Positions 1-64,000 of a stretch of DNA of 64,000 nt are shown piece by piece. Numbering within the stretch: the first letter of the stretch is position 1; every line of letters begins with the position of its first letter. The notes under the pieces are model-generated. The model ran no database searches. It saw only the letters and a list, made by a program, of their open reading frames with translations, and was not told the DNA's origin. This DNA is from an uncultured Alphaproteobacteria bacterium (GTDB lineage Bacteria; Pseudomonadota; Alphaproteobacteria; Rs-D84). The stretch lies in assembly GCA_944389265.1 (NCBI GenBank), contig CALXLS010000002.1, positions 1-64,000 of the forward strand, in the 5' to 3' direction. The position numbers were made by a program, and so were the translations under genes.

Positions 1-404
1 CCGGTATCAAGTTCTAATATATCGCCACCACCATAGTTTTGAATATTATCAACAACACCCAAAACTAAATCATTACGAACAACTTTCATACCTATTAAAT
101 CTGCCTGATAATATTCACCATCTTTTAATTCAGGTAAATCCGCACGACGTATAAACAATTCTATTCCACGCAATAATTCTGCGGCATTACGGTCATTTAC
201 CCCGTCTATTTTTGCTATTACAACTGTAGATTTTGGATTTAATTGACGCACAAAATGAAAAGAATTATCTGCCAATTTATCGCTATATAATTTTAAAGTT
301 TTCAAATCTGTTGGGCTTTGCGTATAAGTTTGAACACGCACTTCACCACGAATACCTTGTGGTGCGACAATTTTACCGACTAAAATTTTATCTAATTCTT
401 TCAT
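1..404 (-). CDS. rimM: 16S rRNA processing protein RimM (3' end off window)
   Basis: RimM binds ribosomal protein S19 and helps mature the 30S subunit head. The reverse-strand frame runs from ATG at 404 to the window edge without a stop. Its N-terminus contains the family pattern GKIVAPQGIRGEVRV, followed by the RimM barrel and a PRC-barrel-like part (GEYYQADLIGMKVV). About 134 residues are visible and the C-terminus is missing. It lies downstream of rpsP, as in the common rpsP-rimM-trmD-rplS operon, but a small extra ORF separates the two and overlaps the rimM start by 17 bases. The start is chosen because the family motif begins about ten residues after it. Confidence 0.9.
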   Translation of the reverse strand, partial: MKELDKILVGKIVAPQGIRGEVRVQTYTQSPTDLKTLKLYSDKLADNSFHFVRQLNPKSTVVIAKIDGVNDRNAAELLRGIELFIRRADLPELKDGEYYQADLIGMKVVRNDLVLGVVDNIQNYGGGDILELDT

Positions 405-603
405 TTTGTTTATATTTAGTTAAATTTTCAATCACATGTTGAACATATCTTGAACAAATTTCTGGGTCACATTCACATATAGACTTTTCACAAAAATAAT
501 TTTCTTGTGTTTGTCTATAAAATTCCTCCATACGATAAGTTGTATCGCATTTAAAAGGAACTATTTTATCATGCGGACAAAACTCTAGTTTTTTATCTAC
601 CAA
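388..603 (-). CDS. Small Cys-rich protein of unknown function between rpsP and rimM
   Basis: Not recognised. About 71 residues if translation starts at TTG 603, which has an AAAGG-like ribosome site about nine bases upstream. The open frame extends to 645, but that part is the stem-loop after rpsP and is unlikely to be coding. Six cysteines are visible (EFCPHD, FKCD, then YFCEKSICECDPEICSRY), suggesting metal binding or disulfides; there is no signal peptide, so metal binding is more likely. The C-terminus is basic. Its end overlaps the rimM start by 17 bases, suggesting translational coupling. It could be a lineage-specific ribosome-linked protein, but that is inference from position only. 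Confidence 0.55.
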   Translation of the reverse strand: MVDKKLEFCPHDKIVPFKCDTTYRMEEFYRQTQENYFCEKSICECDPEICSRYVQHVIENLTKYKQNERIR

Positions 604-622
604 ATTTAATAACCTTTTTACG

Positions 623-651
623 AAAACTCGGGTGCTATTACACACCCGAGT
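623..651 (-). terminator. Stem-loop after rpsP, probably a partial terminator
   Basis: A nine-pair perfect stem (ACTCGGGTG with CACCCGAGT) around an eight-base loop lies just after the rpsP stop on the reverse strand. It is followed by TTTTCG, a short and impure T run, so read-through into the small ORF and rimM is likely. It may lower expression of the distal genes relative to rpsP. Confidence 0.6.
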
Positions 652-667
652 AAGTTAAAGCAAAAAA

Positions 668-1105
668 TTATTCAGCAACAGTTTCTGCTGTTGTTTCTTC
701 AGCAGGTGCTTCTGCCGCAGCCTTTGCAGCCGCTTCTGCTGCTGCTTTTTCTTCGGCTATTTTAGCCAATTTTTCTTGTTTATCTTTGATTTTCATTTGA
801 GTTTTTTCAGACTGCAAATGTTTTTTTGTCTGAACAGGAATTGGTTTCTTTGCTACTAAACCTGCATTTGCCAAGAATTTATAAACACGATCAGAAGGTT
901 TTGCACCTTTTTCCATCCAAGCTTTAACCGCATCAATGTTTAAAACAACGCGTTTTTCGCTGTCTTTTGGTTGCATTGGGTCATATTTACCAACTGTATC
1001 TAAAACATTACCAGAATTACGTGCATTACGAGAATCTGTAACCACTACATGGTAATAAGGACGTTTTTTTGCACCAAAGCGTGCCAATCTAATAACTGTT
1101 GCCAT
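668..1105 (-). CDS. rpsP: 30S ribosomal protein S16
   Basis: Structural component of the small subunit. The N-terminus MATVIRLARFGAKKRPYYHV and the following VVTDSRNARNSG are diagnostic of S16. The core covers residues 1-85. The C-terminal 60 residues form an Ala/Glu/Lys-rich tail (KAAAEAAAKAAAEAPAEE), longer than in E. coli S16 (82 residues) but of the kind common in alphaproteobacteria. The ribosome site AAGGAG lies 8 bases before ATG 1105. It has a 5' leader of about 140 bases with hairpins. It is first in an operon with the small Cys-rich ORF and rimM. Confidence 0.97.
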   Translation of the reverse strand: MATVIRLARFGAKKRPYYHVVVTDSRNARNSGNVLDTVGKYDPMQPKDSEKRVVLNIDAVKAWMEKGAKPSDRVYKFLANAGLVAKKPIPVQTKKHLQSEKTQMKIKDKQEKLAKIAEEKAAAEAAAKAAAEAPAEETTAETVAE

Positions 1106-1244
1106 ATTTTTTGCTCCTTAAATTTTTTTATTTTCCCCAAAAAGCCACAATAAAAATCATTCATCAAGAGCGAAACTCGCCGGTTGATGTTCCACACGCA
1201 TACCGCGTACTGGTGCTATATTAATGGCAATCTTTGGGATTTGC
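1106..1244 (-). promoter_or_regulatory. Structured 5' leader of rpsP
   Basis: Predicted transcription from the promoter at 1251-1279 gives a leader of about 140 bases. It contains a hairpin closed by CATCAA/TTGATG with an inner GAG/CTC (1159-1186 region), a smaller ACGC/GCGT hairpin near 1195-1210, and a possible 14-codon ORF (start near 1203, MRVEHQPASFALDE). Such leaders often carry ribosomal-protein autoregulation. No known S16 leader family is recognised, so the role is inference. Confidence 0.4.
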
Positions 1245-1250
1245 GGAGTA

Positions 1251-1279
1251 ATTATTGTATAAAAAATAAGAAAAGTCAA
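1251..1279 (-). promoter_or_regulatory. Promoter of rpsP
   Basis: On the reverse strand TTGACT (1279-1274) is separated by 17 bases from AATAAT (1256-1251). It lies back to back with the forward promoter of the lipoprotein gene, leaving only five bases between the two -35 boxes. Confidence 0.55.
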
Positions 1280-1284
1280 ATAAT

Positions 1285-1313
1285 TTGTCTATTTTAGTTT
1301 TATCTGATATAAT
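1285..1313 (+). promoter_or_regulatory. Promoter of the lipoprotein gene
   Basis: TTGTCT (1285-1290), a 17-base spacer, then a perfect TATAAT (1308-1313). The predicted leader is about 30 bases and contains the strong ribosome site AAGGAG just before ATG 1352. Confidence 0.6.
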
Positions 1314-1351
1314 TCTTACGTTCGGTTTTATATAATAACAAGGAGAAAAAA

Positions 1352-1756
1352 ATGAAGAAAATAATATCTCTTGCAATCATGTTGTCTATTCCTGTACTTT
1401 CTGGTTGTGGTTCAGACAAACCGACACCAGAAGATTATGTTTCAATTCAAAACGAAACTAAAAAAGACAATTTGACTGTCGTTGGTATAGGCGTTGGTGG
1501 TGACTACATTATAAAACTAGAAAAGAATGATGTATTAACTAAAATTGCAAACAAAGAGAAAACTGTAAAATTCTTATCCGTAGAAAATCCGAAACAATAT
1601 ATTGAAGAAGGTTATTGTTTATTAAACATAATTCCAAACACAACAATGCAAGCAATGTCTATGCCAGAAAACAAATGTAATTTCCGCTTATTCTGTGGTT
1701 CTGCAGAAGAAATGAATTATGACGAGATGTATGCCGTAGAAATATGTGAAGAATAA
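1352..1756 (+). CDS. Small lipoprotein of unknown function
   Basis: Not recognised beyond being a lipoprotein. 134 residues. The N-terminus has a basic start, a hydrophobic stretch and a lipobox LSGC (Cys at about residue 19), so the mature protein should be lipid-anchored. After the Cys come GSDKP residues; the +2 residue is Gly, compatible with outer-membrane sorting in the E. coli rule. The mature part is charged and has further cysteines (EGYCLL, NKCNFRLFC, EICEE) that may form disulfides. AAGGAG precedes the ATG. It is monocistronic, with its own promoter and a terminator shared with gdhA. Confidence 0.8.
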   Translation: MKKIISLAIMLSIPVLSGCGSDKPTPEDYVSIQNETKKDNLTVVGIGVGGDYIIKLEKNDVLTKIANKEKTVKFLSVENPKQYIEEGYCLLNIIPNTTMQAMSMPENKCNFRLFCGSAEEMNYDEMYAVEICEE

Positions 1757-1771
1757 TAAAAATTCACAAAT

Positions 1772-1800
1772 AAAAATCCCCGGGAATCGGGGATTTTTAT
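1772..1800. terminator. Bidirectional terminator between lipoprotein gene and gdhA
   Basis: AAAAATCCCCG / CGGGGATTTTT stem with a short loop and T runs on both strands, placed between convergent stops at 1756 and 1801. Confidence 0.85.
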
Positions 1801-3054
1801 TTAACACCAACCGCGTAATTTCATAGCCGCTGCGACTCTTTTGATAGAGTGCATATAAGCTGCTTCACGCATAGGAACATTATATTCCTCTTTAATTTTA
1901 TAAATTGCGTCGAAAGCATTTTTCATCGCGATTTCTTCTTTCTGTTCTACTTCTTCTTCGCCCCAATAATAACCATAACGATTTTGGACCCATTCAAAGT
2001 AAGAAACTGTCACACCACCTGCATTTGCCAAAATATCCGGCACAACAGTCACACCGTTTGCCAACAATATTTCTTCGCCTTCCAGGGTTGTAGGACCATT
2101 AGCACCTTCAACGACCAACTTTGTCTTTATCAATGGTGCAGTATCTTTATTAATAGTATTTTCCATAGCACATGGTGATAATACATCAACATCCAAAGCC
2201 CAGAATTCTTCGGCTTTAATTTCTTTTGCGCCTGGGAAGTCTTTTATACTACCTTTATTATCTGCTTTATATTTCAACAAAGCGTCTATATCTAACCCGT
2301 TTTCATTAAACAAAATAGTGTTCCATTCAGCGATAGCAATAACTTTCGCCCCCATATCACTACTGCATTTAGCGGTAAAACTACCTACATTTCCGAAACC
2401 TTGTATGGCTATACGCGCACCTTTCATTTCTTTTCCCTGTTTCTTCAAGGCTTCAGACATTATGATAGAAATACCAAGACCTGTTGCTTTTGTACGCCCC
2501 AAAGAACCAGCTAATTCGACTGGTTTCCCTGTAAACGTACCGAAAGAGGCTTCACCAGATAGTTTAATATATTCGTCTATCATCCAAGCCATAATCTGAC
2601 CATTTGTATTTACGTCTGGGGCAGGGACATCTTTCTTTTCACCCAAGATAGGATAGATAGCATCGACGTATCCACGACATAAACGTTCTAATTCACCCTG
2701 AGACAAAGTTTTTGGGTCGACAATTATACCACCTTTACCGCCACCATAAGGAATACCTGTGACAGCACATTTAAAAGTCATCCAAATAGACAATGCTGCA
2801 ACTTCATCTTTACTAACTGCGGGATGGAAACGAACACCACCTTTAGATGGGCCAATTGCAGTATTGTGTTGTGCACGATAACCAGTAAACACTTTTATAG
2901 AACCGTCATCCATTTTTACAGGAATCGAGATCTCAAGCATACGCTGAGGATTTTTTAAAATTTCATAAACATCCGCATTCAAGCCCAACTTATCACATGC
3001 TACCTTTACTCGTTGTTGTGCTGCTAATAACGGATTCATATTTTCATTTGCCAT
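1801..3054 (-). CDS. gdhA: Glutamate dehydrogenase (Glu/Leu/Phe/Val family)
   Basis: Interconverts glutamate and 2-oxoglutarate plus ammonia. 417 residues, the usual size of the small hexameric type. The dimerisation/substrate domain carries GPSKGGVRFHP and PYGGGKGGI with the catalytic lysines, and PAPDVNTN with the catalytic Asp. The nucleotide domain carries GFGNVGS. The acidic residue at the end of the second strand (AIAEWN) favours NAD over NADP, but that is inference. The open frame extends 17 codons upstream; ATG 3054 is preferred because GGGAG lies eight bases before it and family homology starts there. It is monocistronic. Confidence 0.93.
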   Translation of the reverse strand: MANENMNPLLAAQQRVKVACDKLGLNADVYEILKNPQRMLEISIPVKMDDGSIKVFTGYRAQHNTAIGPSKGGVRFHPAVSKDEVAALSIWMTFKCAVTGIPYGGGKGGIIVDPKTLSQGELERLCRGYVDAIYPILGEKKDVPAPDVNTNGQIMAWMIDEYIKLSGEASFGTFTGKPVELAGSLGRTKATGLGISIIMSEALKKQGKEMKGARIAIQGFGNVGSFTAKCSSDMGAKVIAIAEWNTILFNENGLDIDALLKYKADNKGSIKDFPGAKEIKAEEFWALDVDVLSPCAMENTINKDTAPLIKTKLVVEGANGPTTLEGEEILLANGVTVVPDILANAGGVTVSYFEWVQNRYGYYWGEEEVEQKEEIAMKNAFDAIYKIKEEYNVPMREAAYMHSIKRVAAAMKLRGWC

Positions 3055-3186
3055 AATTAAGTCTCCCTTTTTGTTTAGGCATAAATAAGGTAGGACTGAA
3101 AACAATAAAAAGCAACAGGAAAAACACTTCAGCGTTTTCTGCTGGACTTTTTGCTGTCAAGGGTATAAAATCGAGCCATAAAAATT

Positions 3187-3260
3187 GCGGGCGTGGTATA
3201 ATGGTAGCACGTCAGCTTCCCAAGCTGAAGACGAGGGTTCGATTCCCTTCGCCCGCACCA
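3187..3260 (+). tRNA. tRNA-Gly(CCC)
   Basis: Cloverleaf with acceptor GCGGGCG/CGCCCGC, D-loop AATGGTAG, anticodon loop TTCCCAA (anticodon CCC), T-loop GGTTCGATTCC and an encoded CCA end. It closely resembles E. coli glyU. Confidence 0.97.
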
Positions 3261-3265
3261 AGAAT

Positions 3266-3294
3266 AAAAAAAGGGGGGCAAAGCCCCTTTTTAT
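3266..3294. terminator. Terminator after tRNA-Gly, shared with the 3291 gene
   Basis: AAGGGG/CCCCTT stem with CAAAG loop, A run on one side and T run on the other, so it can end transcription from both directions. Confidence 0.8.
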
Positions 3295-3572
3295 TTTGTT
3301 TTACAACTAACTTTTTTAGAATCTTCTATTTGCTTTATTTGTTGTTTATATTCTTCATATTTAGCCCGAATGGATTTTAATATTTTTTTATTACCGTTAT
3401 TTTTTATCGCGGACTTTTTTAATTGTTCTACTTGTCTTGCGATTATATAACTCCCACATAGTTTTGCACTAGATTCCAAAGAAGTCAGCAAGGCAATCAT
3501 ATTTTCCATATTTAATTCTAGTTCTGATTTACCTTCTTTATATTTATTAAAGCTCTGACGTTTTTCATTCAT
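3291..3572 (-). CDS. Small basic helical protein of unknown function
   Basis: Not recognised. 93 residues, rich in Lys, Glu and Gln, predicted almost entirely helical (for example SIRAKYEEYKQQIKQIED), with no signal peptide or membrane segment. Two Cys are present (KLCGSY, VSCKTK). Its ATG lies two bases after the stop of the upstream LysM gene, so the two are probably one transcript and the protein may work with the LysM protein. Its stop codon sits inside the terminator. Confidence 0.65.
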   Translation of the reverse strand: MNEKRQSFNKYKEGKSELELNMENMIALLTSLESSAKLCGSYIIARQVEQLKKSAIKNNGNKKILKSIRAKYEEYKQQIKQIEDSKKVSCKTK

Positions 3573-3574
3573 TT

Positions 3575-4717
3575 TTATTTTTCTCCGACAGGTATTTGTA
3601 ATAATTGTTTAGGAAATATCAAATCTGGATTTTCAATATTATTACGTTCTGCGATTATGCTGAACAATACACCTTTACGTAAAAAATTACGTGCAATAAT
3701 CCATAAACAATCACCTTTTCTAACTGTATAATAAGTATCGTCGTCACCCGTCATTTCTGGCATAACAAAAGTATGTCCAACCTGCGCAATAGTACGACCA
3801 TCCCCATCATGCAAACGAATTGTTAAAGTATATTTTTCTCCAACTTTTAATTCGCCCACATCTGCACCCAACCCAAAATGTTTATGGTCTGAAACTTTTG
3901 CAAAACCTAGATATTTATCGTTTAAAGATAAAGACACGCGCAACCGAGGTAATGCATCCCCAGTGACTACGATTCTACCAGTATCTAAATAATCTATTTT
4001 TGAAACGACTAGATCTCCATCTGTTAACAAAGTTGGTGCTTGTAACAAAGTGCTTCCATCTTTTGTCATTAATAAAGAGACTGAATTTTTATATCCACGA
4101 GGAGATATGTATATAAAAACATTTTCTTCCGATTTTATTTCTGGTTCAACACCGATTAAAGATATTGTATAATTACCAGCATCAAAAACGCGTGCCGGAG
4201 CATATACAAATTCACCATTTGAATCTGTACGTTCTGTTGCGACGACTTTACCGTCAATAACTATTGATATGCTTTTATCTGCCATCCAACGCCCTGCAAC
4301 AACTATTGTTCCTTCAGGTTCTATTCTAACTATATCAAACATAGGAGAAGACATTTCTTCTACTGTACGAACGACAGGTTCTGGCACCGGTTCTGCAACA
4401 ATTACTTTCGGTGTAGAACTTGAACGAACAAAAGCCACCCAAACGGCGACAAATATTACCAACAAAGCACAAAAAATAGGGAACCAATATGCTGCCAAAC
4501 CTGTTTTACGCTGTTGTTTATTTTGCGTCGAAGCCATGGCATCGTCATCTTTTTTAGGAGCAGGGCGCGCAAAAATATTTAAAGTTTTCAAAAAGCGTCT
4601 TGCAAAATTACGACGGTTTTCCATCCAATTATTTTGCTGCGCAATTGCGCTATCTATCAATTCATCTGTAGAAACTTTAACTTTCTTGCTGTTTGCTTTA
4701 TTGCTGCTTTTTGACAT
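3575..4717 (-). CDS. Membrane-anchored LysM peptidoglycan-binding protein
   Basis: 380 residues. A basic cytoplasmic N-terminus (about 1-72) precedes one membrane segment (about 73-98, AAYWFPIFCALLVIFVAVWVAF), a periplasmic region with Ig-like repeats (GKVVATERTDSNGEFVYAP type), and a C-terminal LysM domain (about 331-377, YTVRKGDCLWIIARNFLRKG then NPDLIFPKQLLQIP). LysM binds N-acetylglucosamine in peptidoglycan. The layout of cytoplasmic tail, transmembrane helix, Ig-like repeats and LysM is common in alphaproteobacterial envelope proteins. It probably tethers membrane and wall; the exact role is not known. Confidence 0.8.
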   Translation of the reverse strand: MSKSSNKANSKKVKVSTDELIDSAIAQQNNWMENRRNFARRFLKTLNIFARPAPKKDDDAMASTQNKQQRKTGLAAYWFPIFCALLVIFVAVWVAFVRSSSTPKVIVAEPVPEPVVRTVEEMSSPMFDIVRIEPEGTIVVAGRWMADKSISIVIDGKVVATERTDSNGEFVYAPARVFDAGNYTISLIGVEPEIKSEENVFIYISPRGYKNSVSLLMTKDGSTLLQAPTLLTDGDLVVSKIDYLDTGRIVVTGDALPRLRVSLSLNDKYLGFAKVSDHKHFGLGADVGELKVGEKYTLTIRLHDGDGRTIAQVGHTFVMPEMTGDDDTYYTVRKGDCLWIIARNFLRKGVLFSIIAERNNIENPDLIFPKQLLQIPVGEK

Positions 4718-4760
4718 ACCTGTATTCTCCTAAGATTATTATAATAATTACTTTGGACAA

Positions 4761-4788
4761 ATTATTACAAATATAATTTCTTTGTCAA
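4761..4788 (-). promoter_or_regulatory. Promoter of the LysM gene
   Basis: Reverse-strand TTGACA (4788-4783, perfect -35), 16-base spacer, AATAAT (4766-4761). The predicted start lies about 35 bases before the ATG, which is preceded by TTAGGAG. Confidence 0.55.
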
Positions 4789-4829
4789 CTTATTTATGGT
4801 ATAATTTTATGAACTAACAGGGGACGGAA

Positions 4830-5909
4830 ATGAAGAGAATAGGCATTATGACAACCGGTGGTGATTGTTCCGGTTTAAACACTGTGATTCAGCGTATTTA
4901 TCGTGCTGCCAGCCTACGTGGGTGGCAAGTTATTGGGATTTTAGACGGCACAGATGGTTTAAGTTCCGCACCACCACAATTTATAAAATTTGACAAAGAC
5001 ACGCTTCCCATAGAAAATGCTCGTTTGGCGGGAAGTTTTTTACACAATGGTCGTGCGAATGCGCTAAATTTTGAAACGGCCATTGAACGCGGTAAAGTAG
5101 AACAATTCAACAATAAACTGCGTAAATCTTTATCAGAACTAAAATTAGACGCATTAATTTTAATTGGTGGCAACGGCAGTATATCGCTTGCATGGTGCAA
5201 CAAAGAAATTTATGCTGGTCTACAACTAATTTGTATTCCAAAAACAATAGACATGGACATACCTCTAACCGACAAAACAATCGGTTTTAATACGGCTGTA
5301 CAGCAATTAACAACATTTTGTGATCAACTTATGTTAACTGCACGCAGTCATCACAGATGGTTTGTTGTGCAAACTATGGGGCGCGATTGTGGACAACTTG
5401 CATTGAACGCAGGTATTGCAATAGGCGCAAATGCAATCTTAATTCCCGAGATAAAATTTGACATTAATTCACTAATTTCTCATATAAAAGGCGCCGATTC
5501 AGATTATGGAATAATACTTGTTTCTGAAGGAATTTCTTTACGTGGCCATTCTGGACGCCCAGCAGATATGATTTCAAGAAAATTAACTGCTGCAGGTATT
5601 GTAAATAGACCCGCTTTTCCAGAGCATACGCAAAGAGTAGGTGACACCACCGCTGCGGACAGAATTCTTGCAACAAGAATGGCTGATTGCGCAGTTAATG
5701 CTATTGAAAACAATGAAACTTACGTTATGACCGCAATAAAAGATTGTAAATGTACAACTGTTGGCTTAAACGAATTCTTCAATGCAGGCGAAATAACAAA
5801 CGACCCAAGAATTCCAGGTGTAAAAACATCAGATGCATACGTATCACCAGATGACCCATTATTACAAATCGCAGTAGACATGGGAATTTATATAGGTGAA
5901 ACAAAATAA
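4830..5909 (+). CDS. pfk: 6-phosphofructokinase (ATP or PPi donor uncertain)
   Basis: Phosphorylates fructose 6-phosphate in glycolysis. 359 residues, PfkA superfamily. Motifs: GGDCSGLN near the N-terminus, GGNGS (113-117), PKTIDMD (137-143, with D141 as catalytic base) then TIGFNTA, and QTMGRDCGQLALNAG for substrate binding. The Gly of GGNGS is the residue that favours ATP, while the Lys of PKTID is typical of PPi enzymes; this mixed state is known in a group of ATP-using enzymes. Asp to Asn in GGDGS and Asn to Met in TIDND are unusual. The ribosome site is AGGGGA. It is monocistronic, divergent from the LysM gene. Confidence 0.88.
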   Translation: MKRIGIMTTGGDCSGLNTVIQRIYRAASLRGWQVIGILDGTDGLSSAPPQFIKFDKDTLPIENARLAGSFLHNGRANALNFETAIERGKVEQFNNKLRKSLSELKLDALILIGGNGSISLAWCNKEIYAGLQLICIPKTIDMDIPLTDKTIGFNTAVQQLTTFCDQLMLTARSHHRWFVVQTMGRDCGQLALNAGIAIGANAILIPEIKFDINSLISHIKGADSDYGIILVSEGISLRGHSGRPADMISRKLTAAGIVNRPAFPEHTQRVGDTTAADRILATRMADCAVNAIENNETYVMTAIKDCKCTTVGLNEFFNAGEITNDPRIPGVKTSDAYVSPDDPLLQIAVDMGIYIGETK

Positions 5910-5910
5910 T

Positions 5911-5939
5911 AAAAATCCCACCGTTTGGTGGGATTTTTA
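5911..5939. terminator. Terminator after pfk, shared with dnaK
   Basis: AAAAATCCCACC/GGTGGGATTTTT perfect stem with GTTT loop between convergent genes. Confidence 0.9.
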
Positions 5940-5954
5940 TTATTTTTTAACAAT

Positions 5955-7844
5955 TTATTTCTTTTCAGAAAAATCTGCATCACGCGTACCATCGTCATTA
6001 GACTTTGATTCACCACCTTGTGCAGCAGATTCCTGTGAAGCCTTGTAAACCGCTTCACCAAGTTTCATTGCTTTTTCTGCTAATGCTTCTGTCTTATTTT
6101 TCAAAGATTCTGCAGTTGCATCAGATTTTGCCAATTCATCAGCAAGTTCTTTCTTTGCATCTTCAATGGCTTTCTTTTCATCTTCACTAATTTTATCGCC
6201 ATGTTCTTTCAAAGACTTTTCTATACTGAAGATAGCAGTTTCTGCATTATTTTTTGCTTCTGCTAATTCACGTTTTTTCTTATCTGCATCTGCATTAGCG
6301 GCCGCTTCATCAACCATACGTTTAATTTCTTCTTCGGACAAACCGCCATCAGATTTAATAGAAATAGCCTGTTCTTTCCCTGTACCTTTATCTTTTGCAG
6401 ACACATGAACAATACCATTAGCGTCGATATCAAAAGACACTTCAATTTGTGGCATACCACGTGGAGCAGGTGCAATACCTTCCAAATTAAACTGACCCAG
6501 CAGTTTATTGTCTGCTGCCATATCACGTTCACCCTGGAATACACGAATTGTAACTGCAGATTGATTATCTTCTGCGGTACTAAAAACTTGTGACTTCTTA
6601 GTAGGTATAGTAGTATTACGGTCAATCAAGCGTGTAAATACACCACCCAAAGTTTCAATTCCCAAAGACAGTGGTGTGACATCCAGCAATAGGACATCTT
6701 TTACATCACCTTTTAGAACGCCACCTTGAATTGCGGCCCCCAAAGCAACTACTTCATCTGGGTTAACGCCTTTATGAGGTTCACGCCCAAAGAATTCTTT
6801 AACAGTTTCAACTACCTTTGGCATACGTGTCTGACCACCAACCAAGATAACTTCATTAATCTGAGATTTATCTAAGCCAGCATCTTTTAACGCTTTACGG
6901 CAAGGTTCGATTGTTTTCTGAATCAAATCATCAACCAAAGACTCCAACTTTGCACGTGTCAAAGATGTATTAAAGTGTTTTGGCCCAGTTGCATCTGCGG
7001 TTAAGAAAGGCAAGTTAATATCAGCAGAAGTTTTTGAAGACAATTCAATTTTTGCTTTTTCTGCCGCTTCTTTCAAACGTTGCAAGGCCAATTTATCATT
7101 GGACAAATCAATACCTGTCTGCGCTTTAAATTCATCGATTAAGTATTTCAGAATACGAGCATCAAAGTCAGAACCACCAAGTGCAGTATCACCATTTGTA
7201 GATTTAACTTCGAAAACGCCGTCTACGATTTCCAAGATAGAAATATCGAAAGTACCACCACCTAAGTCATATACAGCGATTGTACCATTTTTATCTTTAT
7301 CCAAACCATACGCCAACGCCGCTGCAGTAGGTTCATTAACGATACGCAAAACGTTCAATCCTGCGATACGACCTGCGTCTTTTGTAGCCTGACGCTGAGA
7401 ATCATTAAAATATGCAGGAACAGTAATAACTGCATCTGTTACTGTTTCACCAAGATAAGCTTCTGCATCTTTTTTCAATTTTGCCAAGACCATAGCAGAA
7501 ATCTGGGAAGGAGCATATTTTTTACCTTCCATTTCAACCCAAGCATCCCCATTATCACCAGCGACAATTTTATAAGGAACGCGGGCTGCAATTTCTTTAA
7601 CTGCAGGGCTATCATAACGCAATCCCATTAATCTTTTAATTTCATAAATTGTATTTTCTGGATTTGTGACAGCTTGGTTTTTAGCGGTAATACCGACCAA
7701 CTGTTCGCCATTTGAAGTCAAAGCGACTACAGACGGTGTAGTGCGTTGTCCTTCTGAGTTTTCAATAATTTTTGGTTCACTTCCATCCATGAAAGCCATG
7801 GCTGAGTTTGTAGTACCCAAATCGATACCTAATACTTTTCCCAT
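5955..7844 (-). CDS. dnaK: Chaperone DnaK (Hsp70)
   Basis: ATP-dependent cytoplasmic chaperone. 629 residues. The ATPase domain starts [17 protein letters not shown] and carries [28 protein letters not shown] and [13 protein letters not shown] linker, [15 protein letters not shown], leads into the substrate-binding domain, and the C-terminus is a charged lid. ATG 7844 is chosen over a GTG three codons upstream because AAGGAG sits eight bases before it. No dnaJ or grpE is adjacent, unlike the common dnaK-dnaJ pair. It has its own promoter. Confidence 0.97.
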
Positions 7845-7879
7845 TTGTTTCACTCCTTCAAAATCTTTTGCTAAGATAG

Positions 7880-7908
7880 CATATAGTGAATACCAAAAAA
7901 GATTTCAA
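7880..7908 (-). promoter_or_regulatory. Promoter of dnaK, possibly heat-shock responsive
   Basis: Reverse-strand TTGAAA (7908-7903), 17-base spacer, TATATG (7885-7880). It also reads CTTGAAA then CTATAT, which resembles alphaproteobacterial RpoH promoters (CTTG ... CTAT). Heat-shock control is inference. Confidence 0.5.
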
Positions 7909-7933
7909 GACCACAGGAAAAAAATAATAAGAA

Positions 7934-7960
7934 AAACCACCCACAAGGGGGTGGTTTTAA
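7934..7960 (-). terminator. Terminator after rplY
   Basis: AAACCACCC/GGGTGGTTT stem followed by T residues on the reverse strand, between the rplY stop and the dnaK promoter. Confidence 0.85.
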
Positions 7961-7983
7961 AATTACAAATATTTACAAAGAAA

Positions 7984-8604
7984 TTATTTCTTTGCCGCAT
8001 CTGCAGCAGGTGCAGCGGCTGCTTTTGCGCTATCTGCTTCATCTGGCATTTTACCACCAATTGTAGCGAATGCCAATTCTGCCTGATGCAAACCTAACTG
8101 AATACCTTCTGGCAAAACCAAATCAGAACCGTGTACAGATTCACCGATATTCAAATTTGTTAAATCGATAGTAATTTTTTCTGGGATTTTATCAACCAAG
8201 CCACGCAAAGCAACTTTACGAACAGCAAAGTTCAAAACGCCGCCCAATTTTAAACCCTTTGAGATTTCTGCGTTGATAACTTCCACAGGAACGCTTACAT
8301 TTACTGGGCTGTTAACATCGATGCGTTTAAAATCAGCATGAATAACAGCATCAGAAACTGGATGATACTGAATATCCATCAACATAGCATCTTCTGTCCC
8401 ATTAGAAGTTTCAATTTTAAATAATTTAGTACGCAAACTAGGTGTTTTTAACAACATGTTAAAATCGCGCCCATTCAATTCGATTGCGACAGGAGCTTTC
8501 TTTTCACCGTATATAACGGCAGGGATGTTTTTGTTATTACGTATGCTACGTGCGGCCCCCTTGCCAGCAACGTTGCGAATTTCTGCTTTTAAATTAATTG
8601 CCAT
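7984..8604 (-). CDS. rplY: 50S ribosomal protein L25/Ctc family
   Basis: Binds 5S rRNA. 206 residues, the long CTC form with an N-terminal L25 domain (about 1-90, AEIRNVAGKGAARSIRNN ... PAVIYG) and the C-terminal beta domain (VINAEISKGLKLGGVLNFAVRKV). An Ala-rich tail (AKAAAAPAADAAKK) ends the protein. The ribosome site AAGGA precedes ATG 8604. The usual neighbour pth is not present. Confidence 0.95.
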   Translation of the reverse strand: MAINLKAEIRNVAGKGAARSIRNNKNIPAVIYGEKKAPVAIELNGRDFNMLLKTPSLRTKLFKIETSNGTEDAMLMDIQYHPVSDAVIHADFKRIDVNSPVNVSVPVEVINAEISKGLKLGGVLNFAVRKVALRGLVDKIPEKITIDLTNLNIGESVHGSDLVLPEGIQLGLHQAELAFATIGGKMPDEADSAKAAAAPAADAAKK

Positions 8605-8637
8605 TTTTTAGTCCTTTTTATAATTTTTATATTTTTT

Positions 8638-8659
8638 CGTGACCTCCAAGGGTGCCACG
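8638..8659 (-). promoter_or_regulatory. Leader hairpin upstream of rplY
   Basis: On the reverse strand CGTG-GC-ACC, a six-base loop and GGT-CACG form a hairpin with a two-base bulge, about 35 bases upstream of rplY, followed by an A-rich stretch rather than T, so it is not a terminator. A possible autoregulatory leader; role inferred. Confidence 0.3.
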
Positions 8660-8701
8660 CAGGGCGTATTATTTATCAAAACTATTGAAAAATCAAGGTT
8701 T

Positions 8702-9265
8702 TTATTTATTTTCTAGTTGTAAAATCAAAAATCGTGCTCGTCCATAAGTTTTATCTTTCAAAACCACCCATTCATCGCCGGGTTCAACAAAATTAGAATT
8801 TTCCTGTTCCCATATAACTATTGCACCACTTTTTGCCTTTTTTGAAAACAATTCTATAAATTTTTGCCCTAAATCAGCAAAATCGTATGGTGCATCAACA
8901 AACACCACATCTATATTAGAAGACAACTTATTTACTGCGCTAAGTGCATCTATTTTTTCGACTTTTGCTTCATTACCTAACTTTAATTCTGCCAAATTTT
9001 TACGAATAGTTTTTATTGATTCTTCAGAAACATCAGTAAACAAGACCTCTGCATCAGGATATCTTGACAAGAACTCTATTCCCAAAGCACCGCTACCGGC
9101 AAACACATCCCAGACATGATATTTTTTTGCTGGTTCCAAGATACCAGAAGCCAGCATATTAAACAAAGCCTCGCGTGCTCTATTTTGTGTGGGACGTGCA
9201 TCCGCAGACAGATTTAATTTGCGGCCGTGAAATCTTCCTGAAATAATTTGCAATTTTGAATTCAT
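8702..9265 (-). CDS. rsmD: 16S rRNA (guanine966-N2)-methyltransferase
   Basis: Methylates G966 of 16S rRNA. 187 residues, normal length. Family pattern ISGRFHGRKLNL then ARPTQNRAREALFNML, the SAM-binding loop VWDVFAGSGALGIEFLSR, and a catalytic motif VDAPYD in place of the usual DPPY. It is divergent from tadA with only 17 bases between start codons, so each promoter must overlap the other gene's region. Confidence 0.93.
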   Translation of the reverse strand: MNSKLQIISGRFHGRKLNLSADARPTQNRAREALFNMLASGILEPAKKYHVWDVFAGSGALGIEFLSRYPDAEVLFTDVSEESIKTIRKNLAELKLGNEAKVEKIDALSAVNKLSSNIDVVFVDAPYDFADLGQKFIELFSKKAKSGAIVIWEQENSNFVEPGDEWVVLKDKTYGRARFLILQLENK

Positions 9266-9282
9266 ATTATAAAGTGTATAAC

Positions 9283-9741
9283 ATGTCGTTTATGAAGCAA
9301 GCCTTAAATTTAGCAAGTCGCGCACAATCACACGGTGATGTACCAATAGGTGCAGTAATTGTGAAAGACGGTAAAATAATTGCTCGTGGTGAAAACCAGG
9401 TTCAGGTGCTGGGTAATCCAACCCTACACGCAGAAATAGTCGCAATAAATAAGGCATGTAAGAAACTAAAATCTAAGTTCTTAGATGGTTGTGATATATA
9501 TGTAAGCCTTGAACCTTGTGCGATGTGCGCTACTGCAATATCTTTTGCAAGAATAAAGAACATATATTTTGCTGCATCCGATTTAAAGGGTGGTGGTATT
9601 TTAAACAATTCTAAAATATATGAAACAGATAAACATTTATGGAAACCTAAAGTTCATCAAATTAGTGAATACGCAGATGAATCTGCACAATTACTAAAAA
9701 CTTTTTTTCAAGAACGTAGGAAAATAAAAAACGGCGAATAA
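9283..9741 (+). CDS. tadA: tRNA-specific adenosine deaminase TadA
   Basis: Converts A34 to inosine in tRNA-Arg(ACG). 152 residues from ATG 9283. Zinc deaminase motifs HAEIVAI (zinc His, catalytic Glu) and PCAMCATAI (two zinc Cys), plus GDVPIGAVIV. The frame opens nine codons upstream at 9256, but that part overlaps the divergent rsmD start region and lacks homology. The ribosome site is weak. The stop overlaps the terminator stem. Confidence 0.93.
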   Translation: MSFMKQALNLASRAQSHGDVPIGAVIVKDGKIIARGENQVQVLGNPTLHAEIVAINKACKKLKSKFLDGCDIYVSLEPCAMCATAISFARIKNIYFAASDLKGGGILNNSKIYETDKHLWKPKVHQISEYADESAQLLKTFFQERRKIKNGE

Positions 9742-9752
9742 AATCGCCGTTA
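9729..9752. terminator. Terminator between tadA and gpmI
   Basis: AACGGCGA/TCGCCGTT stem that includes the tadA stop, with A/T-rich flanks for both strands. Confidence 0.75.
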
Positions 9753-9754
9753 AT

Positions 9755-11227
9755 TTATATTAAACTTTTCCCTGTCATATCACTAGGCTGCGGTAATCCC
9801 AACAATTTTAGCATAGTTGGTGCAATATCAGCCAAACCGCCATTAGCGACCGCAATATCTTCATTTGAAACCACAATAAAGTTTACAGGGTTAGTTGTAT
9901 GTGCGGTCCAAGGAAGATTATTTTCATCATCCCACATTTTTTCCGCATTACCATGGTCTGCAGTAATTAGAACAGTGCCGCCAAGATCCAAAACCGCTGG
10001 TACTAATCTAGATAATTGCGAATCTAAAAATTCCATGGCGCGAATAGCTGCGGGTTCATTACCTGTATGCCCAACCATATCACCATTTGCGTAATTTAAA
10101 ATAACGACATCAAATTTTGATAATTCTGGTAAAAGCGCATCTGTTATTTCACGTGCCGACATTTCTGGTTTTAAATCGAATGTGGCGACCGCCGGGGAAT
10201 CTATAAGAATTTTCTTTTCCCCAGGCAAATCAACATTACGTTCTGCATCAAAGAAATAAGTAACATGATTATACTTTTCAGTCTCTGCAATACGTAATTG
10301 CGTTTTTCCGTGTTCAGCCAAAACGTCACCCAAAGTATTTTCAACAGGAATATCTGGTAACAGAGCGGGGCAAAGCTCATTTAAACCTTCGCCATATTGG
10401 GAAAAACATAATATATGCGCATTAGTTTTAAGAATTGCGCGCACTATTTGACGTGCTCTATCACTACGGTAATTACCGAACAAAAAACCGTCTTTTTCTG
10501 TAATAGGCATATCACCAGATATTACAGTAGGTTTAATAAACTCATCAGTTTCACCACGTTCATAAGCATCTTTTAATGCATTATCAATTGTAGACGCAGT
10601 ATATTCAGCCATTGCATTTGCAATGGCGTTAAATGCAAGTTCAGTACGGTCTAAATTTTGGTTTCTGTCCATAGCATAATAACGCCCAGATAAAGTACCA
10701 AAGAAGGCTTGACCCGATGAAATGTAGTCTTTTAAATATTTCTTTATCAGTTTTATATATTCTGGAGCAGATTGCGGTAAAGTATCTCGACCATCTGCAA
10801 TAAAATGAATGCATAATTTCAAACCAGATTTTAAAACATAGGATGCTATTGTCATCATATCATTAACATCTGCATGTACGCGTCCGTCAGACATCAGCCC
10901 AGCCAGATGAACTATTCCGCCGTCTTTTTTCACTGAATCTATAAAGTTCTGCAAAGGTTTATTTGTACTCCAATCTTCTATTTGGAATCTGCGTAAAAAT
11001 TGATTTACGACACGACCAGAACCTATTGTAATATGCCCAACTTCAGAATTACCCATTGTACCGTCTGGTAATCCAACAGCAGGGCCACTAGCATTCAATT
11101 CTGAACGAGGGTATTTTTCCAACAAGGATTGAAAGAAAGGCATATTTGCCTCTGCTACTGCGTTATGTTTACTGTCGGTGTTAATTCCAACTCCGTCCAT
11201 TATACACAAAACTAATGGTTTATTCAT
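9755..11227 (-). CDS. gpmI: 2,3-bisphosphoglycerate-independent phosphoglycerate mutase
   Basis: Interconverts 3- and 2-phosphoglycerate with two metal ions. 490 residues, slightly below the usual 510. The metal site MDGVGI near the N-terminus, the catalytic serine in GTMGNSEVGH, HFIADGRDTLPQSAPEY, SGRYYAMDRNQNLDRTELAF and the C-terminal LITADHGNAE are all present, so it should be active. No adjacent co-transcribed gene is evident. Confidence 0.96.
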   Translation of the reverse strand: MNKPLVLCIMDGVGINTDSKHNAVAEANMPFFQSLLEKYPRSELNASGPAVGLPDGTMGNSEVGHITIGSGRVVNQFLRRFQIEDWSTNKPLQNFIDSVKKDGGIVHLAGLMSDGRVHADVNDMMTIASYVLKSGLKLCIHFIADGRDTLPQSAPEYIKLIKKYLKDYISSGQAFFGTLSGRYYAMDRNQNLDRTELAFNAIANAMAEYTASTIDNALKDAYERGETDEFIKPTVISGDMPITEKDGFLFGNYRSDRARQIVRAILKTNAHILCFSQYGEGLNELCPALLPDIPVENTLGDVLAEHGKTQLRIAETEKYNHVTYFFDAERNVDLPGEKKILIDSPAVATFDLKPEMSAREITDALLPELSKFDVVILNYANGDMVGHTGNEPAAIRAMEFLDSQLSRLVPAVLDLGGTVLITADHGNAEKMWDDENNLPWTAHTTNPVNFIVVSNEDIAVANGGLADIAPTMLKLLGLPQPSDMTGKSLI

Positions 11228-11359
11228 TTTTCCCCCAAATATTTATTTCAACTTAGCAAGGGTATCATAAGGCTTTTTTGATTGCAAAACAAAAAGAAAA
11301 ATTGTATAAATGTTATGTATATAGGAAGTCTTTCATAAAGAATATAAAGAGATAAGGAA

Positions 11360-11773
11360 ATGAGTGGAAAACCTTTTACACCGACTGCTGTTGATGAGCA
11401 TATTGGCCAACGCGTCCAATTACGACGCGTAATGATGGGTTTATCGCAAAAAGATTTGGCTAAAATATGCGGTGTGACATTCCAACAGATACAAAAATAT
11501 GAAAGTGCAGGGAACCGTATTTCTGCTTCACGCTTATTTGAATTAAGCACCGCACTGGAAACCCCTGTATCATTTTTCTTTTCGGGGCTTCCTGGTAATA
11601 TGCCTGAAACTAATCGTACTGGGAAAATTGCACGTGTATCAGAACAAAAAAATGATGACCCTTTATCAAAGAATGAATCTTTGCAATTAATAAACCTTTA
11701 TTGGAAATTACCGAATGACGAACAAAGAAAAATCGTCATGAAGATGCTAAAAACTTTAAATGGTGTAGAATAA
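11360..11773 (+). CDS. Cro/CI-type HTH transcriptional regulator
   Basis: 137 residues. An HTH_3 domain at about 12-70 (IGQRVQLRRVMMGLSQKDLA, then GVTFQQIQKYESAGNRISASRLFELS) matches the short XRE regulators widespread in Alphaproteobacteria. The C-terminal helical part (ESLQLINLYWKLPNDEQRK) probably mediates dimerisation. No target is visible. AAGGAA precedes the ATG. It is monocistronic. Confidence 0.9.
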   Translation: MSGKPFTPTAVDEHIGQRVQLRRVMMGLSQKDLAKICGVTFQQIQKYESAGNRISASRLFELSTALETPVSFFFSGLPGNMPETNRTGKIARVSEQKNDDPLSKNESLQLINLYWKLPNDEQRKIVMKMLKTLNGVE

Positions 11774-11799
11774 AAAACGCTATTAAAATAGCGTTTTTT
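11774..11799. terminator. Terminator after the HTH regulator gene
   Basis: AAAACGCTAT/ATAGCGTTTT perfect stem with a TAAA loop and T run. Confidence 0.9.
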
Positions 11800-11821
11800 A
11801 TTTACTGTTATTTGTTTCCTG

Positions 11822-12955
11822 TTATTGACCTTTTACACAAGAATTATATTCTTCAGGATCAACTGCCAACCAACATTGTTTTTTTATATCGACGCTATTT
11901 TTTGTTTGCCCGTCTCCATATTGCATATCTGTTTTTGAATATGCAGATGCAGTTTGGCAAGTACCAGTATCCTCGTTATAATATTGCCCAGTATCACAAA
12001 TCATGCAGACACCGTTATTTCTATTTGCGCCCCCCTTAACGCCATCACCGCACACTTCACAGCTAGTATCACCGACAGCAGGGAATGCAGTTCCTGGTTC
12101 AGAGCAAAAATACTTTACACAACTACCAGATTCCTCCAAAGTGTGTTTAGAACTATCATATTTTTCGCGCGAAAAGTTCTGACAAAAAGTCATATTTTGC
12201 GTTGCACAAATATCCACACTTATAGGCTCACAGTCTGTACCTGCAGCATTTGCTTGATATCCTGTTGCGCATAACAATTTCTGCTGTCCGACTGCTAAAT
12301 TTACAGAAGACACAAAAGAATCTATACTTTTCCAATTATCTCTGCCACAGCACACCTGAACAGGTGCTGCAATAACACCATGCTGCAAAAACTTAATTAC
12401 CCCCAAAACAACATCACATTCTGGGTCTGTACCCCATTGATTAAAGCCAGTTACTTCAAATTCTTTTTGATCTGCGTCTTCCCCCCAAGTTTTCATACTA
12501 ACTCCACTAAACTTTCCACCACTTGAAGTATTAAATACCGTTTCATCGCAAGTCATAGGCGTAGAAGTTTGAGACAAACAGTTTGGTCCGCTATAACCAC
12601 TTTCGCACATCCAAGCACATTTATCATAACTAAACCCAGACGGCCAATAATACATTGTCCAAGATTTTTTCTTTTTTCTTTTGTTAGCACATTGAATTTG
12701 ATAAGGGCAGAAATAACCACCATGTTCCACAATAGTATTAGCAACTATACCAACAAGTCCCCATTCATCACCCCATGTTCCATGGGTTCCGCCTTTACCT
12801 ATACCACCAGCAATTATAAAATCCCCATATGACCCAGTAGCGGTTTTTCCACCATCATACCCCCAAGCCCCCCACATTGCTTGATTTAAATTAATGGCAA
12901 ATGCATGTGTTGAACAAAACAATCCCAGCAAAAAAGCAACTGACAATCTCTTCAT
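11822..12955 (-). CDS. Secreted Cys-rich protein of unknown function
   Basis: Not recognised. 377 residues. A Sec signal peptide (MKRLSVAFLLGLFCSTHAFA) is followed by a Gly/Trp-rich segment (QAMWGAWGYDGGKTATGSYG) and many cysteines. These include an EGF-like knot (CAWMCESGYSGPNC, about 112-126) and C-terminal CEVCGDG and CMICDTGQYYNEDTGTC. Most Cys occur in pairs, pointing to disulfides outside the cytoplasm. It starts nine bases after the stop of the 817-residue gene and uses AAGGTG as ribosome site, so the two form an operon and probably work together. Confidence 0.75.
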   Translation of the reverse strand: MKRLSVAFLLGLFCSTHAFAINLNQAMWGAWGYDGGKTATGSYGDFIIAGGIGKGGTHGTWGDEWGLVGIVANTIVEHGGYFCPYQIQCANKRKKKKSWTMYYWPSGFSYDKCAWMCESGYSGPNCLSQTSTPMTCDETVFNTSSGGKFSGVSMKTWGEDADQKEFEVTGFNQWGTDPECDVVLGVIKFLQHGVIAAPVQVCCGRDNWKSIDSFVSSVNLAVGQQKLLCATGYQANAAGTDCEPISVDICATQNMTFCQNFSREKYDSSKHTLEESGSCVKYFCSEPGTAFPAVGDTSCEVCGDGVKGGANRNNGVCMICDTGQYYNEDTGTCQTASAYSKTDMQYGDGQTKNSVDIKKQCWLAVDPEEYNSCVKGQ

Positions 12956-12964
12956 ATTTTCACC

Positions 12965-15418
12965 TTAATTACCTGGCACCACATAACAAACGCCATTTTC
13001 ATAATATCCATTTCCTAGCAAAGAACATCTACCCTGATACCATGCATCTGTAAAGGTACATTCATCACGCGCCAAATCATACGATGCGACAGGTTCTTTG
13101 TCTGTTTCATTATAATCTAAACATGCAATCATAGTTGAATTTTCCACACATCTTCCCCATGTTGTATTATCTGTACTACCAGCATAAACAGAACTATAGA
13201 AAGCCTTTAATAAGTTACCCTCTGTATTATCTGCGTCTAACCAATAACCATCTAAACTTTCACATATATCCATCATCATATAATCCATTTCTTCCACAAC
13301 ATCAGCAATTATACGTTCTACCTGTTGTTGTGTTTGTGTAGGCAAGGTACTAAATGAATTTTCTTGACCTGGTACACCACAATTATCCACAGCAAATTGT
13401 TTTATGTTTGCAGCCAGAGAAGCAGTTGAACTGCTACTAGCCGCATCATTTATAGTTCCAGGATTTTTGCTTCTACAATTCCACGGGAACCCTTGAGTTC
13501 CACTTGTCGGTGTACACAAATCTTGAACATAGCTATTTACTGCCGTTTCACAGCCTTCTGTCACACGAACCGTATCAACCGTATCAACGAAAGCCAACAA
13601 AGCAGTTAACCCACACATCTGATTAGCATTTAACCCACTTACATTATTACCGACAGTCAATCTGCCATTACCATCGAATTCGCAGCCTTCGGTATCACCA
13701 TACAAGGATGCACACGCAATAACCTGGTCTTGGCACATTTCTTTTGCGGCATAAGCGCTAATAGCACCAGCATATTGAGATGTAGTATTATCAAAATCCT
13801 TCAAAGCATTAGTCTGTGTATCATAACATTCAGCCATTGTGCTAACACAGGACATTTTAACTTCTTCTATCTTTTCATCTTGGGCCTGAGCAATTTCAAT
13901 CAACGCCTGACGTTTAAATTCTTCCCAAACGATATCAGATATATCACGACAAGTATCTAGTGCAGTTTCAGCAAACATACGTTTTGAATCTAAATAAGAA
14001 TTAAACTGTGCGTTTTGCCCCAAAACATCATCTGACGCGCCATCCAAAGTTATCAAATTCTGCAATTGGAATAAACGCGGTGAATAAATTGCGTCACCCG
14101 TACTTTGGTTAATATAAGCACCGGTATAATCCAAACACTTCTTATAATTTGCACCGCATGCCACATCTGTTGTTAAAGCATTTTTTACTTTTGTTATGCA
14201 TTCATTTACGTCTGCAGAATTATGCGAACGATATTCTTCCAGACGTGCTTCACGCAAATATTTTTCCGCAGTACGAACGGTTTGTTGCAGACTTTCTTTC
14301 TGAGAATTTATTTTCTTCTCATATGTATTACAATCCTGAGTAATTAATATTGCATACGCGCTTTTTGCCATAGTCAAAACCGCATTATTTTCACACGAAT
14401 CTGCGATTAATTGCAAACACTGTTTATGTGCCTGATTATAAAGTTCCTGACCTTCCAAAGAAGCCAAATCAACACCGCCAGAATTATCAAATATTGAATT
14501 AGAATTACCACTCCAAATATCATCTAAATCTGTGGAAAAGTCCAAAGACAAAACACCCAATGACGTTCCGCTATTATAACTACTAGAGGCCTTTTTATTT
14601 CCTGATAACAAGTCACCAATTTCTTCAAGCATTGATGCCGCACCACTAGTATCATTTTTAATAGCATTTTCACCTTCTGTTGCGCTGTACATAGCAGCAA
14701 CTTCTTCTGCAGTTTTATCAACGGCATTCAAATTATTGTCTTCAAATCTCGCCAGAAGATTTACCGCTTCATCCAATGCGTCTTCTGTTTCACGAAATTC
14801 TGTATATTTTGAACTACAAAAACATCTGCGGTAAGTGTCATTCGCATTTGCACAGAACTGATCCATACAAGTTGCATATGCCTCACGACAAGTGGCATAA
14901 CCACCACCAATTTTTGAAATATCATCAAATACAGCCGTTGCACGCGCCATAGATGAACGCGATGCACCAGCAACTGCAGAAGATGCCGCTGCACGCGCTG
15001 TGTTATTGGCGGTAGCACTTCTAACAACATTCGAAGACGCAGCACGTGATGTTGTTGCACCATTTGAAACAGTACTTTGTCTAACCGCACTACGTCCAGA
15101 ATTCACAACATTCTGACTTGTGGGCACTGACGTACTTCTAGCAACCGTTGCTGCCGGTCGTTGTGTTGCACTACGCGAAACCGTATTAGAAGCAGACCTG
15201 CTACTTGAAATCGTATTACCCGCCCCATTGTTTGAAACACTTACAACGTCTTTACCGCTTGCACGCTGTGGCGCGACATTAGTTGTCGCCGCAACAGTAT
15301 TTTGAACCGTTCCGGAACGTGGGTTAGGGGCTTGTGCGGCAAAACCGCTACTTGCAAAACAGCAAATAGCAAAAACATACAAAGAACTTTTACAAAAATT
15401 CGCGATACGTAAGTTCAA
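12965..15418 (-). CDS. Secreted protein of the CMDQFC family (paralogue of the 54984 gene)
   Basis: Not recognised in any named family. 817 residues. A signal peptide (about 1-28) is followed by a Ser/Thr/Asn/Arg/Ala-rich low-complexity tract (29-165). The conserved core has C177-6-C184-4-C189 (ATCREAYATCMDQFC), then YRRCFCS, EGENAIKNDTS, QDCNTYEKKI, HNSADVNEC, CGANYKKCLD and IVWEEFKRQAL. The same motifs in the same order and near-identical cysteine spacing occur in the 907-residue protein at 54984. The start is TTG 15418, preceded by AAGAGAG. It is probably exported and disulfide-bonded; the low-complexity tract could be glycosylated or span the wall. First gene of a two-gene operon. Confidence 0.75.
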   Translation of the reverse strand: MNLRIANFCKSSLYVFAICCFASSGFAAQAPNPRSGTVQNTVAATTNVAPQRASGKDVVSVSNNGAGNTISSSRSASNTVSRSATQRPAATVARSTSVPTSQNVVNSGRSAVRQSTVSNGATTSRAASSNVVRSATANNTARAAASSAVAGASRSSMARATAVFDDISKIGGGYATCREAYATCMDQFCANANDTYRRCFCSSKYTEFRETEDALDEAVNLLARFEDNNLNAVDKTAEEVAAMYSATEGENAIKNDTSGAASMLEEIGDLLSGNKKASSSYNSGTSLGVLSLDFSTDLDDIWSGNSNSIFDNSGGVDLASLEGQELYNQAHKQCLQLIADSCENNAVLTMAKSAYAILITQDCNTYEKKINSQKESLQQTVRTAEKYLREARLEEYRSHNSADVNECITKVKNALTTDVACGANYKKCLDYTGAYINQSTGDAIYSPRLFQLQNLITLDGASDDVLGQNAQFNSYLDSKRMFAETALDTCRDISDIVWEEFKRQALIEIAQAQDEKIEEVKMSCVSTMAECYDTQTNALKDFDNTTSQYAGAISAYAAKEMCQDQVIACASLYGDTEGCEFDGNGRLTVGNNVSGLNANQMCGLTALLAFVDTVDTVRVTEGCETAVNSYVQDLCTPTSGTQGFPWNCRSKNPGTINDAASSSSTASLAANIKQFAVDNCGVPGQENSFSTLPTQTQQQVERIIADVVEEMDYMMMDICESLDGYWLDADNTEGNLLKAFYSSVYAGSTDNTTWGRCVENSTMIACLDYNETDKEPVASYDLARDECTFTDAWYQGRCSLLGNGYYENGVCYVVPGN

Positions 15419-15477
15419 AATATTATTCTCTCTTGTTATATTTTATCACGTTTCACATAAATTAATCAATACTGAAT

Positions 15478-16110
15478 TTACTCTATGCAACAATTTACTG
15501 CATTTTTTACCCAGTCACCTAAACGTCTTACAGCTGATTTTGACTCTTTAAGATCTTGTTTATTAATATTACCTTGTTTTTCTGTTTTTTTTACAGACTT
15601 AGATGAAGACAAATTGCACTGGAACTTTTCTAGCATAGCCTTGTCATAAACGTCTGAGGCAACTTTTTTCACTCCGGTCAAATCAATCAAGTCCATATTC
15701 AACCCCCAGAACAAAGAATACAATTCATAAGACTTATTAAACAAATCATAAGCATCTTTTGTATTACCTGCGGACAATGCCTTTGTGCCAACTTCCATAA
15801 CTCTCATGGACGCTGCCAATAAATGTTTAGATATGCACCATACTTCTCCGTTTTCTGCGGTAGATTTTTTTACTATACGTTCCATTAATTCTTTACGCAT
15901 ATCACGTACAGTATTTATCAAATCATAAAAACCTGTTTTTTGGGTTTTAGCACCACTAAAGAAAAAATGCTCTTCCAAGGAAATCAAATTCATCAATGCA
16001 ATAGATAAATCTTGATCCGACGACAAATCCAAAGGATTTACTTTTTTGGATGCATCTACTTTCTCAATCATTTCTTCCATTGACATTTTTTTATTTTTTA
16101 CTGATTTCAT
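15478..16110 (-). CDS. Cytosolic helical protein of unknown function, partner of the CPVC membrane protein
   Basis: Not recognised by name. 210 residues with no signal peptide. Mostly helical, with DLSSDQDLSIALMNLISLEE, EEHFFF and WCISKHLLAASMRVMEVG as likely conserved blocks, and a basic C-terminal linker rich in Lys and Ser. It starts 16 bases after the stop of the CPVC gene, so they are co-transcribed. From memory a similar gene pair exists in candidate-phyla genomes; this cannot be verified here. Confidence 0.6.
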   Translation of the reverse strand: MKSVKNKKMSMEEMIEKVDASKKVNPLDLSSDQDLSIALMNLISLEEHFFFSGAKTQKTGFYDLINTVRDMRKELMERIVKKSTAENGEVWCISKHLLAASMRVMEVGTKALSAGNTKDAYDLFNKSYELYSLFWGLNMDLIDLTGVKKVASDVYDKAMLEKFQCNLSSSKSVKKTEKQGNINKQDLKESKSAVRRLGDWVKNAVNCCIE

Positions 16111-16126
16111 CTCTAAAACCTCTTAG

Positions 16127-16636
16127 TTATTTTGTAATCAACCAGAAAATAGCAGTTGCTATAAAAAGGAAGAACAAAGGCACTACAACTTTTTGGAAAG
16201 CAAATTTTGCATGTCCACCATTTTCGCGTTTTATTTTTATATACCAACGCGCTCCCAGATAGAAAGCAACTGTTCCGACTATCGTTCCCAATAAGAACTT
16301 ATCAATTCCCCACAGGGTATTTGCACCAAATGTAATGCCAGGCAATAAATAAACCATTCCCAACAGAGCATAATAGAACACAAAAGGAACAACAATCTGC
16401 CAAAAAGCACTTTTAACGCCATGTTTTTTTAACCACCCAGCAGTCCAAAAGAACAAGGACAAAGTCAAACCACCTGCCCATATTCCAGTAATAACATCAT
16501 CTACGCCCAGCAAGCGCGCACCTTCTAAGCCCGCACCAACCGCAACCGTACAAACAGGACACATCGCCATAGCTGCAGGCACCAAGAAAACCACTGCCAC
16601 AACTGCACACAGAAACAACAAAATTGCTTTTTTCAT
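16127..16636 (-). CDS. Polytopic membrane protein with CPVC motif
   Basis: 169 residues. A signal-like first segment (AILLFLCAVVAVVFLVPAAM) ends just before MCPVCTVAVGAGLEGARLLG, where a CxxC pair sits at the membrane boundary. Four further hydrophobic segments follow (about 50-65, 80-98, 110-128, 148-167). The CxxC suggests redox activity or metal binding, but the second cysteine is followed by a Gly-rich helix, unlike thioredoxins. Function unknown. It is the upstream gene of a pair with the 210-residue protein. Confidence 0.65.
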   Translation of the reverse strand: MKKAILLFLCAVVAVVFLVPAAMAMCPVCTVAVGAGLEGARLLGVDDVITGIWAGGLTLSLFFWTAGWLKKHGVKSAFWQIVVPFVFYYALLGMVYLLPGITFGANTLWGIDKFLLGTIVGTVAFYLGARWYIKIKRENGGHAKFAFQKVVVPLFFLFIATAIFWLITK

Positions 16637-16697
16637 TATTAAAAACCTTCCTTATATTTAACTTTTATTAAATCGTACAAAAATACCTACATGTCGG

Positions 16698-17543
16698 TCA
16701 ATATGATTTTATCACACCTCTCATATGGGCACTACGCGCCCGCGGGTTTACATTCAATTCTTCTTCTGTCGGCACTTCTGTCTTTACACTTTTAAATCTA
16801 GCTTCTTCGACTATCGGCAACCGCGGGTCACCAACAGGCGAAGTCCATTGTTTAAAAGTATTTTTAACAATTCTGTCTTCCAAAGAATGAAAAGTAACAC
16901 ATATACATTTTCCTCCAACTTTTAGTAAATCAGGGACTGAATTTAATGCTCTTTCCAACTCACCCATTTCATCATTTACTGCGATTCTTAAAGCCTGAAA
17001 TACAGGTGCTACATCTTTTGGACTATATATCAAACTTTTCAATTCCAATGTTGTTTTGGGTTTCGCATTTTTCATAGCGTTTGCCAGCACGCCTGCCTTT
17101 TTTACATCACCATAATTACGCAAAATTTTCGCCAAGTCTTCTACTGATAATTTCTCTATTAAATCCGCTGCAGAATCTCCTGCTTCTGACATTCTCATAT
17201 CTAATGGACCATCTGCACGAAAAGAAAAACCACGTTCTGGTATATCTATCTGCATAGAAGAAATACCTAAATCAAAAACAATCGCATCAAATTGTTCTGT
17301 TAATTCTGATATATTTGAAAAAGGTTTTGGTATCAAATCAAATTTATCTGGAAATTCTTTTTTTAAATTCTCTGCATCTGATATTACATTAGGGTCTCTA
17401 TCAAATGCGACAACTTCCGCGCCAGATTCCAAAAAAGCACGTGAATAACCACCTGCGCCAAAAGTAGCATCAACAATCTTTTTGCCTTGGATATCACCCA
17501 AAGCATTTATAACTGCGTTTAATAAGACAGGTATATGTTTCAT
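16698..17543 (-). CDS. rsmH: 16S rRNA (cytosine1402-N4)-methyltransferase
   Basis: Methylates C1402 in the ribosomal decoding centre. 281 residues. HIPVLLNAVINAL, the SAM loop VDATFGAGGYSRAFL, FDLGISSMQIDIPERGFSFR, DGPLDMRM and CVTFHSLEDRIVKNTF are all RsmH signatures. It starts one base after the dnaE stop, so it is translated from the dnaE transcript. In most bacteria this gene sits in the division and cell-wall cluster next to mraZ and ftsL; here it does not. Confidence 0.95.
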   Translation of the reverse strand: MKHIPVLLNAVINALGDIQGKKIVDATFGAGGYSRAFLESGAEVVAFDRDPNVISDAENLKKEFPDKFDLIPKPFSNISELTEQFDAIVFDLGISSMQIDIPERGFSFRADGPLDMRMSEAGDSAADLIEKLSVEDLAKILRNYGDVKKAGVLANAMKNAKPKTTLELKSLIYSPKDVAPVFQALRIAVNDEMGELERALNSVPDLLKVGGKCICVTFHSLEDRIVKNTFKQWTSPVGDPRLPIVEEARFKSVKTEVPTEEELNVNPRARSAHMRGVIKSY

Positions 17544-17544
17544 A

Positions 17545-20500
17545 TTATTCTATTCCAACACGAATTCCCAAATTAACAAAATCATTTGCAGTTGTTGCAC
17601 CCAATTCCACACCGCCTTTTAAAGCCATCGCGGCAACTTTATCCCCAGTATGTAAATTAAGTACAACTTTTGTAAGTCCTGGTTTCAAAGCAGCCAAAGC
17701 CTTTTTAACATTTTGTAATACTGACTGATCATATATATCCAATGTGATTTTATTTGCTATCTTTGCAACCCATTGTGTTAAAGGAGTAATAGAATCAACA
17801 AAAACAGAAACTCTATCATCACGATTAGAAGACTTACCAGAAATCAACACAACCGTTTCTTTGGATAAAATCTGTGCAAACTCTGCTGCAGCATCACCAA
17901 ACGCAACCGCATCAATATTACCATGACTATCAGACGCACTTATAGTAATCATATCCTTACCAGTCTTGGTTCTGCGTCTGGAAAATGAATTAACATTAGC
18001 GGCAATATGTACAGGTTTTCTATCACCAACACTTTCCAAAGTCGCGCTTGTTGTAAGTTTTGCGCGTGCTATCAAGTGCTTGTACTGATCCAAAGGATGT
18101 GCAGAAATATAGAATCCAAGTGCAGACAGTTCATTTTCTAATTTCTGTCCAAAAGTCCAAGGTGTAGTATTAGGTAAATTCTTTTTAAGTCTATCTTCTG
18201 CAACATCATCTTCTACTGTATTTGCAAATAACGACAAAGTATTACCACTATCTTTTGATTTTGATGCATAAGATAATATAGCATCCGCATTCATAAATAT
18301 AGCTGCACGGTTTGGTTCCAAAGAATCCAAGACACCAACTTTTGCGAACGCTTCTAAAATTCTTTTATTCATAATCGGTGCGCATCGTTTTGCAAAATCA
18401 GTTAAGTTCCTAAATTTACCGTTTGCATTTCTTTCTGCGACTATCGCATCTGTTGCGACAGTTCCAACACCTTTAATTGCGGCCAAACCATATATAATTT
18501 TGCCGTCACGCACAGTAAACAAAGATTCACTCAGGTTTATATCTGGCGCAATAATTTGAATTCCAAAGTTAGTTTTTGCATCATCTACGAATAAAGACAA
18601 TTGGTCTGTATCATTTAAATTACTAGACATAGATGCAGCAATAAATTCTGGGGTATAGTTCGCCTTCAAATACGCACATTGATTTGCAACGATAGAATAG
18701 GCGATAGCATGAGATTTATTAAACGCATATTTTGCAAATTCCTTAAACTTTTCCCAAAGTTCTTTTGCTTCTTCTCGGTTCAAAGTTTGTTCTTTTTCGC
18801 ACCCTTCATAGAATTTACCTTCTAACTCATCCAACATCTTGGCGATTTTTTTACCCATCGCCTTACGCACGTTATCTGATTGCCCGCGAGTAAACCCAGC
18901 CAAAGCACGGGTCAACTGCATAACCTGTTCTTGGTAAACAATAATACCATAAGTTTCTTTTAATATAGGTTCTGCGCGCGGATGTACATACTCAACTTTT
19001 TCTTCACCATGCATACGCGCAATAAATTGTGGAATAAATGCGATAGGTCCTGGACGGTTTAACGCATTTAACGCAGAAATTTCCAAGAAACTTGTTGGGT
19101 GCATTTTACGCAAAGTCTGCTGTACGAACGGGGCATCGAATTGGAATATACCTTCTGTCATCCCAGACTGCCAAAGTTTCATAGTTTTTTCATCATCAGT
19201 CGGTATTTTATCCAAATCAACATTTATACCACGCGTTTGTTGGATTAATTTCAACGCGTATTTCAAAACTGCTAATGTTTCCAAGCCCAAGAAATCGAAC
19301 TTAATTAAACCTGCGGACTCTAAATAATGTCCATCAAACTGACAAGAAGGCAATTGGTTTGCTGGGTCACGATAAACCGGCGCAATTTTTGTAGTAGGGC
19401 GGTCACCGATAACAACACCGCAAGCATGCTGACCCAGGTTTCGTAAAGAGCCTTCCAAATCTTCAGCAACCCGAACCACTTTATCCATATCTTCATCATT
19501 CTTCAAAATTTCTTGAATTTCTGGTGAAGAATCCACTGCAACTTTTAAAGTTTTTGCATCTTGTGGAATTAATTTAGACAGTCTATCAGATTTAGAGTAG
19601 GGTATCCCATAAACACGCCCAATATCACGAATTGCGCCACGCGCTTGCAGACTGCCAAAAGTAATGATACGACAAACAGAGTCATGACCATACTTATCAC
19701 AAATATACGCCAAAACGCGTTCAATACCTGTTGGTTCAAAGTCAACGTCAAAATCGGGCATTGAAATACGGTCAGGATTTAAGAAACGTTCAAAAAGCAA
19801 TCCATATTTTAACGGATTAACATGGGTTATTCCCAAAGCCCAAGCAACGATAGAACCAGCACCTGAACCACGTCCAGGTCCTGTTAAAATATCATTTTTC
19901 CTGCACCAATCAATATAGTCCGCAACGATTAAGAAGTAGCCCGGAAACCCCATATTGATAATAACGCCTAATTCAAACTCTGCTTGTTCATAATAAGGCT
20001 TGGTATCTGTTATTCCATGTTGCGCCAAATTCTTCGCAAGACCAGTCATTGTATGGTCGCGCAACATCTGACATTCTTGCTCTAAGTCATCACCGAAACG
20101 CGGCAACAAAGGTTTCTCATGAACATTAACGAAGAACCCACAACGTTGTGATATTATAACAGTATTTTCTATTGCTTCTGGCAGGTCAGAAAATAATTCT
20201 GCCATTTCGTCTGGTGATTTAAAATATTGCTCTGATGATTTGCGTGGTCTATCTGGGTCAATGACTTTTGTTTGTCCCAATACACAACTAAGCGCATCTT
20301 CTGATTCGTAATCACTATTTGCTGCAAAAGAAACATCATTTGTTGCAACGATTGGTATATTTAATTCTTGTGCAATATTAAGAAATTCAGGTTCTGTTTT
20401 AATTTCGTCTTCCAAGCCGTGGCGCTGAATTTCCATATAAAACTTATCACCAAAAATCTCTAAAAATCTTTTAGCATATGAACGCGCTTGATCGTTTTGT

Positions 20501-20955
20501 GCGTTTAATATCGACATACCAATAGGTCCTGTCTGTGCACCAGACAGACAAATCAATCCGTTTTTATGAGATTCTAATTCTTCAAAAGTTATATAAGGTC
20601 CCAAATGGTGGTTATCTTCACGCATATACATTACGCGATTTAATTCGCATAAGTTCAAATAACCTTCGTGGTTTTGAGCCAATAAAACTATACGCGACAA
20701 CGACCCCGCACGTAGTATTTTAGGGTCTGCCGTATGATGATTCAAAGATATTTCGATACCGATTATAGGTTGTACTTTATTTTTCGGCATAACATCAGAA
20801 AACTCTGCACAACCAGACATCAAATTCGTATCTGTCAATGCACACGCAGTCATTCCCAAGTTCTTGCACAAGTCGGGGATATCCTTTACTTTCAGCGTAC
20901 TTGCGCCTATTGAAAACCTAGAATGCGTACGAAGATGAACAAATTGATTTTCCAT
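17545..20955 (-). CDS. dnaE: DNA polymerase III alpha subunit
   Basis: Replicative polymerase. 1136 residues from ATG 20955 (MENQFVHLRTHSRFSIGAST). An N-terminal PHP domain is followed by the palm with GPGRGSGAGSIVAWALGIT and the catalytic PDFDVDFE, then the fingers and thumb (LNRPGPIAFIPQFIARMHG), a helix-hairpin-helix region and a C-terminal OB fold (PVHIAANVNSFSRRRTKTGK). The open frame continues 12 codons upstream but lacks homology. There is no clear ribosome site. Followed directly by rsmH. Confidence 0.96.
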   Translation of the reverse strand: MENQFVHLRTHSRFSIGASTLKVKDIPDLCKNLGMTACALTDTNLMSGCAEFSDVMPKNKVQPIIGIEISLNHHTADPKILRAGSLSRIVLLAQNHEGYLNLCELNRVMYMREDNHHLGPYITFEELESHKNGLICLSGAQTGPIGMSILNAQNDQARSYAKRFLEIFGDKFYMEIQRHGLEDEIKTEPEFLNIAQELNIPIVATNDVSFAANSDYESEDALSCVLGQTKVIDPDRPRKSSEQYFKSPDEMAELFSDLPEAIENTVIISQRCGFFVNVHEKPLLPRFGDDLEQECQMLRDHTMTGLAKNLAQHGITDTKPYYEQAEFELGVIINMGFPGYFLIVADYIDWCRKNDILTGPGRGSGAGSIVAWALGITHVNPLKYGLLFERFLNPDRISMPDFDVDFEPTGIERVLAYICDKYGHDSVCRIITFGSLQARGAIRDIGRVYGIPYSKSDRLSKLIPQDAKTLKVAVDSSPEIQEILKNDEDMDKVVRVAEDLEGSLRNLGQHACGVVIGDRPTTKIAPVYRDPANQLPSCQFDGHYLESAGLIKFDFLGLETLAVLKYALKLIQQTRGINVDLDKIPTDDEKTMKLWQSGMTEGIFQFDAPFVQQTLRKMHPTSFLEISALNALNRPGPIAFIPQFIARMHGEEKVEYVHPRAEPILKETYGIIVYQEQVMQLTRALAGFTRGQSDNVRKAMGKKIAKMLDELEGKFYEGCEKEQTLNREEAKELWEKFKEFAKYAFNKSHAIAYSIVANQCAYLKANYTPEFIAASMSSNLNDTDQLSLFVDDAKTNFGIQIIAPDINLSESLFTVRDGKIIYGLAAIKGVGTVATDAIVAERNANGKFRNLTDFAKRCAPIMNKRILEAFAKVGVLDSLEPNRAAIFMNADAILSYASKSKDSGNTLSLFANTVEDDVAEDRLKKNLPNTTPWTFGQKLENELSALGFYISAHPLDQYKHLIARAKLTTSATLESVGDRKPVHIAANVNSFSRRRTKTGKDMITISASDSHGNIDAVAFGDAAAEFAQILSKETVVLISGKSSNRDDRVSVFVDSITPLTQWVAKIANKITLDIYDQSVLQNVKKALAALKPGLTKVVLNLHTGDKVAAMALKGGVELGATTANDFVNLGIRVGIE

Positions 20956-21051
20956 GCCGAAACAATAGCAAAAAAGCCATACCTCCCGCAACCATATATT
21001 TAAAAATTTTAGGATTTTTTTATTGACACAAAATTACAAAACCCCAACAAA

Positions 21052-21076
21052 AAACGGGGTATAAATCCCCGTTTTA
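21052..21076 (-). terminator. Terminator after secA
   Basis: AAAACGGGG/CCCCGTTTT stem with a TATAAAT loop just downstream of the secA stop. Confidence 0.8.
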
Positions 21077-21078
21077 TT

Positions 21079-23688
21079 TTAGTGTAATTTACCGCAACAA
21101 TGCTTGTACTTTAATCCAGAACCACATGGACAAGGTGCATTTCTACGTGCTTCACCTGCCTGATTCAGTTCTGCATCATGTTGTGCGCGTTCTTTTTCTG
21201 TTGCCGCGACATCTTCACGTGTCAATTCCATTCTTGAAATATAAGAAACAGACATCAACTTAAAGTTATTAATCGTATTCTTAAATAACTCTAATGCTTC
21301 GCGCTTATACTCATACAAAGGATTTTTCTGTGCATATCCGCGTAACCCGATTGCTGTTTGTAAATAATCCATTTGTTGCAGATGACGTTTCCATACTGCA
21401 TCCAACGCCCCCAGCATCATCTGACGCGAAGCCATCTGCATTAATTCTGGGCCATATTTTTCTGCTTGATGGTTATAACGACGCATAGCCAAATTGAATA
21501 AAGTTTCATAAGCCTTACGTTCTGTTATAGTTTCATCTGTTTTCCATTTTTCTATATCTGTAATATCCAAAGCAAATACACGCAACATAATATCGTGAAT
21601 TCCTTGGGTATTCCAATCCATAGGATGAGATTTTTCTGGGATATTATTTTCACAGATGATTTCGACAACATCACCAATCATTTCTTTTGCCAGTGGAGAA
21701 AGGTCTTCTGATACCATTAAATCATCACGTTGCTTATAGACGACCCCACGTTGTTCATTCATAACATCGTCATATTTTAATAACTCTTTACGAGATTCAA
21801 AATATCTTGCTTCAACGCGCTTCTGTGCTTTTTCCAAGGCTTTTGTAATCCAAGGGTGGGTAATTGCTTCACCCGTCTTCAAGCCCAGTGTTGTCAGCAT
21901 ACCATTTAACCGAGCCGCACCAAATATTCGCATTAAATCATCGTCCAACGCCAAGAAGAACTTAGAATCCCCTGGGTCACCCTGACGACCACTACGCCCA
22001 CGCAACTGATTATCAATACGACGTGATTCATGACGTTCTGTACCGATAACATATAAACCACCAACTTCCAGAACAAGTTTTTTATTAGCTTCTATTCTTT
22101 CATAGATTTCTTTTTTCTTTACTTCAAATTCTGGGTCTTCTGGGTCAAGCGCAGCAATTAAATCTTCTGCGTTACCACCTAATTTAATATCAGTACCACG
22201 ACCGGCCATATTTGTTGCAATAGTGACCGCACCTGGTGCACCTGCTTGTGCGACAATTTTCGCTTCGGACTCGTGATGCTTTGCATTCAAAACAGCAGGT
22301 TCAATACCAAGTTTTTTACGAACTATCGCTGCTAATTCTTCTGACTTTTCAATAGATACCGTACCAACCAAAACAGGCTGTTTGCGTTCCATACATTCAG
22401 CAATTTGTTTTATAATTGCATCATACTTTTCTTCCTTGTTGCGATATATTTCGTCATGATGGTCGATACGCGCAACAGGGCGGTTTGTTGGGATAGAAAC
22501 TACACGCAATTTATAAATTTCTTCAAATTCTGCTGCTTCCGTCATAGCTGTACCCGTCATACCAGACAGAGTAGGGTACAAACGGAATAAGTTCTGATAA
22601 GAAATGCTGGAAACCGTCTGATTTTCGGGTTGAACTTTTACATGTTCTTTTGCTTCGATTGCCTGGTGCAAACCTTTACCAAAGCGTCTTCCTGTCATAA
22701 CACGCCCAGTAAATTCATCTACAATAAGTATTTCACCATTTCTTACAACATAATTAACATTTTTCTGGTATAAATGATGCGCCAACAAAGACTGCTGAAT
22801 ATGCATAACAAGCGCCGCATTTTCAGAAGCATACAAATTATCCCCTATCAACAAGCCTGCTTCTTTTAATAATCTTGTCGCAGTATCAACACCAGTTTCT
22901 GTTAAGGTCACATGACGATCTTTTTCATCTTTCTTGAAATCGTCTTCACCTAACTTAGCAACAACAGCATCAACTTTTTCGTAAAGTTCGCTGGTATCTT
23001 CTGCAGGACCGGAAATGATAAGAGGTGTACGCGCTTCATCGATTAAAATACTATCAACTTCGTCGACAATAGCAAAGAACAATGGGCGCAACACTTGTTG
23101 AGCCTTAGAAAACTTCATATTATCACGCAGATAATCAAAGCCCAATTCAGAATTAGTCACATAAGTAATATCACAAGCATAAGCATTACGACGTTCATCA
23201 TCAGTCATATCATGCTGAATTATACCGACGGACATGCCCAAGAAACGATAGACTTGCCCCATCCATTCTGCGTCACGCGAAGCCAAATAGTCGTTTACAG
23301 TAATCAAATGGGCACCTTTGCCATACAAAGCTTTCAGATATAGTGCCAAAGTTGCGACCAACGTTTTACCTTCACCAGTTTTCATTTCGGCGATTTGACC
23401 ATTTGTCAAAACCATACCACCAATCATTTGAACGTTAAAGTGACGCAATCCGATTGTTCTGATTGAAGCCTCACGAACTGCGGCAAACGCATCAGGCAGA
23501 ATATTTTTTTCTTTTTCGCCATCGGCTATGCGTTTACGCAAGACATCTGTTTGCGCGCGCAATTCTTCATCAGACATCGCATGATATTTAGGTTCTAAAT
23601 CATTGATTAAAGAAACAATTTTATCATAAGATTTGACGATTCTGTCGTTTGCAGAACCAAGAATTTTACCAATTACATTTTTTAACAT
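21079..23688 (-). CDS. secA: Protein translocase ATPase SecA
   Basis: Drives export through SecYEG, and so the export of the many secreted proteins in this window. 869 residues from ATG 23688 (MLKNVIGKILGSANDRIVKSY). Walker A MKTGEGKTLVATLALYL, DEVDSILIDEARTPLIISG, GRVMTGRRFGKGLHQAIEAKE, NMAGRGTDIKLGGN and GRSGRQGDPG are present. The C-terminal zinc SEC-C motif CPCGSGLKYKHCC is intact. AAGGAAA precedes the ATG. The open frame continues 12 codons upstream, but the start given has the ribosome site. Confidence 0.97.
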   Translation of the reverse strand: MLKNVIGKILGSANDRIVKSYDKIVSLINDLEPKYHAMSDEELRAQTDVLRKRIADGEKEKNILPDAFAAVREASIRTIGLRHFNVQMIGGMVLTNGQIAEMKTGEGKTLVATLALYLKALYGKGAHLITVNDYLASRDAEWMGQVYRFLGMSVGIIQHDMTDDERRNAYACDITYVTNSELGFDYLRDNMKFSKAQQVLRPLFFAIVDEVDSILIDEARTPLIISGPAEDTSELYEKVDAVVAKLGEDDFKKDEKDRHVTLTETGVDTATRLLKEAGLLIGDNLYASENAALVMHIQQSLLAHHLYQKNVNYVVRNGEILIVDEFTGRVMTGRRFGKGLHQAIEAKEHVKVQPENQTVSSISYQNLFRLYPTLSGMTGTAMTEAAEFEEIYKLRVVSIPTNRPVARIDHHDEIYRNKEEKYDAIIKQIAECMERKQPVLVGTVSIEKSEELAAIVRKKLGIEPAVLNAKHHESEAKIVAQAGAPGAVTIATNMAGRGTDIKLGGNAEDLIAALDPEDPEFEVKKKEIYERIEANKKLVLEVGGLYVIGTERHESRRIDNQLRGRSGRQGDPGDSKFFLALDDDLMRIFGAARLNGMLTTLGLKTGEAITHPWITKALEKAQKRVEARYFESRKELLKYDDVMNEQRGVVYKQRDDLMVSEDLSPLAKEMIGDVVEIICENNIPEKSHPMDWNTQGIHDIMLRVFALDITDIEKWKTDETITERKAYETLFNLAMRRYNHQAEKYGPELMQMASRQMMLGALDAVWKRHLQQMDYLQTAIGLRGYAQKNPLYEYKREALELFKNTINNFKLMSVSYISRMELTREDVAATEKERAQHDAELNQAGEARRNAPCPCGSGLKYKHCCGKLH

Positions 23689-23855
23689 ACTTTTTTCCTT
23701 ATCTTGTCTTGAAAGGTATAGCAATTTTGCGCCTTGCGGTCAAGATACTTTATGATATAATGCATTAAGAAAAACAAACAAGTAGCAAAATTAAAGAATT
23801 TTGAATTTAGCCATTAATTTTGCATTTATTTTGACTATTTATGGGGGTAATTTAC

Positions 23856-24071
23856 ATGAGAGAAAGTGTACATCGTTTAAATCCGTCAAGTATAACCAGT
23901 GAAGTATTTGTAATTGCACCGACACAGATAGAATATATTGCACAAATATTTGGTGACAGTGTTGCAGATGCTATGAACATGCGCACATTTGCACAAAAGA
24001 TAAGACAGATTGCGGAACAATCATTACGCACAGCATTAAACGCGGCAAAACACCAGGGTGAAAAAAGATAA
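23856..24071 (+). CDS. Small conserved-looking protein of unknown function
   Basis: Not recognised. 71 residues from ATG 23856, preceded by GGGGG nine bases upstream; a start five codons earlier is possible but would bury that site. The sequence looks like a folded helical protein (APTQIEYIAQIFGDSVADAM, RTFAQKIRQIAEQSLRTAL) with a basic C-terminus and no signal peptide. It is monocistronic and divergent from secA. Confidence 0.6.
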   Translation: MRESVHRLNPSSITSEVFVIAPTQIEYIAQIFGDSVADAMNMRTFAQKIRQIAEQSLRTALNAAKHQGEKR

Positions 24072-24124
24072 TTTTTTAAAATTGAATAAAAAAGTCAAAT
24101 TGCATACGAAATTATAATATCAAT

Positions 24125-24152
24125 AAAAAACCCGCATTATGCGGGTTTTTTA
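24125..24152. terminator. Terminator between the 23856 gene and the giant repeat gene
   Basis: AAAAAACCCGCA/TGCGGGTTTTTT stem with TT at the loop, between convergent genes. Confidence 0.9.
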
Positions 24153-27100
24153 TTACATACTATCGTCATATACCGAGTAAGTAGTTGTACCAGACTTTAT
24201 TCGCAGACTTCCCTTTGTAGCAGTACTCATATTTCCATAATATGTTGTACCGTTAATGCTTACATTCAAGGACGGTGTTGTCTTGCTTTCACTACGCAGG
24301 TAAATTTTTTCACCGTTAAAGTTCAAGACACGTCCACAGTCTGCGGCTTCGTCTGCGCCTGCACCAGAACCTATAGTTGTTAATCCTGCATCACAAGCAT
24401 TTCTTACACCTGCCGACCCTTGCGATACCGTTGATGCTGCTGCCCAATATCCCGCACCAACAGCAGAACATGATGTATTATTTGCTGCTGCAATATAACT
24501 TCCACCAGAGCATGTTATCTTACAGTCATTTGCTGCATCGTGATTTGTTGCCACGGTCCCACTTATCGTATAGTTCGTTAAGCAACTGCTGACGCTACTC
24601 GTGCTGCCTTGACTTACTGTATGTGCACCAACATACCAGTTACCACTTGGCGTTGTACATGTCGCGTTCGCACTCGCTACTCTCGTTCCCGCAGAACAAC
24701 TTATCTTACAGTCTGTCGATGCATCGTGATCCGTAGATGTCGAAGTATTAGCAGTTGCATAACCCGTCACACATGACTTCACATTCGTTCCCGATGTAGA
24801 GCCCGCTGATACTGTATGTGCGCCTGTATACCAACTTCCTGTCGGTGTCGTACATGCCGCATCCGCACTCGCTACTCTCGTACCTGCTGCACAACTTATC
24901 TTACAGTCTGACTTCGCGTCATGATCTGCCGCTGTTGTACCACTTATCGTATAACTTGTCGGACATGAGGTCGCTGCAGGTGACGTACTGCCGTACGATA
25001 CACTATGTGCGCCTATATACACATTACCACTTGTTATCGCACTACATGTTCCATTCGCAGTTGTTACCCTGTAACCACCAGAACAATTTATCTTACAACT
25101 ACTCTGTGCAGCTCCTGCTGCTCCATCATCATAGCCACTCGGACAACTAGAGCAGGTTGATGTGCTTCCATAATTTACTGTATGCGCTGCTTTATATGTT
25201 CCTGTGCCACATGCTGTAGATTCTGCATCATTCGCTGTCTTTACATACTCCGCTGCTGGAACATTCATCTTACATTGATTCTGTGCACCTGCAGCCGCAC
25301 CATCCCTATACCCAGCCGGACACTGTGTCCTACTAGATGTGCTTCCTTGGCTTACGGTCTTAGAAGCTGCCCAATAACCAGTACCTACGCTAGAACATGC
25401 AGCTCCTGCAGAAGCAACATATTCACCAGCATCGCACGTAGTCTTACACGATGCTACACCAGCGTGACTAGAAGCAGATGTTCCACTATTTGTGTACCCA
25501 TTAGTCGTATTACATGCTGTGCAACTTCCTGCACCTGCATTAGAATACTGATTATTACCACATACACTGCAACTGTATTCTGTTCCATAATACGCATTAT
25601 GCGCGCCCTTATAAGTTCCAGCATCACATGTATCTAATGTTGTACCACTCGTTCCAACTCGAACACTACCAGCCGCAACAGGTAAATAACAACTTGTATT
25701 AGAACTCTGACCAGTACTTGTATTAGTATACCCAGTCCCCAAAGTAGAACATGCTGTCCTACCACCAGTTGTTGTCCCTGTACCATAATAGATGTTTACA
25801 TTACCTGGGCACCAACCACCAGCTGCACAAGTCACTTGACCCGCTTTCGCAGTTGCAACATAATTACCAGCAGTTGTTGTCAAATAACAGCTATTTACAC
25901 TCGTTGTACCAGCCGAACTCTTTGTGTAATCACCATTAGTTCCACTACTACATGTCGGGCAAGTATTCCCACTCTTATAATAGTTCGCACTACATGTTCC
26001 AACAGTACACAAATTACTTACTGTATTTGCAGACCATGACGGTGTCGCCCATGTAGATAAACCTGATATCGATGTACACGATGTACAACTTGATGCAGCG
26101 GTTGTTCCTGTGCTTGCAGTAGTTTTACCAGCACCACATACTGTACATGCACTTGCAGTACCTGTACTATATGAACCTATCGCGCACTTCGTTGCCGCAG
26201 CGGTTCCCCCCGTACAATAACTTCCAGCAGGGCATGCAGAACAAGACGTTCCATTTACATAGTACTTAGGATTAGCACTTAACGCTGTATTAACACTTGA
26301 CGAACCCCACGTCGTAGAACTTGCCGCTGTCTGCTTCAAATTACCAGAAGCACAATTAGATGGCGTTCCACTTACTTGTACGCAACTTGATAAACTACTC
26401 CACCCAGTACCAGCACTATCCTTCTTACTCCAACCACTAGTTAAAGCAGGGCAAGAAGAACAACTTGATGTACTACCATAATTTACGGTGTGCGCTGCTT
26501 TATAAGTCCAGTTAGCACAAGTAGACTGTGTCGCACTATTCGCAGTTGCAACATACTTACCTCCTGCAACACTCATCTTACAATCACTCTGTGCCGCTCC
26601 TGCTGCTCCATCATCATAACCACTCGGACAACTAGAGCAGGTCGATGTGCTTCCATAATTTACTGTATGCGCTGCTTTATATGTACCCGTGCCACATGCT
26701 GTAGATTCTGCATCATTCGCTGTCTTTACATACTCCGCTGCTGGTACATTCATCTTACAGCCACTCTGTGCACTCGCTGCTGCTCCATCCCTATATCCAG
26801 CCGGACACTGTGTCCTACTAGATGTGCTACCTTGGCTTACCGTAGACGCTGCCGCCCAATATCCAGTACCTACGCTAGAACATGAGGTTGCATTCGTACT
26901 CGCTAAATATGTTCCACCAGAACAACTTATCTTACAGTCACTTGCTGTATCGTGATTTGTTGCCGCGGTCCCACTTATCGTATAGTTCGTTAAGCAACTG
27001 CTGACGCTACTCGTGCTGCCTTGACTTACTGTATGTGCACCAACATACCAGTTACCACTTGGCGTTGTACATGTCGCGTTCGCACTCGCTACTCTCGTTC

Positions 27101-29642
27101 CCGCAGAACAACTTATCTTACAGTCTGTCGATGCATCGTGATCCGTAGATGTCGAAGTATTAGCAGTTGCATAACCCGTCACACATGACTTCACATTCGT
27201 TCCCGATGTAGAGCCCGCTGATACTGTATGTGCGCCTGTATACCAACTTCCTGTCGGTGTCGTACATGCCGCATCCGCACTCGCTACTCTCGTACCTGCT
27301 GCACAACTTATCTTACAGTCTGACTTCGCGTCATGATCTGCCGCTGTTGTACCACTTATCGTATAACTTGTCGGACATGAGGTCGCTGCAGGTGACGTAC
27401 TGCCGTACGATACACTATGTGCGCCTATATACACATTACCACTTGTTATCGCACTACATGTTCCATTCGCAGTTGTTACCCTGTAACCACCAGAACAATT
27501 TATCTTACACTGACTTGCCGAAGTTTTTCCTGCTGTAGCAGTTTCATCATCATAATTTGTAGGGCAATTATTTTGAACGCCACCTGAACAATAAGTTGCA
27601 CCAGTACACTGCGATTGTCCGGTACGTGTTGTAGACGTTCCACCTGTAGAATAATATCCACTTGAAACATTATTTCTTACACCACCACTACAATAATATG
27701 CATTACCACCACAAGCAGATTGGCCTGTACAATTATTACCACTAGAATTACACCCAGTTGTATAATAACCGCTTGTCACAGTACTACACGCACTTGCGCC
27801 CGCAGCACTATACTTTGTACGTCCAGTACATGCCGAACAACTTGTTGCTGTACTACCATCTGTTCCCTGATATGTACCAGCCGCACAAGCAGGGCAAGAA
27901 GTTCCACTTACATAACGTCCAGCACTTGCAGTCACAGACTTCACAGTTTGCTGACAGGATGCATTATTAGTACTACACCCACTTTTTACAGTTCCATCGC
28001 CTGTTCCTGCAGAGTTTGAATAGGCAACATAATCACATGATGGATTAGAACAACTATTGCAAGTTCTAGACTCACACCCGGTTGGCAGCGAACACGAAGT
28101 TTGACTACCGGTCCATGCACGTGACTTTGTATTACTATAACACTTTGTTATGCCACCATCATTACCTGCATCAGAATTTGGGTACTCTGACGGACATGCA
28201 GAGCATGTTGTGCCTGCATCATAATAACCAGAATTTGCAGTAACTGCCGCAGGTGTCTTTGTACAATTACTTGGAGTACAAGTTGTATCCGTGACCCCAT
28301 AATAGTCCTTATATGTACAGGTTCCTGGCGTGCAACTATTCCATGATGTCACACTTGCACAATTCGTAGGCACAGAACCATTAACCTGTGAACCTGTTTT
28401 TGTTTTTGTTGCATAGCAATAATTACTATTTGCTGCACCATTATCTGATGATGGATAACTTGAATTAAACGAACTACATGATGAACAAGCCTGACCAGAA
28501 CCATTCGAATACCCATAATACCCGGCCTTACCAGTCGTAGTTTTTGCTGTTTTTGTACAATTCGTCGGAGTACAAGTTGTATCTGTAGCCCCATAATAAT
28601 CCTTATAAGTACATGTTCCTGGTGTGCAAGAATTCCACGCAGTTACAGAATAACAATTCGTTGGTGTAGAACCATTAACCTGTGAACCTGTTTTTGTTTT
28701 TGTTGCATAGCAATAATTACTATTTGCTGCACCATTATCTGATGATGGATAACTTGAATTAAACGAACTACATGATGAACAAGCCTGACCAGAACCATTC
28801 GAATACCCATAATACCCAGCCTTACCAGTCGTAGTATCTGCCGTTTTTGTACAGTTGCTTGGTGTACAATCAGAAACAATTGTTCCACTATATTTTTTCG
28901 TATAAGTACATGTTCCTGGTGTACAAGAATTCCACGCAGTTACAGAATAACAATTTGTTGGCGTAGAACCATTCACCTGCGAACCTGTTTTTGAAAAACT
29001 ACCCACACATTCACTTTGAGAAGTTGCGGCAATATTTCTATACCCCGACGGGCACTGTGCTTGGGCACTATTGCTAGACTTATAATACCCCGTAGAAACA
29101 CTCTTACAACTTGTAGCGCCAGTTGTATCTTGATATTGCAAGGATCCACTACATGCATTTCTTACACCACCAGAGCAATAGTATCCCGCCTCGCATTTAG
29201 TTTGCCCAGTGCGTGTTGTTGATGTACCACCAGTTGTATAATACCCATTAGAAACAGAATTACGTCCCTGAGCACTACTTGACGGAGTAAAAGTTCCCCC
29301 TGGACACCAGTATCCATTTCCACCACATGCAGAACAAGAAGAACCATTGGCCGGCAAATAATAACCTGCAGAACAAGTTACGGTGCTTGCTTTTGGACAA
29401 CTGGTTCCGCCCGCACAGGTATAATTAGACCCATAAACAGAACATGGGCGACAAGCATTCCCAGTTGCTGGTGTAGTATTACATGTCGTAGAAGACGAAC
29501 TTGAAGTCATATAATACCCAGAATTACAACTGGTATACTTCTTATACGAAGGACAGGTATACCCAGCAGCCAACGCATTACCGACAAAAAACATTAAACC
29601 CAAACAAGCAAAAATTCGCAGAAATCTAGACATTCTTCTCAC
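24153..29642 (-). CDS. Giant exported Cys-rich repeat protein
   Basis: 1829 residues. A signal peptide (MRRMSRFLRIFACLGLMFFVGNALA) precedes about 1,700 residues of short Cys-rich modules. Some read like ephrin-receptor/GCC2-GCC3 repeats (CAAGTYQGTDGSTATSCSAC). Others repeat GTYKAAHTVNYGSTSTCSSC, or form 98-residue tandem units (KTGSQVNGSTPTNCYSVTAW). The last 80 residues lack Cys and form a separate domain (NFNGEKIYLRSESKTTPSLN, GTTYYGNMS, TYSVYDDSM), perhaps a surface anchor or sorting tail. Composition is extreme in Ser, Thr, Gly and Cys. The start is GTG 29642 (AAAGAG upstream) or ATG 29633. It is probably a disulfide-rich surface fibre or adhesin; that role is inferred. Confidence 0.8.
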   Translation of the reverse strand: MRRMSRFLRIFACLGLMFFVGNALAAGYTCPSYKKYTSCNSGYYMTSSSSSTTCNTTPATGNACRPCSVYGSNYTCAGGTSCPKASTVTCSAGYYLPANGSSCSACGGNGYWCPGGTFTPSSSAQGRNSVSNGYYTTGGTSTTRTGQTKCEAGYYCSGGVRNACSGSLQYQDTTGATSCKSVSTGYYKSSNSAQAQCPSGYRNIAATSQSECVGSFSKTGSQVNGSTPTNCYSVTAWNSCTPGTCTYTKKYSGTIVSDCTPSNCTKTADTTTGKAGYYGYSNGSGQACSSCSSFNSSYPSSDNGAANSNYCYATKTKTGSQVNGSTPTNCYSVTAWNSCTPGTCTYKDYYGATDTTCTPTNCTKTAKTTTGKAGYYGYSNGSGQACSSCSSFNSSYPSSDNGAANSNYCYATKTKTGSQVNGSVPTNCASVTSWNSCTPGTCTYKDYYGVTDTTCTPSNCTKTPAAVTANSGYYDAGTTCSACPSEYPNSDAGNDGGITKCYSNTKSRAWTGSQTSCSLPTGCESRTCNSCSNPSCDYVAYSNSAGTGDGTVKSGCSTNNASCQQTVKSVTASAGRYVSGTSCPACAAGTYQGTDGSTATSCSACTGRTKYSAAGASACSTVTSGYYTTGCNSSGNNCTGQSACGGNAYYCSGGVRNNVSSGYYSTGGTSTTRTGQSQCTGATYCSGGVQNNCPTNYDDETATAGKTSASQCKINCSGGYRVTTANGTCSAITSGNVYIGAHSVSYGSTSPAATSCPTSYTISGTTAADHDAKSDCKISCAAGTRVASADAACTTPTGSWYTGAHTVSAGSTSGTNVKSCVTGYATANTSTSTDHDASTDCKISCSAGTRVASANATCTTPSGNWYVGAHTVSQGSTSSVSSCLTNYTISGTAATNHDTASDCKISCSGGTYLASTNATSCSSVGTGYWAAASTVSQGSTSSRTQCPAGYRDGAAASAQSGCKMNVPAAEYVKTANDAESTACGTGTYKAAHTVNYGSTSTCSSCPSGYDDGAAGAAQSDCKMSVAGGKYVATANSATQSTCANWTYKAAHTVNYGSTSSCSSCPALTSGWSKKDSAGTGWSSLSSCVQVSGTPSNCASGNLKQTAASSTTWGSSSVNTALSANPKYYVNGTSCSACPAGSYCTGGTAAATKCAIGSYSTGTASACTVCGAGKTTASTGTTAASSCTSCTSISGLSTWATPSWSANTVSNLCTVGTCSANYYKSGNTCPTCSSGTNGDYTKSSAGTTSVNSCYLTTTAGNYVATAKAGQVTCAAGGWCPGNVNIYYGTGTTTGGRTACSTLGTGYTNTSTGQSSNTSCYLPVAAGSVRVGTSGTTLDTCDAGTYKGAHNAYYGTEYSCSVCGNNQYSNAGAGSCTACNTTNGYTNSGTSASSHAGVASCKTTCDAGEYVASAGAACSSVGTGYWAASKTVSQGSTSSRTQCPAGYRDGAAAGAQNQCKMNVPAAEYVKTANDAESTACGTGTYKAAHTVNYGSTSTCSSCPSGYDDGAAGAAQSSCKINCSGGYRVTTANGTCSAITSGNVYIGAHSVSYGSTSPAATSCPTSYTISGTTAADHDAKSDCKISCAAGTRVASADAACTTPTGSWYTGAHTVSAGSTSGTNVKSCVTGYATANTSTSTDHDASTDCKISCSAGTRVASANATCTTPSGNWYVGAHTVSQGSTSSVSSCLTNYTISGTVATNHDAANDCKITCSGGSYIAAANNTSCSAVGAGYWAAASTVSQGSAGVRNACDAGLTTIGSGAGADEAADCGRVLNFNGEKIYLRSESKTTPSLNVSINGTTYYGNMSTATKGSLRIKSGTTTYSVYDDSM
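24541..25097. repeat. Long direct repeat, copy 1 (inside the giant gene)
   Basis: About 557 bases nearly identical to 26953-27509, constant offset 2412. I saw one substitution (CCACGG versus CCGCGG) near the left end. Similarity continues at lower identity to the left. Confidence 0.9.
25102..25397. repeat. Second direct repeat, copy 1 (inside the giant gene)
   Basis: Matches 26587-26882 with constant offset 1485. The first 160 bases are nearly identical and the remainder is more diverged. Confidence 0.8.
26587..26882. repeat. Second direct repeat, copy 2 (inside the giant gene)
   Basis: Partner of 25102-25397. The different offset from the 557-base repeat shows that separate duplication events built the gene. 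Confidence 0.8.
26953..27509. repeat. Long direct repeat, copy 2 (inside the giant gene)
   Basis: Partner of 24541-25097. Near-identity at synonymous sites shows that the copy was made recently or is kept alike by gene conversion. Confidence 0.9.
28320..29000. repeat. Tandem 294-base repeat array (inside the giant gene)
   Basis: The phrase ACCTGTGAACCTGTTTTTG recurs (exactly or with a change) near 28384, 28678 and 28972, a period of 294 bases or 98 codons. Two units are almost identical and the outer ones partial. Confidence 0.85.
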
Positions 29643-29722
29643 TTTTTTTTCTCTTTTGTAACTATTTTATGAAAAATATGCCATGTGTTGCAAGTAAAAA
29701 ATCCCCTTATTGTTATTTTAAA

Positions 29723-29750
29723 TTGAAATTTGATAAACAAATGTTAGAAT
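29723..29750 (+). promoter_or_regulatory. Promoter of rnpB
   Basis: TTGAAA (29723-29728), 16-base spacer, TAGAAT (29745-29750). The predicted start at about 29757-29759 matches the first base of the RNase P P1 helix. Confidence 0.65.
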
Positions 29751-29758
29751 TTATCTCA

Positions 29759-30075
29759 CAGATGCGCAGAGCATAACCGCCATAAACAAGCGGAGGAAAG
29801 TCCGGACTGCTTGGGACAGCATATCGGCTAATGACCGAGCGGAGTAATCCGACGATTAGAGCAACAGTGACGAATCGATTAAATTCGAGTGAAACGGGCA
29901 ATCTCTATGCGCAGCAACTTCAAATAGGTCCCCTATACATGTCCCATGTTGGGGACGGGTAGAAGGCTTGACATCTTGTGGTAACACATTATGCAGATTG
30001 ATTATGCTCACTACCTTGGTTTGGTCATAAAAAACGAGACCTCGGCAGAACAGAATCCGGCTTATAGTGCATCTG
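29759..30075 (+). ncRNA. rnpB: RNase P RNA (bacterial type A)
   Basis: Catalytic RNA that matures tRNA 5' ends. Ends pair as CAGATGC/GCATCTG (helix P1). The universal GGAGGAAAGTCCGGACTG lies near 29791, the central AGAGCAACAGTGACGAA near 29857, GTGAAACGGGCAA near 29890, and the 3' core GGCAGAACAGAATCCGGCTTAT near 30043. Length is about 317 bases. Followed at once by a terminator. Confidence 0.96.
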
Positions 30076-30102
30076 AAAAAACGCCCATTATGGGCGTTTT
30101 TT
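30076..30102. terminator. Terminator between rnpB and tolA
   Basis: AAAACGCCCA/TGGGCGTTTT perfect stem with TTA loop and T run on both strands. Confidence 0.9.
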
Positions 30103-30868
30103 ACATAACTTTTCCTTGTGTTGGATAAAAAGTTAATTGTATCTTTTCCCACTTATCAAACTCATTCGGTGGCAACATTTTAAAAGGCTGACAAACATCT
30201 ATTGCACGCCGTATAGTTTCCAGAACATATGCGAACGCAGGGTCCGTTTGTTCACGCGCAGCAGATTCAAACCATACGTCACGAACCGTACCATTTTTAC
30301 GCATAGTCAAATGCGCAACCGCACGGATATTTTCTATATCCGGACGTGTCGTATCAATTGTCCAACAACGAGTCATCGCGACACGCAACGCATCAACAAC
30401 AGAGACTGTCAAAGTTCTATCTAAAGAAACAACCTCGCGATTTACACGAACAACTGTTTTTTTCTTTTTAGGTTGCGGTGCTTCTTCTTTTTGTTCTTCC
30501 TTCTTTTCTTCCTGTTTTACTTCTTCTTGAACAGGTTCTGGCTTTTCCTCAACCAAAGTTGGTGTTTCAATAGTTTCATCTTCAACCGGCACAGGTTCTT
30601 CTGCTTTTGGTTGTTCCAACGATTTTGGTTGTTCTTCGGTTGCAGGTTCTGGTTCAACATCAGGGTTAACATTATGCAGGATAGTTTCATCACCACTGAC
30701 CCGAATCGTATTTAAATCTATTTCCATTATTTCTATACGGTCAGGTGCAACCATCTTGGCCCGGTCAACGACAACAACAAAAGAAGTTATCATTATTGCA
30801 ATAAGAGCCAAATGCCCGCATACAGACATCAATAAATTTTCTGAAGAAAATCTGTCAGCAATATTCAT
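30101..30868 (-). CDS. tolA: TolA, periplasm-spanning protein of the Tol-Pal system
   Basis: 255 residues. It links the inner-membrane TolQR motor to the outer membrane during cell constriction. One N-terminal membrane segment (about 15-35, GHLALIAIMITSFVVVVD) is followed by a Glu/Pro/Lys-rich stalk (60-140) and a C-terminal globular domain (150-255) with VDALRVAMTRCWTID and VCQPFKMLP, whose two cysteines likely bond as in TolA/TonB domains. The stalk is shorter than in E. coli. It starts four bases after tolR. No tolB or pal follows; rnpB is next. Confidence 0.85.
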   Translation of the reverse strand: MNIADRFSSENLLMSVCGHLALIAIMITSFVVVVDRAKMVAPDRIEIMEIDLNTIRVSGDETILHNVNPDVEPEPATEEQPKSLEQPKAEEPVPVEDETIETPTLVEEKPEPVQEEVKQEEKKEEQKEEAPQPKKKKTVVRVNREVVSLDRTLTVSVVDALRVAMTRCWTIDTTRPDIENIRAVAHLTMRKNGTVRDVWFESAAREQTDPAFAYVLETIRRAIDVCQPFKMLPPNEFDKWEKIQLTFYPTQGKVM

Positions 30869-30872
30869 TTTA

Positions 30873-31274
30873 TTAATTTTCTAGTTGTGTTCTAAGCCCA
30901 ACGCGTTGAAACCCCGCGTCTTTCAGTTTCCCCATAACGGCCATAACTGCACCATAATCGGCACTTTTATCACCATTTATCATAATTGTCAGTTGCGGGT
31001 TTTCACCACGCATAGCAATAACGCGCTTAACAGCGTTATCCAAAGACACTTGTGTTTCACCAACAAAATACCTACCTGCAGAATCAACACTAATTTGTAT
31101 TGCGTGATCATTACCGGATAGCGCAGAATGACCAGCACGAGGTAAGTCTAAATCAATACCCGTTGTCAACATAGGTGTCGTTACCATAAATACCGCCAGC
31201 AACACCGTCATTATATCAATCATAGGTGTTAAAGAAATGCTAGCATCTGAATTTCTTAATCTTCTACGCGACAT
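30873..31274 (-). CDS. tolR: TolR/ExbD-type biopolymer transport protein
   Basis: 133 residues. One membrane helix carries the proton-path aspartate (SLTPMIDIMTVLLAVFMVT, about 15-33) and is followed by the periplasmic peptidoglycan-binding domain. It works with TolQ to use the proton gradient. It lies between tolQ and tolA with ten- and four-base gaps. Confidence 0.93.
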   Translation of the reverse strand: MSRRRLRNSDASISLTPMIDIMTVLLAVFMVTTPMLTTGIDLDLPRAGHSALSGNDHAIQISVDSAGRYFVGETQVSLDNAVKRVIAMRGENPQLTIMINGDKSADYGAVMAVMGKLKDAGFQRVGLRTQLEN

Positions 31275-31284
31275 AATTTTATTC

Positions 31285-31788
31285 CTATTTATGCTTAAAT
31301 TTGGATGTTTTTAGTTCTCTACACGTTTCCGTTAAATTATCATATAAATCATCTGCTTTTTTACTAAAATACTGGTATGCGATTGCAGCAGGAACCGCGG
31401 CAATCAAGCCCAAAGCGGTTGTTCCCAACGCAGTTGCCAACCCCGGTGCAATAACACCAATACTAACAGACTGATTTACACCGATTGAAGCGAAAGAATC
31501 CATAACCCCCCAAATTGTACCAAACAAACCGATGAACGGCGCAACATAAGAAACCATCGATAAGAACCACAAATTTTTATCAAATGGTTTTATTAATTTA
31601 TCTGCAACAACTGATAAATTATCATTATTTTTTACTTTCACAGGACTTCTTTTCTGAAAGCGCCACAAGCGAATTTTTTCAATTATTATCGCCCAAGAAA
31701 TAACACTTCCCAAGACCAAAACCAGTGAAATGAACAGAGTCATCAAATCACCAGTAAACAACGTTGCTAATGAAAAAGTATTTGTCAT
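31285..31788 (-). CDS. tolQ: TolQ/ExbB-type proton channel protein, shortened
   Basis: 167 residues, compared with about 230 in E. coli TolQ. Three membrane segments are visible (about 15-35, 77-100 SYVAPFIGLFGTIWGVMDSF, and 110-135 APGLATALGTTALGLIAAVP). The conserved GLFGTIWG and ALGTTALGL motifs are intact. The reduction is in the cytoplasmic loop between helices 1 and 2, about 40 residues rather than about 100. The gene order ybgC-tolQ-tolR-tolA supports the call. Confidence 0.9.
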   Translation of the reverse strand: MTNTFSLATLFTGDLMTLFISLVLVLGSVISWAIIIEKIRLWRFQKRSPVKVKNNDNLSVVADKLIKPFDKNLWFLSMVSYVAPFIGLFGTIWGVMDSFASIGVNQSVSIGVIAPGLATALGTTALGLIAAVPAAIAYQYFSKKADDLYDNLTETCRELKTSKFKHK

Positions 31789-31803
31789 TTTTTCCCCTTT
31801 ATT

Positions 31804-32178
31804 TTATCTCATTTTAGCCACTATGAAATCAGGTATCCTTTTCGGATGTAAATCTGCACCTATATAAGCTGCTGTTGCGACTAGTATAGCACAAACATTA
31901 TTTTCTTTCACGAATTTTTGTTCAACAGACAGCGACGCCGCACCAATTTTTGTAATCTGACTTTCAACAATAAAATCTTCCCCAAGTTTCAAAGGTTGGA
32001 TATATTTTATATTTAATTCACGAACAACGAAACCAATATCACCATCAGGAAACGTAATACCACGTAAAAACTGCATACGCGCACGTTCTGCAACTTCTAT
32101 ATATCGTCCATGATAAACTATTCCACCCGCATCTGTATCTGCATACGCAACAGAAAAAGGGAACTTATAAATTTTCAT
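31804..32178 (-). CDS. ybgC: Acyl-CoA thioesterase YbgC (4HBT family)
   Basis: 124 residues. The hot-dog thioesterase motif FSVAYADTDAGGIVYHGRYI includes the catalytic Asp, followed by EVAERARMQFLR. It is the standard first gene of tol-pal operons, linked to phospholipid acyl turnover. 15 bases separate it from tolQ. Confidence 0.92.
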   Translation of the reverse strand: MKIYKFPFSVAYADTDAGGIVYHGRYIEVAERARMQFLRGITFPDGDIGFVVRELNIKYIQPLKLGEDFIVESQITKIGAASLSVEQKFVKENNVCAILVATAAYIGADLHPKRIPDFIVAKMR

Positions 32179-32196
32179 TTTTACCTCTAATATTAT

Positions 32197-32700
32197 CTAC
32201 CGTATATTTTGATGTCCCGATACTTCACCTAACAATTTTTGCATCTTTGCGTCTTTCATATTTTGAAATCTTTTCGGAATTTCTTTATCATATTCAAAAG
32301 AACGTCCACAATATTGTTGATACCTAAGGGTATAAAAGACATGTGCAACAAAATCACTTTCTTTATCATCCGTTAAAACCAACGTATTATAATTATTTCT
32401 TAAATCATCTATAGTCTTTTCATCACAGGCTTTAAAACCACCACCATTTGCTCTAAGGAAGTCCACATATTGAACATACGGGCGATTTTTAGGTACATAA
32501 GATAAATCAATATCATAAAAACAAGACAAAAATTCGTAAAAATTACCTGCTAAATTTATATCATCCCTATTACCAACAAGTTTATATATATCATACCGAT
32601 GTCTGTCATACCCCAAGGTATTGATTCCATAAGTTTTTACTTTGGATGCAAAACCAGTCGCCCGAGGCAGAAAAACCCTAGCAGTATCAATTCCCATCAT
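32197..32700 (-). CDS. Protein of unknown function between ruvB and ybgC
   Basis: Not recognised. 167 residues, soluble, with no signal peptide or membrane segment. It is rich in Tyr, Asp and Arg (RHRYDIYKLVGNRDDINLAG, DDKESDFVAHVFYTLRYQQY) and contains three Cys. It lies between ruvB (24-base gap) and ybgC (18-base gap) in an otherwise standard gene row, so it is co-transcribed. It may be an insertion specific to the lineage. Confidence 0.65.
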   Translation of the reverse strand: MMGIDTARVFLPRATGFASKVKTYGINTLGYDRHRYDIYKLVGNRDDINLAGNFYEFLSCFYDIDLSYVPKNRPYVQYVDFLRANGGGFKACDEKTIDDLRNNYNTLVLTDDKESDFVAHVFYTLRYQQYCGRSFEYDKEIPKRFQNMKDAKMQKLLGEVSGHQNIR

Positions 32701-32724
32701 AAATATATTCCTTTTATTTTACGA

Positions 32725-33723
32725 TTATTTTTCAAGTCCCAAATGAGCATACCCCGCATCTGTTATTATTCTACCGCGCGGTGTACGCTGAATAAATCCT
32801 AATTGCATAAGGTAAGGTTCTATTACATCTTCTATTGTATCTGCGGGTTCAGACAATGCCGCAGCCAAGTTTTCGATACCAACAGGCCCACCTGCATAAT
32901 GCTTGACAATGGTATTCATATACTCACGGTCAATTTCATCCAAACCGCAACCGTCAATATGCAACTGAACCAAAGTTGTTTTTATAGTATCTGCAGTTAT
33001 ATCTTTTCTGCCTAATGCAGTTGCAAAATCCCGTGCTCGTTTTAATAGTCTATTTGCTATACGCGGTGTACCGCGGGCACTTTTAGCTAACATTTCCGCA
33101 CCAACTTCATCAATAGGCGACCCTAAAATATTTGCACTACGCATTATAATTTTTGCTAAATCTTTCGGTGAATAAAAAGAAAGCCTTAAATCTATACCAA
33201 ATCTATCACGCAACGGATTAGACAACAACCCAGTACGAGTTGTTGCACCAACCAACGTAAACGGAGGCAGGTCAATTCTAACGCTTTTAGCACTAGGCCC
33301 TTCACCCAACATAATGTCCAACTTGAAATCTTCCATAGCCGAATATAAAACTTCTTCGATTGCCGTCGGTAATCTATGAATTTCGTCTATGAATAACACA
33401 TCCATCGGTTCCAAAGAAGTTAATATAGCCGCCAAATCACCTTGTTTTGTCAACATAGGTGCCGCAGTTGCACGAAAATTTGTTCCCAATTCATTTGCAA
33501 CGATATGCGCCAAAGTAGTTTTTCCCAGTCCCGGGGGACCATATAACAAGACATGATCCATCGCCTCACCACGCTGCTTGGCACCTGATATAAAGACAGA
33601 TAAGTTCTGCTTTAAACTTTCATGTCCTATAAAATCAGACAACACATGCGGACGAATTGAAGCAGCCATTTCGTCTGGGATATTTGGGTCTAAAAATCTA
33701 TCATTAGTTTGCACGTTTTCCAA
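32725..33723 (-). CDS. ruvB: Holliday junction branch migration helicase RuvB
   Basis: 332 residues. AAA+ Walker [20 protein letters not shown], Walker [13 protein letters not shown], sensor [18 protein letters not shown] and the C-terminal winged helix ([16 protein letters not shown]). With RuvA it moves Holliday junctions. Neither ruvA nor ruvC is adjacent. The ruvB-to-tol order is common in Alphaproteobacteria. Confidence 0.97.
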
Positions 33724-33726
33724 ACC

Positions 33727-34386
33727 TTACAATAACTTGTTTTCTTCGTTTTCTCTGCCTATATAAGCCTTTAAATCGTTATACATCTGGCGTAAATCAG
33801 CAGGTTGAGAATAATTTTCATCTGCATTTTTAACCCGAATAGTTTCCAAATCTATTTGTGCTTGCTTTTTTAGAATTTGTGTTAAGTGAGTAGCAAAAGC
33901 CTTCGCATCATCAGATTCTGCGGCTCCCTGTAATAACAAGCCACGATTTGGGCGAGGGGACAAGAACGCAAAATCAGATATAGATGGGTCAGGGGATACT
34001 AATGCAAACCCAGAAACCTCTGGTCTGCGCATCATAGCCTGTAAAACATACCATGCCCCCAATTGATTCCCCGCGAGCCATATTTTATCACTATCTTCGT
34101 TTTTATTCTGAATCCAATCTATTACGGTCGCGATATCCAACATATTCTCAGATGTTGTACCTATTGCACCCTCTGAGTCATTTACCCCACGATAGTTGAA
34201 ACGCAACACTGAAAAACCCGCATCCATAAAAGCACGAAACATGGCATATGAAACTCTATCATTCATATGATGTTTCTGTCTTGGATTTCCAGATAAAACC
34301 ACCGCCAACGGCGCGGCTGGTGCACTAGCCTTATGATAAACGGCATGCAATTTACCCGCGTCACCAGAAATTACAATATCAACCAT
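33727..34386 (-). CDS. Alpha/beta-hydrolase-fold protein with nucleophile Ser replaced
   Basis: 219 residues from ATG 34386 (AAGGA seven bases upstream). The fold is supported by VLRFNYRGVNDSEG (oxyanion region), the nucleophile-elbow position IWLAGNQLGAWYV, and LLQGAAESDD followed by a C-terminal helix. It resembles the small alpha/beta hydrolases of the COG2945 type. The elbow reads GNQLG where GxSxG is expected, so the catalytic Ser is Gln. It is either inactive or uses another mechanism. It ends three bases before ruvB. Confidence 0.75.
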   Translation of the reverse strand: MVDIVISGDAGKLHAVYHKASAPAAPLAVVLSGNPRQKHHMNDRVSYAMFRAFMDAGFSVLRFNYRGVNDSEGAIGTTSENMLDIATVIDWIQNKNEDSDKIWLAGNQLGAWYVLQAMMRRPEVSGFALVSPDPSISDFAFLSPRPNRGLLLQGAAESDDAKAFATHLTQILKKQAQIDLETIRVKNADENYSQPADLRQMYNDLKAYIGRENEENKLL

Positions 34387-34463
34387 TTTTCCATCCTTAA
34401 AGTTCAATCTTGATTTACTTATAGAACAAACGCGATGCATTTTTCAATAAAAATATTTTTGTT

Positions 34464-34493
34464 TTGACACGGGGGCGCGTAATGTTCTAAGAT
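34464..34493 (+). promoter_or_regulatory. Promoter of the 34520 secreted-protein gene
   Basis: Perfect TTGACA (34464-34469), 18-base spacer, TAAGAT (34488-34493), about 20 bases before an AAAAGG ribosome site. Confidence 0.6.
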
Positions 34494-34519
34494 TTATCAG
34501 AGAGAAAAAAGGTTTTGAC

Positions 34520-35446
34520 ATGTCAAGATACGTTTTAATGGCGGTTTTTATGACTTTATTCGCAGTAAATGCTAATGCTGCGACCGAAGAAATCGTATAC
34601 GATAACTTTCAAACCATATATACAGAAACACCTGTCCAATCATATTATGCATATCCCGACGACCCTAATTTCATACCAGAAACAGAGTTTATGGAACGTG
34701 CAGATAGCCTTGACTATGATCAAAACATAATAAATGCTCGTGAACAAGAGTCTGCTTTACATCCTGGGGTTATGTTTGCAGACAGACCTATGATAATATG
34801 TAGAAATTTTGGTTGTACAAGACTGAATGATAGAATAACTCGCACATTCTTATTTAACAGCCTTGCAAATATGTTCATGATGAATTCACATTCTCGTGTA
34901 TATATTTGTGAAGCCGACCCATTTTCACGCGATTGCCTGCAGTCTGGTATATCATTTCCTGTACGCAGCGGAATTGCAAATGCGCTGGTAAAAATACCGA
35001 AAGCCACTATTTCACAAGTAAATGTGTCAACGGGGCTATCGAAAGCGACGGTTGGTATGACATACGAATTTTTGGTAAATGGTATTGATCGTCAATGTGA
35101 ACCGACAATTATGGATATTATGGTACCTATTAATTCACAAGCAACATTATCTAACCGTGAATTTACTTGCAATATGACCAGTGATGGGTTAAGCAATGTA
35201 TCATTATTGGTCAGCATAGACTATATTGATTTAGACTACGGAATCTTAGGCGGATATTATTCTTTGGGAATGCAAGGACCAACCACCGGTGGCGGTACTG
35301 GTTACGCATTGTTTAAGACAGAATTCACAACTGGTGGAATGCAGTTTCGCGCAGCGGTCGACATGGAAGAAGACATGATGGGCCCAAACAGCGCAATGCG
35401 TACAATTCAACCAGGTGAATATGCAGTAGAACCACTGAAGAAATAA
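34520..35446 (+). CDS. Secreted protein of unknown function
   Basis: Not recognised. 308 residues. Signal peptide MSRYVLMAVFMTLFAVNANA, then an acidic, Tyr-rich segment and a mainly beta part with paired cysteines (ICRNFGCTRL, YICEADPFSRDC, DRQCEP, FTCNM). A Gly-rich turn (LGGYYSLGMQGPTTGGGTGY) precedes the last strand. It lies 52 bases before a two-component regulator gene and may share its transcript. Confidence 0.7.
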   Translation: MSRYVLMAVFMTLFAVNANAATEEIVYDNFQTIYTETPVQSYYAYPDDPNFIPETEFMERADSLDYDQNIINAREQESALHPGVMFADRPMIICRNFGCTRLNDRITRTFLFNSLANMFMMNSHSRVYICEADPFSRDCLQSGISFPVRSGIANALVKIPKATISQVNVSTGLSKATVGMTYEFLVNGIDRQCEPTIMDIMVPINSQATLSNREFTCNMTSDGLSNVSLLVSIDYIDLDYGILGGYYSLGMQGPTTGGGTGYALFKTEFTTGGMQFRAAVDMEEDMMGPNSAMRTIQPGEYAVEPLKK

Positions 35447-35498
35447 ATCTGCCGGTGGTTCAAACAAATTTTTGGACACTGGGGTTTTACTATTCGTT

Positions 35499-36161
35499 AT
35501 GAACAGAACAATTCTTATCATTGATGACGACGATATTCTGCGCAAAACGCTGGCACATGGTCTGCGGAATGAAACCTTTGAAGTTTTAAGCGCAAATTCT
35601 GCAGAAGAGGGCGAAGTATTATTAAGCAGAATGAAGGTTGATGCAATCGTACTAGACCGTATGATGACAGGTCAAGACGGCTTAAGTTTTCTAAAAAAAT
35701 TACGCAATCAAGGTAATCGAACACCTGTAATAATGTTAACAGCCATGACGGGGCCCGAAAACGCCATAGATGGTTTGTCTTGCGGTGCAGATGATTATCT
35801 TGCGAAACCTTTTCAATTAAAAGAACTTACATTAAGATTAAACAATATAATTAGGAAAAGCGTAACCTTGGACCCTAAACTTCCAGAAGGTCTAATATTT
35901 ACAGAAGACGAATTTTTTATAAAAACAGAAAAAAATTCTGTTCCTAAATTATTGGCGTTATCTGGCGAGGAAAAAAAACTTTTACAAAACCTGACCAATC
36001 CTGTTGGTAATATTGCAGCAGCAGCCCCCATGGTTGCAAAACGCTTGCGCAACAAATTAAATGTTGTATTATCAAATATAGACATAATAACTATTAGAGG
36101 GCGCGGATATAAAATTATTCAGAACGCAACCTCAGACTATGACGTAACAAATAAGGAATAA
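35499..36161 (+). CDS. OmpR-family response regulator
   Basis: 220 residues from ATG 35499. The receiver domain (1-115) has the acidic cluster IIDDDD, the phospho-acceptor Asp in IVLDRMMTG and the Lys in AKPFQL. The C-terminal winged helix is recognisable from MVAKRLRNKLN and ITIRGRGYKI. The frame opens ten codons earlier, but those residues precede the conserved first strand. It has no strong ribosome site. It is three bases upstream of its kinase gene. Confidence 0.9.
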   Translation: MNRTILIIDDDDILRKTLAHGLRNETFEVLSANSAEEGEVLLSRMKVDAIVLDRMMTGQDGLSFLKKLRNQGNRTPVIMLTAMTGPENAIDGLSCGADDYLAKPFQLKELTLRLNNIIRKSVTLDPKLPEGLIFTEDEFFIKTEKNSVPKLLALSGEEKKLLQNLTNPVGNIAAAAPMVAKRLRNKLNVVLSNIDIITIRGRGYKIIQNATSDYDVTNKE

Positions 36162-36164
36162 AAC

Positions 36165-37445
36165 ATGAGGCTTATACCACGTAGTTTTTTATGGCGCACA
36201 ATATTAATGATTTTAATCCCATTAATTATAGCGCAGGTTATAATTGCCAATGTATTCTTTGGCAACCACTGGGCACGTGTACACGCAACTTTGGCGCGCA
36301 GTTTATCTGGTGAAATTGTCACAATGATGAATCTTATGGACAATGGCGAAAAAACCGCTGTTCAGTCTATGGCAAAAGACATAGGCATAAATGTCACAAT
36401 AAATTCTAAATTAAACAGACCAAGTCATAATGACAATGAATCTCGTGAAGCAGGGCTTTTGGCTTCTGAATTATCGAACCGGCTTAAGCGTCCTGCGCAA
36501 ATATATATAGACAAAGGCAAACGCCTTGTGTTCATAGATGTACCGACAAATGACGGTAAAATCGCTACTTTTGGTACATCTTTATATAGAATATATTCAA
36601 CCAGCACAGAAGTATTTATAATTTGGTTAATTGGTTCTATTCTGATTGTGTCTATTTTAATTACGCCATTTATAATTATGCATACACGCAGTATAAGAAG
36701 AATTGCCAAGGCTGCAAGTAGATTTGGGCGCGGTTTAGATGCACCAGGTTTCCAACCAGCAGGTTCAAAAGAAATCCGAGAAGCAGCAACTGCGATGATT
36801 ACTATGAAAGAACGTTTAAATCGTTATAACCGCACAAGAACAGACATGTTAAATGCTGTCAGTCACGATTTAAAATCACCTTTAACCAGAATGCGTTTAG
36901 CCGTAGAAACAGGCGAAGCATCCAAACAAGATTTATTGCGCGACATTGACCGCATGACAGAAATGGTAAACGGTTATTTAGCGTTTGCACGCGGTGAAAT
37001 GCCTGAAATAGAACAGGCAACAGAATTACCTGCGATGCTATTACGTATTGCACGTGATGCGGCACCAACAAAGAAAATAGAAACAGATTTTCCAGAAGAA
37101 CCTGCACAATTTTATGCTCGTCCTATGGCTTTAGCTCGCGCATTCAGCAACATAATAGAAAATGCGGCAAGATACGCAAAAAAGAAGATACGCATAACAG
37201 AAAAAGATTCTGCTGAACAAGTAGAAGTCATCATTGAAGATGACGGTTCTGGTATTCCAGACGATAAAAAGCGCGATGCATTACGCCCATTTGTTCGTCT
37301 TGACGAAGCACGTGGCAATCAAACTGGTGGTACAGGGCTTGGCTTGTCAATTGCTCAGACTGCAATAGAAAACCACGGCGGTCAAATGTTCCTAGAAAAT
37401 AGCGAATTAGGCGGTTTAAAAGTAAGAATTGTATTACCAATTTAA
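36165..37445 (+). CDS. EnvZ-like sensor histidine kinase
   Basis: 426 residues. Two membrane helices (about 9-30 and 140-165) flank a periplasmic sensor of about 110 residues. A HAMP linker is followed by the phospho-acceptor His in AVSHDLKSPLTRMRLAVE, and the ATPase has NIIENAARYA, DDGSGIP and TGGTGLGLSIA. The DHp and ATPase domains resemble EnvZ. It phosphorylates the regulator encoded just upstream. The signal is unknown. Confidence 0.93.
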   Translation: MRLIPRSFLWRTILMILIPLIIAQVIIANVFFGNHWARVHATLARSLSGEIVTMMNLMDNGEKTAVQSMAKDIGINVTINSKLNRPSHNDNESREAGLLASELSNRLKRPAQIYIDKGKRLVFIDVPTNDGKIATFGTSLYRIYSTSTEVFIIWLIGSILIVSILITPFIIMHTRSIRRIAKAASRFGRGLDAPGFQPAGSKEIREAATAMITMKERLNRYNRTRTDMLNAVSHDLKSPLTRMRLAVETGEASKQDLLRDIDRMTEMVNGYLAFARGEMPEIEQATELPAMLLRIARDAAPTKKIETDFPEEPAQFYARPMALARAFSNIIENAARYAKKKIRITEKDSAEQVEVIIEDDGSGIPDDKKRDALRPFVRLDEARGNQTGGTGLGLSIAQTAIENHGGQMFLENSELGGLKVRIVLPI

Positions 37446-37470
37446 ACACCAACCCAAGCAGAAACAAAAA

Positions 37471-37502
37471 AACGGTTTCTCACTTATTAGTGCGAAACCG
37501 TT
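37471..37502 (+). terminator. Long hairpin after the sensor kinase gene
   Basis: AACGGTTTC/GAAACCGTT stem extended by CAC/GTG inside. The T run is weak on the forward strand. Confidence 0.6.
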
Positions 37503-37538
37503 AAATATCTACTATCAACTTATCAAAGGAATAAATCG

Positions 37539-38270
37539 ATGAAATCGATTAAAAATCTTATAAAAAAAATCATTTTATCTTATAAAAAGCACCACCATTA
37601 CATAATAGACAAAGGTAAAAATAATTCTGTTGAAATTGTTGCTCTTGACGGAACAGTAAAAAAAATAAAAAAATTAAAAGGTTCTAAAATATTTCTCTAT
37701 GGTAACAACAACCATATAAAATTATACGAACCCTTAGGGAAATTAAAACTAAGTATAAACATTTCACACAACGTAAATATAACTATGCAAGGCAGTACTG
37801 AGCGCCGCTATTTACATATAGAAACTCAGAAACCTGCAGACTATAAAACAATAAATAACGTATATATCGGTAAAAACTTTGCCACGACAAGCCTACTGAC
37901 CATAGAATTATGCAACGGTAATGGTGATGTCACAATAGGTGACGATTGCTTAATGTCATGGGGCATAATTATGCGTGTTGGTGATTGGCACACAATATTA
38001 GATGCGGAAACCAAAAAGGTTTTAAACCCTAACAAAGATATAGTTTTAGGTAACAAAGTTTGGTGCGGTTCAGATGTTTACATAGCAAAAGGCGTTACAA
38101 TTCCAGATAATTGCGTTGTTGGCGCACGTTCTGTTGTCACAAAGCAATTTTCTGAACCCAACTGCGTAATCGTCGGTACCCCCGCAAAAGTAGTAAAGAC
38201 AGGGATAATCTGGACAAAAGATTCACCATATTATTCCGAAATGTGCGAAAAACAGTCTGTTTTAAAATAA
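37539..38270 (+). CDS. Left-handed beta-helix acyltransferase (hexapeptide repeat)
   Basis: 243 residues. The C-terminal half has hexapeptide repeats (VTIGDDCLMSWGIIMRVGDW, IVLGNKVWCGSDVYIAKGVTIPDNCVVGARSVVT) and GTPAKVV, typical of CoA-dependent O- or N-acetyltransferases. The His in VGDWHTI is the likely base. The N-terminal 80 residues are basic and have no assigned domain. Probably acts on surface sugars or capsule precursors, but no glycan genes are adjacent. AAAGGA precedes the ATG. Confidence 0.8.
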   Translation: MKSIKNLIKKIILSYKKHHHYIIDKGKNNSVEIVALDGTVKKIKKLKGSKIFLYGNNNHIKLYEPLGKLKLSINISHNVNITMQGSTERRYLHIETQKPADYKTINNVYIGKNFATTSLLTIELCNGNGDVTIGDDCLMSWGIIMRVGDWHTILDAETKKVLNPNKDIVLGNKVWCGSDVYIAKGVTIPDNCVVGARSVVTKQFSEPNCVIVGTPAKVVKTGIIWTKDSPYYSEMCEKQSVLK

Positions 38271-38307
38271 TACTTTATACGGTACAATAATACCATATTA
38301 AAAATTC

Positions 38308-38336
38308 TTGACTTTTCTGGTATGACAGGGCATAAT
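38308..38336 (+). promoter_or_regulatory. Promoter of rplM-rpsI
   Basis: TTGACT (38308-38313), 17-base spacer, CATAAT (38331-38336), about 33 bases before ATG 38369. Confidence 0.6.
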
Positions 38337-38368
38337 TGTCGCGCTAAAAAAATAAAAAAGGTAAAACA

Positions 38369-38842
38369 ATGGCAGCGACAAAATCGTTAAAAAAATGCGA
38401 ATTAGAAGCCAAATGGTATCTAATTGACGCAACAGATTGCACGTTGGGTCGTTTGGCAGCATATACTGCAAACATTCTGCGCGGCAAACACAAACCAACA
38501 TGGACACCAAACATGGATTGTGGTGATCATGTAATCATTATAAATGCAGATAAAATTGCTTTATCTGGGAAAAAAGCAGATAAAACAAAATTCTTCTGGC
38601 ACTCTTTGTGGACAGGCAGCACCAAAGAACGTACTTTGGGTCAAATGCGCGAAGAAAAACCAGAAAAGTTGGTATTCAATGCAGTAAAACGTATGATGGG
38701 TCGTCGTACAGCAGTTGCTTTGGCCAATCAACGTTTAACAAAACTGCATGTTTACGCTGGTGCAGAACACAAACACGAAGCCCAGAAACCAATTGTTATT
38801 GATTTTGCTGGCTTGAACCGTAAAAATAAAAGGGGCGAATAA
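38369..38842 (+). CDS. rplM: 50S ribosomal protein L13
   Basis: 157 residues. [38 protein letters not shown] and [20 protein letters not shown] are L13 signatures. Its TAA overlaps the rpsI ATG by one base, giving strict coupling as in most bacteria. Confidence 0.97.
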
Positions 38843-39330
38843 TGACAGAAACAAAGAAAACTGCTACAAAAGCAGTAAAAACAACTAAAAAAGCAGCCCC
38901 TGCAAAAGCCGCTGCAAAGAAAGTTGTTGCAGAAGTAAAATTGTCCAATGCAACATATGCAACTGGTAAACGTAAAGATTCTGTTGCACGCGTTTATTTG
39001 ACAGCAGGTAAGGGTAATATTATCGTCAACGGGACACCTGTAAATGAATATTTCCGTCGTCCTGTATTACAAATGATTATTGCACAACCTTTTGGCGTAA
39101 CAAAACGCGATGGCGCATATGACGTACAAGCATTTGTTATGGGTGGTGGTTTGTCCGGTCAAGCAGGTGCAGTAAAACATGGTATTTCCAAGGCTTTGGA
39201 AAAAGCAGAACCAGAACTACGCAAGGCTTTAAAGACTGCTGGCTTCTTGACACGCGACAGTCGTGTTGTAGAACGTAAGCACTTTGGTCATCACAAAGCA
39301 CGTCGTTCAACACAGTTCAGCAAACGTTAA
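38842..39330 (+). CDS. rpsI: 30S ribosomal protein S9
   Basis: 162 residues. [46 protein letters not shown] and the C-terminal QFSKR, which reaches the P-site tRNA. It carries an extra Lys/Ala/Thr-rich N-terminal extension of about 30 residues ([12 protein letters not shown]) that is absent in E. coli S9 (130 residues) but of a kind seen in alphaproteobacteria. Confidence 0.97.
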
Positions 39331-39345
39331 TATGTTTGCCGTTCA

Positions 39346-39373
39346 AAAAATCCGCCTTTTGGCGGATTTTTTA
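39346..39373 (+). terminator. Terminator after rplM-rpsI
   Basis: AAAAATCCGCC/GGCGGATTTTT stem with TTTT loop and T run. Confidence 0.9.
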
Positions 39374-39401
39374 TTATCTGAAAAAAGGCATCAAGTTTGT
39401 A

Positions 39402-39429
39402 TTGCGTTTATAAAAAAACTGTGTATAAT
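39402..39429 (+). promoter_or_regulatory. Promoter of tig
   Basis: TTGCGT (39402-39407), 16-base spacer, perfect TATAAT (39424-39429). Confidence 0.6.
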
Positions 39430-39464
39430 CATTCAGCAATTCATATTTTTTTTAGGGGAAAACC

Positions 39465-40775
39465 ATGTTTAAAAAAGAAAAAATCAAAGATTTACATTAT
39501 TCTGTAAATGGCACTATTTCTGCCGCGGACTTGCAGGCAGCAGCCGATGAAATTTTAACTGAATATGGGAAAACAGCAAAAATGGCAGGTTTCCGTCCTG
39601 GTCATATTCCTTTATCAGTTCTTCGTCAAAAATATAATGCATCTGCATACGGTGAAGCAGTAGATAAATTAATGAATAAAGATTTAAATGATTTTATTGC
39701 AGAAAAGAAAATCCGCTTGGCGGGTTCTCCGAAAGCAGATTTAGCAGGCTGGGAAATCGGTAAAGATGTAGAATATTCATTAGAATTTGACATTTTACCA
39801 ACACTGCCAGAAATTGATTTAGAAAAATATACTGTTGTAAAGAAAACAACAACATTGGATGAAGCCGAAGTTGAAAAATCTTTAGAAAACATCCGCAAAA
39901 GTCGTAGTATTGCCGAAAAACAGGCGGACGATTATGTTGCACAAAATGGCGACACCGCGGTAATAGACTTTAAAGGTTTCTTGGGCGACGAAGCATTTGA
40001 AGGTGGTGCCGCCGAAAAACATCATTTAATTTTGGGTTCTGGCGCATTTATTCCGGGCTTTGAAGACCAAGTTATTGGCCACAAAGCAGGTGATGAATTT
40101 GATGTAAATGTAAAGTTTCCTAAAGATTATCATGCAGAACATTTAGCAGACAAAGACGCAAGATTTGCAGTCAAAGTACATGAAGTACGAAAACATATTT
40201 TGCCTGAACTAAATGACGAATTAGCAAAAGCAGTTGGTCAGGAAAGCGTAGAAGCATTACGCGAACACATCCGCAAAATCATAAACGAACAATATGAAGA
40301 ATCCTCAAAACGTGATATGCGTAACGAATTATTAGACCAATTGGCAGACAAAGTAAAATTAGACTTGCCAGAAACTCTTGTTGAACAAGAATATAACATG
40401 GCAAAACAAGAACATGACCGCCAACATGCACACTGCGAAAAAGATTGCGGCGAAGACCATAAATGGGATGAAAAGAAAGAACGCAAAGAAGCAGAACGTC
40501 GTGTTAAACTAGGTTTAATTTTAGCAGAATGGGGAACTAAGAATAAAGTTGAAGTTTCTCGTGATGACTTGCAACAAGCAATCTGGGCAGAAGCAGCACA
40601 GTACCCAGACCCAAAACAAGTATTTGAATTCTATAACAAGAATCAAAATGCTTTGGCAATGTTGCGTGGAATGATATTCGAACGCAAAGCCTTGGATGCT
40701 ATGTTGACACATGTAAAAACAAAAGAAAAAAGCGTTAAACCAGAAGAATTGTTTCAACAAGCCTCTGTTCGTTAA
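39465..40775 (+). CDS. tig: Trigger factor chaperone
   Basis: Ribosome-bound chaperone with prolyl isomerase activity. 436 residues. The ribosome-docking loop MAGFRPGHIPLSVLRQKY lies near 42, the FKBP-type domain near 160-245 (NGDTAVIDFKGFLGDEAFEG, GSGAFIPGFEDQVIG), and the substrate arms are C-terminal. A His/Cys-rich stretch (EHDRQHAHCEKDCGEDHKW, near residues 316-334) interrupts the arm region and may bind metal. AGGGGA precedes the ATG. Confidence 0.95.
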   Translation: MFKKEKIKDLHYSVNGTISAADLQAAADEILTEYGKTAKMAGFRPGHIPLSVLRQKYNASAYGEAVDKLMNKDLNDFIAEKKIRLAGSPKADLAGWEIGKDVEYSLEFDILPTLPEIDLEKYTVVKKTTTLDEAEVEKSLENIRKSRSIAEKQADDYVAQNGDTAVIDFKGFLGDEAFEGGAAEKHHLILGSGAFIPGFEDQVIGHKAGDEFDVNVKFPKDYHAEHLADKDARFAVKVHEVRKHILPELNDELAKAVGQESVEALREHIRKIINEQYEESSKRDMRNELLDQLADKVKLDLPETLVEQEYNMAKQEHDRQHAHCEKDCGEDHKWDEKKERKEAERRVKLGLILAEWGTKNKVEVSRDDLQQAIWAEAAQYPDPKQVFEFYNKNQNALAMLRGMIFERKALDAMLTHVKTKEKSVKPEELFQQASVR

Positions 40776-40792
40776 TTAAAAAACAGAAAATA

Positions 40793-40827
40793 AAAACAGA
40801 TATGCCAAAAGCATATCTGTTTTTTTA
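40793..40827 (+). terminator. Terminator after tig
   Basis: AAACAGATATGC/GCATATCTGTTT perfect stem with CAAAA loop and a seven-T run. Confidence 0.92.
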
Positions 40828-40927
40828 GGAATTTATTTCATCTTGCTTTTCCAAAAACCGTATAGCACCATATTATTAAGCGAAAAAGGAAAAGCCTACA
40901 TTCGCAACTGGAAAGAAGGAGACTTTC

Positions 40928-41491
40928 ATGAAAAAAATATTATTAACATCTTTTATAGGAGTACTGGCAGTTTCTGCGGCTTCTGCTATGAATTTGACAC
41001 CATATGCAGCAGTACGCGGCGGTTATAACATGACAAGTGTTTCTAACCCAGTTTATGATTCAGACGGTAACGGATTCTTGGTTGCAGGTGCATTAGGATT
41101 AGAATTATATAGCGACCCAATGTTTGCTATTCGTGGAGAAGTAGAATATAACTATATCACGGCAAAAATAGACAGTGCAGACGCTACAAACAGCACTGTC
41201 CTAGCAAATTTCTTTGCAGACATAAAAACAGACACCACAATAACCCCATATGTCAGTTTAGGTCTTGGTTATGGTTGGACAAGTATAGATGACGGGGAAA
41301 AAGTTGATGATAGTAATATGGCATGGCAATTAGGTGCAGGTATTACATATGTTGCTATGGACAATCTGATGTTCGATCTTGGCTACAGATACTTGAACAG
41401 CACAACATTTACCATAGAAAGTCCAGACGGAAATATAGATACAGACATTGAATCCCATCAAATTTATCTAGGTGCAAGATTGGCATTTTAA
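40928..41491 (+). CDS. Outer-membrane beta-barrel protein
   Basis: 187 residues. Signal peptide MKKILLTSFIGVLAVSAASA, then alternating amphipathic strands (PYAAVRGGYNMTSV, GALGLELYSDPMFAIRGEVE, TPYVSLGLGYGWTS, LMFDLGYRYLN) ending in YLGARLAF with terminal Phe, the usual signal for Bam-dependent assembly. Size fits an eight-stranded barrel of the OmpA-N/Opa type common in Alphaproteobacteria. AAGGAG precedes the ATG. Confidence 0.85.
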   Translation: MKKILLTSFIGVLAVSAASAMNLTPYAAVRGGYNMTSVSNPVYDSDGNGFLVAGALGLELYSDPMFAIRGEVEYNYITAKIDSADATNSTVLANFFADIKTDTTITPYVSLGLGYGWTSIDDGEKVDDSNMAWQLGAGITYVAMDNLMFDLGYRYLNSTTFTIESPDGNIDTDIESHQIYLGARLAF

Positions 41492-41511
41492 CCATAAAAA
41501 GCTCAATCAAC

Positions 41512-41535
41512 AAAACGCCCCAAAGGGCGTTTTTT
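41512..41535 (+). terminator. Terminator after the beta-barrel gene
   Basis: AAAACGCCC/GGGCGTTTT stem with CAAA loop and T run. Confidence 0.92.
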
Positions 41536-41585
41536 ATATTTAACAGAAAAAAGCCAACTTTTCCGCCAAAATCTCAAAACAATAC

Positions 41586-41614
41586 TTGCTTTTTGTCAAA
41601 TAAGCCATTATAAT
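41586..41614 (+). promoter_or_regulatory. Promoter and start of the rpsA leader
   Basis: TTGCTT (41586-41591), 17-base spacer, perfect TATAAT (41609-41614). The predicted leader to the rpsA ATG is about 100 bases. The absence of a Shine-Dalgarno sequence before ATG 41721 recalls the autoregulated E. coli rpsA start; that parallel is inference. Confidence 0.6.
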
Positions 41615-41720
41615 TTGTCAGATTTTGCGGGTGGGCGCATTATCAATCCGATTAACCCCACAAGACCTCGCTATTTCAAGAAGCAATTGGCGACGGCAAA
41701 CTTTGTATGAAATTTCTCTT

Positions 41721-43409
41721 ATGAAAGATTTATCCAAAGATTTATTTAATCCTATATCCGGTGAAGATTTTGTGAAGATGTTTGATCAAAACTATGGTTC
41801 ACAGGAAACTTTACAAGGGTATGCAACAAAAGGTACAGTCAAAGATATCCGCGGTGATTTCGCTATGGTTGACGTTGGTTTAAAATCAGAAGGTCGTATT
41901 CCTTTAAAAGAATTCGGTGCATCTGTTCCATCTGTTGGTGATATCATTGACGTATTCGTAGAACGCTATGAATCTCGTGAAGGTACGGCAGTTCTGTCTT
42001 ATACAAAAGCACGTGCAGAAAAAGCATGGAAAGAATTGGAAAAGACAGTTGCAGAAGGTATCGATCCAGAAGGAACGATCATCGATGTTGTTCGTGGTGG
42101 TTACACAGTTGACATCAACGGTGTATTCGCATTCATGCCATCTTCACAGGTTGATCACAAACCAATTCGTGATGCAAAATCTTTGATTGGTTTAAAAGAC
42201 AAATTCCGTGTATTAAAGATGGATGCTTTACGCACAAACGCAATCGTATCTCGTCGTGCAATCCAGGCTGATACAATCGCTGCTGCTCAGAAAGAAGCGA
42301 TGAAAAACATCGAATTAGGTGCAGTAATCGAAGGTACAGTAAAGAATATCACAGATTACGGTGTATTTGTTGATTTGGGCGGTATCGATGGTTTATTACA
42401 CGTTACAGACTTGTCTTGGAAACGCGTAAATCACCCACGTGAATTAGTACACGTTGGTCAGAAAATCAAAGTCAAAGTTATACAATTTGACCCAGAATCT
42501 CACCGTATTTCATTAGGTGCAAAACAGTTAGAAGAAGACCCATGGGAAAATGCATCACGTGCATTTAACGTAGGTGATACAGTAACTGGTAAAGTATCTT
42601 CTTTGACAGACTACGGTGCATTTATTGATTTAGGCAATAACATTGAAGGCTTGGTACACATGTCTGAATTGTCCTGGACAAACAAAAACATTCACCCAAG
42701 CAAAGTTCTGCAGAACGGTCAAGAAATCAACGTTGTTGTATTGGGCATAGACCAAGACAAACGCCGTATTTCTTTGGGTTACAAGCAATTGCAACCAAAT
42801 CCATGGAAAGAATTTGCAGAAACACACAATGTCGGTGACGTTGTCACAGGTCCTATCAAGAACACAACTGAATTCGGGTTATTCGTTGCTTTGACACCTG
42901 AATTAGACGGTATGGTACACATATCCGACTTGTCTTGGAACAAATTGGACGAAGAAGAATTGAAAAAATTCGTTCGTGGTCAAGAAGTCACTGCAAAAAT
43001 TTTGGATATCAACCCAGAAAAAGAACGTATCACTTTGGGCATCAAACAGTTGACCGAAGGTGCGGACAGCAGCGCTGCAGCAATCAAAAAGGGTGCAGTT
43101 GTTTCTGGTACAGTATCTGAAATAACACCAGACGAATTGATTTTGGCGTTGCCAAATGACATCAAGGGTATCATCCGCCGCACAGACTTGTCTCGTGAAA
43201 AAGCGGAACAGGACACAAGCAAATTTAACGTAGGTGACACAGTTGAAGCATCTGTTGTTTCAGTTGATGACAACACAGTAAAACTGTCTATCCGCGCTTT
43301 GCAAGTGACATTGGAAAAACAAGCAGTAAAGGAATATGCAAACCAAGCAGACAGCGGTTCTGTATTGGGTGATATTTTAGGTGCTGCTATTGAAAACAGT
43401 AAGAAATAA
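41721..43409 (+). CDS. rpsA: 30S ribosomal protein S1
   Basis: 562 residues from ATG 41721, the usual length. Six S1 RNA-binding repeats; repeats 3-5 are the clearest (for example GTVKNITDYGVFVDLGGIDG, GKVSSLTDYGAFIDLGNNIE, HMSELSWTNKNIHPSKVL). S1 unfolds mRNA on the ribosome. The frame stays open upstream to 41625, but that part has no S1 homology and holds the leader. Codon use here is strongly biased, as expected for a highly expressed gene. cmk, the usual upstream gene, is absent. Confidence 0.96.
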   Translation: MKDLSKDLFNPISGEDFVKMFDQNYGSQETLQGYATKGTVKDIRGDFAMVDVGLKSEGRIPLKEFGASVPSVGDIIDVFVERYESREGTAVLSYTKARAEKAWKELEKTVAEGIDPEGTIIDVVRGGYTVDINGVFAFMPSSQVDHKPIRDAKSLIGLKDKFRVLKMDALRTNAIVSRRAIQADTIAAAQKEAMKNIELGAVIEGTVKNITDYGVFVDLGGIDGLLHVTDLSWKRVNHPRELVHVGQKIKVKVIQFDPESHRISLGAKQLEEDPWENASRAFNVGDTVTGKVSSLTDYGAFIDLGNNIEGLVHMSELSWTNKNIHPSKVLQNGQEINVVVLGIDQDKRRISLGYKQLQPNPWKEFAETHNVGDVVTGPIKNTTEFGLFVALTPELDGMVHISDLSWNKLDEEELKKFVRGQEVTAKILDINPEKERITLGIKQLTEGADSSAAAIKKGAVVSGTVSEITPDELILALPNDIKGIIRRTDLSREKAEQDTSKFNVGDTVEASVVSVDDNTVKLSIRALQVTLEKQAVKEYANQADSGSVLGDILGAAIENSKK

Positions 43410-43431
43410 AATATTCTTGCATGTATTCATT

Positions 43432-43465
43432 AACAATCCGACATACTTGTCGGATTGTTTTTTTT
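43432..43465 (+). terminator. Terminator after rpsA, overlapping the adk promoter
   Basis: AACAATCCGAC/GTCGGATTGTT perfect stem followed by eight T. Its 3' arm and T run supply the -35 box and spacer of the adk promoter. Confidence 0.92.
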
Positions 43466-43475
43466 ATGCTATAAT
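43447..43475 (+). promoter_or_regulatory. Promoter of adk
   Basis: TTGTCG (43447-43452), 17-base spacer, perfect TATAAT (43470-43475), ending eight bases before ATG 43483, so the mRNA should have almost no leader. Confidence 0.6.
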
Positions 43476-43482
43476 GAACAGC

Positions 43483-44037
43483 ATGAAAAAAATGATTGTA
43501 CTTATGGGTGGGCAAGGTGTTGGCAAAGGCACTTTTGCAAGAATGCTATGTGAAACACACGATTTCAAACATATAGAAACGGGTGCTATTTTACGCGAAG
43601 CAGCAAAAACAGATAAAAATATTTCAGACATTATTGCACGTGGTGATTTAGTCCCGCACGAAACATTATTAAAAATAGTTGCAAATAATATAACTGATAA
43701 AAAAGATATTATACTAGACGGGTTTCCACGAACTTTAGAACAAGCAAAATGGCTTATATCTAACTATTCTGATAAATTTAAAATTCACATAATATATTTA
43801 GAAGTTCCGAAAGAAATCATGATACAACGCATTCAGAAGCGCATTCGTGAGGGTGGAGGTCGCGCCGACGACGCAGACACATCTACAATTCAACATAGAC
43901 TGGATATATTTTGGAACACAACTATGCCTGTTATAGAATGGCTAAGGAATGAATCAAAAATTAAATTTTCTGAAGTCGATGTTCAGGGTGAAGTACACGA
44001 TAATTTTTCAAATATTCTTAAAGCACTAAACGAATAA
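43483..44037 (+). CDS. adk: Adenylate kinase
   Basis: Balances ATP, ADP and AMP. 184 residues from ATG 43483. P-loop MGGQGVGKGTFA, AMP-site ETGAILREAA, and the hallmark LDGFPRTLEQAKWL. The LID is short (REGGGRADDADTSTIQHRL), with no zinc cysteines. Upstream in-frame codons overlap the rpsA end and the promoter and are not used; an ATG three codons earlier lies in the -10 box. There is no ribosome site. Confidence 0.9.
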   Translation: MKKMIVLMGGQGVGKGTFARMLCETHDFKHIETGAILREAAKTDKNISDIIARGDLVPHETLLKIVANNITDKKDIILDGFPRTLEQAKWLISNYSDKFKIHIIYLEVPKEIMIQRIQKRIREGGGRADDADTSTIQHRLDIFWNTTMPVIEWLRNESKIKFSEVDVQGEVHDNFSNILKALNE

Positions 44038-44068
44038 AAAAAACACCTAGTAACCTAGGTGTTTTTTT
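44036..44068. terminator. Terminator between adk and corA
   Basis: AAACACCTAG/CTAGGTGTTT stem with TAAC loop and T runs on both strands. Confidence 0.92.
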
Positions 44069-44951
44069 ACATTACTCTTCGTCTTATGATGCTAAACATT
44101 GCGAACCCCAAGAGCAAAATCATTATTAATACAAATATAGCAGTTGCCGTTTCTTCATTTTCCGCAAAGGGTAATTTCATATTCATACCGTAATAACCGA
44201 CCACGACAGTCGGGACAACCAAAATAATATTCCACATAGTCAAACGATTAATATACGTATTAGAATCCATATTAATAACACTTTCAAAGGTTTCTTTTAT
44301 GGACTTAAGCATTTTACTATATGAAGTCACAACTTCTATACCCTGAGATAATTCGATACGCGCATCTTCGGATAATTCTTTGGTTTCTTCTGTTTTTACA
44401 AATCCTCGCACTTTCTCCAATTTATCCAGCACAGCGACATTACCTTTTAACCCCGCCATATAAAGGGTATAACTATTTTCTACTTCTAACAGCGCCATTA
44501 ACTCTTTTTTGCGTATACGTTCTAAAAGAACTTTTTTTGATTCTATCACACGCTTATTCAATTCTTTCAAAGAACGCAGATAAGACTCTGCAATATAGTA
44601 AATTATGTTCAATATAAATTCTTCACGCGAAGTTTTTTCATCTCTTTTTATCTTATCTAATAAATCGCAACGCTTACGGCATACTGTTATAACACGATTT
44701 GCGGAATAAATGATTGATAACGGTTCAGTATGCCACAAGGTATCTGTTTCTCGGTTAATAATAGGGAAACGTACAATTATAACCTTATAGTCATCTTCTA
44801 TTTCAAACCTAGGTTGTTCATCGGGGTCAAGAATATCGGATATAGTATCTTCATCTATTTTGTATTCTGTTTGTAATTTTTCAAAATCTTCATGGTCTGG
44901 GTTACCGACATTTACCCAAGAGAATGTTTTTAATTTTTCTTTAACGAACAT
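44067..44951 (-). CDS. corA: CorA-type magnesium/cobalt channel
   Basis: 294 residues. A cytoplasmic funnel with a long helix (residues 110-235) and two C-terminal membrane helices. The selectivity motif YYGMNMKLPF follows helix 1 (IILVVPTVVVGYYGMN), and the C-terminus is basic (SIIRRRVM). The start at 44951 has GGAG upstream. It is monocistronic. Confidence 0.93.
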   Translation of the reverse strand: MFVKEKLKTFSWVNVGNPDHEDFEKLQTEYKIDEDTISDILDPDEQPRFEIEDDYKVIIVRFPIINRETDTLWHTEPLSIIYSANRVITVCRKRCDLLDKIKRDEKTSREEFILNIIYYIAESYLRSLKELNKRVIESKKVLLERIRKKELMALLEVENSYTLYMAGLKGNVAVLDKLEKVRGFVKTEETKELSEDARIELSQGIEVVTSYSKMLKSIKETFESVINMDSNTYINRLTMWNIILVVPTVVVGYYGMNMKLPFAENEETATAIFVLIMILLLGFAMFSIIRRRVM

Positions 44952-45078
44952 ATCATTCTCCTTATTTTTCGCCTACATTTTAATTTAGCCGAAAGAAAAA
45001 ATCAAACACTTAAGGAATAAAAACATATATTTTATAGCATAATAATATGATAAAATTTATGTAAAAGAGTAATAAAAA

Positions 45079-45507
45079 ATGCTAAAACAAATGACATCTT
45101 TTAAAACCGCACAATATATACTATTATTTTTCATTGTTATTATATGTATATGGCTTACAGCATGGTTAATAATATCTACCGGTCGCGAAAAAAGCCAAGA
45201 ACCAGATACAGTAAAAGTAATTCATATTACAAACAACGACCCTTGTGCCAAACGGGTTAACGACTATGTTGCTCGTCTATGGGCATACACACCAGAAAAC
45301 ATACCAGAAAAATATTTAATTATGGCAAATGAATACGCCAATGAAAAGATAACAACAAAGATAAAAGGCGCATGCAACAATATAAAATTCACATGCAGAG
45401 CAGGGCAAATTCGCAAAGACTGCGACCCATGCGCAATAAATTTTGGTCGTCAATTTGCCATGGACCAACAAATATCTGACACCATTTCCAAAGAATGCAA
45501 CAACTAA
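45079..45507 (+). CDS. Single-pass membrane protein with Cys-rich outer domain
   Basis: Not recognised. 142 residues. A membrane segment at about 12-33 (YILLFFIVIICIWLTAWLII) is followed by a domain with six Cys (NDPCAKRV, KGACNN, FTCRAG, KDCDPCAINFG, SKEC). The even number suggests disulfides in the periplasm. AAAGAG precedes the ATG. It lies just before the convergent tRNA-Pro. Confidence 0.65.
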   Translation: MLKQMTSFKTAQYILLFFIVIICIWLTAWLIISTGREKSQEPDTVKVIHITNNDPCAKRVNDYVARLWAYTPENIPEKYLIMANEYANEKITTKIKGACNNIKFTCRAGQIRKDCDPCAINFGRQFAMDQQISDTISKECNN

Positions 45508-45512
45508 AAAAA

Positions 45513-45589
45513 TGGTCGGGGCGACAGGAATCGAACCTGCGACCCCTTGCACCCCATGCAAGTACTCTACCAGGCTGAGCTACGCCCCG
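45513..45589 (-). tRNA. tRNA-Pro(GGG)
   Basis: Reverse strand: acceptor CGGGGCG/CGCCCCG, D arm with AGCCTGGTAG, anticodon stem CTTGC/GCAAG with loop ATGGGGT (anticodon GGG), T-loop GGTTCGAATCC, encoded CCA. Confidence 0.96.
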
Positions 45590-45712
45590 ACGAAATGTAT
45601 TTATACAATTGTGATAAAATAAAAGCAAGAATATATTTTCTGCTTGCACGAATCGGGGAAAAGTTAATAGTATGCGCATATCGGTTTAACCAATCTAGGG
45701 GAGGAAACATCC

Positions 45713-46090
45713 GTGATACTTGGAATTGGAATTGATTTAGTTGAATGCGGCAGATTTCTTGATTGGTCTGCATTCAAAAAGCAGCGCATATTCACAAAAA
45801 AAGAACTGGAATATGCAGATACAGATAACGCAAACGCAGAAAAACATCTTGCTAATTTCTGGGCAGCACGCGAAGCATGCTTAAAAGCACTTGGAACAGG
45901 CTTTGGTGAAGACATCGCTTTTTCTGATGTATCTGTTATTCATGATGATGCAGGTAAACCAGAATTATTAATTGCTGGTGGTGCAAAAGCAGCATTAAAA
46001 GAACTTGCTGGTGGGGATGCAAAAATACATCTATCAATAACAGACCAAGATGATTATTCGGCTGCATTTGTTATAATTGAAAAGATTTAA
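45713..46090 (+). CDS. acpS: Holo-[acyl-carrier-protein] synthase
   Basis: Transfers 4'-phosphopantetheine from CoA to the acyl carrier protein. 125 residues, start GTG 45713 with GGAGG eight bases upstream. The magnesium motif GIGIDLVECGRF and the second motif FWAAREACLKALGTGF are complete. Monocistronic with its own terminator; the common pdxJ and lepB neighbours are absent. Confidence 0.95.
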   Translation: MILGIGIDLVECGRFLDWSAFKKQRIFTKKELEYADTDNANAEKHLANFWAAREACLKALGTGFGEDIAFSDVSVIHDDAGKPELLIAGGAKAALKELAGGDAKIHLSITDQDDYSAAFVIIEKI

Positions 46091-46093
46091 AAG

Positions 46094-46117
46094 AACCGCC
46101 GAAAGGCGGTTTTTTAT
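46094..46117. terminator. Terminator between acpS and the saposin-like gene
   Basis: AACCGCC/GGCGGTT stem with GAAA tetraloop and T run. Confidence 0.9.
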
Positions 46118-46767
46118 TCTGAATAATAACAATTATTCGGTGTAAAAACATAAGTTCCAGAATCATCTAACACATAAACACCTTCTGCTATATAACAAGA
46201 AGTCACAGTTGTTGAACCCGGATAAGAATGAGCATACACACCATTTAAAGATGGGCATTGTATACAACCAGAAGAACCGTTTGTACTACTACCATAAAAA
46301 CCATCTGCACACCTATATTCAACTTTGGTATTACAAACCCCACAATTACATACCGCCTCATAAATTCTTGCCTGATAACCAGTAGATGCAGCACGCCAAT
46401 CTGTCGTATTACACCCAACACAATCAGGGCAGGGTTCTGTTCCTCCTCCACTTGAACATAATGCTAATTCTTTACAAACTGTATCTACATCATGCCCTAT
46501 ATTATATAGTTGAGACATAGCATAACCATAAGTCTCTATCAAAATCCTAGCCTGATTAGCCATCATTGCAGGCAGCATACTCGCTGTGTCTTCCATTATA
46601 GCAATAATTTGCTCATCCGAACAATTCATTGCAACCATACACTCTTTATCTACTTGTCCTAATAAGGCTTTACATAAATCACAGTCACTACTTGAAGATG
46701 CATAAGCAGAATCACCCAAAAAAGGTGTAACCGATATTAGCAATAAAATAAAAAAAGTTTTTTTCAT
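46114..46767 (-). CDS. Secreted saposin-B-like domain protein
   Basis: 217 residues from ATG 46767 (GGAG upstream). Signal peptide to about A23. Residues 28-104 match a saposin-B domain: C29xxC32, the CSLLP-like ASMLP (62-66), ETYG (78-81), C98xxxxxC104. Distances between the positions equivalent to Cys3-Cys4, Cys4-Cys5 and Cys5-Cys6 are 10, 24 and 5 residues, as I recall for human saposin C. Positions 3 and 4 are both Ala (A62, A73), and an extra pair C43/C49 is present. Saposins bind and perturb lipid membranes. Residues 110-217 are Cys-rich modules (CPDCVGC, CNCGVC, CIQC) resembling those of the giant repeat protein. It has a long leader with two small ORFs. Confidence 0.8.
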   Translation of the reverse strand: MKKTFFILLLISVTPFLGDSAYASSSSDCDLCKALLGQVDKECMVAMNCSDEQIIAIMEDTASMLPAMMANQARILIETYGYAMSQLYNIGHDVDTVCKELALCSSGGGTEPCPDCVGCNTTDWRAASTGYQARIYEAVCNCGVCNTKVEYRCADGFYGSSTNGSSGCIQCPSLNGVYAHSYPGSTTVTSCYIAEGVYVLDDSGTYVFTPNNCYYSE

Positions 46768-46771
46768 GTTC

Positions 46772-46912
46772 TTACTCCTGATTTTTTCTAAATGAAAAAC
46801 CACCAAGGTAATTGGTGGTCAGGAGGTTGAGAACAATCGTAAGAATTGTGTCGCGTATTGTTAATATTCCGCGAACCCTCCTGACCAGTACGATCAGGAG
46901 TTTATTTTTCAT
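46772..46912 (-). CDS. Possible leader ORF of 46 codons, rich in Leu/Ile/Val
   Basis: ATG 46912 to TAA 46774-46772. The product begins MKNKLLIVLVRRVRG and contains ILTIVLNLL; about 17 residues are Leu, Ile or Val. Its stop lies four bases before the saposin-like start codon and overlaps its ribosome-site region, so the two may be translationally coupled. It uses codons such as AGG AGG, CTC and CTG that are rare in neighbouring genes. It could instead be a by-product of the structured RNA. Confidence 0.35.
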   Translation of the reverse strand: MKNKLLIVLVRRVRGILTIRDTILTIVLNLLTTNYLGGFSFRKNQE

Positions 46913-47004
46913 CGTAATAATAAAACTGGCGCAAATTGCGCGCCACAGATACTTATTCCGACGCTTACGCAGAGGTTCTCACACCCCATCGACAGAACAC
47001 CCAT
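46909..47004 (-). CDS. Possible leader ORF of 31 codons
   Basis: ATG 47004 (about five bases after the predicted transcript start) to TGA 46911-46909, which overlaps the ATG of the next small ORF in the pattern ATGA. The product has four Cys/Gly-rich elements (MGCENLCVSVGISICGAQ). No homology is known to me, and it is offered only because of the overlap chain. Confidence 0.25.
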   Translation of the reverse strand: MGVLSMGCENLCVSVGISICGAQFAPVLLLR

Positions 47005-47015
47005 CGACAAATAAA

Positions 47016-47044
47016 ATTTTACATTTTTTAAGTAAACAATGCAA
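47016..47044 (-). promoter_or_regulatory. Promoter of the saposin-like transcription unit
   Basis: Reverse-strand TTGCAT (47044-47039), 17-base spacer, TAAAAT (47021-47016), placed just downstream of the terminator of the preceding gene. Confidence 0.6.
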
Positions 47045-47045
47045 G

Positions 47046-47071
47046 AAAAAAGCCCCTTTATGAGGCTTTTT
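47046..47071 (-). terminator. Terminator after the 47073 gene
   Basis: Reverse strand GCCTC/GGGGC stem with ATAAA loop followed by TTTTTTC. Confidence 0.75.
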
Positions 47072-47072
47072 A

Positions 47073-49184
47073 TCAAAACAATGGCGGGAAACAATCACCA
47101 CCAGTTTCTGGGCAGCAATTAAAACCAGCATCTCCCATATCTGTATAAATTTCACCGGCACAACAACCATTCATATCTGGTGCCGCCCCATCCGGGCAAA
47201 TAGGCATGTCATCTGAAACATATTCCTCTTCTTCATAATATGGCGTATCTGTTTCATATTCAGGATCTGCAACAAACATCTTTTCATTCTGAGAAACATT
47301 ATAAGCAGGCTTACTTGCAATAATTTCTTCCTCTGTTGGGACAACAGGTTCGGGTTCAGAAATAACTTCTGGTTGATTTATAGGTTGAATAAAAGGTTCA
47401 ACATCTTCTACTTCAACCGCAACAGGCTCTGGTTCCACTACAACAGTATCTTGCTGAACAGGAACTATCACAGGAACGGGTTCTGGTTCTATTTCTGTCT
47501 CGATCTGTACAGGCTCTACTTTTTCAGGAACGGGAACCTCTATTTGAACAGATTCCACATTTACTTCCTCTTCTACAGGAACTTCAGGTATAAAAGCAGA
47601 TTCTGCACTGGTATCCAATTCATCTAAATTTTTTTCTGGTTGTACAGTTTCTTCAACCTGCTGCAAAGGTGCGGTTAAATCTGGCGTATTATCACTGCTT
47701 ATATTTTTTTGATACAGCCATAATGTAAATATAGACAATGCTATTAATAAAACCAACATTATATAATACAACAAAGTCGGTTTTTTAGGCGCAGGTGTTG
47801 TAGGAACAGCACCACCAGTAATAGGTGAAACAGGTCTAAAATCAGAAGACACCGGAGCCGGTGAAATATTATTATTAAAAGTATCCTTTAAATCATCATT
47901 TACATTTGTATTAAATGTTTGTTCTGGCACCACGGGTGCAGGTCTTTGTTCTGCTTGTTCCGTTTGCGGGAACGCTTCATTTGGCACACTAACTTGTGGT
48001 GTTTCAACAGATGTAATAGTATCTAGAACCGGCGCTGTCTGTTTTTCTTCTTCTGCCGCCACAGGTCTAACATCTATCGGGTTATTTTCTTGTACAGTCC
48101 GTCTAGAAACAGGCGGTACAAAAGTCAACGTTTCATCAGCAGAATTATTATCATGAACAGCAATTTCCTTAAAATCATTTTCAATTTTAGGGGTCGACTG
48201 TTGAACGACAGGTTCCGTATCAATACTTCCGAAATCAATAGGTTTAAAAGCGATTTCTTCATCTAATATTTCAGGGTCTTTATCAAACAACGGTTTTATT
48301 TCTTCTTCATCAGCCATTTGTTCTGCCTTTTGTTGTTCTACGAAATTATTTTGTACTTCTTCATAAAAATCTGTATCTTGCTTTACTGGGACAGGGGCAT
48401 CTTGCTTTACGACCAAATCTTTATTTGATTGCCTTGCAGGCAAACTTACACTACTTTCACGAGATTTTTTTATTACACTTGTATCAACAGGTTCTCTGCT
48501 TAATATACGACGAGCAATCTCTGCATCTTCGTCAGCCGCCACCAAACGTTTTTGAGCGTTTAACAATCTTTTTTTTGCTCTACTTAATTTTTCGTTTGTC
48601 GCATCAATCTGAGCCTCTGTTTTTAAAATTTTAGCAGCAGACTGTTTAGTAGGTTCTTTACCGACTTGTTTTTTCTGTTGTGAAAGTTTTGCTCTTAATT
48701 GCTTTAACTTTACTTGCAATTCAGCAATTGTTTCATTTGTTTTTAATATTGTTTCACGCGTCTTAATTGCATTAGATTCTGAATTTTCCAATCTTTCTGC
48801 CGCGGCCCTACGCACAGAAATATCACGAATCGCCGCCAATGCAGACAAATCAAAATCTAAATTTTCGCCATTTTCATAATCGTTTATCAACCGTTCATAG
48901 ATATCCAACCCATCGTATTCAATGTCTAACTTTTGATATTTATTGTCCTTTTTAGGTCTAACATTTTCTAAATCTACCCCATAATCATTTGATAAAATAT
49001 CATCCCACTTACGATTTTCGACAGGATTCATAACCAATAAAACATTAGGTTTTCTATCATTTATCGTGCTATCAACAACAAATATCAATTCACCTGCGGC
49101 ACCATAAAAAGCACGCAATAAATTTCCAGATATTTCGTATTCTTTTTGCGTAAGGTAAGGCATTTGTTCTCTCTCACTTGTCAT
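47073..49184 (-). CDS. Large bitopic membrane protein with coiled coil, Pro/Glu/Val stalk and Cys-rich tip
   Basis: Not recognised. 703 residues from ATG 49184 (GGAG eight bases upstream; the frame opens three codons earlier). Residues 1-115 form a globular part (YLTQKEYEISGNLLRAFYGA), 125-215 a coiled coil (AELQVKLKQLRAKLSQQKKQ), 220-460 an acidic disordered region, and about 468-488 one membrane helix (LLYYIMLVLLIALSIFTLWL). The outer part is rich in Pro, Glu and Val (EPEPVPVIVPVQ) and ends in a Cys module (ICPDGAAPDMNGCC, NCCPETGGDC). There is no signal peptide, so the N-terminus should be cytoplasmic. It is 15 bases downstream of gcrA and probably co-transcribed. Confidence 0.75.
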   Translation of the reverse strand: MTSEREQMPYLTQKEYEISGNLLRAFYGAAGELIFVVDSTINDRKPNVLLVMNPVENRKWDDILSNDYGVDLENVRPKKDNKYQKLDIEYDGLDIYERLINDYENGENLDFDLSALAAIRDISVRRAAAERLENSESNAIKTRETILKTNETIAELQVKLKQLRAKLSQQKKQVGKEPTKQSAAKILKTEAQIDATNEKLSRAKKRLLNAQKRLVAADEDAEIARRILSREPVDTSVIKKSRESSVSLPARQSNKDLVVKQDAPVPVKQDTDFYEEVQNNFVEQQKAEQMADEEEIKPLFDKDPEILDEEIAFKPIDFGSIDTEPVVQQSTPKIENDFKEIAVHDNNSADETLTFVPPVSRRTVQENNPIDVRPVAAEEEKQTAPVLDTITSVETPQVSVPNEAFPQTEQAEQRPAPVVPEQTFNTNVNDDLKDTFNNNISPAPVSSDFRPVSPITGGAVPTTPAPKKPTLLYYIMLVLLIALSIFTLWLYQKNISSDNTPDLTAPLQQVEETVQPEKNLDELDTSAESAFIPEVPVEEEVNVESVQIEVPVPEKVEPVQIETEIEPEPVPVIVPVQQDTVVVEPEPVAVEVEDVEPFIQPINQPEVISEPEPVVPTEEEIIASKPAYNVSQNEKMFVADPEYETDTPYYEEEEYVSDDMPICPDGAAPDMNGCCAGEIYTDMGDAGFNCCPETGGDCFPPLF

Positions 49185-49198
49185 AAGACACACTCCAA

Positions 49199-49759
49199 TT
49201 ATTTCTTTTTAGGTGGTGTAAACTGATAAGCCTGCTTACAATGCTCATAACAGTAAGGTTTTCCGACAAACACCTGTTCACCACAGAAATGGAAATTTTC
49301 AGAATCTGGGTCACCAATTGGCCAACGACACTGATTTGGTTTAAGGTTAGCCATTTCCAATGAATGCTGTATAATTCTCTGGTGCATAGCCAGATTTTTA
49401 TTCAGCGCTTTAGTTGATTCTTTTGGTTCTGATACTTTTTTACCTGGCACAACTTTTGCAGCAGTACTTTTAGCACCCATCATCGACTTTTTTTCAGCAA
49501 TCTTTTTTACTGCGCCAGTTTTTTTCTGTGCCTTAGAAGTTCCTTTTTTGGTCTCAGTTTTTTTAACAACTTTGGAATCCGTTGTACCTTTTGCTGCCGC
49601 GACACCGCCAGCCTTGGAATTCCACCCCAATCTATTTAACTTACCAACAACCGCATTTTTAGACATTCCTAAACGTTTACCAATTTCGGATGTAGACAAA
49701 CCTTTACCTGTCAAGGCTTTCAGTTTTTTTAGTGTTGCGTTATCCCAACCTTTACTCAT
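49199..49759 (-). CDS. gcrA: Cell-cycle regulator GcrA
   Basis: 186 residues. The N-terminal helix-turn-helix WDNATLKKLKALTGKGLSTS then IGKRLGMSKNAVVGKLNRLGW is the GcrA signature. A long Lys/Ala/Thr-rich linker follows, and the C-terminal part CRWPIGDPDSENFHFCGEQV with PYCYEHC is the sigma70-binding zinc-like module. GcrA activates genes through RNA polymerase at GANTC sites methylated by CcrM, so a CcrM methylase is expected elsewhere in the genome. Upstream of the 47073 gene and divergent from the prepilin-peptidase operon. Confidence 0.96.
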   Translation of the reverse strand: MSKGWDNATLKKLKALTGKGLSTSEIGKRLGMSKNAVVGKLNRLGWNSKAGGVAAAKGTTDSKVVKKTETKKGTSKAQKKTGAVKKIAEKKSMMGAKSTAAKVVPGKKVSEPKESTKALNKNLAMHQRIIQHSLEMANLKPNQCRWPIGDPDSENFHFCGEQVFVGKPYCYEHCKQAYQFTPPKKK

Positions 49760-49806
49760 TTAAAAAATCCTTGTTATATATATTGATATAATTGTAGCAT
49801 AGTTTC

Positions 49807-49811
49807 GAATC
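49807..49811. promoter_or_regulatory. GANTC (GAATC) site in the gcrA/prepilin peptidase intergenic region
   Basis: A single GAATC in the 70-base divergent spacer 49760-49829. In Alphaproteobacteria with GcrA, GANTC methylation by CcrM can switch promoters. One short site could be chance. Confidence 0.35.
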
Positions 49812-49829
49812 GAAAGGCAAGGGGGAATT

Positions 49830-50312
49830 ATGAATAACCTTATAGATTTTTACAATATTTTTTTCTTTCTTTTAATTGCGATATCTGCATGGCTTGCATG
49901 GAAAATATCAGTTGCGGATTGGCGACGCAGAATAATACCTGACGCATATTTATTTCCTATGTTATTAACGGGCCTTATTATTACGACATTTTTTCCTTGG
50001 CCCATTGACATAGCAGAAGGCATTATTGCCGCAACATTTGGTTACATTTTATCCTCTTTTATAGGTTTTATATTCGACTTTACAAATCGAAAAAAAGGCA
50101 TTTCTGATACACCGATAGGCATGGGGGATATAAAGCTTATAAGCGTTGGAGGTATTTGGTTGGGGGCGACAGGATTGGCTTTGGCTCTAGTTTTTGCTTG
50201 TATAAGCGGCATTATTTGGGGAAGGGCAAAAAAACAGAAATTTATTCCATTCGCGCCATTCTTTTTGTCAGGTGGAATTTTGGCTTTAATTGCAACCGCC
50301 TTTTTGATATAA
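49830..50312 (+). CDS. Type IV prepilin peptidase (A24 family)
   Basis: 160 residues, the short CpaA/TadV-like form without the methylase domain. The two catalytic aspartates sit in ISVADWRRRIIPD (about 27-39) and IGMGDIKL (GxGD motif, about 97). Five or six hydrophobic segments are present. It cleaves type IV pilin-like leaders at the inner membrane. No pilin, ATPase or secretin gene is adjacent; instead three exported proteins of unknown function follow in an operon. An AGGGGGAA ribosome site precedes the ATG. Confidence 0.88.
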   Translation: MNNLIDFYNIFFFLLIAISAWLAWKISVADWRRRIIPDAYLFPMLLTGLIITTFFPWPIDIAEGIIAATFGYILSSFIGFIFDFTNRKKGISDTPIGMGDIKLISVGGIWLGATGLALALVFACISGIIWGRAKKQKFIPFAPFFLSGGILALIATAFLI

Positions 50313-50342
50313 TTTAAAATAATAGGGAAGGATGGATAGAGG

Positions 50343-51239
50343 ATGAAAAAATATATATCTTTTTCTGCGATTATTGCATTTGCGATAGTCAGTGCGTCAC
50401 AAGCAACGACATTTCCCGCTGCATCACAGCCGTTTTCAAAATCTGGTCAAATACAAAACGTACAAAATTATTCATCCAATCCATTTTGGAATCCGGACAG
50501 TCCTTACAATCTACGTATGCCAGTTCCTGTATATATTCAGGGCACAGATGTAGATACTAGTGATTGTCAACGTGTGGTATCGTCTTTGATTACAACATAT
50601 TGCGCATCACGAAATAATTGCTTAGACACAAGCCTTGAAGACATAAGACCTACAATAACCGTTCAACTGGCAAGTTTACCGAATCACAACTTTGTGACAC
50701 CTTGCTCTGGTTTTATAGATACAGAATTTGAGAATTATAAAAAGCAAAATACTATTGCTGCACCTACGGGTAAGGCTATTGCATTTCCAACTGCAACCAC
50801 TCCAAACCCAGAAGTAAACTCACAAGAATACAAATTTGAAAATCCATATGCGCCAAAACTACCTGAATGGAATGGTGAACCTTGGATGCAAGAAATGCTT
50901 GAACGCAAACAAGAATTGCAGCAATTACAGTCGCAAAATGCCACAGGTTCTAATCAAGTTGTAAAGGCGGATTTCCCGGAAACATTTGCAGATTTATCTT
51001 TTACAGAACGTCAGCAATTTTTAAAAGAGGGTTATGCACCATACGCAGGCACATCCGCATACAAACAAATAAATATAGAAAGCGAAGAATCTTATAATCA
51101 GCGCAGAAACGCCTATTGCAACCAAGAATTAGCAAGATTAAGCACAATAAACACGGACTTGGCAACAGTAAAGAAATGTCAAGAGGACAAAACCCCAATA
51201 TCAGAATGCGTAAGCAAATTAAAAGGGCGGTATTTATAA
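50343..51239 (+). CDS. Exported protein of unknown function in the prepilin-peptidase operon, first
   Basis: Not recognised. 298 residues. A Sec signal peptide (MKKYISFSAIIAFAIVSASQA) precedes a domain with five Cys (about 70-125, SDCQRVVSSLITTYC, RNNCLD, TPCSGF) and a Gln/Glu-rich helical C-terminus (MLERKQELQQLQSQN). The last 40 residues contain three Cys (AYCNQEL, KKCQEDK, SECVSK). No type III signal sequence (GFTLIE) of a classical pilin is present, so it is not an evident substrate of the peptidase. It lies 30 bases after the peptidase gene. Confidence 0.7.
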   Translation: MKKYISFSAIIAFAIVSASQATTFPAASQPFSKSGQIQNVQNYSSNPFWNPDSPYNLRMPVPVYIQGTDVDTSDCQRVVSSLITTYCASRNNCLDTSLEDIRPTITVQLASLPNHNFVTPCSGFIDTEFENYKKQNTIAAPTGKAIAFPTATTPNPEVNSQEYKFENPYAPKLPEWNGEPWMQEMLERKQELQQLQSQNATGSNQVVKADFPETFADLSFTERQQFLKEGYAPYAGTSAYKQINIESEESYNQRRNAYCNQELARLSTINTDLATVKKCQEDKTPISECVSKLKGRYL

Positions 51240-51240
51240 G

Positions 51241-52320
51241 ATGTTAACAAAAAAAATTCTTCCTTTTATAGCAAGTATCGCAGTTATTCAACTAGTGACA
51301 CCAAATAATGCATTCGCATTAATGTGGAACGACCCAGACGTTGTTCCTGTTCAAAGTATTTCTGACCATCGTTGGCGCGACGCAAAAACTGGTAGATTGA
51401 TAAATGTTACAGGTATGCCAGATGTATCTTCTACCCCCACTACACCAACTCCAACTACGCCGCCACCAACAACCACATCAAGTTCTACATCAACAAGCAC
51501 CCCTAAAATAAATGCGAAAGCGGTAGCAAGTGGTGCATTAGGTGCAGTTGGTTTTGTTGCCGGAACTGCGGGTGTTATTGATTCTGCTTCTGGGCAGCAA
51601 GAACATTCTTGGGGAGATGTAGTTCAAGGAACGATAAGTGGCGCAACTGCTGCTGCAGGTGGTGCTGCGGTAATTAATGCAATACCTGTCGTGGGTAATA
51701 TTTCTTATGGTATCGCGGTCGCAAGCGGTGCGGTTATTGGTGGTGTTGTCGCTGGTTCTCAACTATTTTCAGAAACAGACTGTTTAACAGATCCTGTCAC
51801 AGGTAAATTTACTTGTTGTCATACCCAATTTAATCAAGGCGAACGATATGCGGATATCGGCGACTATATGTTCTGCGGTGTTGAAACAGATGGCAAATTA
51901 ACTCTCATGGCACCTGGGGTACGTCAATGTGTACAAGGTGATATGGACGATAAAAATTCTTATTCAGGCCAAAAAGCAAGTTGGTGGGATGGATTGTGGA
52001 AAGATGATTTTTGGACTCCTGAATGCGCCCCAAGATTTTGCAACAATGATACCCCTGTAGCAGGTATAGAAAGTTATATTCAGTACTCACCTGATTCGAA
52101 CAACTATTGCTGGAATTGGGATTGTGTCAGTGGTTTTAGAAAATCTGGTAATACATGTGTAAAAGCAAACACAGGCACACCTGTAAATCCTGGCACCACA
52201 CCAGATTCACCAAACGTTAATCCGTATGAAGAGTTAATAAAAAAGATTCAAGCAGAACAACAAAGGATTATGCAACTTTGTGGTCACTTAATCTACAATC
52301 AGTCAGGCAGCATATACTAA
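51241..52320 (+). CDS. Exported protein of unknown function with Gly-rich hydrophobic core, second
   Basis: Not recognised. 359 residues. Signal peptide to about A26 (ALMWNDPDVV follows), a Pro/Thr/Ser linker (TPTTPTPTTPPPTTTSSSTS), then Gly/Ala-rich hydrophobic stretches (VASGALGAVGFVAGTAGVID, VVGNISYGIAVASGAVIGGV) that could insert in membranes like glycine-zipper helices. The C-terminal part is Cys-rich, with an EGF-like end (NYCWNWDCVSGFRKSGNTC). It starts one base after the preceding stop and is followed directly by the next gene. Confidence 0.7.
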   Translation: MLTKKILPFIASIAVIQLVTPNNAFALMWNDPDVVPVQSISDHRWRDAKTGRLINVTGMPDVSSTPTTPTPTTPPPTTTSSSTSTSTPKINAKAVASGALGAVGFVAGTAGVIDSASGQQEHSWGDVVQGTISGATAAAGGAAVINAIPVVGNISYGIAVASGAVIGGVVAGSQLFSETDCLTDPVTGKFTCCHTQFNQGERYADIGDYMFCGVETDGKLTLMAPGVRQCVQGDMDDKNSYSGQKASWWDGLWKDDFWTPECAPRFCNNDTPVAGIESYIQYSPDSNNYCWNWDCVSGFRKSGNTCVKANTGTPVNPGTTPDSPNVNPYEELIKKIQAEQQRIMQLCGHLIYNQSGSIY

Positions 52321-54027
52321 ATGAAAAAATTTCTTATAATTTTTTCCTTGGGCTTATTTATAAATCCTGCATGGGGTGAAGACATAACAGAAGAAACATT
52401 TATCCCAGCCGCGGAAATATTAACAACACAACCAGATGACACCCAATGTGCAACCGCAGTTTTTGCAAATGCTCTGGCATCAAATATAGACGCAGTATCA
52501 GAAACCGACCCAGAATACATTATTCAACAATGGATTTATGAGATTTTCCAAACTCCCGACGTATTACAACAAGCACTCGCATGCCCAGAATTGCAAAATA
52601 TTGCAGACGAAGAGACAATCAAGTTTTTACCGATAGAATATACTTTTCCTGGAGGCAGACAAATTGTTGTAAATTATGAAACTCAGCCTAAAATCTTAAA
52701 ACAACGTTTATCACTTGCATCTAAACGAAGTGTATCAGATAGCTCTCCCAGTCCTCGTATAGGCGCCACTGGTGACACATCAGTATGGACAAATACCGAT
52801 CCTGCATGGTATGCAATAATGGTTGTCGAAGCGGGGTCTTTAGATGAATTTGTTGGTACAGATAAAAACAACACAATATCAATGCAATGGATTAATGACA
52901 ACATCGATAAAATTTATCCCAAAGGAGCAAGTTGTACCAGTAAAACCGCGCTTGCAAATGATAATGATATTATAAATATCGCAATGCACGAAACAGTAAA
53001 CATAGAAGATGACACAAACGATTATTATGTTGCTGGTGATGCAAATTTACAATGGATTTCATATTTAGAAATCGGTTTAGATGTAGCAATAACAATCGCG
53101 ACATTTGGCGGTGGTGCCGTTGTTTTAGGTGCAACAAAAGCGGCACGTGCATCGCGCACACTAAAAACATTAAGCACAACACTAAAAACACTAAGCCGCA
53201 CAGATTCAGTTCGTGATTATATAAAGTTAACCCAACAATATGCGCGTGCAGCAGAGGAACTAAAAACAATAGACAGGGCAAAAGATGCGGCAACATACGC
53301 CCGTAAAGCAGAAGAAGTCAATAGTTTATCTAGCACAATCAGAAACTTAGAACGCACAGACGATAATATACGCCAATATAAACAAGTAAGTGATACATTT
53401 ACAAATCTTAATCAATATCGCAGAAATTTACGTTTATTTCGTCCTGCACAAAGAGGAAATATTATTGCCAGAACCTGGCGCGCGTTTAAAGCTGCTAACA
53501 CAGGTGGTAAAGCATTAACACGAGCATCACGCGTTGCACGCAGCAGCATGAAATCGGGTCGTATTCGTGACTGGTTATTTCAATCTACGTTAAGTAATGC
53601 TGGCGCACTAGCAAAACTGGAAGAGGGCGGCAGTTTATTGTATGGCGCACTAAAATTTGTTGGTGGCATGTATGATTGGACAGAAACAAGCACAGGTGAT
53701 TTCACAAATGATATAGAATTTAAGCCCTTAACATTATTATCTGCCGATGATTTAGCAGGTCAAGAAAACGTAGTTAATTACGGTATGTGGTTAATGTGGT
53801 TAGGCGATTCGTTTAGTGCAGCAGATGATGATGCTGCATATTTACAGGCCATGGACTTTGCGAACAAATTTCATTTTAACCTGGAACAAACACAGGAAGA
53901 AAGAAACACAGACGCTTGTAATGTTGATATTTATGTTGTTAGACCAGTAATACAAAACCCTGGTACAGAAAATGCAAATTTATATTATTTGATAATGAAT
54001 GATGAACCATGGACAACCAAAGAATAA
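52321..54027 (+). CDS. Exported protein of unknown function, third
   Basis: Not recognised. 568 residues. Signal peptide MKKFLIIFSLGLFINPAWG. The N-terminal half contains four Cys. A hydrophobic helix near 245-265 (GLDVAITIATFGGGAVVLGA) is followed by a long basic helical region (SRTLKTLSTTLKTLSRTDSV, RAFKAANTGGKALTRASRVA) up to about 430 and an acidic C-terminal part with one Cys (NTDACNV). Its ATG directly follows the TAA of the preceding gene, showing tight coupling. The combination of a hydrophobic helix and amphipathic basic helices could mean membrane insertion; this is inference. Confidence 0.7.
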   Translation: MKKFLIIFSLGLFINPAWGEDITEETFIPAAEILTTQPDDTQCATAVFANALASNIDAVSETDPEYIIQQWIYEIFQTPDVLQQALACPELQNIADEETIKFLPIEYTFPGGRQIVVNYETQPKILKQRLSLASKRSVSDSSPSPRIGATGDTSVWTNTDPAWYAIMVVEAGSLDEFVGTDKNNTISMQWINDNIDKIYPKGASCTSKTALANDNDIINIAMHETVNIEDDTNDYYVAGDANLQWISYLEIGLDVAITIATFGGGAVVLGATKAARASRTLKTLSTTLKTLSRTDSVRDYIKLTQQYARAAEELKTIDRAKDAATYARKAEEVNSLSSTIRNLERTDDNIRQYKQVSDTFTNLNQYRRNLRLFRPAQRGNIIARTWRAFKAANTGGKALTRASRVARSSMKSGRIRDWLFQSTLSNAGALAKLEEGGSLLYGALKFVGGMYDWTETSTGDFTNDIEFKPLTLLSADDLAGQENVVNYGMWLMWLGDSFSAADDDAAYLQAMDFANKFHFNLEQTQEERNTDACNVDIYVVRPVIQNPGTENANLYYLIMNDEPWTTKE

Positions 54028-54095
54028 ACAATCAGAAGATTTACCCATTGTATTTTTTAATCAACCTCTTATAATAAATAAGAAAGGAGGCGCAA

Positions 54096-54413
54096 ATGAA
54101 AAAAATATTATCGGCACTATTAATAATATCAGCAACTATATACAGCGCCAGTGCATATCAAGTTTTGTCTTCTAAAGAACTAGGTAAAAACGACGCAAAG
54201 AACCAAAATGTGGTTGTAAAATGTACAACAGATACGGGCAAGATTTCAAATCAAACATGTTCACTACGCCGATATGCAAAATGTAGCGGCACAGGTGATA
54301 ACAAAAAATGCAACGGTTGGCAACCATGGCAAGATTTAAGGAATCCAGGCAAACAATATTCTGATTGGAAAGCAGCGGCATCTGCATGTTGTCGTTCAAA
54401 AGGATTAAGATAA
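54096..54413 (+). CDS. Small secreted Cys-rich protein
   Basis: Not recognised. 105 residues. Signal peptide MKKILSALLIISATIYSASA, then a basic domain of about 85 residues with seven Cys (VKCTTD, QTCSLRRYAKC, KKCNGW, ACCRSK). AGGAGG precedes the ATG. It lies 68 bases after the operon stop and is probably transcribed with it or alone; a terminator follows. Confidence 0.7.
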   Translation: MKKILSALLIISATIYSASAYQVLSSKELGKNDAKNQNVVVKCTTDTGKISNQTCSLRRYAKCSGTGDNKKCNGWQPWQDLRNPGKQYSDWKAAASACCRSKGLR

Positions 54414-54417
54414 GAAA

Positions 54418-54441
54418 GCACCGCAGAAGCGGTGTTTTTAT
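54418..54441 (+). terminator. Terminator after the 54096 gene
   Basis: CACCGC/GCGGTG stem with AGAA loop and T run. Confidence 0.85.
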
Positions 54442-54443
54442 TT

Positions 54444-54520
54444 TGGTGGATGCGATTGGATTCGAACCAACGACCTCTTCGATGTGAACGAAACGCTCTA
54501 ACCAACTGAGCTACGCATCC
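54444..54520 (-). tRNA. tRNA-Val(CAC)
   Basis: Reverse strand: acceptor GGATGCG/CGCATCC, anticodon loop TTCACAT (anticodon CAC), T-loop GGTTCGAATCC, encoded CCA. Confidence 0.93.
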
Positions 54521-54543
54521 AAAACACAAATAAGTTTTATATA

Positions 54544-54566
54544 AAAAACCGCCTAACGCGGTCTTA
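54544..54566 (-). terminator. Terminator between tRNA-Leu(TAA) and tRNA-Val
   Basis: Reverse strand ACCGC/GCGGT stem with GTTAG loop followed by six T. Confidence 0.7.
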
Positions 54567-54572
54567 AATAGG

Positions 54573-54659
54573 TGGTGGGGATAGTGGGACTCGAACCCAC
54601 ACGGTTGCAATAACCAAAGGATTTTAAGTCCTCAGCGTCTACCATTCCGCCATATCCCC
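54573..54659 (-). tRNA. tRNA-Leu(TAA)
   Basis: Class II tRNA with long variable arm. Acceptor GGGGATA/TATCCCC, anticodon loop CTTAAAA (anticodon TAA), T-loop GGTTCGAGTCC, encoded CCA. Confidence 0.95.
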
Positions 54660-54675
54660 TGCAACCTTAACAATT

Positions 54676-54751
54676 TGGTGGAGCTGATGGGACTCAAACC
54701 CACGACCTCTACGATGCGAACGTAGCGCTCTATCAGCTGAGCTACAACCCC
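54676..54751 (-). tRNA. tRNA-Ala(CGC)
   Basis: Acceptor GGGGTTG/CAGCTCC with a G-T pair at 3:70, the identity element of tRNA-Ala. Anticodon stem CTACG/CGTAG with loop TTCGCAT (anticodon CGC). Encoded CCA. Confidence 0.94.
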
Positions 54752-54759
54752 ACTCTTTA

Positions 54760-54846
54760 TGGTGGGCATAAGAAGATTTGAACTTCCAAGGTATTGCTAC
54801 CACTAGTACCTGAAACTAGCGCGTCTACCAATTCCGCCATATGCCC
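54760..54846 (-). tRNA. tRNA-Leu(CAG)
   Basis: Class II tRNA with long variable arm. Acceptor GGGCATA/TATGCCC, anticodon stem CTAGT/ACTAG with loop TTCAGGT (anticodon CAG), encoded CCA. It is the first of the four-gene cluster. Confidence 0.94.
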
Positions 54847-54943
54847 ACAAAACTCTGAGCATAATAACTCAACTTACGACATTTTGCAACAAGAAAAATT
54901 AATTTATTTCATAGAAATATAAATAAAGTTTTCATCTTTTTGC

Positions 54944-54973
54944 TTGCTCTAAAAATTGCTATTTTGCTAATAT
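54944..54973 (+). promoter_or_regulatory. Promoter of the 54984 gene
   Basis: TTGCTC (54944-54949), 18-base spacer, TAATAT (54968-54973), ten bases before the ATG, so the leader is very short and lacks a clear ribosome site. Confidence 0.45.
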
Positions 54974-54983
54974 TCAATCAGAG

Positions 54984-57707
54984 ATGAAGAAAATTCTATC
55001 ATTTATATGTTGTTTTGCTGCCTGTATTGGCTTTGCCAATGGGGCTGTTCGTGATGAAAATGCGACCGACAGACAAACAAATTCATCTCAATCCCAGCAA
55101 GTTCAAGCCAGAACAACCAACACAAAAGCAACAAATCGTGCGGCAACAACATCGCGTTCAAATACAGCGACCCCCAGCATCACATCACGTGGTACAGCAA
55201 CTTCACAAAACAATGTCATATCGCGAAACGCGACCCAAAGCGCAACAACCAATCGAACAAATACAACAACGGCACGTTCTGGTACATTATCACGCACAAA
55301 TCCAAGAACCTCAGAAACGAACACTTCTACCCGCAACCAGTCTGCATTAATTTCTAGGGCAGGGATAGACCAAACATCTTCAACAATTACAGGTACTGTG
55401 ACCGGTGCAGAATATGAACAATGTAAAAGCGCATATTTTGCCTGCATGGATCAATTTTGTCAGTTAAAGAACGACGATTATCGTCGTTGCTCTTGTAGCA
55501 ATCGAGTATTTGAACTATCTGAAATACGAGATGTAATGCAAGACGCTAGTGATCAATTAACCGTTTTTACAGAAAACCTTGACGTTGTAGGTATGACCGC
55601 AGCCCAAGCGACCGCCATGAAAACCGCTTCCGAAGGTGAAAACGCATTAACATCAGATACATCTGCATCAAAAGCACTTTTACAAGCGATAATGAATTCA
55701 ATTCGTGGTGAAGATACTTCGGTTGGTGGTAAATTTTCAAGTTTAAACAGTATAAATCTTTCATTCGATACAACTAACGCATTTGGTACATCTGATGCGG
55801 GGCAAATTATCGCAACCTATAATGGGCAAAACTTATATAATGCCGTATATCCTCAATGTCGCCAGGCAGTTAAAGCAGACTGTACAGATGCACAATTACA
55901 ACGTGCTATAACAGCATACTTAATGGCAATAGAACAAGATTGCAACACAGTAGAAAGCGCCATTCAAATGCAACAGAAAGAGATGAAATCTGCTGTAAGG
56001 GAAAGCAGTGCTTTACTAGATTTAGCACGTGTAGAGAACCGTCAAAAACATAATTCAGATGACATTGCAGCCTGCTTAAATAATGTAGAAGCTGCCATAT
56101 TAAGTGAAGAAGTATGCGGGGCAGGTTATCACAAATGCTTGGACAATGGCGAGTTTATCGATGTTTCCACAGGTGCACCTATTGCAGGTGTAAAGAAATT
56201 CTATGAACTTGGTAACCTATTAAAATTTGCAGACGGTGTTGATGCGGCAGATCAGAAATTATCTAAAGTCACATCCAATCGTACTTTTGTTCAAAACTTT
56301 GAAAAAAGGGTTAAAAAATTTGCAGAACCTGCACTTGATAAATGTACCGAACAAGCAGACGTTGTATGGGAAGAATATTTAGACAAAGCGATGCTGGCTA
56401 TATATTATGCCCAGCAGTCAAAAGTAGAAGAAATAAAACAAGGATGTTTTGATTTTGTATCGTCATGCTACATGAATGGTGATGCTGCACTAACTGCGGC
56501 GATGAAAGAGTTAACTGGGGATGCCGATGTCGTATTGCAGCCCGATAAGGTTGTTTTATCAACCGAGATGTGTAGTGACTATATTGAATCATGTAACATG
56601 ATGTTCTATGAACAGTCTGGTGACATAATAACAGACTATATAAACAACAGGCAAGACACCGATACGCTTACTGCATGTCGTGCAGTTGTAAAACAATGCT
56701 TTGATAAATTTGGTGGTACTGGGTATGAAAATTTCTACTATCCGTATAGCGGTCTATTTACAACAGGCAGTGCATTAAAATGGTTTACTTTATACGAATA
56801 TGATGAAAACGGTGTAAGGAACACTAATGAACCTGTATCAGAATGTGCAAAACAACTTAAAAGCATCTCTTCATGTAATTCGGCAGATATGCTAGAAAAG
56901 GCATTTGGTGGATTTGATGTCATAACCGCATCAAAAGGCAAACAAAGCAATGAAACGGTTTATTATTTAGACACAAATGGTGAATATAACGACAAGAACG
57001 GAAAATATAAGAAATTTGGAATTCTAAACACAGAAAAAACGAACCTTGACAGTGGTGAATCTGTAAACATCTTGTCACATCATACTCCACGCCCAACCGG
57101 TGTCGCGACAGAAATATACTATCAAGTTGTCGATATGCTTACAACGCAATGCATGAACGTCCAAGGTCGTTTCGTAGAACTACAATTTATAAAAGACGGT
57201 TTGTATAAAGAAGATGCTTTATGCGAAGCAAACTTCTCACAATCTCTTGAATACGGTGGTGGTACGACGGGTAATATATCTGATACACCTAACTTGGTTG
57301 ATTTGTATACAATTGGCGAAGACGAAAATATGTGTCCTCGTGATTATGATTTGAACGTAGACACACAATCTTGGGGTGCATGCCTATGTTGGGAAAATGG
57401 TGGCAGACGAAGCAAATGGGGGCTTAGTCCAAAATGTGTCTCTGCAGTACCTGTCAATGAAAAGGCAAATGATACAACATGTACAGCAAAAAATACATCT
57501 TGGACAGTTGAAGGTTCTACAACAACAGATGCCAATGGCAATAAAATAGTACCAACGAAACCTACAATTGAACAATGGTGTACAAAAGATATCAATTCAG
57601 AGAATCAGGTATGTCCTTTATCAGGAAAACCATCCGAAACAGATAAAGGCATGTGTGAGGTAAATGGTGTAATACTTGATAACTTACCAGATGGTTTAAA
57701 GATTTAG
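54984..57707 (+). CDS. Secreted protein of the CMDQFC family (paralogue of the 12965 gene)
   Basis: 907 residues. Signal peptide (MKKILSFICCFAACIGFANG), then a Thr/Asn/Ser/Arg/Gln-rich low-complexity tract (about 25-135). The core has C147-6-C154-4-C159 (EQCKSAYFACMDQFC), YRRCSCS, EGENALTSDTS, QDCNTVESAI, HNSDDIAAC, CGAGYHKCLD and VVWEEYLDKAML. The order matches the 817-residue paralogue. A C-terminal region of about 300 residues with more Cys (CPRDYDLNVDTQSWGACLCW) is specific to this copy. It is monocistronic, followed by a terminator. Likely exported and disulfide-bonded; function unknown. Confidence 0.78.
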   Translation: MKKILSFICCFAACIGFANGAVRDENATDRQTNSSQSQQVQARTTNTKATNRAATTSRSNTATPSITSRGTATSQNNVISRNATQSATTNRTNTTTARSGTLSRTNPRTSETNTSTRNQSALISRAGIDQTSSTITGTVTGAEYEQCKSAYFACMDQFCQLKNDDYRRCSCSNRVFELSEIRDVMQDASDQLTVFTENLDVVGMTAAQATAMKTASEGENALTSDTSASKALLQAIMNSIRGEDTSVGGKFSSLNSINLSFDTTNAFGTSDAGQIIATYNGQNLYNAVYPQCRQAVKADCTDAQLQRAITAYLMAIEQDCNTVESAIQMQQKEMKSAVRESSALLDLARVENRQKHNSDDIAACLNNVEAAILSEEVCGAGYHKCLDNGEFIDVSTGAPIAGVKKFYELGNLLKFADGVDAADQKLSKVTSNRTFVQNFEKRVKKFAEPALDKCTEQADVVWEEYLDKAMLAIYYAQQSKVEEIKQGCFDFVSSCYMNGDAALTAAMKELTGDADVVLQPDKVVLSTEMCSDYIESCNMMFYEQSGDIITDYINNRQDTDTLTACRAVVKQCFDKFGGTGYENFYYPYSGLFTTGSALKWFTLYEYDENGVRNTNEPVSECAKQLKSISSCNSADMLEKAFGGFDVITASKGKQSNETVYYLDTNGEYNDKNGKYKKFGILNTEKTNLDSGESVNILSHHTPRPTGVATEIYYQVVDMLTTQCMNVQGRFVELQFIKDGLYKEDALCEANFSQSLEYGGGTTGNISDTPNLVDLYTIGEDENMCPRDYDLNVDTQSWGACLCWENGGRRSKWGLSPKCVSAVPVNEKANDTTCTAKNTSWTVEGSTTTDANGNKIVPTKPTIEQWCTKDINSENQVCPLSGKPSETDKGMCEVNGVILDNLPDGLKI

Positions 57708-57750
57708 TTTTAGGGTATAATACAATATTCTTAAACCTACACCAACTTAT

Positions 57751-57780
57751 AAAAACGGCCGCATTAGCGGCTGTTTTTTT
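57751..57780. terminator. Terminator between the 54984 gene and lpxB
   Basis: ACGGCCGC/GCGGCTGT stem (one G-T pair) with ATTA loop and T run. Confidence 0.85.
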
Positions 57781-57806
57781 ATTTATATAACAACATATTA
57801 AATAAA

Positions 57807-58964
57807 CTATTTTTTCCTTATAGAATTTTTTATTTCATTCGCGATTAAAACACTTGGTGTTCCATCTGTACGGCACCATAAATCATCCGCCTTTTTCAAA
57901 TCGTTAATCATTTTTTCTCTGATAGAAGGAATGGTTAATTGTTGCACTGCATCCAAAATATTTTCTGCGGTTGCATTTTCCCCCAAAAACTCAGGATACA
58001 CACTACGATTTAACAGAATGTTTACTAAGGAAACCCAATTCACTTTTATTACCTGACGTACTAACCAGGTTGTAATTGGATTCATCTTATATACAACTAT
58101 CGTTGGTATATGCAGCATAGCCAATTCTGCAGAAACGGTACCACTTGCAACAATAGCAATATAAGTTTTTGAATAAATATCATAACGCTTATTTGCAGGA
58201 ACTAATTCTGGTTGTACTTTCCAACCCGCAACATGATTTTTTACATAATCTGCAGTTGTTTCAACAGTTGGGATTATAAACTTATATCCTTTATACCCGT
58301 TTGCGACAAGTTGTTCTGCGACATCACGAAATACTGGCAACAAGCGCTTAACCTCTGACATTCTGCTACCTGGCACCAGAGTTATAACTTTTTCTTCTGC
58401 ATTTTTATGATTGTTTTTAGTTTTCTTTATATTCAAAAGACCATCTGCAATAGGATGTCCCACAGCAACAGTATTTAATCCACGCTTTGTAAAATAGGGC
58501 ACTTCAAAATCAAAAAATGCATACAATTTATCAAATATTCGCGCGTATTTTTTTGCACGTCCTTCACGCCAAGCCCAAACTTGTGGTGCAACAACATGCT
58601 GAAATTTCAAACCGTTATGTATTAACTTTTGCCCCCGCTTAGATTTTCTCAGTTTTTTTATAACAGACTTTGCAAAACCAGGTGCATCAATAGTAAGTAC
58701 AACATCTGGTTTTTCTGCAATTATCGCATTTACAGTTTGATTTATTCTATTGGTTAACGTTTTAACATGCGCTAAAACCTCTAATACCCCCATAACTGCT
58801 AAATCCGACATAGGGAACAAGGGTTTCAACCCAGCAGTAATCATATTTTCACCACCGATACCAACGAAATGTACATCAGACATCTCGTTCATAATACGCG
58901 CCCCTAAAACATCACCAGATACTTCACCGGCAATTATAAAAACTTTAATTGTTTTATTCTGCAT
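57807..58964 (-). CDS. lpxB: Lipid-A-disaccharide synthase
   Basis: Joins UDP-diacylglucosamine and lipid X to form the lipid A disaccharide. 385 residues from ATG 58964 (MQNKTIKVFIIAGEVSGDVLGA). GEVSGD, HFVGIGG and the C-terminal LVPGSRMSEVKRLLPVF with VASGTVSAELAM are LpxB signatures. It overlaps the lpxA stop by 11 bases and is translated from the same mRNA. Confidence 0.95.
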   Translation of the reverse strand: MQNKTIKVFIIAGEVSGDVLGARIMNEMSDVHFVGIGGENMITAGLKPLFPMSDLAVMGVLEVLAHVKTLTNRINQTVNAIIAEKPDVVLTIDAPGFAKSVIKKLRKSKRGQKLIHNGLKFQHVVAPQVWAWREGRAKKYARIFDKLYAFFDFEVPYFTKRGLNTVAVGHPIADGLLNIKKTKNNHKNAEEKVITLVPGSRMSEVKRLLPVFRDVAEQLVANGYKGYKFIIPTVETTADYVKNHVAGWKVQPELVPANKRYDIYSKTYIAIVASGTVSAELAMLHIPTIVVYKMNPITTWLVRQVIKVNWVSLVNILLNRSVYPEFLGENATAENILDAVQQLTIPSIREKMINDLKKADDLWCRTDGTPSVLIANEIKNSIRKK

Positions 58965-59751
58965 TTTTAGACGTGCCAATTCCACGTTTTGAACGATTTT
59001 CTATAAAATCTATGGCATCCATAGCATATTTATTATTTTTAACTTCTTTACGTACTTTTGCCAAACGTTCTGCAACAGTTCCTTCTGTTCCACGGAACAC
59101 CGCTGCATAAACAGAATGAATTGCATGCATATCTTCATTTGTAAAGCCATGCCGCATTAACCCGACACGATTTATTGTACGATATACCGCACGCGGTGTA
59201 CCATCATAAATAGCATATGGCAAAACGTCATTACCAACCCCAGACATTCCACCAATAAATGCATTACGTCCGATACGAGCGAATTGCAAGACCATAACAC
59301 CACCAGACAAAATAGCAAAATCTTCAACTTCTACGTGACCTGCAACCTGTACAAGATTAGACATAACAACGCTGTTGCCAATTTTACAATCATGCCCCAC
59401 ATGAGCATTTACCATTATTTGACAATCATCACCGATAACAGTTCCATCAGAAGCGGGTGTACCAGAATGAATTGTTACATATTCACGAATTTTACATCTT
59501 TTTCCTATACGTAATCCCGTCATAGTAGATTCATCTTGCCACTTTAAATCCTGACTCATAACCCCAAGCACCGCAAATGGGTAAACAATAGAATCATCAC
59601 CGATTGAAGTTTTCCCGTCAATAACAACATTAGAAACCAGTTCTACACGGTCACCTAAAACAACATTTGGACCAACTATACAGAAAGGTCCAATTTTACA
59701 ATCTGCGCCCAAAACTGCGCCCTCATGAATAATAGCTGTTGGATGTATCAT
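58954..59751 (-). CDS. lpxA: UDP-N-acetylglucosamine acyltransferase
   Basis: First step of lipid A synthesis. 265 residues. Left-handed beta-helix hexapeptides from residue 2 on (IHPTAIIHEGAVLGADCKIG), KIREYVTIHSGT, and the catalytic His in NAHVGHDCKIG. The C-terminal helical domain is present (RVGLMRHGFTNEDMHAIHSV). The usual lpxD and fabZ are not upstream; the pair lpxA-lpxB stands alone. Confidence 0.95.
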   Translation of the reverse strand: MIHPTAIIHEGAVLGADCKIGPFCIVGPNVVLGDRVELVSNVVIDGKTSIGDDSIVYPFAVLGVMSQDLKWQDESTMTGLRIGKRCKIREYVTIHSGTPASDGTVIGDDCQIMVNAHVGHDCKIGNSVVMSNLVQVAGHVEVEDFAILSGGVMVLQFARIGRNAFIGGMSGVGNDVLPYAIYDGTPRAVYRTINRVGLMRHGFTNEDMHAIHSVYAAVFRGTEGTVAERLAKVRKEVKNNKYAMDAIDFIENRSKRGIGTSKNAE

Positions 59752-59839
59752 AACTCTAGGCCTACTTTTTTTATTTAATTATATCGCCCAGAATGATACA
59801 TCATTACATTTTTAAATGGTATTAAAGAAATATAACCAA

Positions 59840-60847
59840 TTATAACAATGTTTTTAATTGTCTTAGGAAATTTTCTTGCGGCAAATTCATCCAGTATAGA
59901 ATCCCCAGCGCAGTTATAACAGGCATAACAGTTAAAATACCAAACAACCCCAAAGAAAGTGCAAACATTCTAGCCGAAAAAACTTCAGAGACCTTTTCAG
60001 AATGCCATATAGACAATGCACACAAACAAAAGACAACAAATAAAGTTCCCAAAAACACAGGTACAGACTCTGTTAAAACAAACAAAGCAATGCACAACAA
60101 AGAGATAAAACGAACCAACCATTTTATTTTTATATATGCACTACGCCTAATTTTAGAACGAGCATTAACATTACGCAATGCCACAGTAATCATCACCGCA
60201 CATCCTGCCAGCAATAAAAACAACAAATGGAAAGCAGTTAAACTGCCTAACTGCCCAAATCTAAAGAATTCTGGTTGCATTAAAATTGCTGTTATTATTG
60301 CCAAAATTACTAACAAAGTTCCTGGAATAGGGCGCATTTCATATTTAGCCACTCTTCCTAAAATCATTCCTCCGACTACAGCACCAATTTGCAATATTGG
60401 CCCCCACCAAGCATGCAAATCAGACAATCCAATGAACAAAAGAATTAATATAAACAAGGAAAAGACTTGAATTTTTCTTGCTTTTGATATCTCATGCCAC
60501 TTAGATAATTTTATATTCTTTGTATGAGAACCTATAAACAAAGATGCGACAAAAGATATCGCCGCCACCATAAAAGGCAAAACAGTTGCATTATCACGAA
60601 GCACATCATAATTTCCACCGAACAAAATAATCCATGCCAAAGAAAACATAACTGTTATCAAAGAAAACCTATTTGTTAAAGATTTTCTATTCCAACCTAT
60701 TTTTTCCAAAAAATCATTTCCACAAAAATATACAAATACAAACAAAGGAATCGCCAAAACTGCCCACCATAAAAAAGCGGGTGCTGCCAAAGCCGCATTA
60801 TTAAACGCACTTATAGCACTTTGAACAATAATAGATTCATCAAACAT
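59840..60847 (-). CDS. Polytopic inner-membrane protein of unknown function
   Basis: Not recognised. 335 residues from ATG 60847 (MFDESIIVQSAISAFNNAAL). About ten hydrophobic helices, few conserved charged residues inside them, and a basic cytoplasmic loop (RNVNARSKIRRSAYIKIKW). The first 15 codons of the longer frame overlap the divergent methyltransferase and are excluded. It is separated from lpxA by 88 bases and could be part of the same transcript. A transporter or flippase-like role is possible but unsupported. Confidence 0.7.
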   Translation of the reverse strand: MFDESIIVQSAISAFNNAALAAPAFLWWAVLAIPLFVFVYFCGNDFLEKIGWNRKSLTNRFSLITVMFSLAWIILFGGNYDVLRDNATVLPFMVAAISFVASLFIGSHTKNIKLSKWHEISKARKIQVFSLFILILLFIGLSDLHAWWGPILQIGAVVGGMILGRVAKYEMRPIPGTLLVILAIITAILMQPEFFRFGQLGSLTAFHLLFLLLAGCAVMITVALRNVNARSKIRRSAYIKIKWLVRFISLLCIALFVLTESVPVFLGTLFVVFCLCALSIWHSEKVSEVFSARMFALSLGLFGILTVMPVITALGILYWMNLPQENFLRQLKTLL

Positions 60848-60851
60848 AAAC

Positions 60852-60879
60852 TTGCCTTTTAATTTTGTTGAATTATTAT
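60852..60879 (+). promoter_or_regulatory. Promoter of the 60886 methyltransferase
   Basis: TTGCCT (60852-60857), 16-base spacer, TATTAT (60874-60879), ending seven bases before ATG 60886, so the transcript is predicted to start at the start codon. Confidence 0.5.
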
Positions 60880-60885
60880 ATAGCC

Positions 60886-61569
60886 ATGGCACAAAAACAA
60901 GAAATTTTTACCTTACTTGGCGGAAAAGTTCGCATAACACGAGGTCATTATAATCCGACCTCTGATGCCGTATGGTTGGCCGCATTCTGTCCGTCAAAGA
61001 TAAAAACTGTACTAGATGTAGGTATCGGCACAGGCGGTGCCACTCTTTGTTTACTTGCGAACAACCCCAAAGCAGAGGCCACCGGGATAGACAAATCAAC
61101 AGAAATGCTAGAAGAATGCCACAAAAACGCCCTTATAAATAATACTGACATAGAACTTATAAATGCAGATATTTTTACATGGCGAACGAATAAAACTTTC
61201 GACCTAGTTATCAGCAACCCACCATATTTCAAAGGAACGCCTGCCAAACATGATGCCCACCATAATGTAGACCTAACCGCATGGACAAAGAAATGTATTG
61301 CACGCGTTCGACCACGTGGGTATTTCTGCATAATCATAGACTCTAATGCACTAAGTGAAGTAATATCTGAAATGAATAACCATTGTGGTGACATAACAAT
61401 ATTCCCTTTATTTGGTGCTAAAAACACCGCAGAGCGGGTTCTTCTACGTGGTCGTTTGGGGACTCATGGCGGGACAACTCTACATTCTGGCCTTTCAATG
61501 AATTACGAACCTGTTTTGCGTGACGGCTTGACTATTGAGTCGGTATTGTCTAGACTAAACGAGATATGA
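60886..61569 (+). CDS. TrmN6-like N6-adenine methyltransferase
   Basis: 227 residues from ATG 60886; codons from 60865 overlap the divergent gene. SAM-binding VLDVGIGTGGATLCLL, TGIDKS and the catalytic NPPY (LVISNPPYFKG) place it with the YfiC/TrmN6 group, which methylates A37 of tRNA1(Val). The N-terminus TLLGGKVRITRGHYNPTSDAV is typical of the family. Substrate assignment rests on family likeness only. Its TGA overlaps the next ATG by four bases. Confidence 0.82.
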   Translation: MAQKQEIFTLLGGKVRITRGHYNPTSDAVWLAAFCPSKIKTVLDVGIGTGGATLCLLANNPKAEATGIDKSTEMLEECHKNALINNTDIELINADIFTWRTNKTFDLVISNPPYFKGTPAKHDAHHNVDLTAWTKKCIARVRPRGYFCIIIDSNALSEVISEMNNHCGDITIFPLFGAKNTAERVLLRGRLGTHGGTTLHSGLSMNYEPVLRDGLTIESVLSRLNEI

Positions 61570-62843
61570 TAAATTTTATAACAAGATATTTTACATCACT
61601 GTGGGCGTTTATTACATCGCCATTTCGTGCTATTTGGCGCTTAATTTGTAAAGTCTTTCCACCGCGCGAATTCACTGTTATGGACACACCACGTGGGAAC
61701 GTTTATACTTTTCGCCAAAGCAGTTTTTGGCGATTTACTAAGTTCTGCGGCAAAATAGGTCTAATCATTTGGGCAGCGTGGTCTACATACGTATTTGTAT
61801 ATCATAGACCGTTATTACAAAAACGAACCCAGCAATTAGAAGAAGCAAAGGCTCTACATACTCGTCATATGACAGATTTACAAACATACTTAAAAAAATA
61901 CAATGATTTGACTCGTAATCTGAATGTTATAGACGACAAAATATTGAATTCAAAAAAACTTACCGACAAAGAGAAAGAAGATTTAATGAACAGCCGCATA
62001 AAAACTTGGGGTGAATTAGACTTTTTAAGAACCCGCATTACAGAAATGTTTACAAACGACGAATATACCGCCGAATATACAAAACTTTCAGAATTATCTA
62101 CAGAATTTGAATTAACGCGCGCAGAAAATGAAGAACTAAAAAAACGCAATACACAAATCGTAGAATCTATGAAAAAAATTAGTGAAGCAGATAATCAGAT
62201 TGTGAATCTTGTATCAAAACTTACAACCGATAACACAACAGAATTAAAAGACCACATGAAAAACATAAACAGTACTATTGCTTCGCTTGGGTTAACACAA
62301 AAAACACTGATAAAGAATGCAAACAAATATACAAATCCGTTTGTCGGTGCCGCATTCAGCCCATTAGATTTTGACAAAGAATTAGACCCCAAGTATCAAA
62401 AACTAGCAGAAGATTTAGAACTTTGGCATGGTTTATCAAAACTGAACACATTATTACCGCTTGGTGCCCCTGTAGAAAAAGTACGAATTACATCTAATTA
62501 TGGGATGAGGAATGACCCATTTACAGGAGAATTAAAACGTCATCGCGGTATAGATTTTGCAGGTAAGATCGGGACAGAACTAATGGCAGTTGCACCAGGG
62601 CGCGTAGTATCCGCAGGTGAACGTGTTGGATACGGTACAACAGTAGAAATAGATCACGGGCTTGGTTTTACTACATTATACGCCCATTTATCACAGATAA
62701 TGGTGGCACGTGGCGACTGGGTAAGGCCTGGAACCGTAGTTGGTCTTGGAGGTTCTACTGGCCGTTCTACGGGGCCTCATCTACATTATGAAATAAGGTA
62801 CAAAGGCGTACCATTTGACCCGTCAAAATTTGTAAAGGAATGA
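61566..62843 (+). CDS. M23-family peptidoglycan endopeptidase (LmdC-like)
   Basis: 425 residues. One membrane segment (about 60-80) and a periplasmic coiled coil (85-240) precede a C-terminal LytM domain (about 300-425) with zinc ligands in RHRGIDFAGKIG and GPHLHYEIRYKG. TTLYAHLSQI is also intact, so the enzyme should be active. The following bactofilin gene makes the bacA-lmdC pair known from Alphaproteobacteria, in which bactofilin guides wall remodelling. It starts inside the methyltransferase stop (ATGA). Confidence 0.9.
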   Translation: MINFITRYFTSLWAFITSPFRAIWRLICKVFPPREFTVMDTPRGNVYTFRQSSFWRFTKFCGKIGLIIWAAWSTYVFVYHRPLLQKRTQQLEEAKALHTRHMTDLQTYLKKYNDLTRNLNVIDDKILNSKKLTDKEKEDLMNSRIKTWGELDFLRTRITEMFTNDEYTAEYTKLSELSTEFELTRAENEELKKRNTQIVESMKKISEADNQIVNLVSKLTTDNTTELKDHMKNINSTIASLGLTQKTLIKNANKYTNPFVGAAFSPLDFDKELDPKYQKLAEDLELWHGLSKLNTLLPLGAPVEKVRITSNYGMRNDPFTGELKRHRGIDFAGKIGTELMAVAPGRVVSAGERVGYGTTVEIDHGLGFTTLYAHLSQIMVARGDWVRPGTVVGLGGSTGRSTGPHLHYEIRYKGVPFDPSKFVKE

Positions 62844-62847
62844 TAAA

Positions 62848-63201
62848 ATGCTAGCATTTACAAACGCGAAAGAAAAAACATCACCGACAATCATCGGGGC
62901 AGGTTGCAAGTTAACTGGCGACATAAAAACTGACCATACAGTACAAATTCACGGTCATGTTATTGGTAATATTTCCGCAGAAACAGTTGTTATCGGTCGT
63001 GGCGGCAAAGTAATTGGTAAAATAAATGCAAATAATCTGTTTTTACACGGAACATTAGACGGTCCAGCCACAGTAAATATTGCAAACGTATTTAGTAATG
63101 CACAAATGACCGGTACTTTATCTTATTTCACGTTAAACATAACGGGGAATACCGGATTAGAATGCAAACTTGCAAAGAGAAAGGATAAAAAGAATGAATA
63201 A
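62848..63201 (+). CDS. Bactofilin
   Basis: 117 residues. A beta-helical polymer-forming cytoskeletal protein. Core pattern SPTIIGAGCKLTGDIKTDHT, VQIHGHVIGNISAETVVIG, GKVIGKINANNLFLHGTLDG. The short N-terminal tail lacks a membrane segment. It starts four bases after the M23 gene and overlaps the rpiB start by eight bases. Confidence 0.93.
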   Translation: MLAFTNAKEKTSPTIIGAGCKLTGDIKTDHTVQIHGHVIGNISAETVVIGRGGKVIGKINANNLFLHGTLDGPATVNIANVFSNAQMTGTLSYFTLNITGNTGLECKLAKRKDKKNE

Positions 63202-63640
63202 AACTATATCAAAAATATATATAGCATCCGACCATCGCGGTGTTGGTGTAAAATTATACCTAATCGAAATGTTAACCGCTGCTGGTTATATAGTTGTAAA
63301 CCTGGGTGTAGACGACCCAAATACACAAGTAGACTTCCCAGACATTGCAAAAAAATTAGCAGAATCAATGGAAAGCGACACAAAATCACGCGGAATTTTG
63401 GTTTGCGGCACTGGTGCGGGCATGGAAATCGCAGCAAATAGATATCGTCACATTCGTGCTTCTCGCTGTGAAAGACCAGAGCAAGCACGCGATGACAGAT
63501 TTCATGATGACATAAATGTTTTGGCGCTAGCGGCAGATGATATAGACATAGAAATGGCGTTTTTATGCGCTCAGGCATTCTTAGAAAGCCCATTTGACGC
63601 AATAGAACGTCGTATTCGCAGAATCAAAAAAATATCGTAA
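63194..63640 (+). CDS. rpiB: Ribose-5-phosphate isomerase B
   Basis: Interconverts ribose 5-phosphate and ribulose 5-phosphate. 148 residues from ATG 63194 (AAAGGA upstream). IASDHRGVGVKLYL, the catalytic Cys in LVCGTGAGMEIAANR, and RASRCERPEQARDDRFHDDINVL match the family. Last gene of the methyltransferase-M23-bactofilin-rpiB operon. Confidence 0.95.
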   Translation: MNKTISKIYIASDHRGVGVKLYLIEMLTAAGYIVVNLGVDDPNTQVDFPDIAKKLAESMESDTKSRGILVCGTGAGMEIAANRYRHIRASRCERPEQARDDRFHDDINVLALAADDIDIEMAFLCAQAFLESPFDAIERRIRRIKKIS

Positions 63641-63660
63641 AAACAATCAGATAAACAAAT

Positions 63661-63688
63661 AAAAAAACGCCCGTTCGGGCGTTTTTTA
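63661..63688. terminator. Terminator between rpiB and leuS
   Basis: AAAACGCCCG/CGGGCGTTTT stem with TT at the loop, between convergent genes. Confidence 0.92.
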
Positions 63689-64000
63689 TTTCTTAACAAC
63701 AAAGTTTACCATTCTATTTGGCACAACTATTGTTTTTATGATTTCTGCACCGTCCAATTTTTTAGCAGCAGCCTTTTTGGCTACTTCTATTAATTCTGTT
63801 TCTGCAATAGATACAGGCACTTGGAAATCTGCCGCACGTTTACCATTTACAGAAACAACCATTGTCACAGTTGTCTTTTCCAGTTTTGCCGCATCATATT
63901 TTGGCCATGGTTGAAATACCAGCATATCTTTATGTCCTAATTTTTCCCACAATTCTTCTGTTAAATGTGGTGCAAAAGGATTTAATACCTGAACCAAAAC
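63686..64000 (-). CDS. leuS: Leucyl-tRNA synthetase, C-terminal part (5' end off window)
   Basis: About 105 residues are visible. The anticodon-binding end (LNPFAPHLTEELWEKLGH) and the C-terminal domain (VTMVVSVNGKRAADFQVPV, KKLDGAEIIKTIVVPNRMVN, FVVKK) match LeuS. The catalytic core lies beyond the right edge, so length and start are unknown. Confidence 0.9.
   Translation of the reverse strand, partial: VLVQVLNPFAPHLTEELWEKLGHKDMLVFQPWPKYDAAKLEKTTVTMVVSVNGKRAADFQVPVSIAETELIEVAKKAAAKKLDGAEIIKTIVVPNRMVNFVVKK

Follow-up and report, generated by a model that had tools for sequence, protein, structure and literature searches.

A divergent saposin-like domain in a predicted secreted protein of an alphaproteobacterium, and a recurrent leader RNA related to sRNA-Xcc1

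Introduction

Saposin-type domains are lipid-handling devices known mainly from eukaryotes, and pore-forming NK-lysins are cationic. Circular and leaderless bacteriocins are small peptides that have neither a signal peptide nor disulfides. A bacterial saposin-like fold has been described for these bacteriocins (PMC6072434). Among regulatory RNAs, sRNA-Xcc1 has been described as an 88-nt small RNA (PMC2996969), and in integron cassettes of Xanthomonas it precedes symE (PMC12444791).

Here we report on a gene in a 64,000-nt stretch of alphaproteobacterial DNA (the window), whose product is a genuine and unusual saposin-fold protein in a bacterium. We favour, at a probability of roughly 0.6 for the explanation as a whole, an exported, disulfide-rich two-domain protein whose saposin domain handles lipids and whose expression is set by its own leader RNA.

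Results

The gene and its setting

A preliminary description placed a secreted protein at 46114–46767 and left the strand unstated; the interval does hold a 217-residue open reading frame, on the minus strand, the plus strand having stops throughout (Table 1). All residues and motifs named in that description (C29, C32, C43, C49, C98, C104, ASMLP, ETYG, Ala62 and Ala73) are present in the translation, which opens with a Sec-type signal peptide as read from its sequence (MKKTFFILLLISVTPFLGDSAYA). The host genome (0.93 Mb, 7 contigs) also encodes a DsbA homologue. Because the gene stands amid core bacterial genes on a 250-kb contig, eukaryotic contamination is unlikely. It is flanked on one side by a convergent gene that resembles holo-ACP synthase by sequence and on the other by the gene for a 706-residue protein.

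Table 1. Positions of the protein and leader RNA features in the window
Feature	Position	Strand	Basis
CDS, saposin-fold secreted protein, 217 aa	46114..46767	minus	translation; relatives in genus
Sec signal peptide, residues 1-23, likely cut after AYA	46699..46767	minus	sequence reading; hydrophobic, K-rich start
Saposin-like domain, residues 24-106	46450..46698	minus	PDB profile; model pLDDT 93; structure match; Cys invariant in 8 relatives
C-terminal domain, Cys-rich, beta-strand, residues 112-217	46117..46434	minus	common to paralogues with other N-domains
Structured 5' leader, about 240 nt, inferred start to ATG	46768..47008	minus	fold z = -5.8; covariation
Putative -35-like TTGCAT, 17 nt from -10	47039..47044	minus	sequence
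-10-like TAAAAT	47016..47021	minus	-10 box equally spaced in nearly all leader copies
Hairpin H1, at inferred transcript start	46988..47008	minus	6/8 pairs with both-side changes, 98.7% paired
Hairpin H2, conserved GGGGUGUGAGAACCUC	46972..46987	minus	leader-copy comparison
Segment X (CTCCTGA), pairs with X' as helix P1	46894..46900	minus	covariation
Segment X' (GGTCAGGAGG), complementary to X and X''	46877..46886	minus	complementarity
Segment X'' (CCTCCTGACC), complementary to X' and ribosome-binding site	46817..46826	minus	complementarity; predicted fold
Terminator-like hairpin P4 and U run	46795..46819	minus	covariation
TCAGGAG with Shine-Dalgarno, pairs with X'' in predicted fold	46775..46781	minus	complementarity; predicted fold

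Sequence and predicted structure point to a saposin

A phmmer search against all PDB chains gives saposins or prosaposin as its top 12 matches (best E = 5e-4), a three-sequence profile reaches E = 4e-5, and a profile built from seven family members matches saposin C at E = 2.7e-10, upholding, together with the predicted fold, the proposal of a saposin-fold domain in a secreted bacterial protein. This last profile also finds saposins A and D (E in the 1e-8 range), saposin B (3e-4), SP-B (5e-4) and acyloxyacyl hydrolase (AOAH; 0.09); its matches at E ≤ 0.001 are only saposin-family chains, or chimeras containing one, in full-length alignment, and no NK-lysin or amoebapore chain appears in its list of PDB matches. 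The cysteine spacings given for human saposin C in the preliminary description agree as claimed, at 10, 24 and 5 residues between positions 3–4, 4–5 and 5–6 in both proteins, while the 2–3 interval is 29 residues in the window protein versus 27 in saposin C because of a two-residue insertion near C43/C49.

Hits to Pfam SapB_1 or SapB_2, which had been anticipated, did not appear, either above the curated cut-off or below it; scans of the window protein with Pfam and NCBIfam yield no usable match, PF20825 ('Saposin-like') being sub-threshold (residues 54–113, E 0.11, 13 bits vs a cut-off of 27). This silence, the absence of a third disulfide and the restriction of the domain to one genus would be expected if a helical mini-bundle containing CxxC and Cx5C had arrived at the saposin pattern independently. 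Such convergence is nonetheless very unlikely given the exclusively saposin-family, full-length profile matches and three spacings identical to those of saposin C, and comparison of the sequences makes homology of the N-terminal domain to saposins highly probable.

The AlphaFold2 model of the domain (pLDDT 93, pTM 0.84) has the four helices of the saposin fold that had been foreseen, with human saposin C as its best structural match (Z 12.6, 1.5 Å over 78 residues). Saposins A and D, a hookworm saposin-like protein, NK-lysin and granulysin come after it in the ranking; acyloxyacyl hydrolase and caenopore-5 are likewise among the matches. Foldseek returned no match below E 0.001, though with a probability of 1.00. 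We consider the saposin fold of the N-terminal domain almost certain: residues 24–106 are, on the predicted structure, a divergent saposin-like domain in the closed four-helix form.

Cysteines and charge across the family

The eight members compared, at 21–43% identity, share six invariant cysteines, namely saposin C1, C2, C5 and C6 and the local pair C43/C49. C1xxC2 and C5x5C6, which hold the cysteines of both terminal disulfides, are thus present in every member, and the newly described nearby pair proves to be a family trait. The missing central pair holds equally: Ala62 and Ala73 occupy its place in the window protein and none of the eight has a canonical C3–C4 pair, which judged from sequence may either have been lost or never have been there. 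Two of the three members in genome G178 (G178b and G178c) have an extra cysteine pair, with one residue in helix 1 and the other where helix 2 ends, which hints at another way of making a third disulfide.

The domain carries a net charge of −8 (family range −6 to −14) and is acidic like saposins A, C and D; NK-lysins being cationic, lipid handling is likelier than lysis. A membrane-lysing factor of the amoebapore, NK-lysin or saposin-fold bacteriocin type, aimed at neighbouring microbes or host cells, would accord with the structural matches to NK-lysin, granulysin and caenopore-5, with the secreted appearance of the protein and with the existence of saposin-fold bacteriocins (PMC6072434). It is improbable, however, in view of the strong acidity of all eight members, a sequence profile that favours prosaposin-type domains, the long C-terminal partner domain and the adjoining genes checked, among which no immunity or ABC-transporter gene was seen. 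By analogy with its relatives the domain may bind lipids, for which we put the chances at about even; that the gene shares no operon with a hydrolase counts against this reading.

A constant C-terminal domain in a diversified family

Residues 112–217 recur in several genes of the same genome (nine matches in all to the window protein), a related genome has up to 18 matches to this C-domain, and the paralogues join it to very different N-terminal parts. In a full-length model the C-domain is beta-rich at high confidence, with a disordered linker; compared with the PDB, it has no significant structure match. It is probably the module that stays constant across a diversified family of secreted or surface proteins and, with the N-domains variable, probably positions the N-domain at the cell surface or envelope.

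This arrangement bears on whether the saposin fold might have no lipid activity and be purely a stable scaffold rich in disulfides, an adhesin or decoy that binds some ligand or the surface of a host. One of many unlike Cys-rich N-domains on the same C-domain is what a diversified surface-display family would be expected to contain, and the relatives are highly divergent; yet the saposin-type acidic character has been kept and the homology is to lipid-binding proteins, so that we think a pure scaffold unlikely, if less so than lysis. Lipid handling remains our preferred reading.

Three further observations concern this family and its surroundings. At locus L005 (G000 C6, about 14759–15500) a leader-bearing C-domain gene has an A/T homopolymer run at its start, directly after which the frame is broken, reflecting either phase variation or decay. 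C-domain genes that have no leader can be preceded by another repeated, partly palindromic element, ATGCCGAATCTAAACGG.CG (L009, L011, L019, L026, L031, L033 and L063), a set that includes most other saposin-fold members. The window also encodes, at 24153–29642 on the minus strand, an 1829-residue Cys-rich secreted repeat protein with long duplicated blocks.

Narrow and patchy occurrence

Saposin-fold proteins number eight in five of ~156 species (genomes) of the genus. Elsewhere in the order, the genomes sampled contain no saposin-fold relative; 385 genomes sampled from the class and 398 from the phylum contain no credible one (two weak partial matches were set aside), and neither do phages and plasmids (tblastn) or scanned viral contigs. 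A pattern scan of a contig collection found nothing with the window protein and, with A1, only the two G027 genes, whose neighbourhoods differ from that of the window gene. In G178, two saposin-fold genes about 25% alike to the window protein stand in tandem (L032/L046; C4 48712–49695), with a third copy elsewhere on the same contig (L063).

This narrow, patchy occurrence in varied neighbourhoods fits late acquisition and reshuffling. Horizontal transfer of the domain from an animal or protist host might account for such a distribution, and the closest solved relatives are in animal prosaposin, but the PDB is biased to mammals, identity is only 23%, and class and phylum have been sampled, not exhausted; the sequences leave host transfer a somewhat doubtful possibility.

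A covarying leader RNA upstream of secreted-protein genes

Comparison of upstream regions reveals a shared leader of ~230 nt, with a −10 box at a fixed distance from the first hairpin in nearly all copies. The window copy folds at −86.9 kcal/mol vs −59.7 for shuffles (z −5.8). Over 42 distinct copies, 99.7% of cells are paired and 9 of 16 pairs have changes on both sides; covariation scores 0.219 in the 3' core of these copies vs 0.083 when shuffled, and 0.410 in the 5' half (where H1 covaries at six of eight pairs) vs 0.198 for the control, slid and shuffled controls falling far below the true alignment. A change in the class of X' is accompanied by a change in X'' across the 42 copies, and the two segments of a copy are complementary over a mean of 10.0 nt, compared with 6.3 between copies of different sequence class. 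The core of X'' is anti-Shine-Dalgarno-like, with pairing between the Shine-Dalgarno and X'' only modestly above that of shuffled tails (6.2 vs 5.0 nt).

A covariance model built on the 3' core, with no more than 25 candidates scored in each genus genome, detects the leader in 141 or more of the 151 genus genomes and at least 17 times in the genome of the window. All 16 genomes sampled from other genera of the family have it (up to 68 copies per ~1 Mb genome); the covariance model did not find it in six genomes from elsewhere in the class. The reading frames downstream of 41 copies, a set reached in part through the C-domain but including 30 loci picked by RNA score alone, are signal-peptide-like in 39 cases and encode seven or more cysteines in 37; for comparison, 17 of 58 window ORFs are signal-peptide-like and seven have both features. 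By eye, other copies precede genes for an autotransporter-like protein, outer-membrane barrels and lipoproteins, and rarely non-secreted genes. The sequence upstream of the two G027 relatives is of a different kind, and this and their differing neighbourhoods indicate that the leader is not tied to genes with a saposin domain.

Besides that of the window, leader copies occur at L002, L003, L004, L007, L010 and L075–L104, with mutually exclusive pairings. Upstream of C-domain genes at L006, L008, L009, L012, L014 and L017 the leader takes another form, richer in G+C (GGTCGGGGAG / CTCCCCGACC), whose second hairpin is longer and which is nearer sRNA-Xcc1.

We judge the leader quite likely to be cis-regulatory, and a specific RNA switch a more tentative proposal. 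In a computed alternative fold the ribosome-binding site can be covered by X, which leaves a simple on/off scheme unproven; the model in which X'–X'' pairing frees the site was not upheld as stated, X then covering it in the computed fold. T-box RNAs carry a conserved motif, and a T-box reading was dropped as the leader lacks it.

Relation of the leader to sRNA-Xcc1

For the window copy, RF02221 (sRNA-Xcc1) is not reported by Rfam at E ≤ 5. The view that the leader is absent from Rfam was rejected, as other copies relate to this family: in cmscan RF02221 aligns to the leader core, an outer X'–X'' stem enclosing two hairpins. Two genus copies exceed its gathering cut-off of 53 bits (57.8 and 55.5), the others listed scoring 26–50, and 14 control genomes have no RF02221 match. 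The alignment and the copies above the gathering score argue that the leader is an enlarged distant relative of sRNA-Xcc1 and not an unrelated new class. The best genus match (L122, G020 C7:80229–80314) lies in a non-secreted context, upstream of a gene that by eye resembles a phage Rha regulator.

Discussion

In the mechanism that we propose, the two-domain protein would be exported by Sec and oxidized by the DsbA of its genome, giving a saposin domain with two terminal disulfides and, instead of the central one, a putative loop pair (C43/C49) specific to the lineage. This acidic domain would open reversibly and so bind or present lipids, whether of the cell's own outer membrane or of cells nearby, and would act in the envelope or outside, presumably at the surface. 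Expression would probably be set by the gene's own leader RNA, in which X' may pair with X or with X'' and X'', adjoining the terminator-like hairpin, could cover the ribosome-binding site; the direction and trigger of such a switch are conjectural.

More broadly, a family of Alphaproteobacteria with tiny genomes may have a secretome regulon that includes this locus. Tens of genes, encoding modular secreted proteins rich in disulfides and among them one with a eukaryotic-type saposin domain, would each be under its own sRNA-Xcc1-type leader, a cis-acting switch of translation or termination. We offer this as a provisional idea, held with less confidence than the cis-regulatory role itself. If true, it recasts sRNA-Xcc1 from a trans-acting small RNA to a widespread cis-regulatory leader. 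The leader would link an orphan integron sRNA family to a cis-acting role, and may merit more attention than the saposin-fold protein. A Sec-exported, disulfide-type saposin domain in a bacterium would extend the use of the fold outside eukaryotes and offer a simple test of its role without sphingolipids.

Like saposins A, C and D of prosaposin (PDB 2gtg, 2dob and 3bqq), the window domain has a predicted closed four-helix fold with C1xxC2 and C5x5C6, is acidic, spans about 80 residues and belongs to a protein of the secretory pathway. Unlike them, it has the extra C43/C49 pair and no C3–C4 disulfide, is 23% identical, and is a bacterial domain that occurs singly, fused to a beta domain rich in cysteine. 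It shares its fold with NK-lysin and granulysin (Z 11.1–11.3) but, in contrast to these and amoebapore-type cationic lytic peptides, is acidic and has no sequence match to them. With the circular and leaderless bacteriocins it has in common a bacterial saposin-like fold, from which point they part, the window protein being a Sec-exported disulfide protein of 217 residues. The leader core, for its part, has the outer X'–X'' stem and two inner hairpins of sRNA-Xcc1, whereas the whole leader is ~230 nt long, adds the H1, H2, junction and P1 helices, and lies directly upstream of secreted-protein genes in many copies per genome.

Follow-up and report, generated by a model that had tools for sequence, protein, structure and literature searches.

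What is the function of the long leader that precedes the gene for a 217-amino-acid (aa) secreted, cysteine-rich protein (46114..46767)? The leader spans positions 47044-46768 of the window, the whole 64,000-nucleotide (nt) stretch of DNA that was analyzed. It lies on the minus strand, as do its gene and all elements named below. A sequence-only reading had described segments A, B, C and D with mutually exclusive pairings, of which D holds the ribosome site, and had compared the leader to an attenuator or riboswitch. All of these segments, including the ribosome site, were found on the minus strand. Comparison with related copies led us to the reading, to which we give a probability of about 0.7, that the leader, joined to an intrinsic terminator, is a C4-type antisense RNA precursor whose branch is related to sRNA-Xcc1.

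Layout and alternative helices of the leader

The leader begins with a promoter-like site (47016..47044; TTGCAT at 47044-47039, a 17-nt spacer, and TAAAAT at 47021-47016), followed by P0, a 5′ hairpin with which the transcript is predicted to start (46989..47008). Hairpin H1 (GGGG...CCTC, 46972..46987) carries segment E (GAGAAC, 46980-46975) in its loop, and segment F (CGTAAG, 46964..46969) comes next. Helix P2 (CGTC/GATG, 46910..46963) encloses a GC hairpin with a U-run (46928-46944). It is followed by segment A (CTCCTGA, 46900-46894), which competes with C for B, and by segment B (GGTCAGGAGG, 46886-46877), the 5′ strand of the closing stem of a C4-like core. Inside the core are hairpin P4 (CGCG/CGCG with the loop AATA...AATA, 46852..46873), hairpin P5 (ACAAT/ATTGT, 46833..46849), whose loop L (CTTACG, 46843-46838) is the partner of F, and segment C′ (GTTCTC, 46829..46834), the partner of E. 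After an AA, segment C (CCTCCTGACC, 46826-46817) closes the stem as its 3′ strand, and its final CC doubles as the base of terminator T (CCACCAA/TTGGTGG plus TTTTT, 46795..46818; the hairpin itself at 46818-46800). The Shine-Dalgarno region D (ATCAGGAG, 46782-46775), TAAGAAC (46774-46768) and the gene complete the order. The promoter-like site, P0, D and TAAGAAC were read from the sequence, and P4 from sequence and alignment. The two inner hairpins noticed in the earlier reading, P4 and P5, and the three-helix core are thus present, and its hairpin with a T-run before the gene is the terminator. The E:C′ pairing, the pairing of F with the P5 loop and the 5′ hairpins had escaped that interpretation.

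A transcript start downstream of A had been named as a finding that would speak against the switch. The promoter-like box lies 5′ of P0, and A is therefore inside the predicted transcript. A TATAAT-like box (at least 5/6 matches) just 5′ of the 5′ hairpin was present in 131/143 copies, against 46.6 expected, and the P0 stem differed between copies with compensation. Upstream, on the minus strand, a 706-aa gene (47073-49193) precedes a terminator-like hairpin with a T-run (47040-47075); the leader is therefore probably an independent transcription unit.

Folding of the 171-nt RNA gave −49.2 kcal/mol, compared to −30.9 ± 3.9 kcal/mol for shuffled sequences (z = −4.74; 0/200 as good). We then examined the helices in an alignment of 58 full-length sequences. 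A:B was paired in 99.8%, B:C in 98.8% and the terminator in 99% of cells. E:C′ was paired in 100% of cells in all 58 rows, and F:L in 92.7%, each with two-sided changes at 5/6 pairs. Our copy finder required A:B, B:C and a terminator, and the copy counts that it gave for these helices are therefore selected; those for E:C′ and F:L are not. P5 (99.7%), P2 (93.4%) and H1 (90.9%) were also largely paired, and in H1 the strand GAGG occurred solely with CCTC. Two-sided changes were seen at 3/5 terminator pairs. When partners were slid by 1 to 3 columns as a control, pairing fell to 35-52%. Thus, comparison shows the helices E:C′, F:L, the alternative A:B and B:C, and the terminator, in a transcript predicted to start at P0.

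The mutually exclusive pairing of A:B and B:C, proposed in the sequence-only reading, is conserved in relatives. From one subfamily to another, the triplets A/B/C co-vary as CTCCTGA/GGTCAGGAGG/CCTCCTGACC, CTCCAAC/GGTTGGAG[G or T]/[C or A]CTCCAACC and TTCCCGA/GGTCGGGAAG/CTTCCCGACC. Within subfamily 1, B:C is nearly invariant, so that its support comes from the other subfamilies. The last B base, which A leaves unpaired, changes together with C (GGTTGGAGT/ACTCCAACC in L211, L212, L214, L231, L232, L235 and L239), and a pair is inserted in B:C in four loci (GGTTCAGGAGG/CCTCCTGAACC). B:C and T overlap in all copies and in distant loci. B begins with GG in 160/178 copies and the 3′ end is CCACC-like, the sequence signature of a C4 RNase P site. 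A conserved GC-rich hairpin followed by a U-tract marks T as an intrinsic terminator; at least five T residues within 8 nt after its stem were present in 178/178 copies, the U-run being a criterion of the finder. The GC hairpin and U-run inside P2 are also terminator-like. The hairpin with T4 occurs in 101/127 subfamily-1 copies, similar structures are found in P1 C4 and sRNA-Xcc1 leaders, and this element may serve for pausing or early termination.

The earlier reading had also proposed that A pairs with D over nine bases and that the exposure of the ribosome site depends on the helix formed. In the window copy the 9-bp A:D pairing exists, and C/C′ pairs with D in the minimum free-energy (MFE) structure. 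CAGGAG is common in D of subfamily-1 copies (65/121), and among subfamily-2 copies it is rare (1/28). However, A:D of at least 8 bp was found in only 27/121 subfamily-1 copies and 1/28 subfamily-2 copies, and in subfamily 2 A and C track B, not D. The ribosome site is thus not the conserved partner of A, and we consider a translational switch, in which A or C hides D, quite improbable. A 46-codon open reading frame (46772-46912) spans A, B, C and D in the window copy. We rejected an amino-acid leader-peptide attenuator: this frame starts with ATG here, and the sister copies L002 and L003 have ACG at that position.

Variable address segments and the likeness to C4 and sRNA-Xcc1

If pairing is locus-specific and immunity-like, E/C′ and F/L are expected to change fast, and with full compensation, even between copies that are otherwise near-identical. 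Located by context alone, E matched C′ perfectly in 127/127 copies, in 24 variants (13.5% when shuffled). F:L runs of at least 6 were present in 127/127 subfamily-1 copies (about 10% when shuffled). E and L lacked an excess of similarity within genomes (E, area under the curve [AUC] 0.52, p 0.23; L, AUC 0.53, p 0.085); the other tested segments were more similar within than between genomes (AUC 0.59-0.65, p < 1e-5). Among within-genome pairs that are otherwise near-identical, 21/21 differed in E or L with the pairing kept. This fast compensated change is not explained by simple drift and fits antisense RNA specificity. Avoidance of equal addresses within a genome was not significant: 0/316 pairs within genomes and 25/7685 pairs between genomes shared both addresses. 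Two or three tandem leaders, each with its own E/F addresses, precede one gene or none at L207, L264 and L266; the L207 tandem belongs to the window's own genome (contig C4:20626-20729 and 20838-20947).

Element order and spacing are those of the phage P1/P7 C4 precursor (Rfam RF01695 and RF03163, clan CL00128); in P1, this antisense RNA maintains dormancy. The P1 precursor contains a P0-like hairpin, an a1-bearing hairpin (Rfam c4-a1b1), b1, a GC hairpin with ATTTTT and then the c4 core, with an A-like competitor (TTACGCCC:GGGCGTGA). In its 77-nt core, which starts with GG and ends with CCACC, a hairpin loop holds b′, and a′ precedes the closing strand; a2 and b2 follow the core, at the icd ribosome site. 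In the window leader, P0 corresponds to the first c4-a1b1 hairpin, H1/E to a1, F to b1, loop L to b′ and C′ to a′, and B shares its initial GG with the C4 RNase P site. As in C4, the counterparts of a1 and b1 lie upstream of the core and are complementary to those of a′ and b′, of which the first precedes the closing strand and the second occupies a hairpin loop. Segments a′ and b′ are variable in C4, and so are their counterparts here.

The two systems also differ. At the ribosome site of the following gene, the window branch generally has no a2/b2; an intrinsic terminator follows the core instead. It precedes chromosomal genes, in many copies per genome. Between T and the ATG, a downstream target of the a2/b2 type was not detected in subfamily 1, where a locus's own pairing did not exceed that of swapped loci (p 0.11-0.68); subfamily 2 showed a weak excess (p 0.017). 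In the window copy, TAAGAAC beside the start codon pairs partly with C′ and L, which in subfamily 1 is not above chance. The Rfam C4 model gave no match in four genomes of the genus (G000, G073, G089 and G022; E ≤ 0.5), nor did cmscan of the copies, and we therefore file the element as a C4-like variant and not as a C4 member. One report describes RNase P cleavage of the C4 precursor at a GGW site and assigns specificity to a′/b′ (PMC5320573). The window also contains a gene for class A RNase P RNA, the RNA of the C4-processing enzyme (29758-30080). The C4-like "Group 1" small RNAs (sRNAs) of Acinetobacter baumannii resemble the window family in expansion in a host genome, processing from longer transcripts and a variable a′; unlike the window family, they are not described in the accessible part of that report as terminator-bearing leaders of secreted-protein genes (PMC5320573).

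The absence of a known class, stated in the sequence-only reading, holds for the window copy, which matched no Rfam class, RF02221 included, at gathering or relaxed thresholds. Its layout is nevertheless that of C4 precursors, and sRNA-Xcc1 (RF02221) is the nearest Rfam family by sequence, matching the B-to-C part of sister copies below its cut-off (E 2e-8 to 1e-3; 42.5 bits for L220). The best sister copy (in G089) scored 50.4 bits (E 2.0e-8) against a gathering cut-off of 53 bits. The RF02221 consensus, a 9-bp closing stem with two inner hairpins, was seen in L272 aligned to the model, and the window copy has the same helices. sRNA-Xcc1 was mapped as an 88-nt RNA (PMC2996969), lies upstream of symE in Xanthomonas cassettes (PMC12444791) and has several copies in Xylella (PMC12189769).

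RF02221 relatives were found in 53/388 Pseudomonadota genomes and in 0/14 controls. Like the window family, sRNA-Xcc1 has the closing stem, P4 (AATACAA/GAAUA), P5 and the upstream partners H1/E and F. An upstream partner of P5/C′ with at least 7 Watson-Crick pairs was present at 28/30 RF02221 loci (19% when swapped). A downstream partner was present as well at 19 of the 30 (13% when swapped), often as E′-GGAG-F′-ATG, and both E′ and F′ surrounded the ribosome site at 17/30. Only 3/30 loci had a U-tract. RF02221 loci thus mostly lack the U-tract and have E′/F′ near the ribosome site, whereas the window branch shows the opposite. A:B at RF02221 loci was no better than when swapped. The sRNA-Xcc1 loci L278-L307, from many Proteobacteria, have the full C4-like upstream parts and downstream E′/F′ copies; by eye, some of the genes that follow resemble phage antirepressors or KilA-N/Rha proteins.

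A small-molecule riboswitch would treat E:C′, F:L, P2, P4 and P5 as an aptamer and A:B/B:C/T as the expression platform. The combination of one core with two exchangeable platforms, the terminator in the window branch and E′/F′ at the ribosome site in RF02221, is consistent with such a device, as are the conserved loop bases AATA and GAAT. Yet the would-be aptamer helices are the most variable part, the C4 layout needs no ligand, and the downstream genes share no pathway. Nothing favors a metabolite ligand, and this part of the earlier reading is unlikely in our view.

Distribution and gene context

The core (46796..46902) matches R1, our covariance model of the A-to-terminator part from which B:C was left out, with 106.7 bits. 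R1 found about 20 copies in the window's own genome of 0.93 Mb (E ≤ 0.01) and up to 55-57 copies in relatives of about 1 Mb; its E-values are rough because calibration was shortened. A DNA search of the own genome returned four more copies, each before a different secreted-protein gene. R1 matches were present in 170/190 genomes of the order and in a few other Alphaproteobacteria; a wider search of a phylum sample at 1e-5 gave no match outside the genus of the window genome. Named records with copies are Enterousia-like metagenome-assembled genomes (MAGs) from gut and rumen, from lineages with reduced genomes, for which a symbiotic or parasitic life has been proposed (PMC12306168). In other Alphaproteobacteria families, a model that contains neither E, F nor B:C detected seven loci, in which E:C′, F:L, A:B, B:C and T are kept with new sequences; the element order was established by a coded check for 6/7 and by eye from the sequence for L276.

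The many copies per genome, some with near-identical flanks (G022), are reminiscent of a mobile DNA repeat, whose hairpins would serve transposition and not RNA function. However, the long-range helices show two-sided compensation, orientation and start-codon distance are fixed, a promoter box and a U-tract are present, and an exact-pattern search of viral contigs gave no match. Given its fixed placement before genes, the mobile-repeat reading was already disfavored, and we regard it as highly improbable.

Copies lie mostly before genes for secreted, cysteine-rich proteins. Other products are a Chlamydia PMP-repeat (autotransporter-like) protein, an outer-membrane barrel or porin, glycosyltransferases and HTH proteins. 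The product of the window gene has a weak saposin-like match below the Pfam cut-off. The short secreted cysteine-rich proteins (46114-46767; L208-L220, L247-L263) form a large family with a motif like YYGSSTNGTSGCxxCPSSGGVYG, and those tested had no Pfam match above the cut-off.

A ribosome site and ATG lie within 75 nt after T in 155/178 copies. The distance from terminator stem to start codon has a median of 33 nt (interquartile range 31-36), and in the window copy the terminator hairpin ends about 33 nt before the start codon. This short distance leaves little room for a second promoter and, together with the narrow 31- to 36-nt spacing in half of the copies, argues against an independent sRNA gene with its own promoter and terminator, behind which the following gene would be expressed separately. 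The leader does have its own promoter-like box and terminator, sRNA-Xcc1 was mapped as a discrete RNA, and in a few copies (L062, L091 and L092) a same-strand gene directly after the leader is absent. We nevertheless hold an independent sRNA gene to be a minor possibility. At L091, L092, L098, L101 and L080, a long inverted repeat (e.g., GGTGACACGG...CCGTGTCGCC) follows the leader instead of a gene.

Proposed mechanism and meaning

The C4-type leader would work as follows. In the default fold with E:C′, F:L and A:B, the terminator would form and transcription would stop before the gene. If B:C formed instead of A:B, the C4-like core would arise, the base of the terminator would be weakened and read-through would increase. 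In this form, the GG...CCACC ends would become an RNase P substrate, and cleavage would release an RNA of ~75-105 nt with a′ and b′ free, which would pair in trans with sites of the same E/F sequence. In the window branch, matching sites could be demonstrated only within the locus itself, at E and F, and self-specific control of its own leader is therefore the likeliest action of the released RNA. Estimated without pseudoknots, the free energy of the B:C fold exceeded that of A:B plus terminator by 12 kcal/mol; a switch from A:B to B:C would therefore need help.

In pT181-type attenuators, transcription attenuation is under antisense control. The window family would work similarly if the nascent leader of the same locus is the target of the released RNA, with the difference that its antisense RNA comes from the same strand and the same transcript.

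The window leader is a conserved and unusually abundant C4-type leader with a terminator, a greatly expanded variant of C4-type antisense leaders. It connects Rfam sRNA-Xcc1 and the phage C4 system with an undescribed RNA family that reaches 57 copies per megabase in Enterousia-like gut bacteria, a connection absent from the literature that we found. Although sRNA-Xcc1 has been described as a trans-acting RNA that stands alone, our reading predicts that it is excised from the 3′ part of a leader and that its first target is the downstream gene. With the family, dozens of paired addresses are naturally available in a single cell, and it is a candidate regulator of surface proteins in uncultured symbionts. 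More speculatively, a reduced gut symbiont may have made a phage immunity device into a genome-wide code, in which dozens of C4-type leaders with their own fast-changing addresses (E/C′ and F/L) release antisense RNAs, each specific for the nascent leader of its own locus and acting via the terminator. If this is true, genes for surface and secreted proteins would be switchable one by one.
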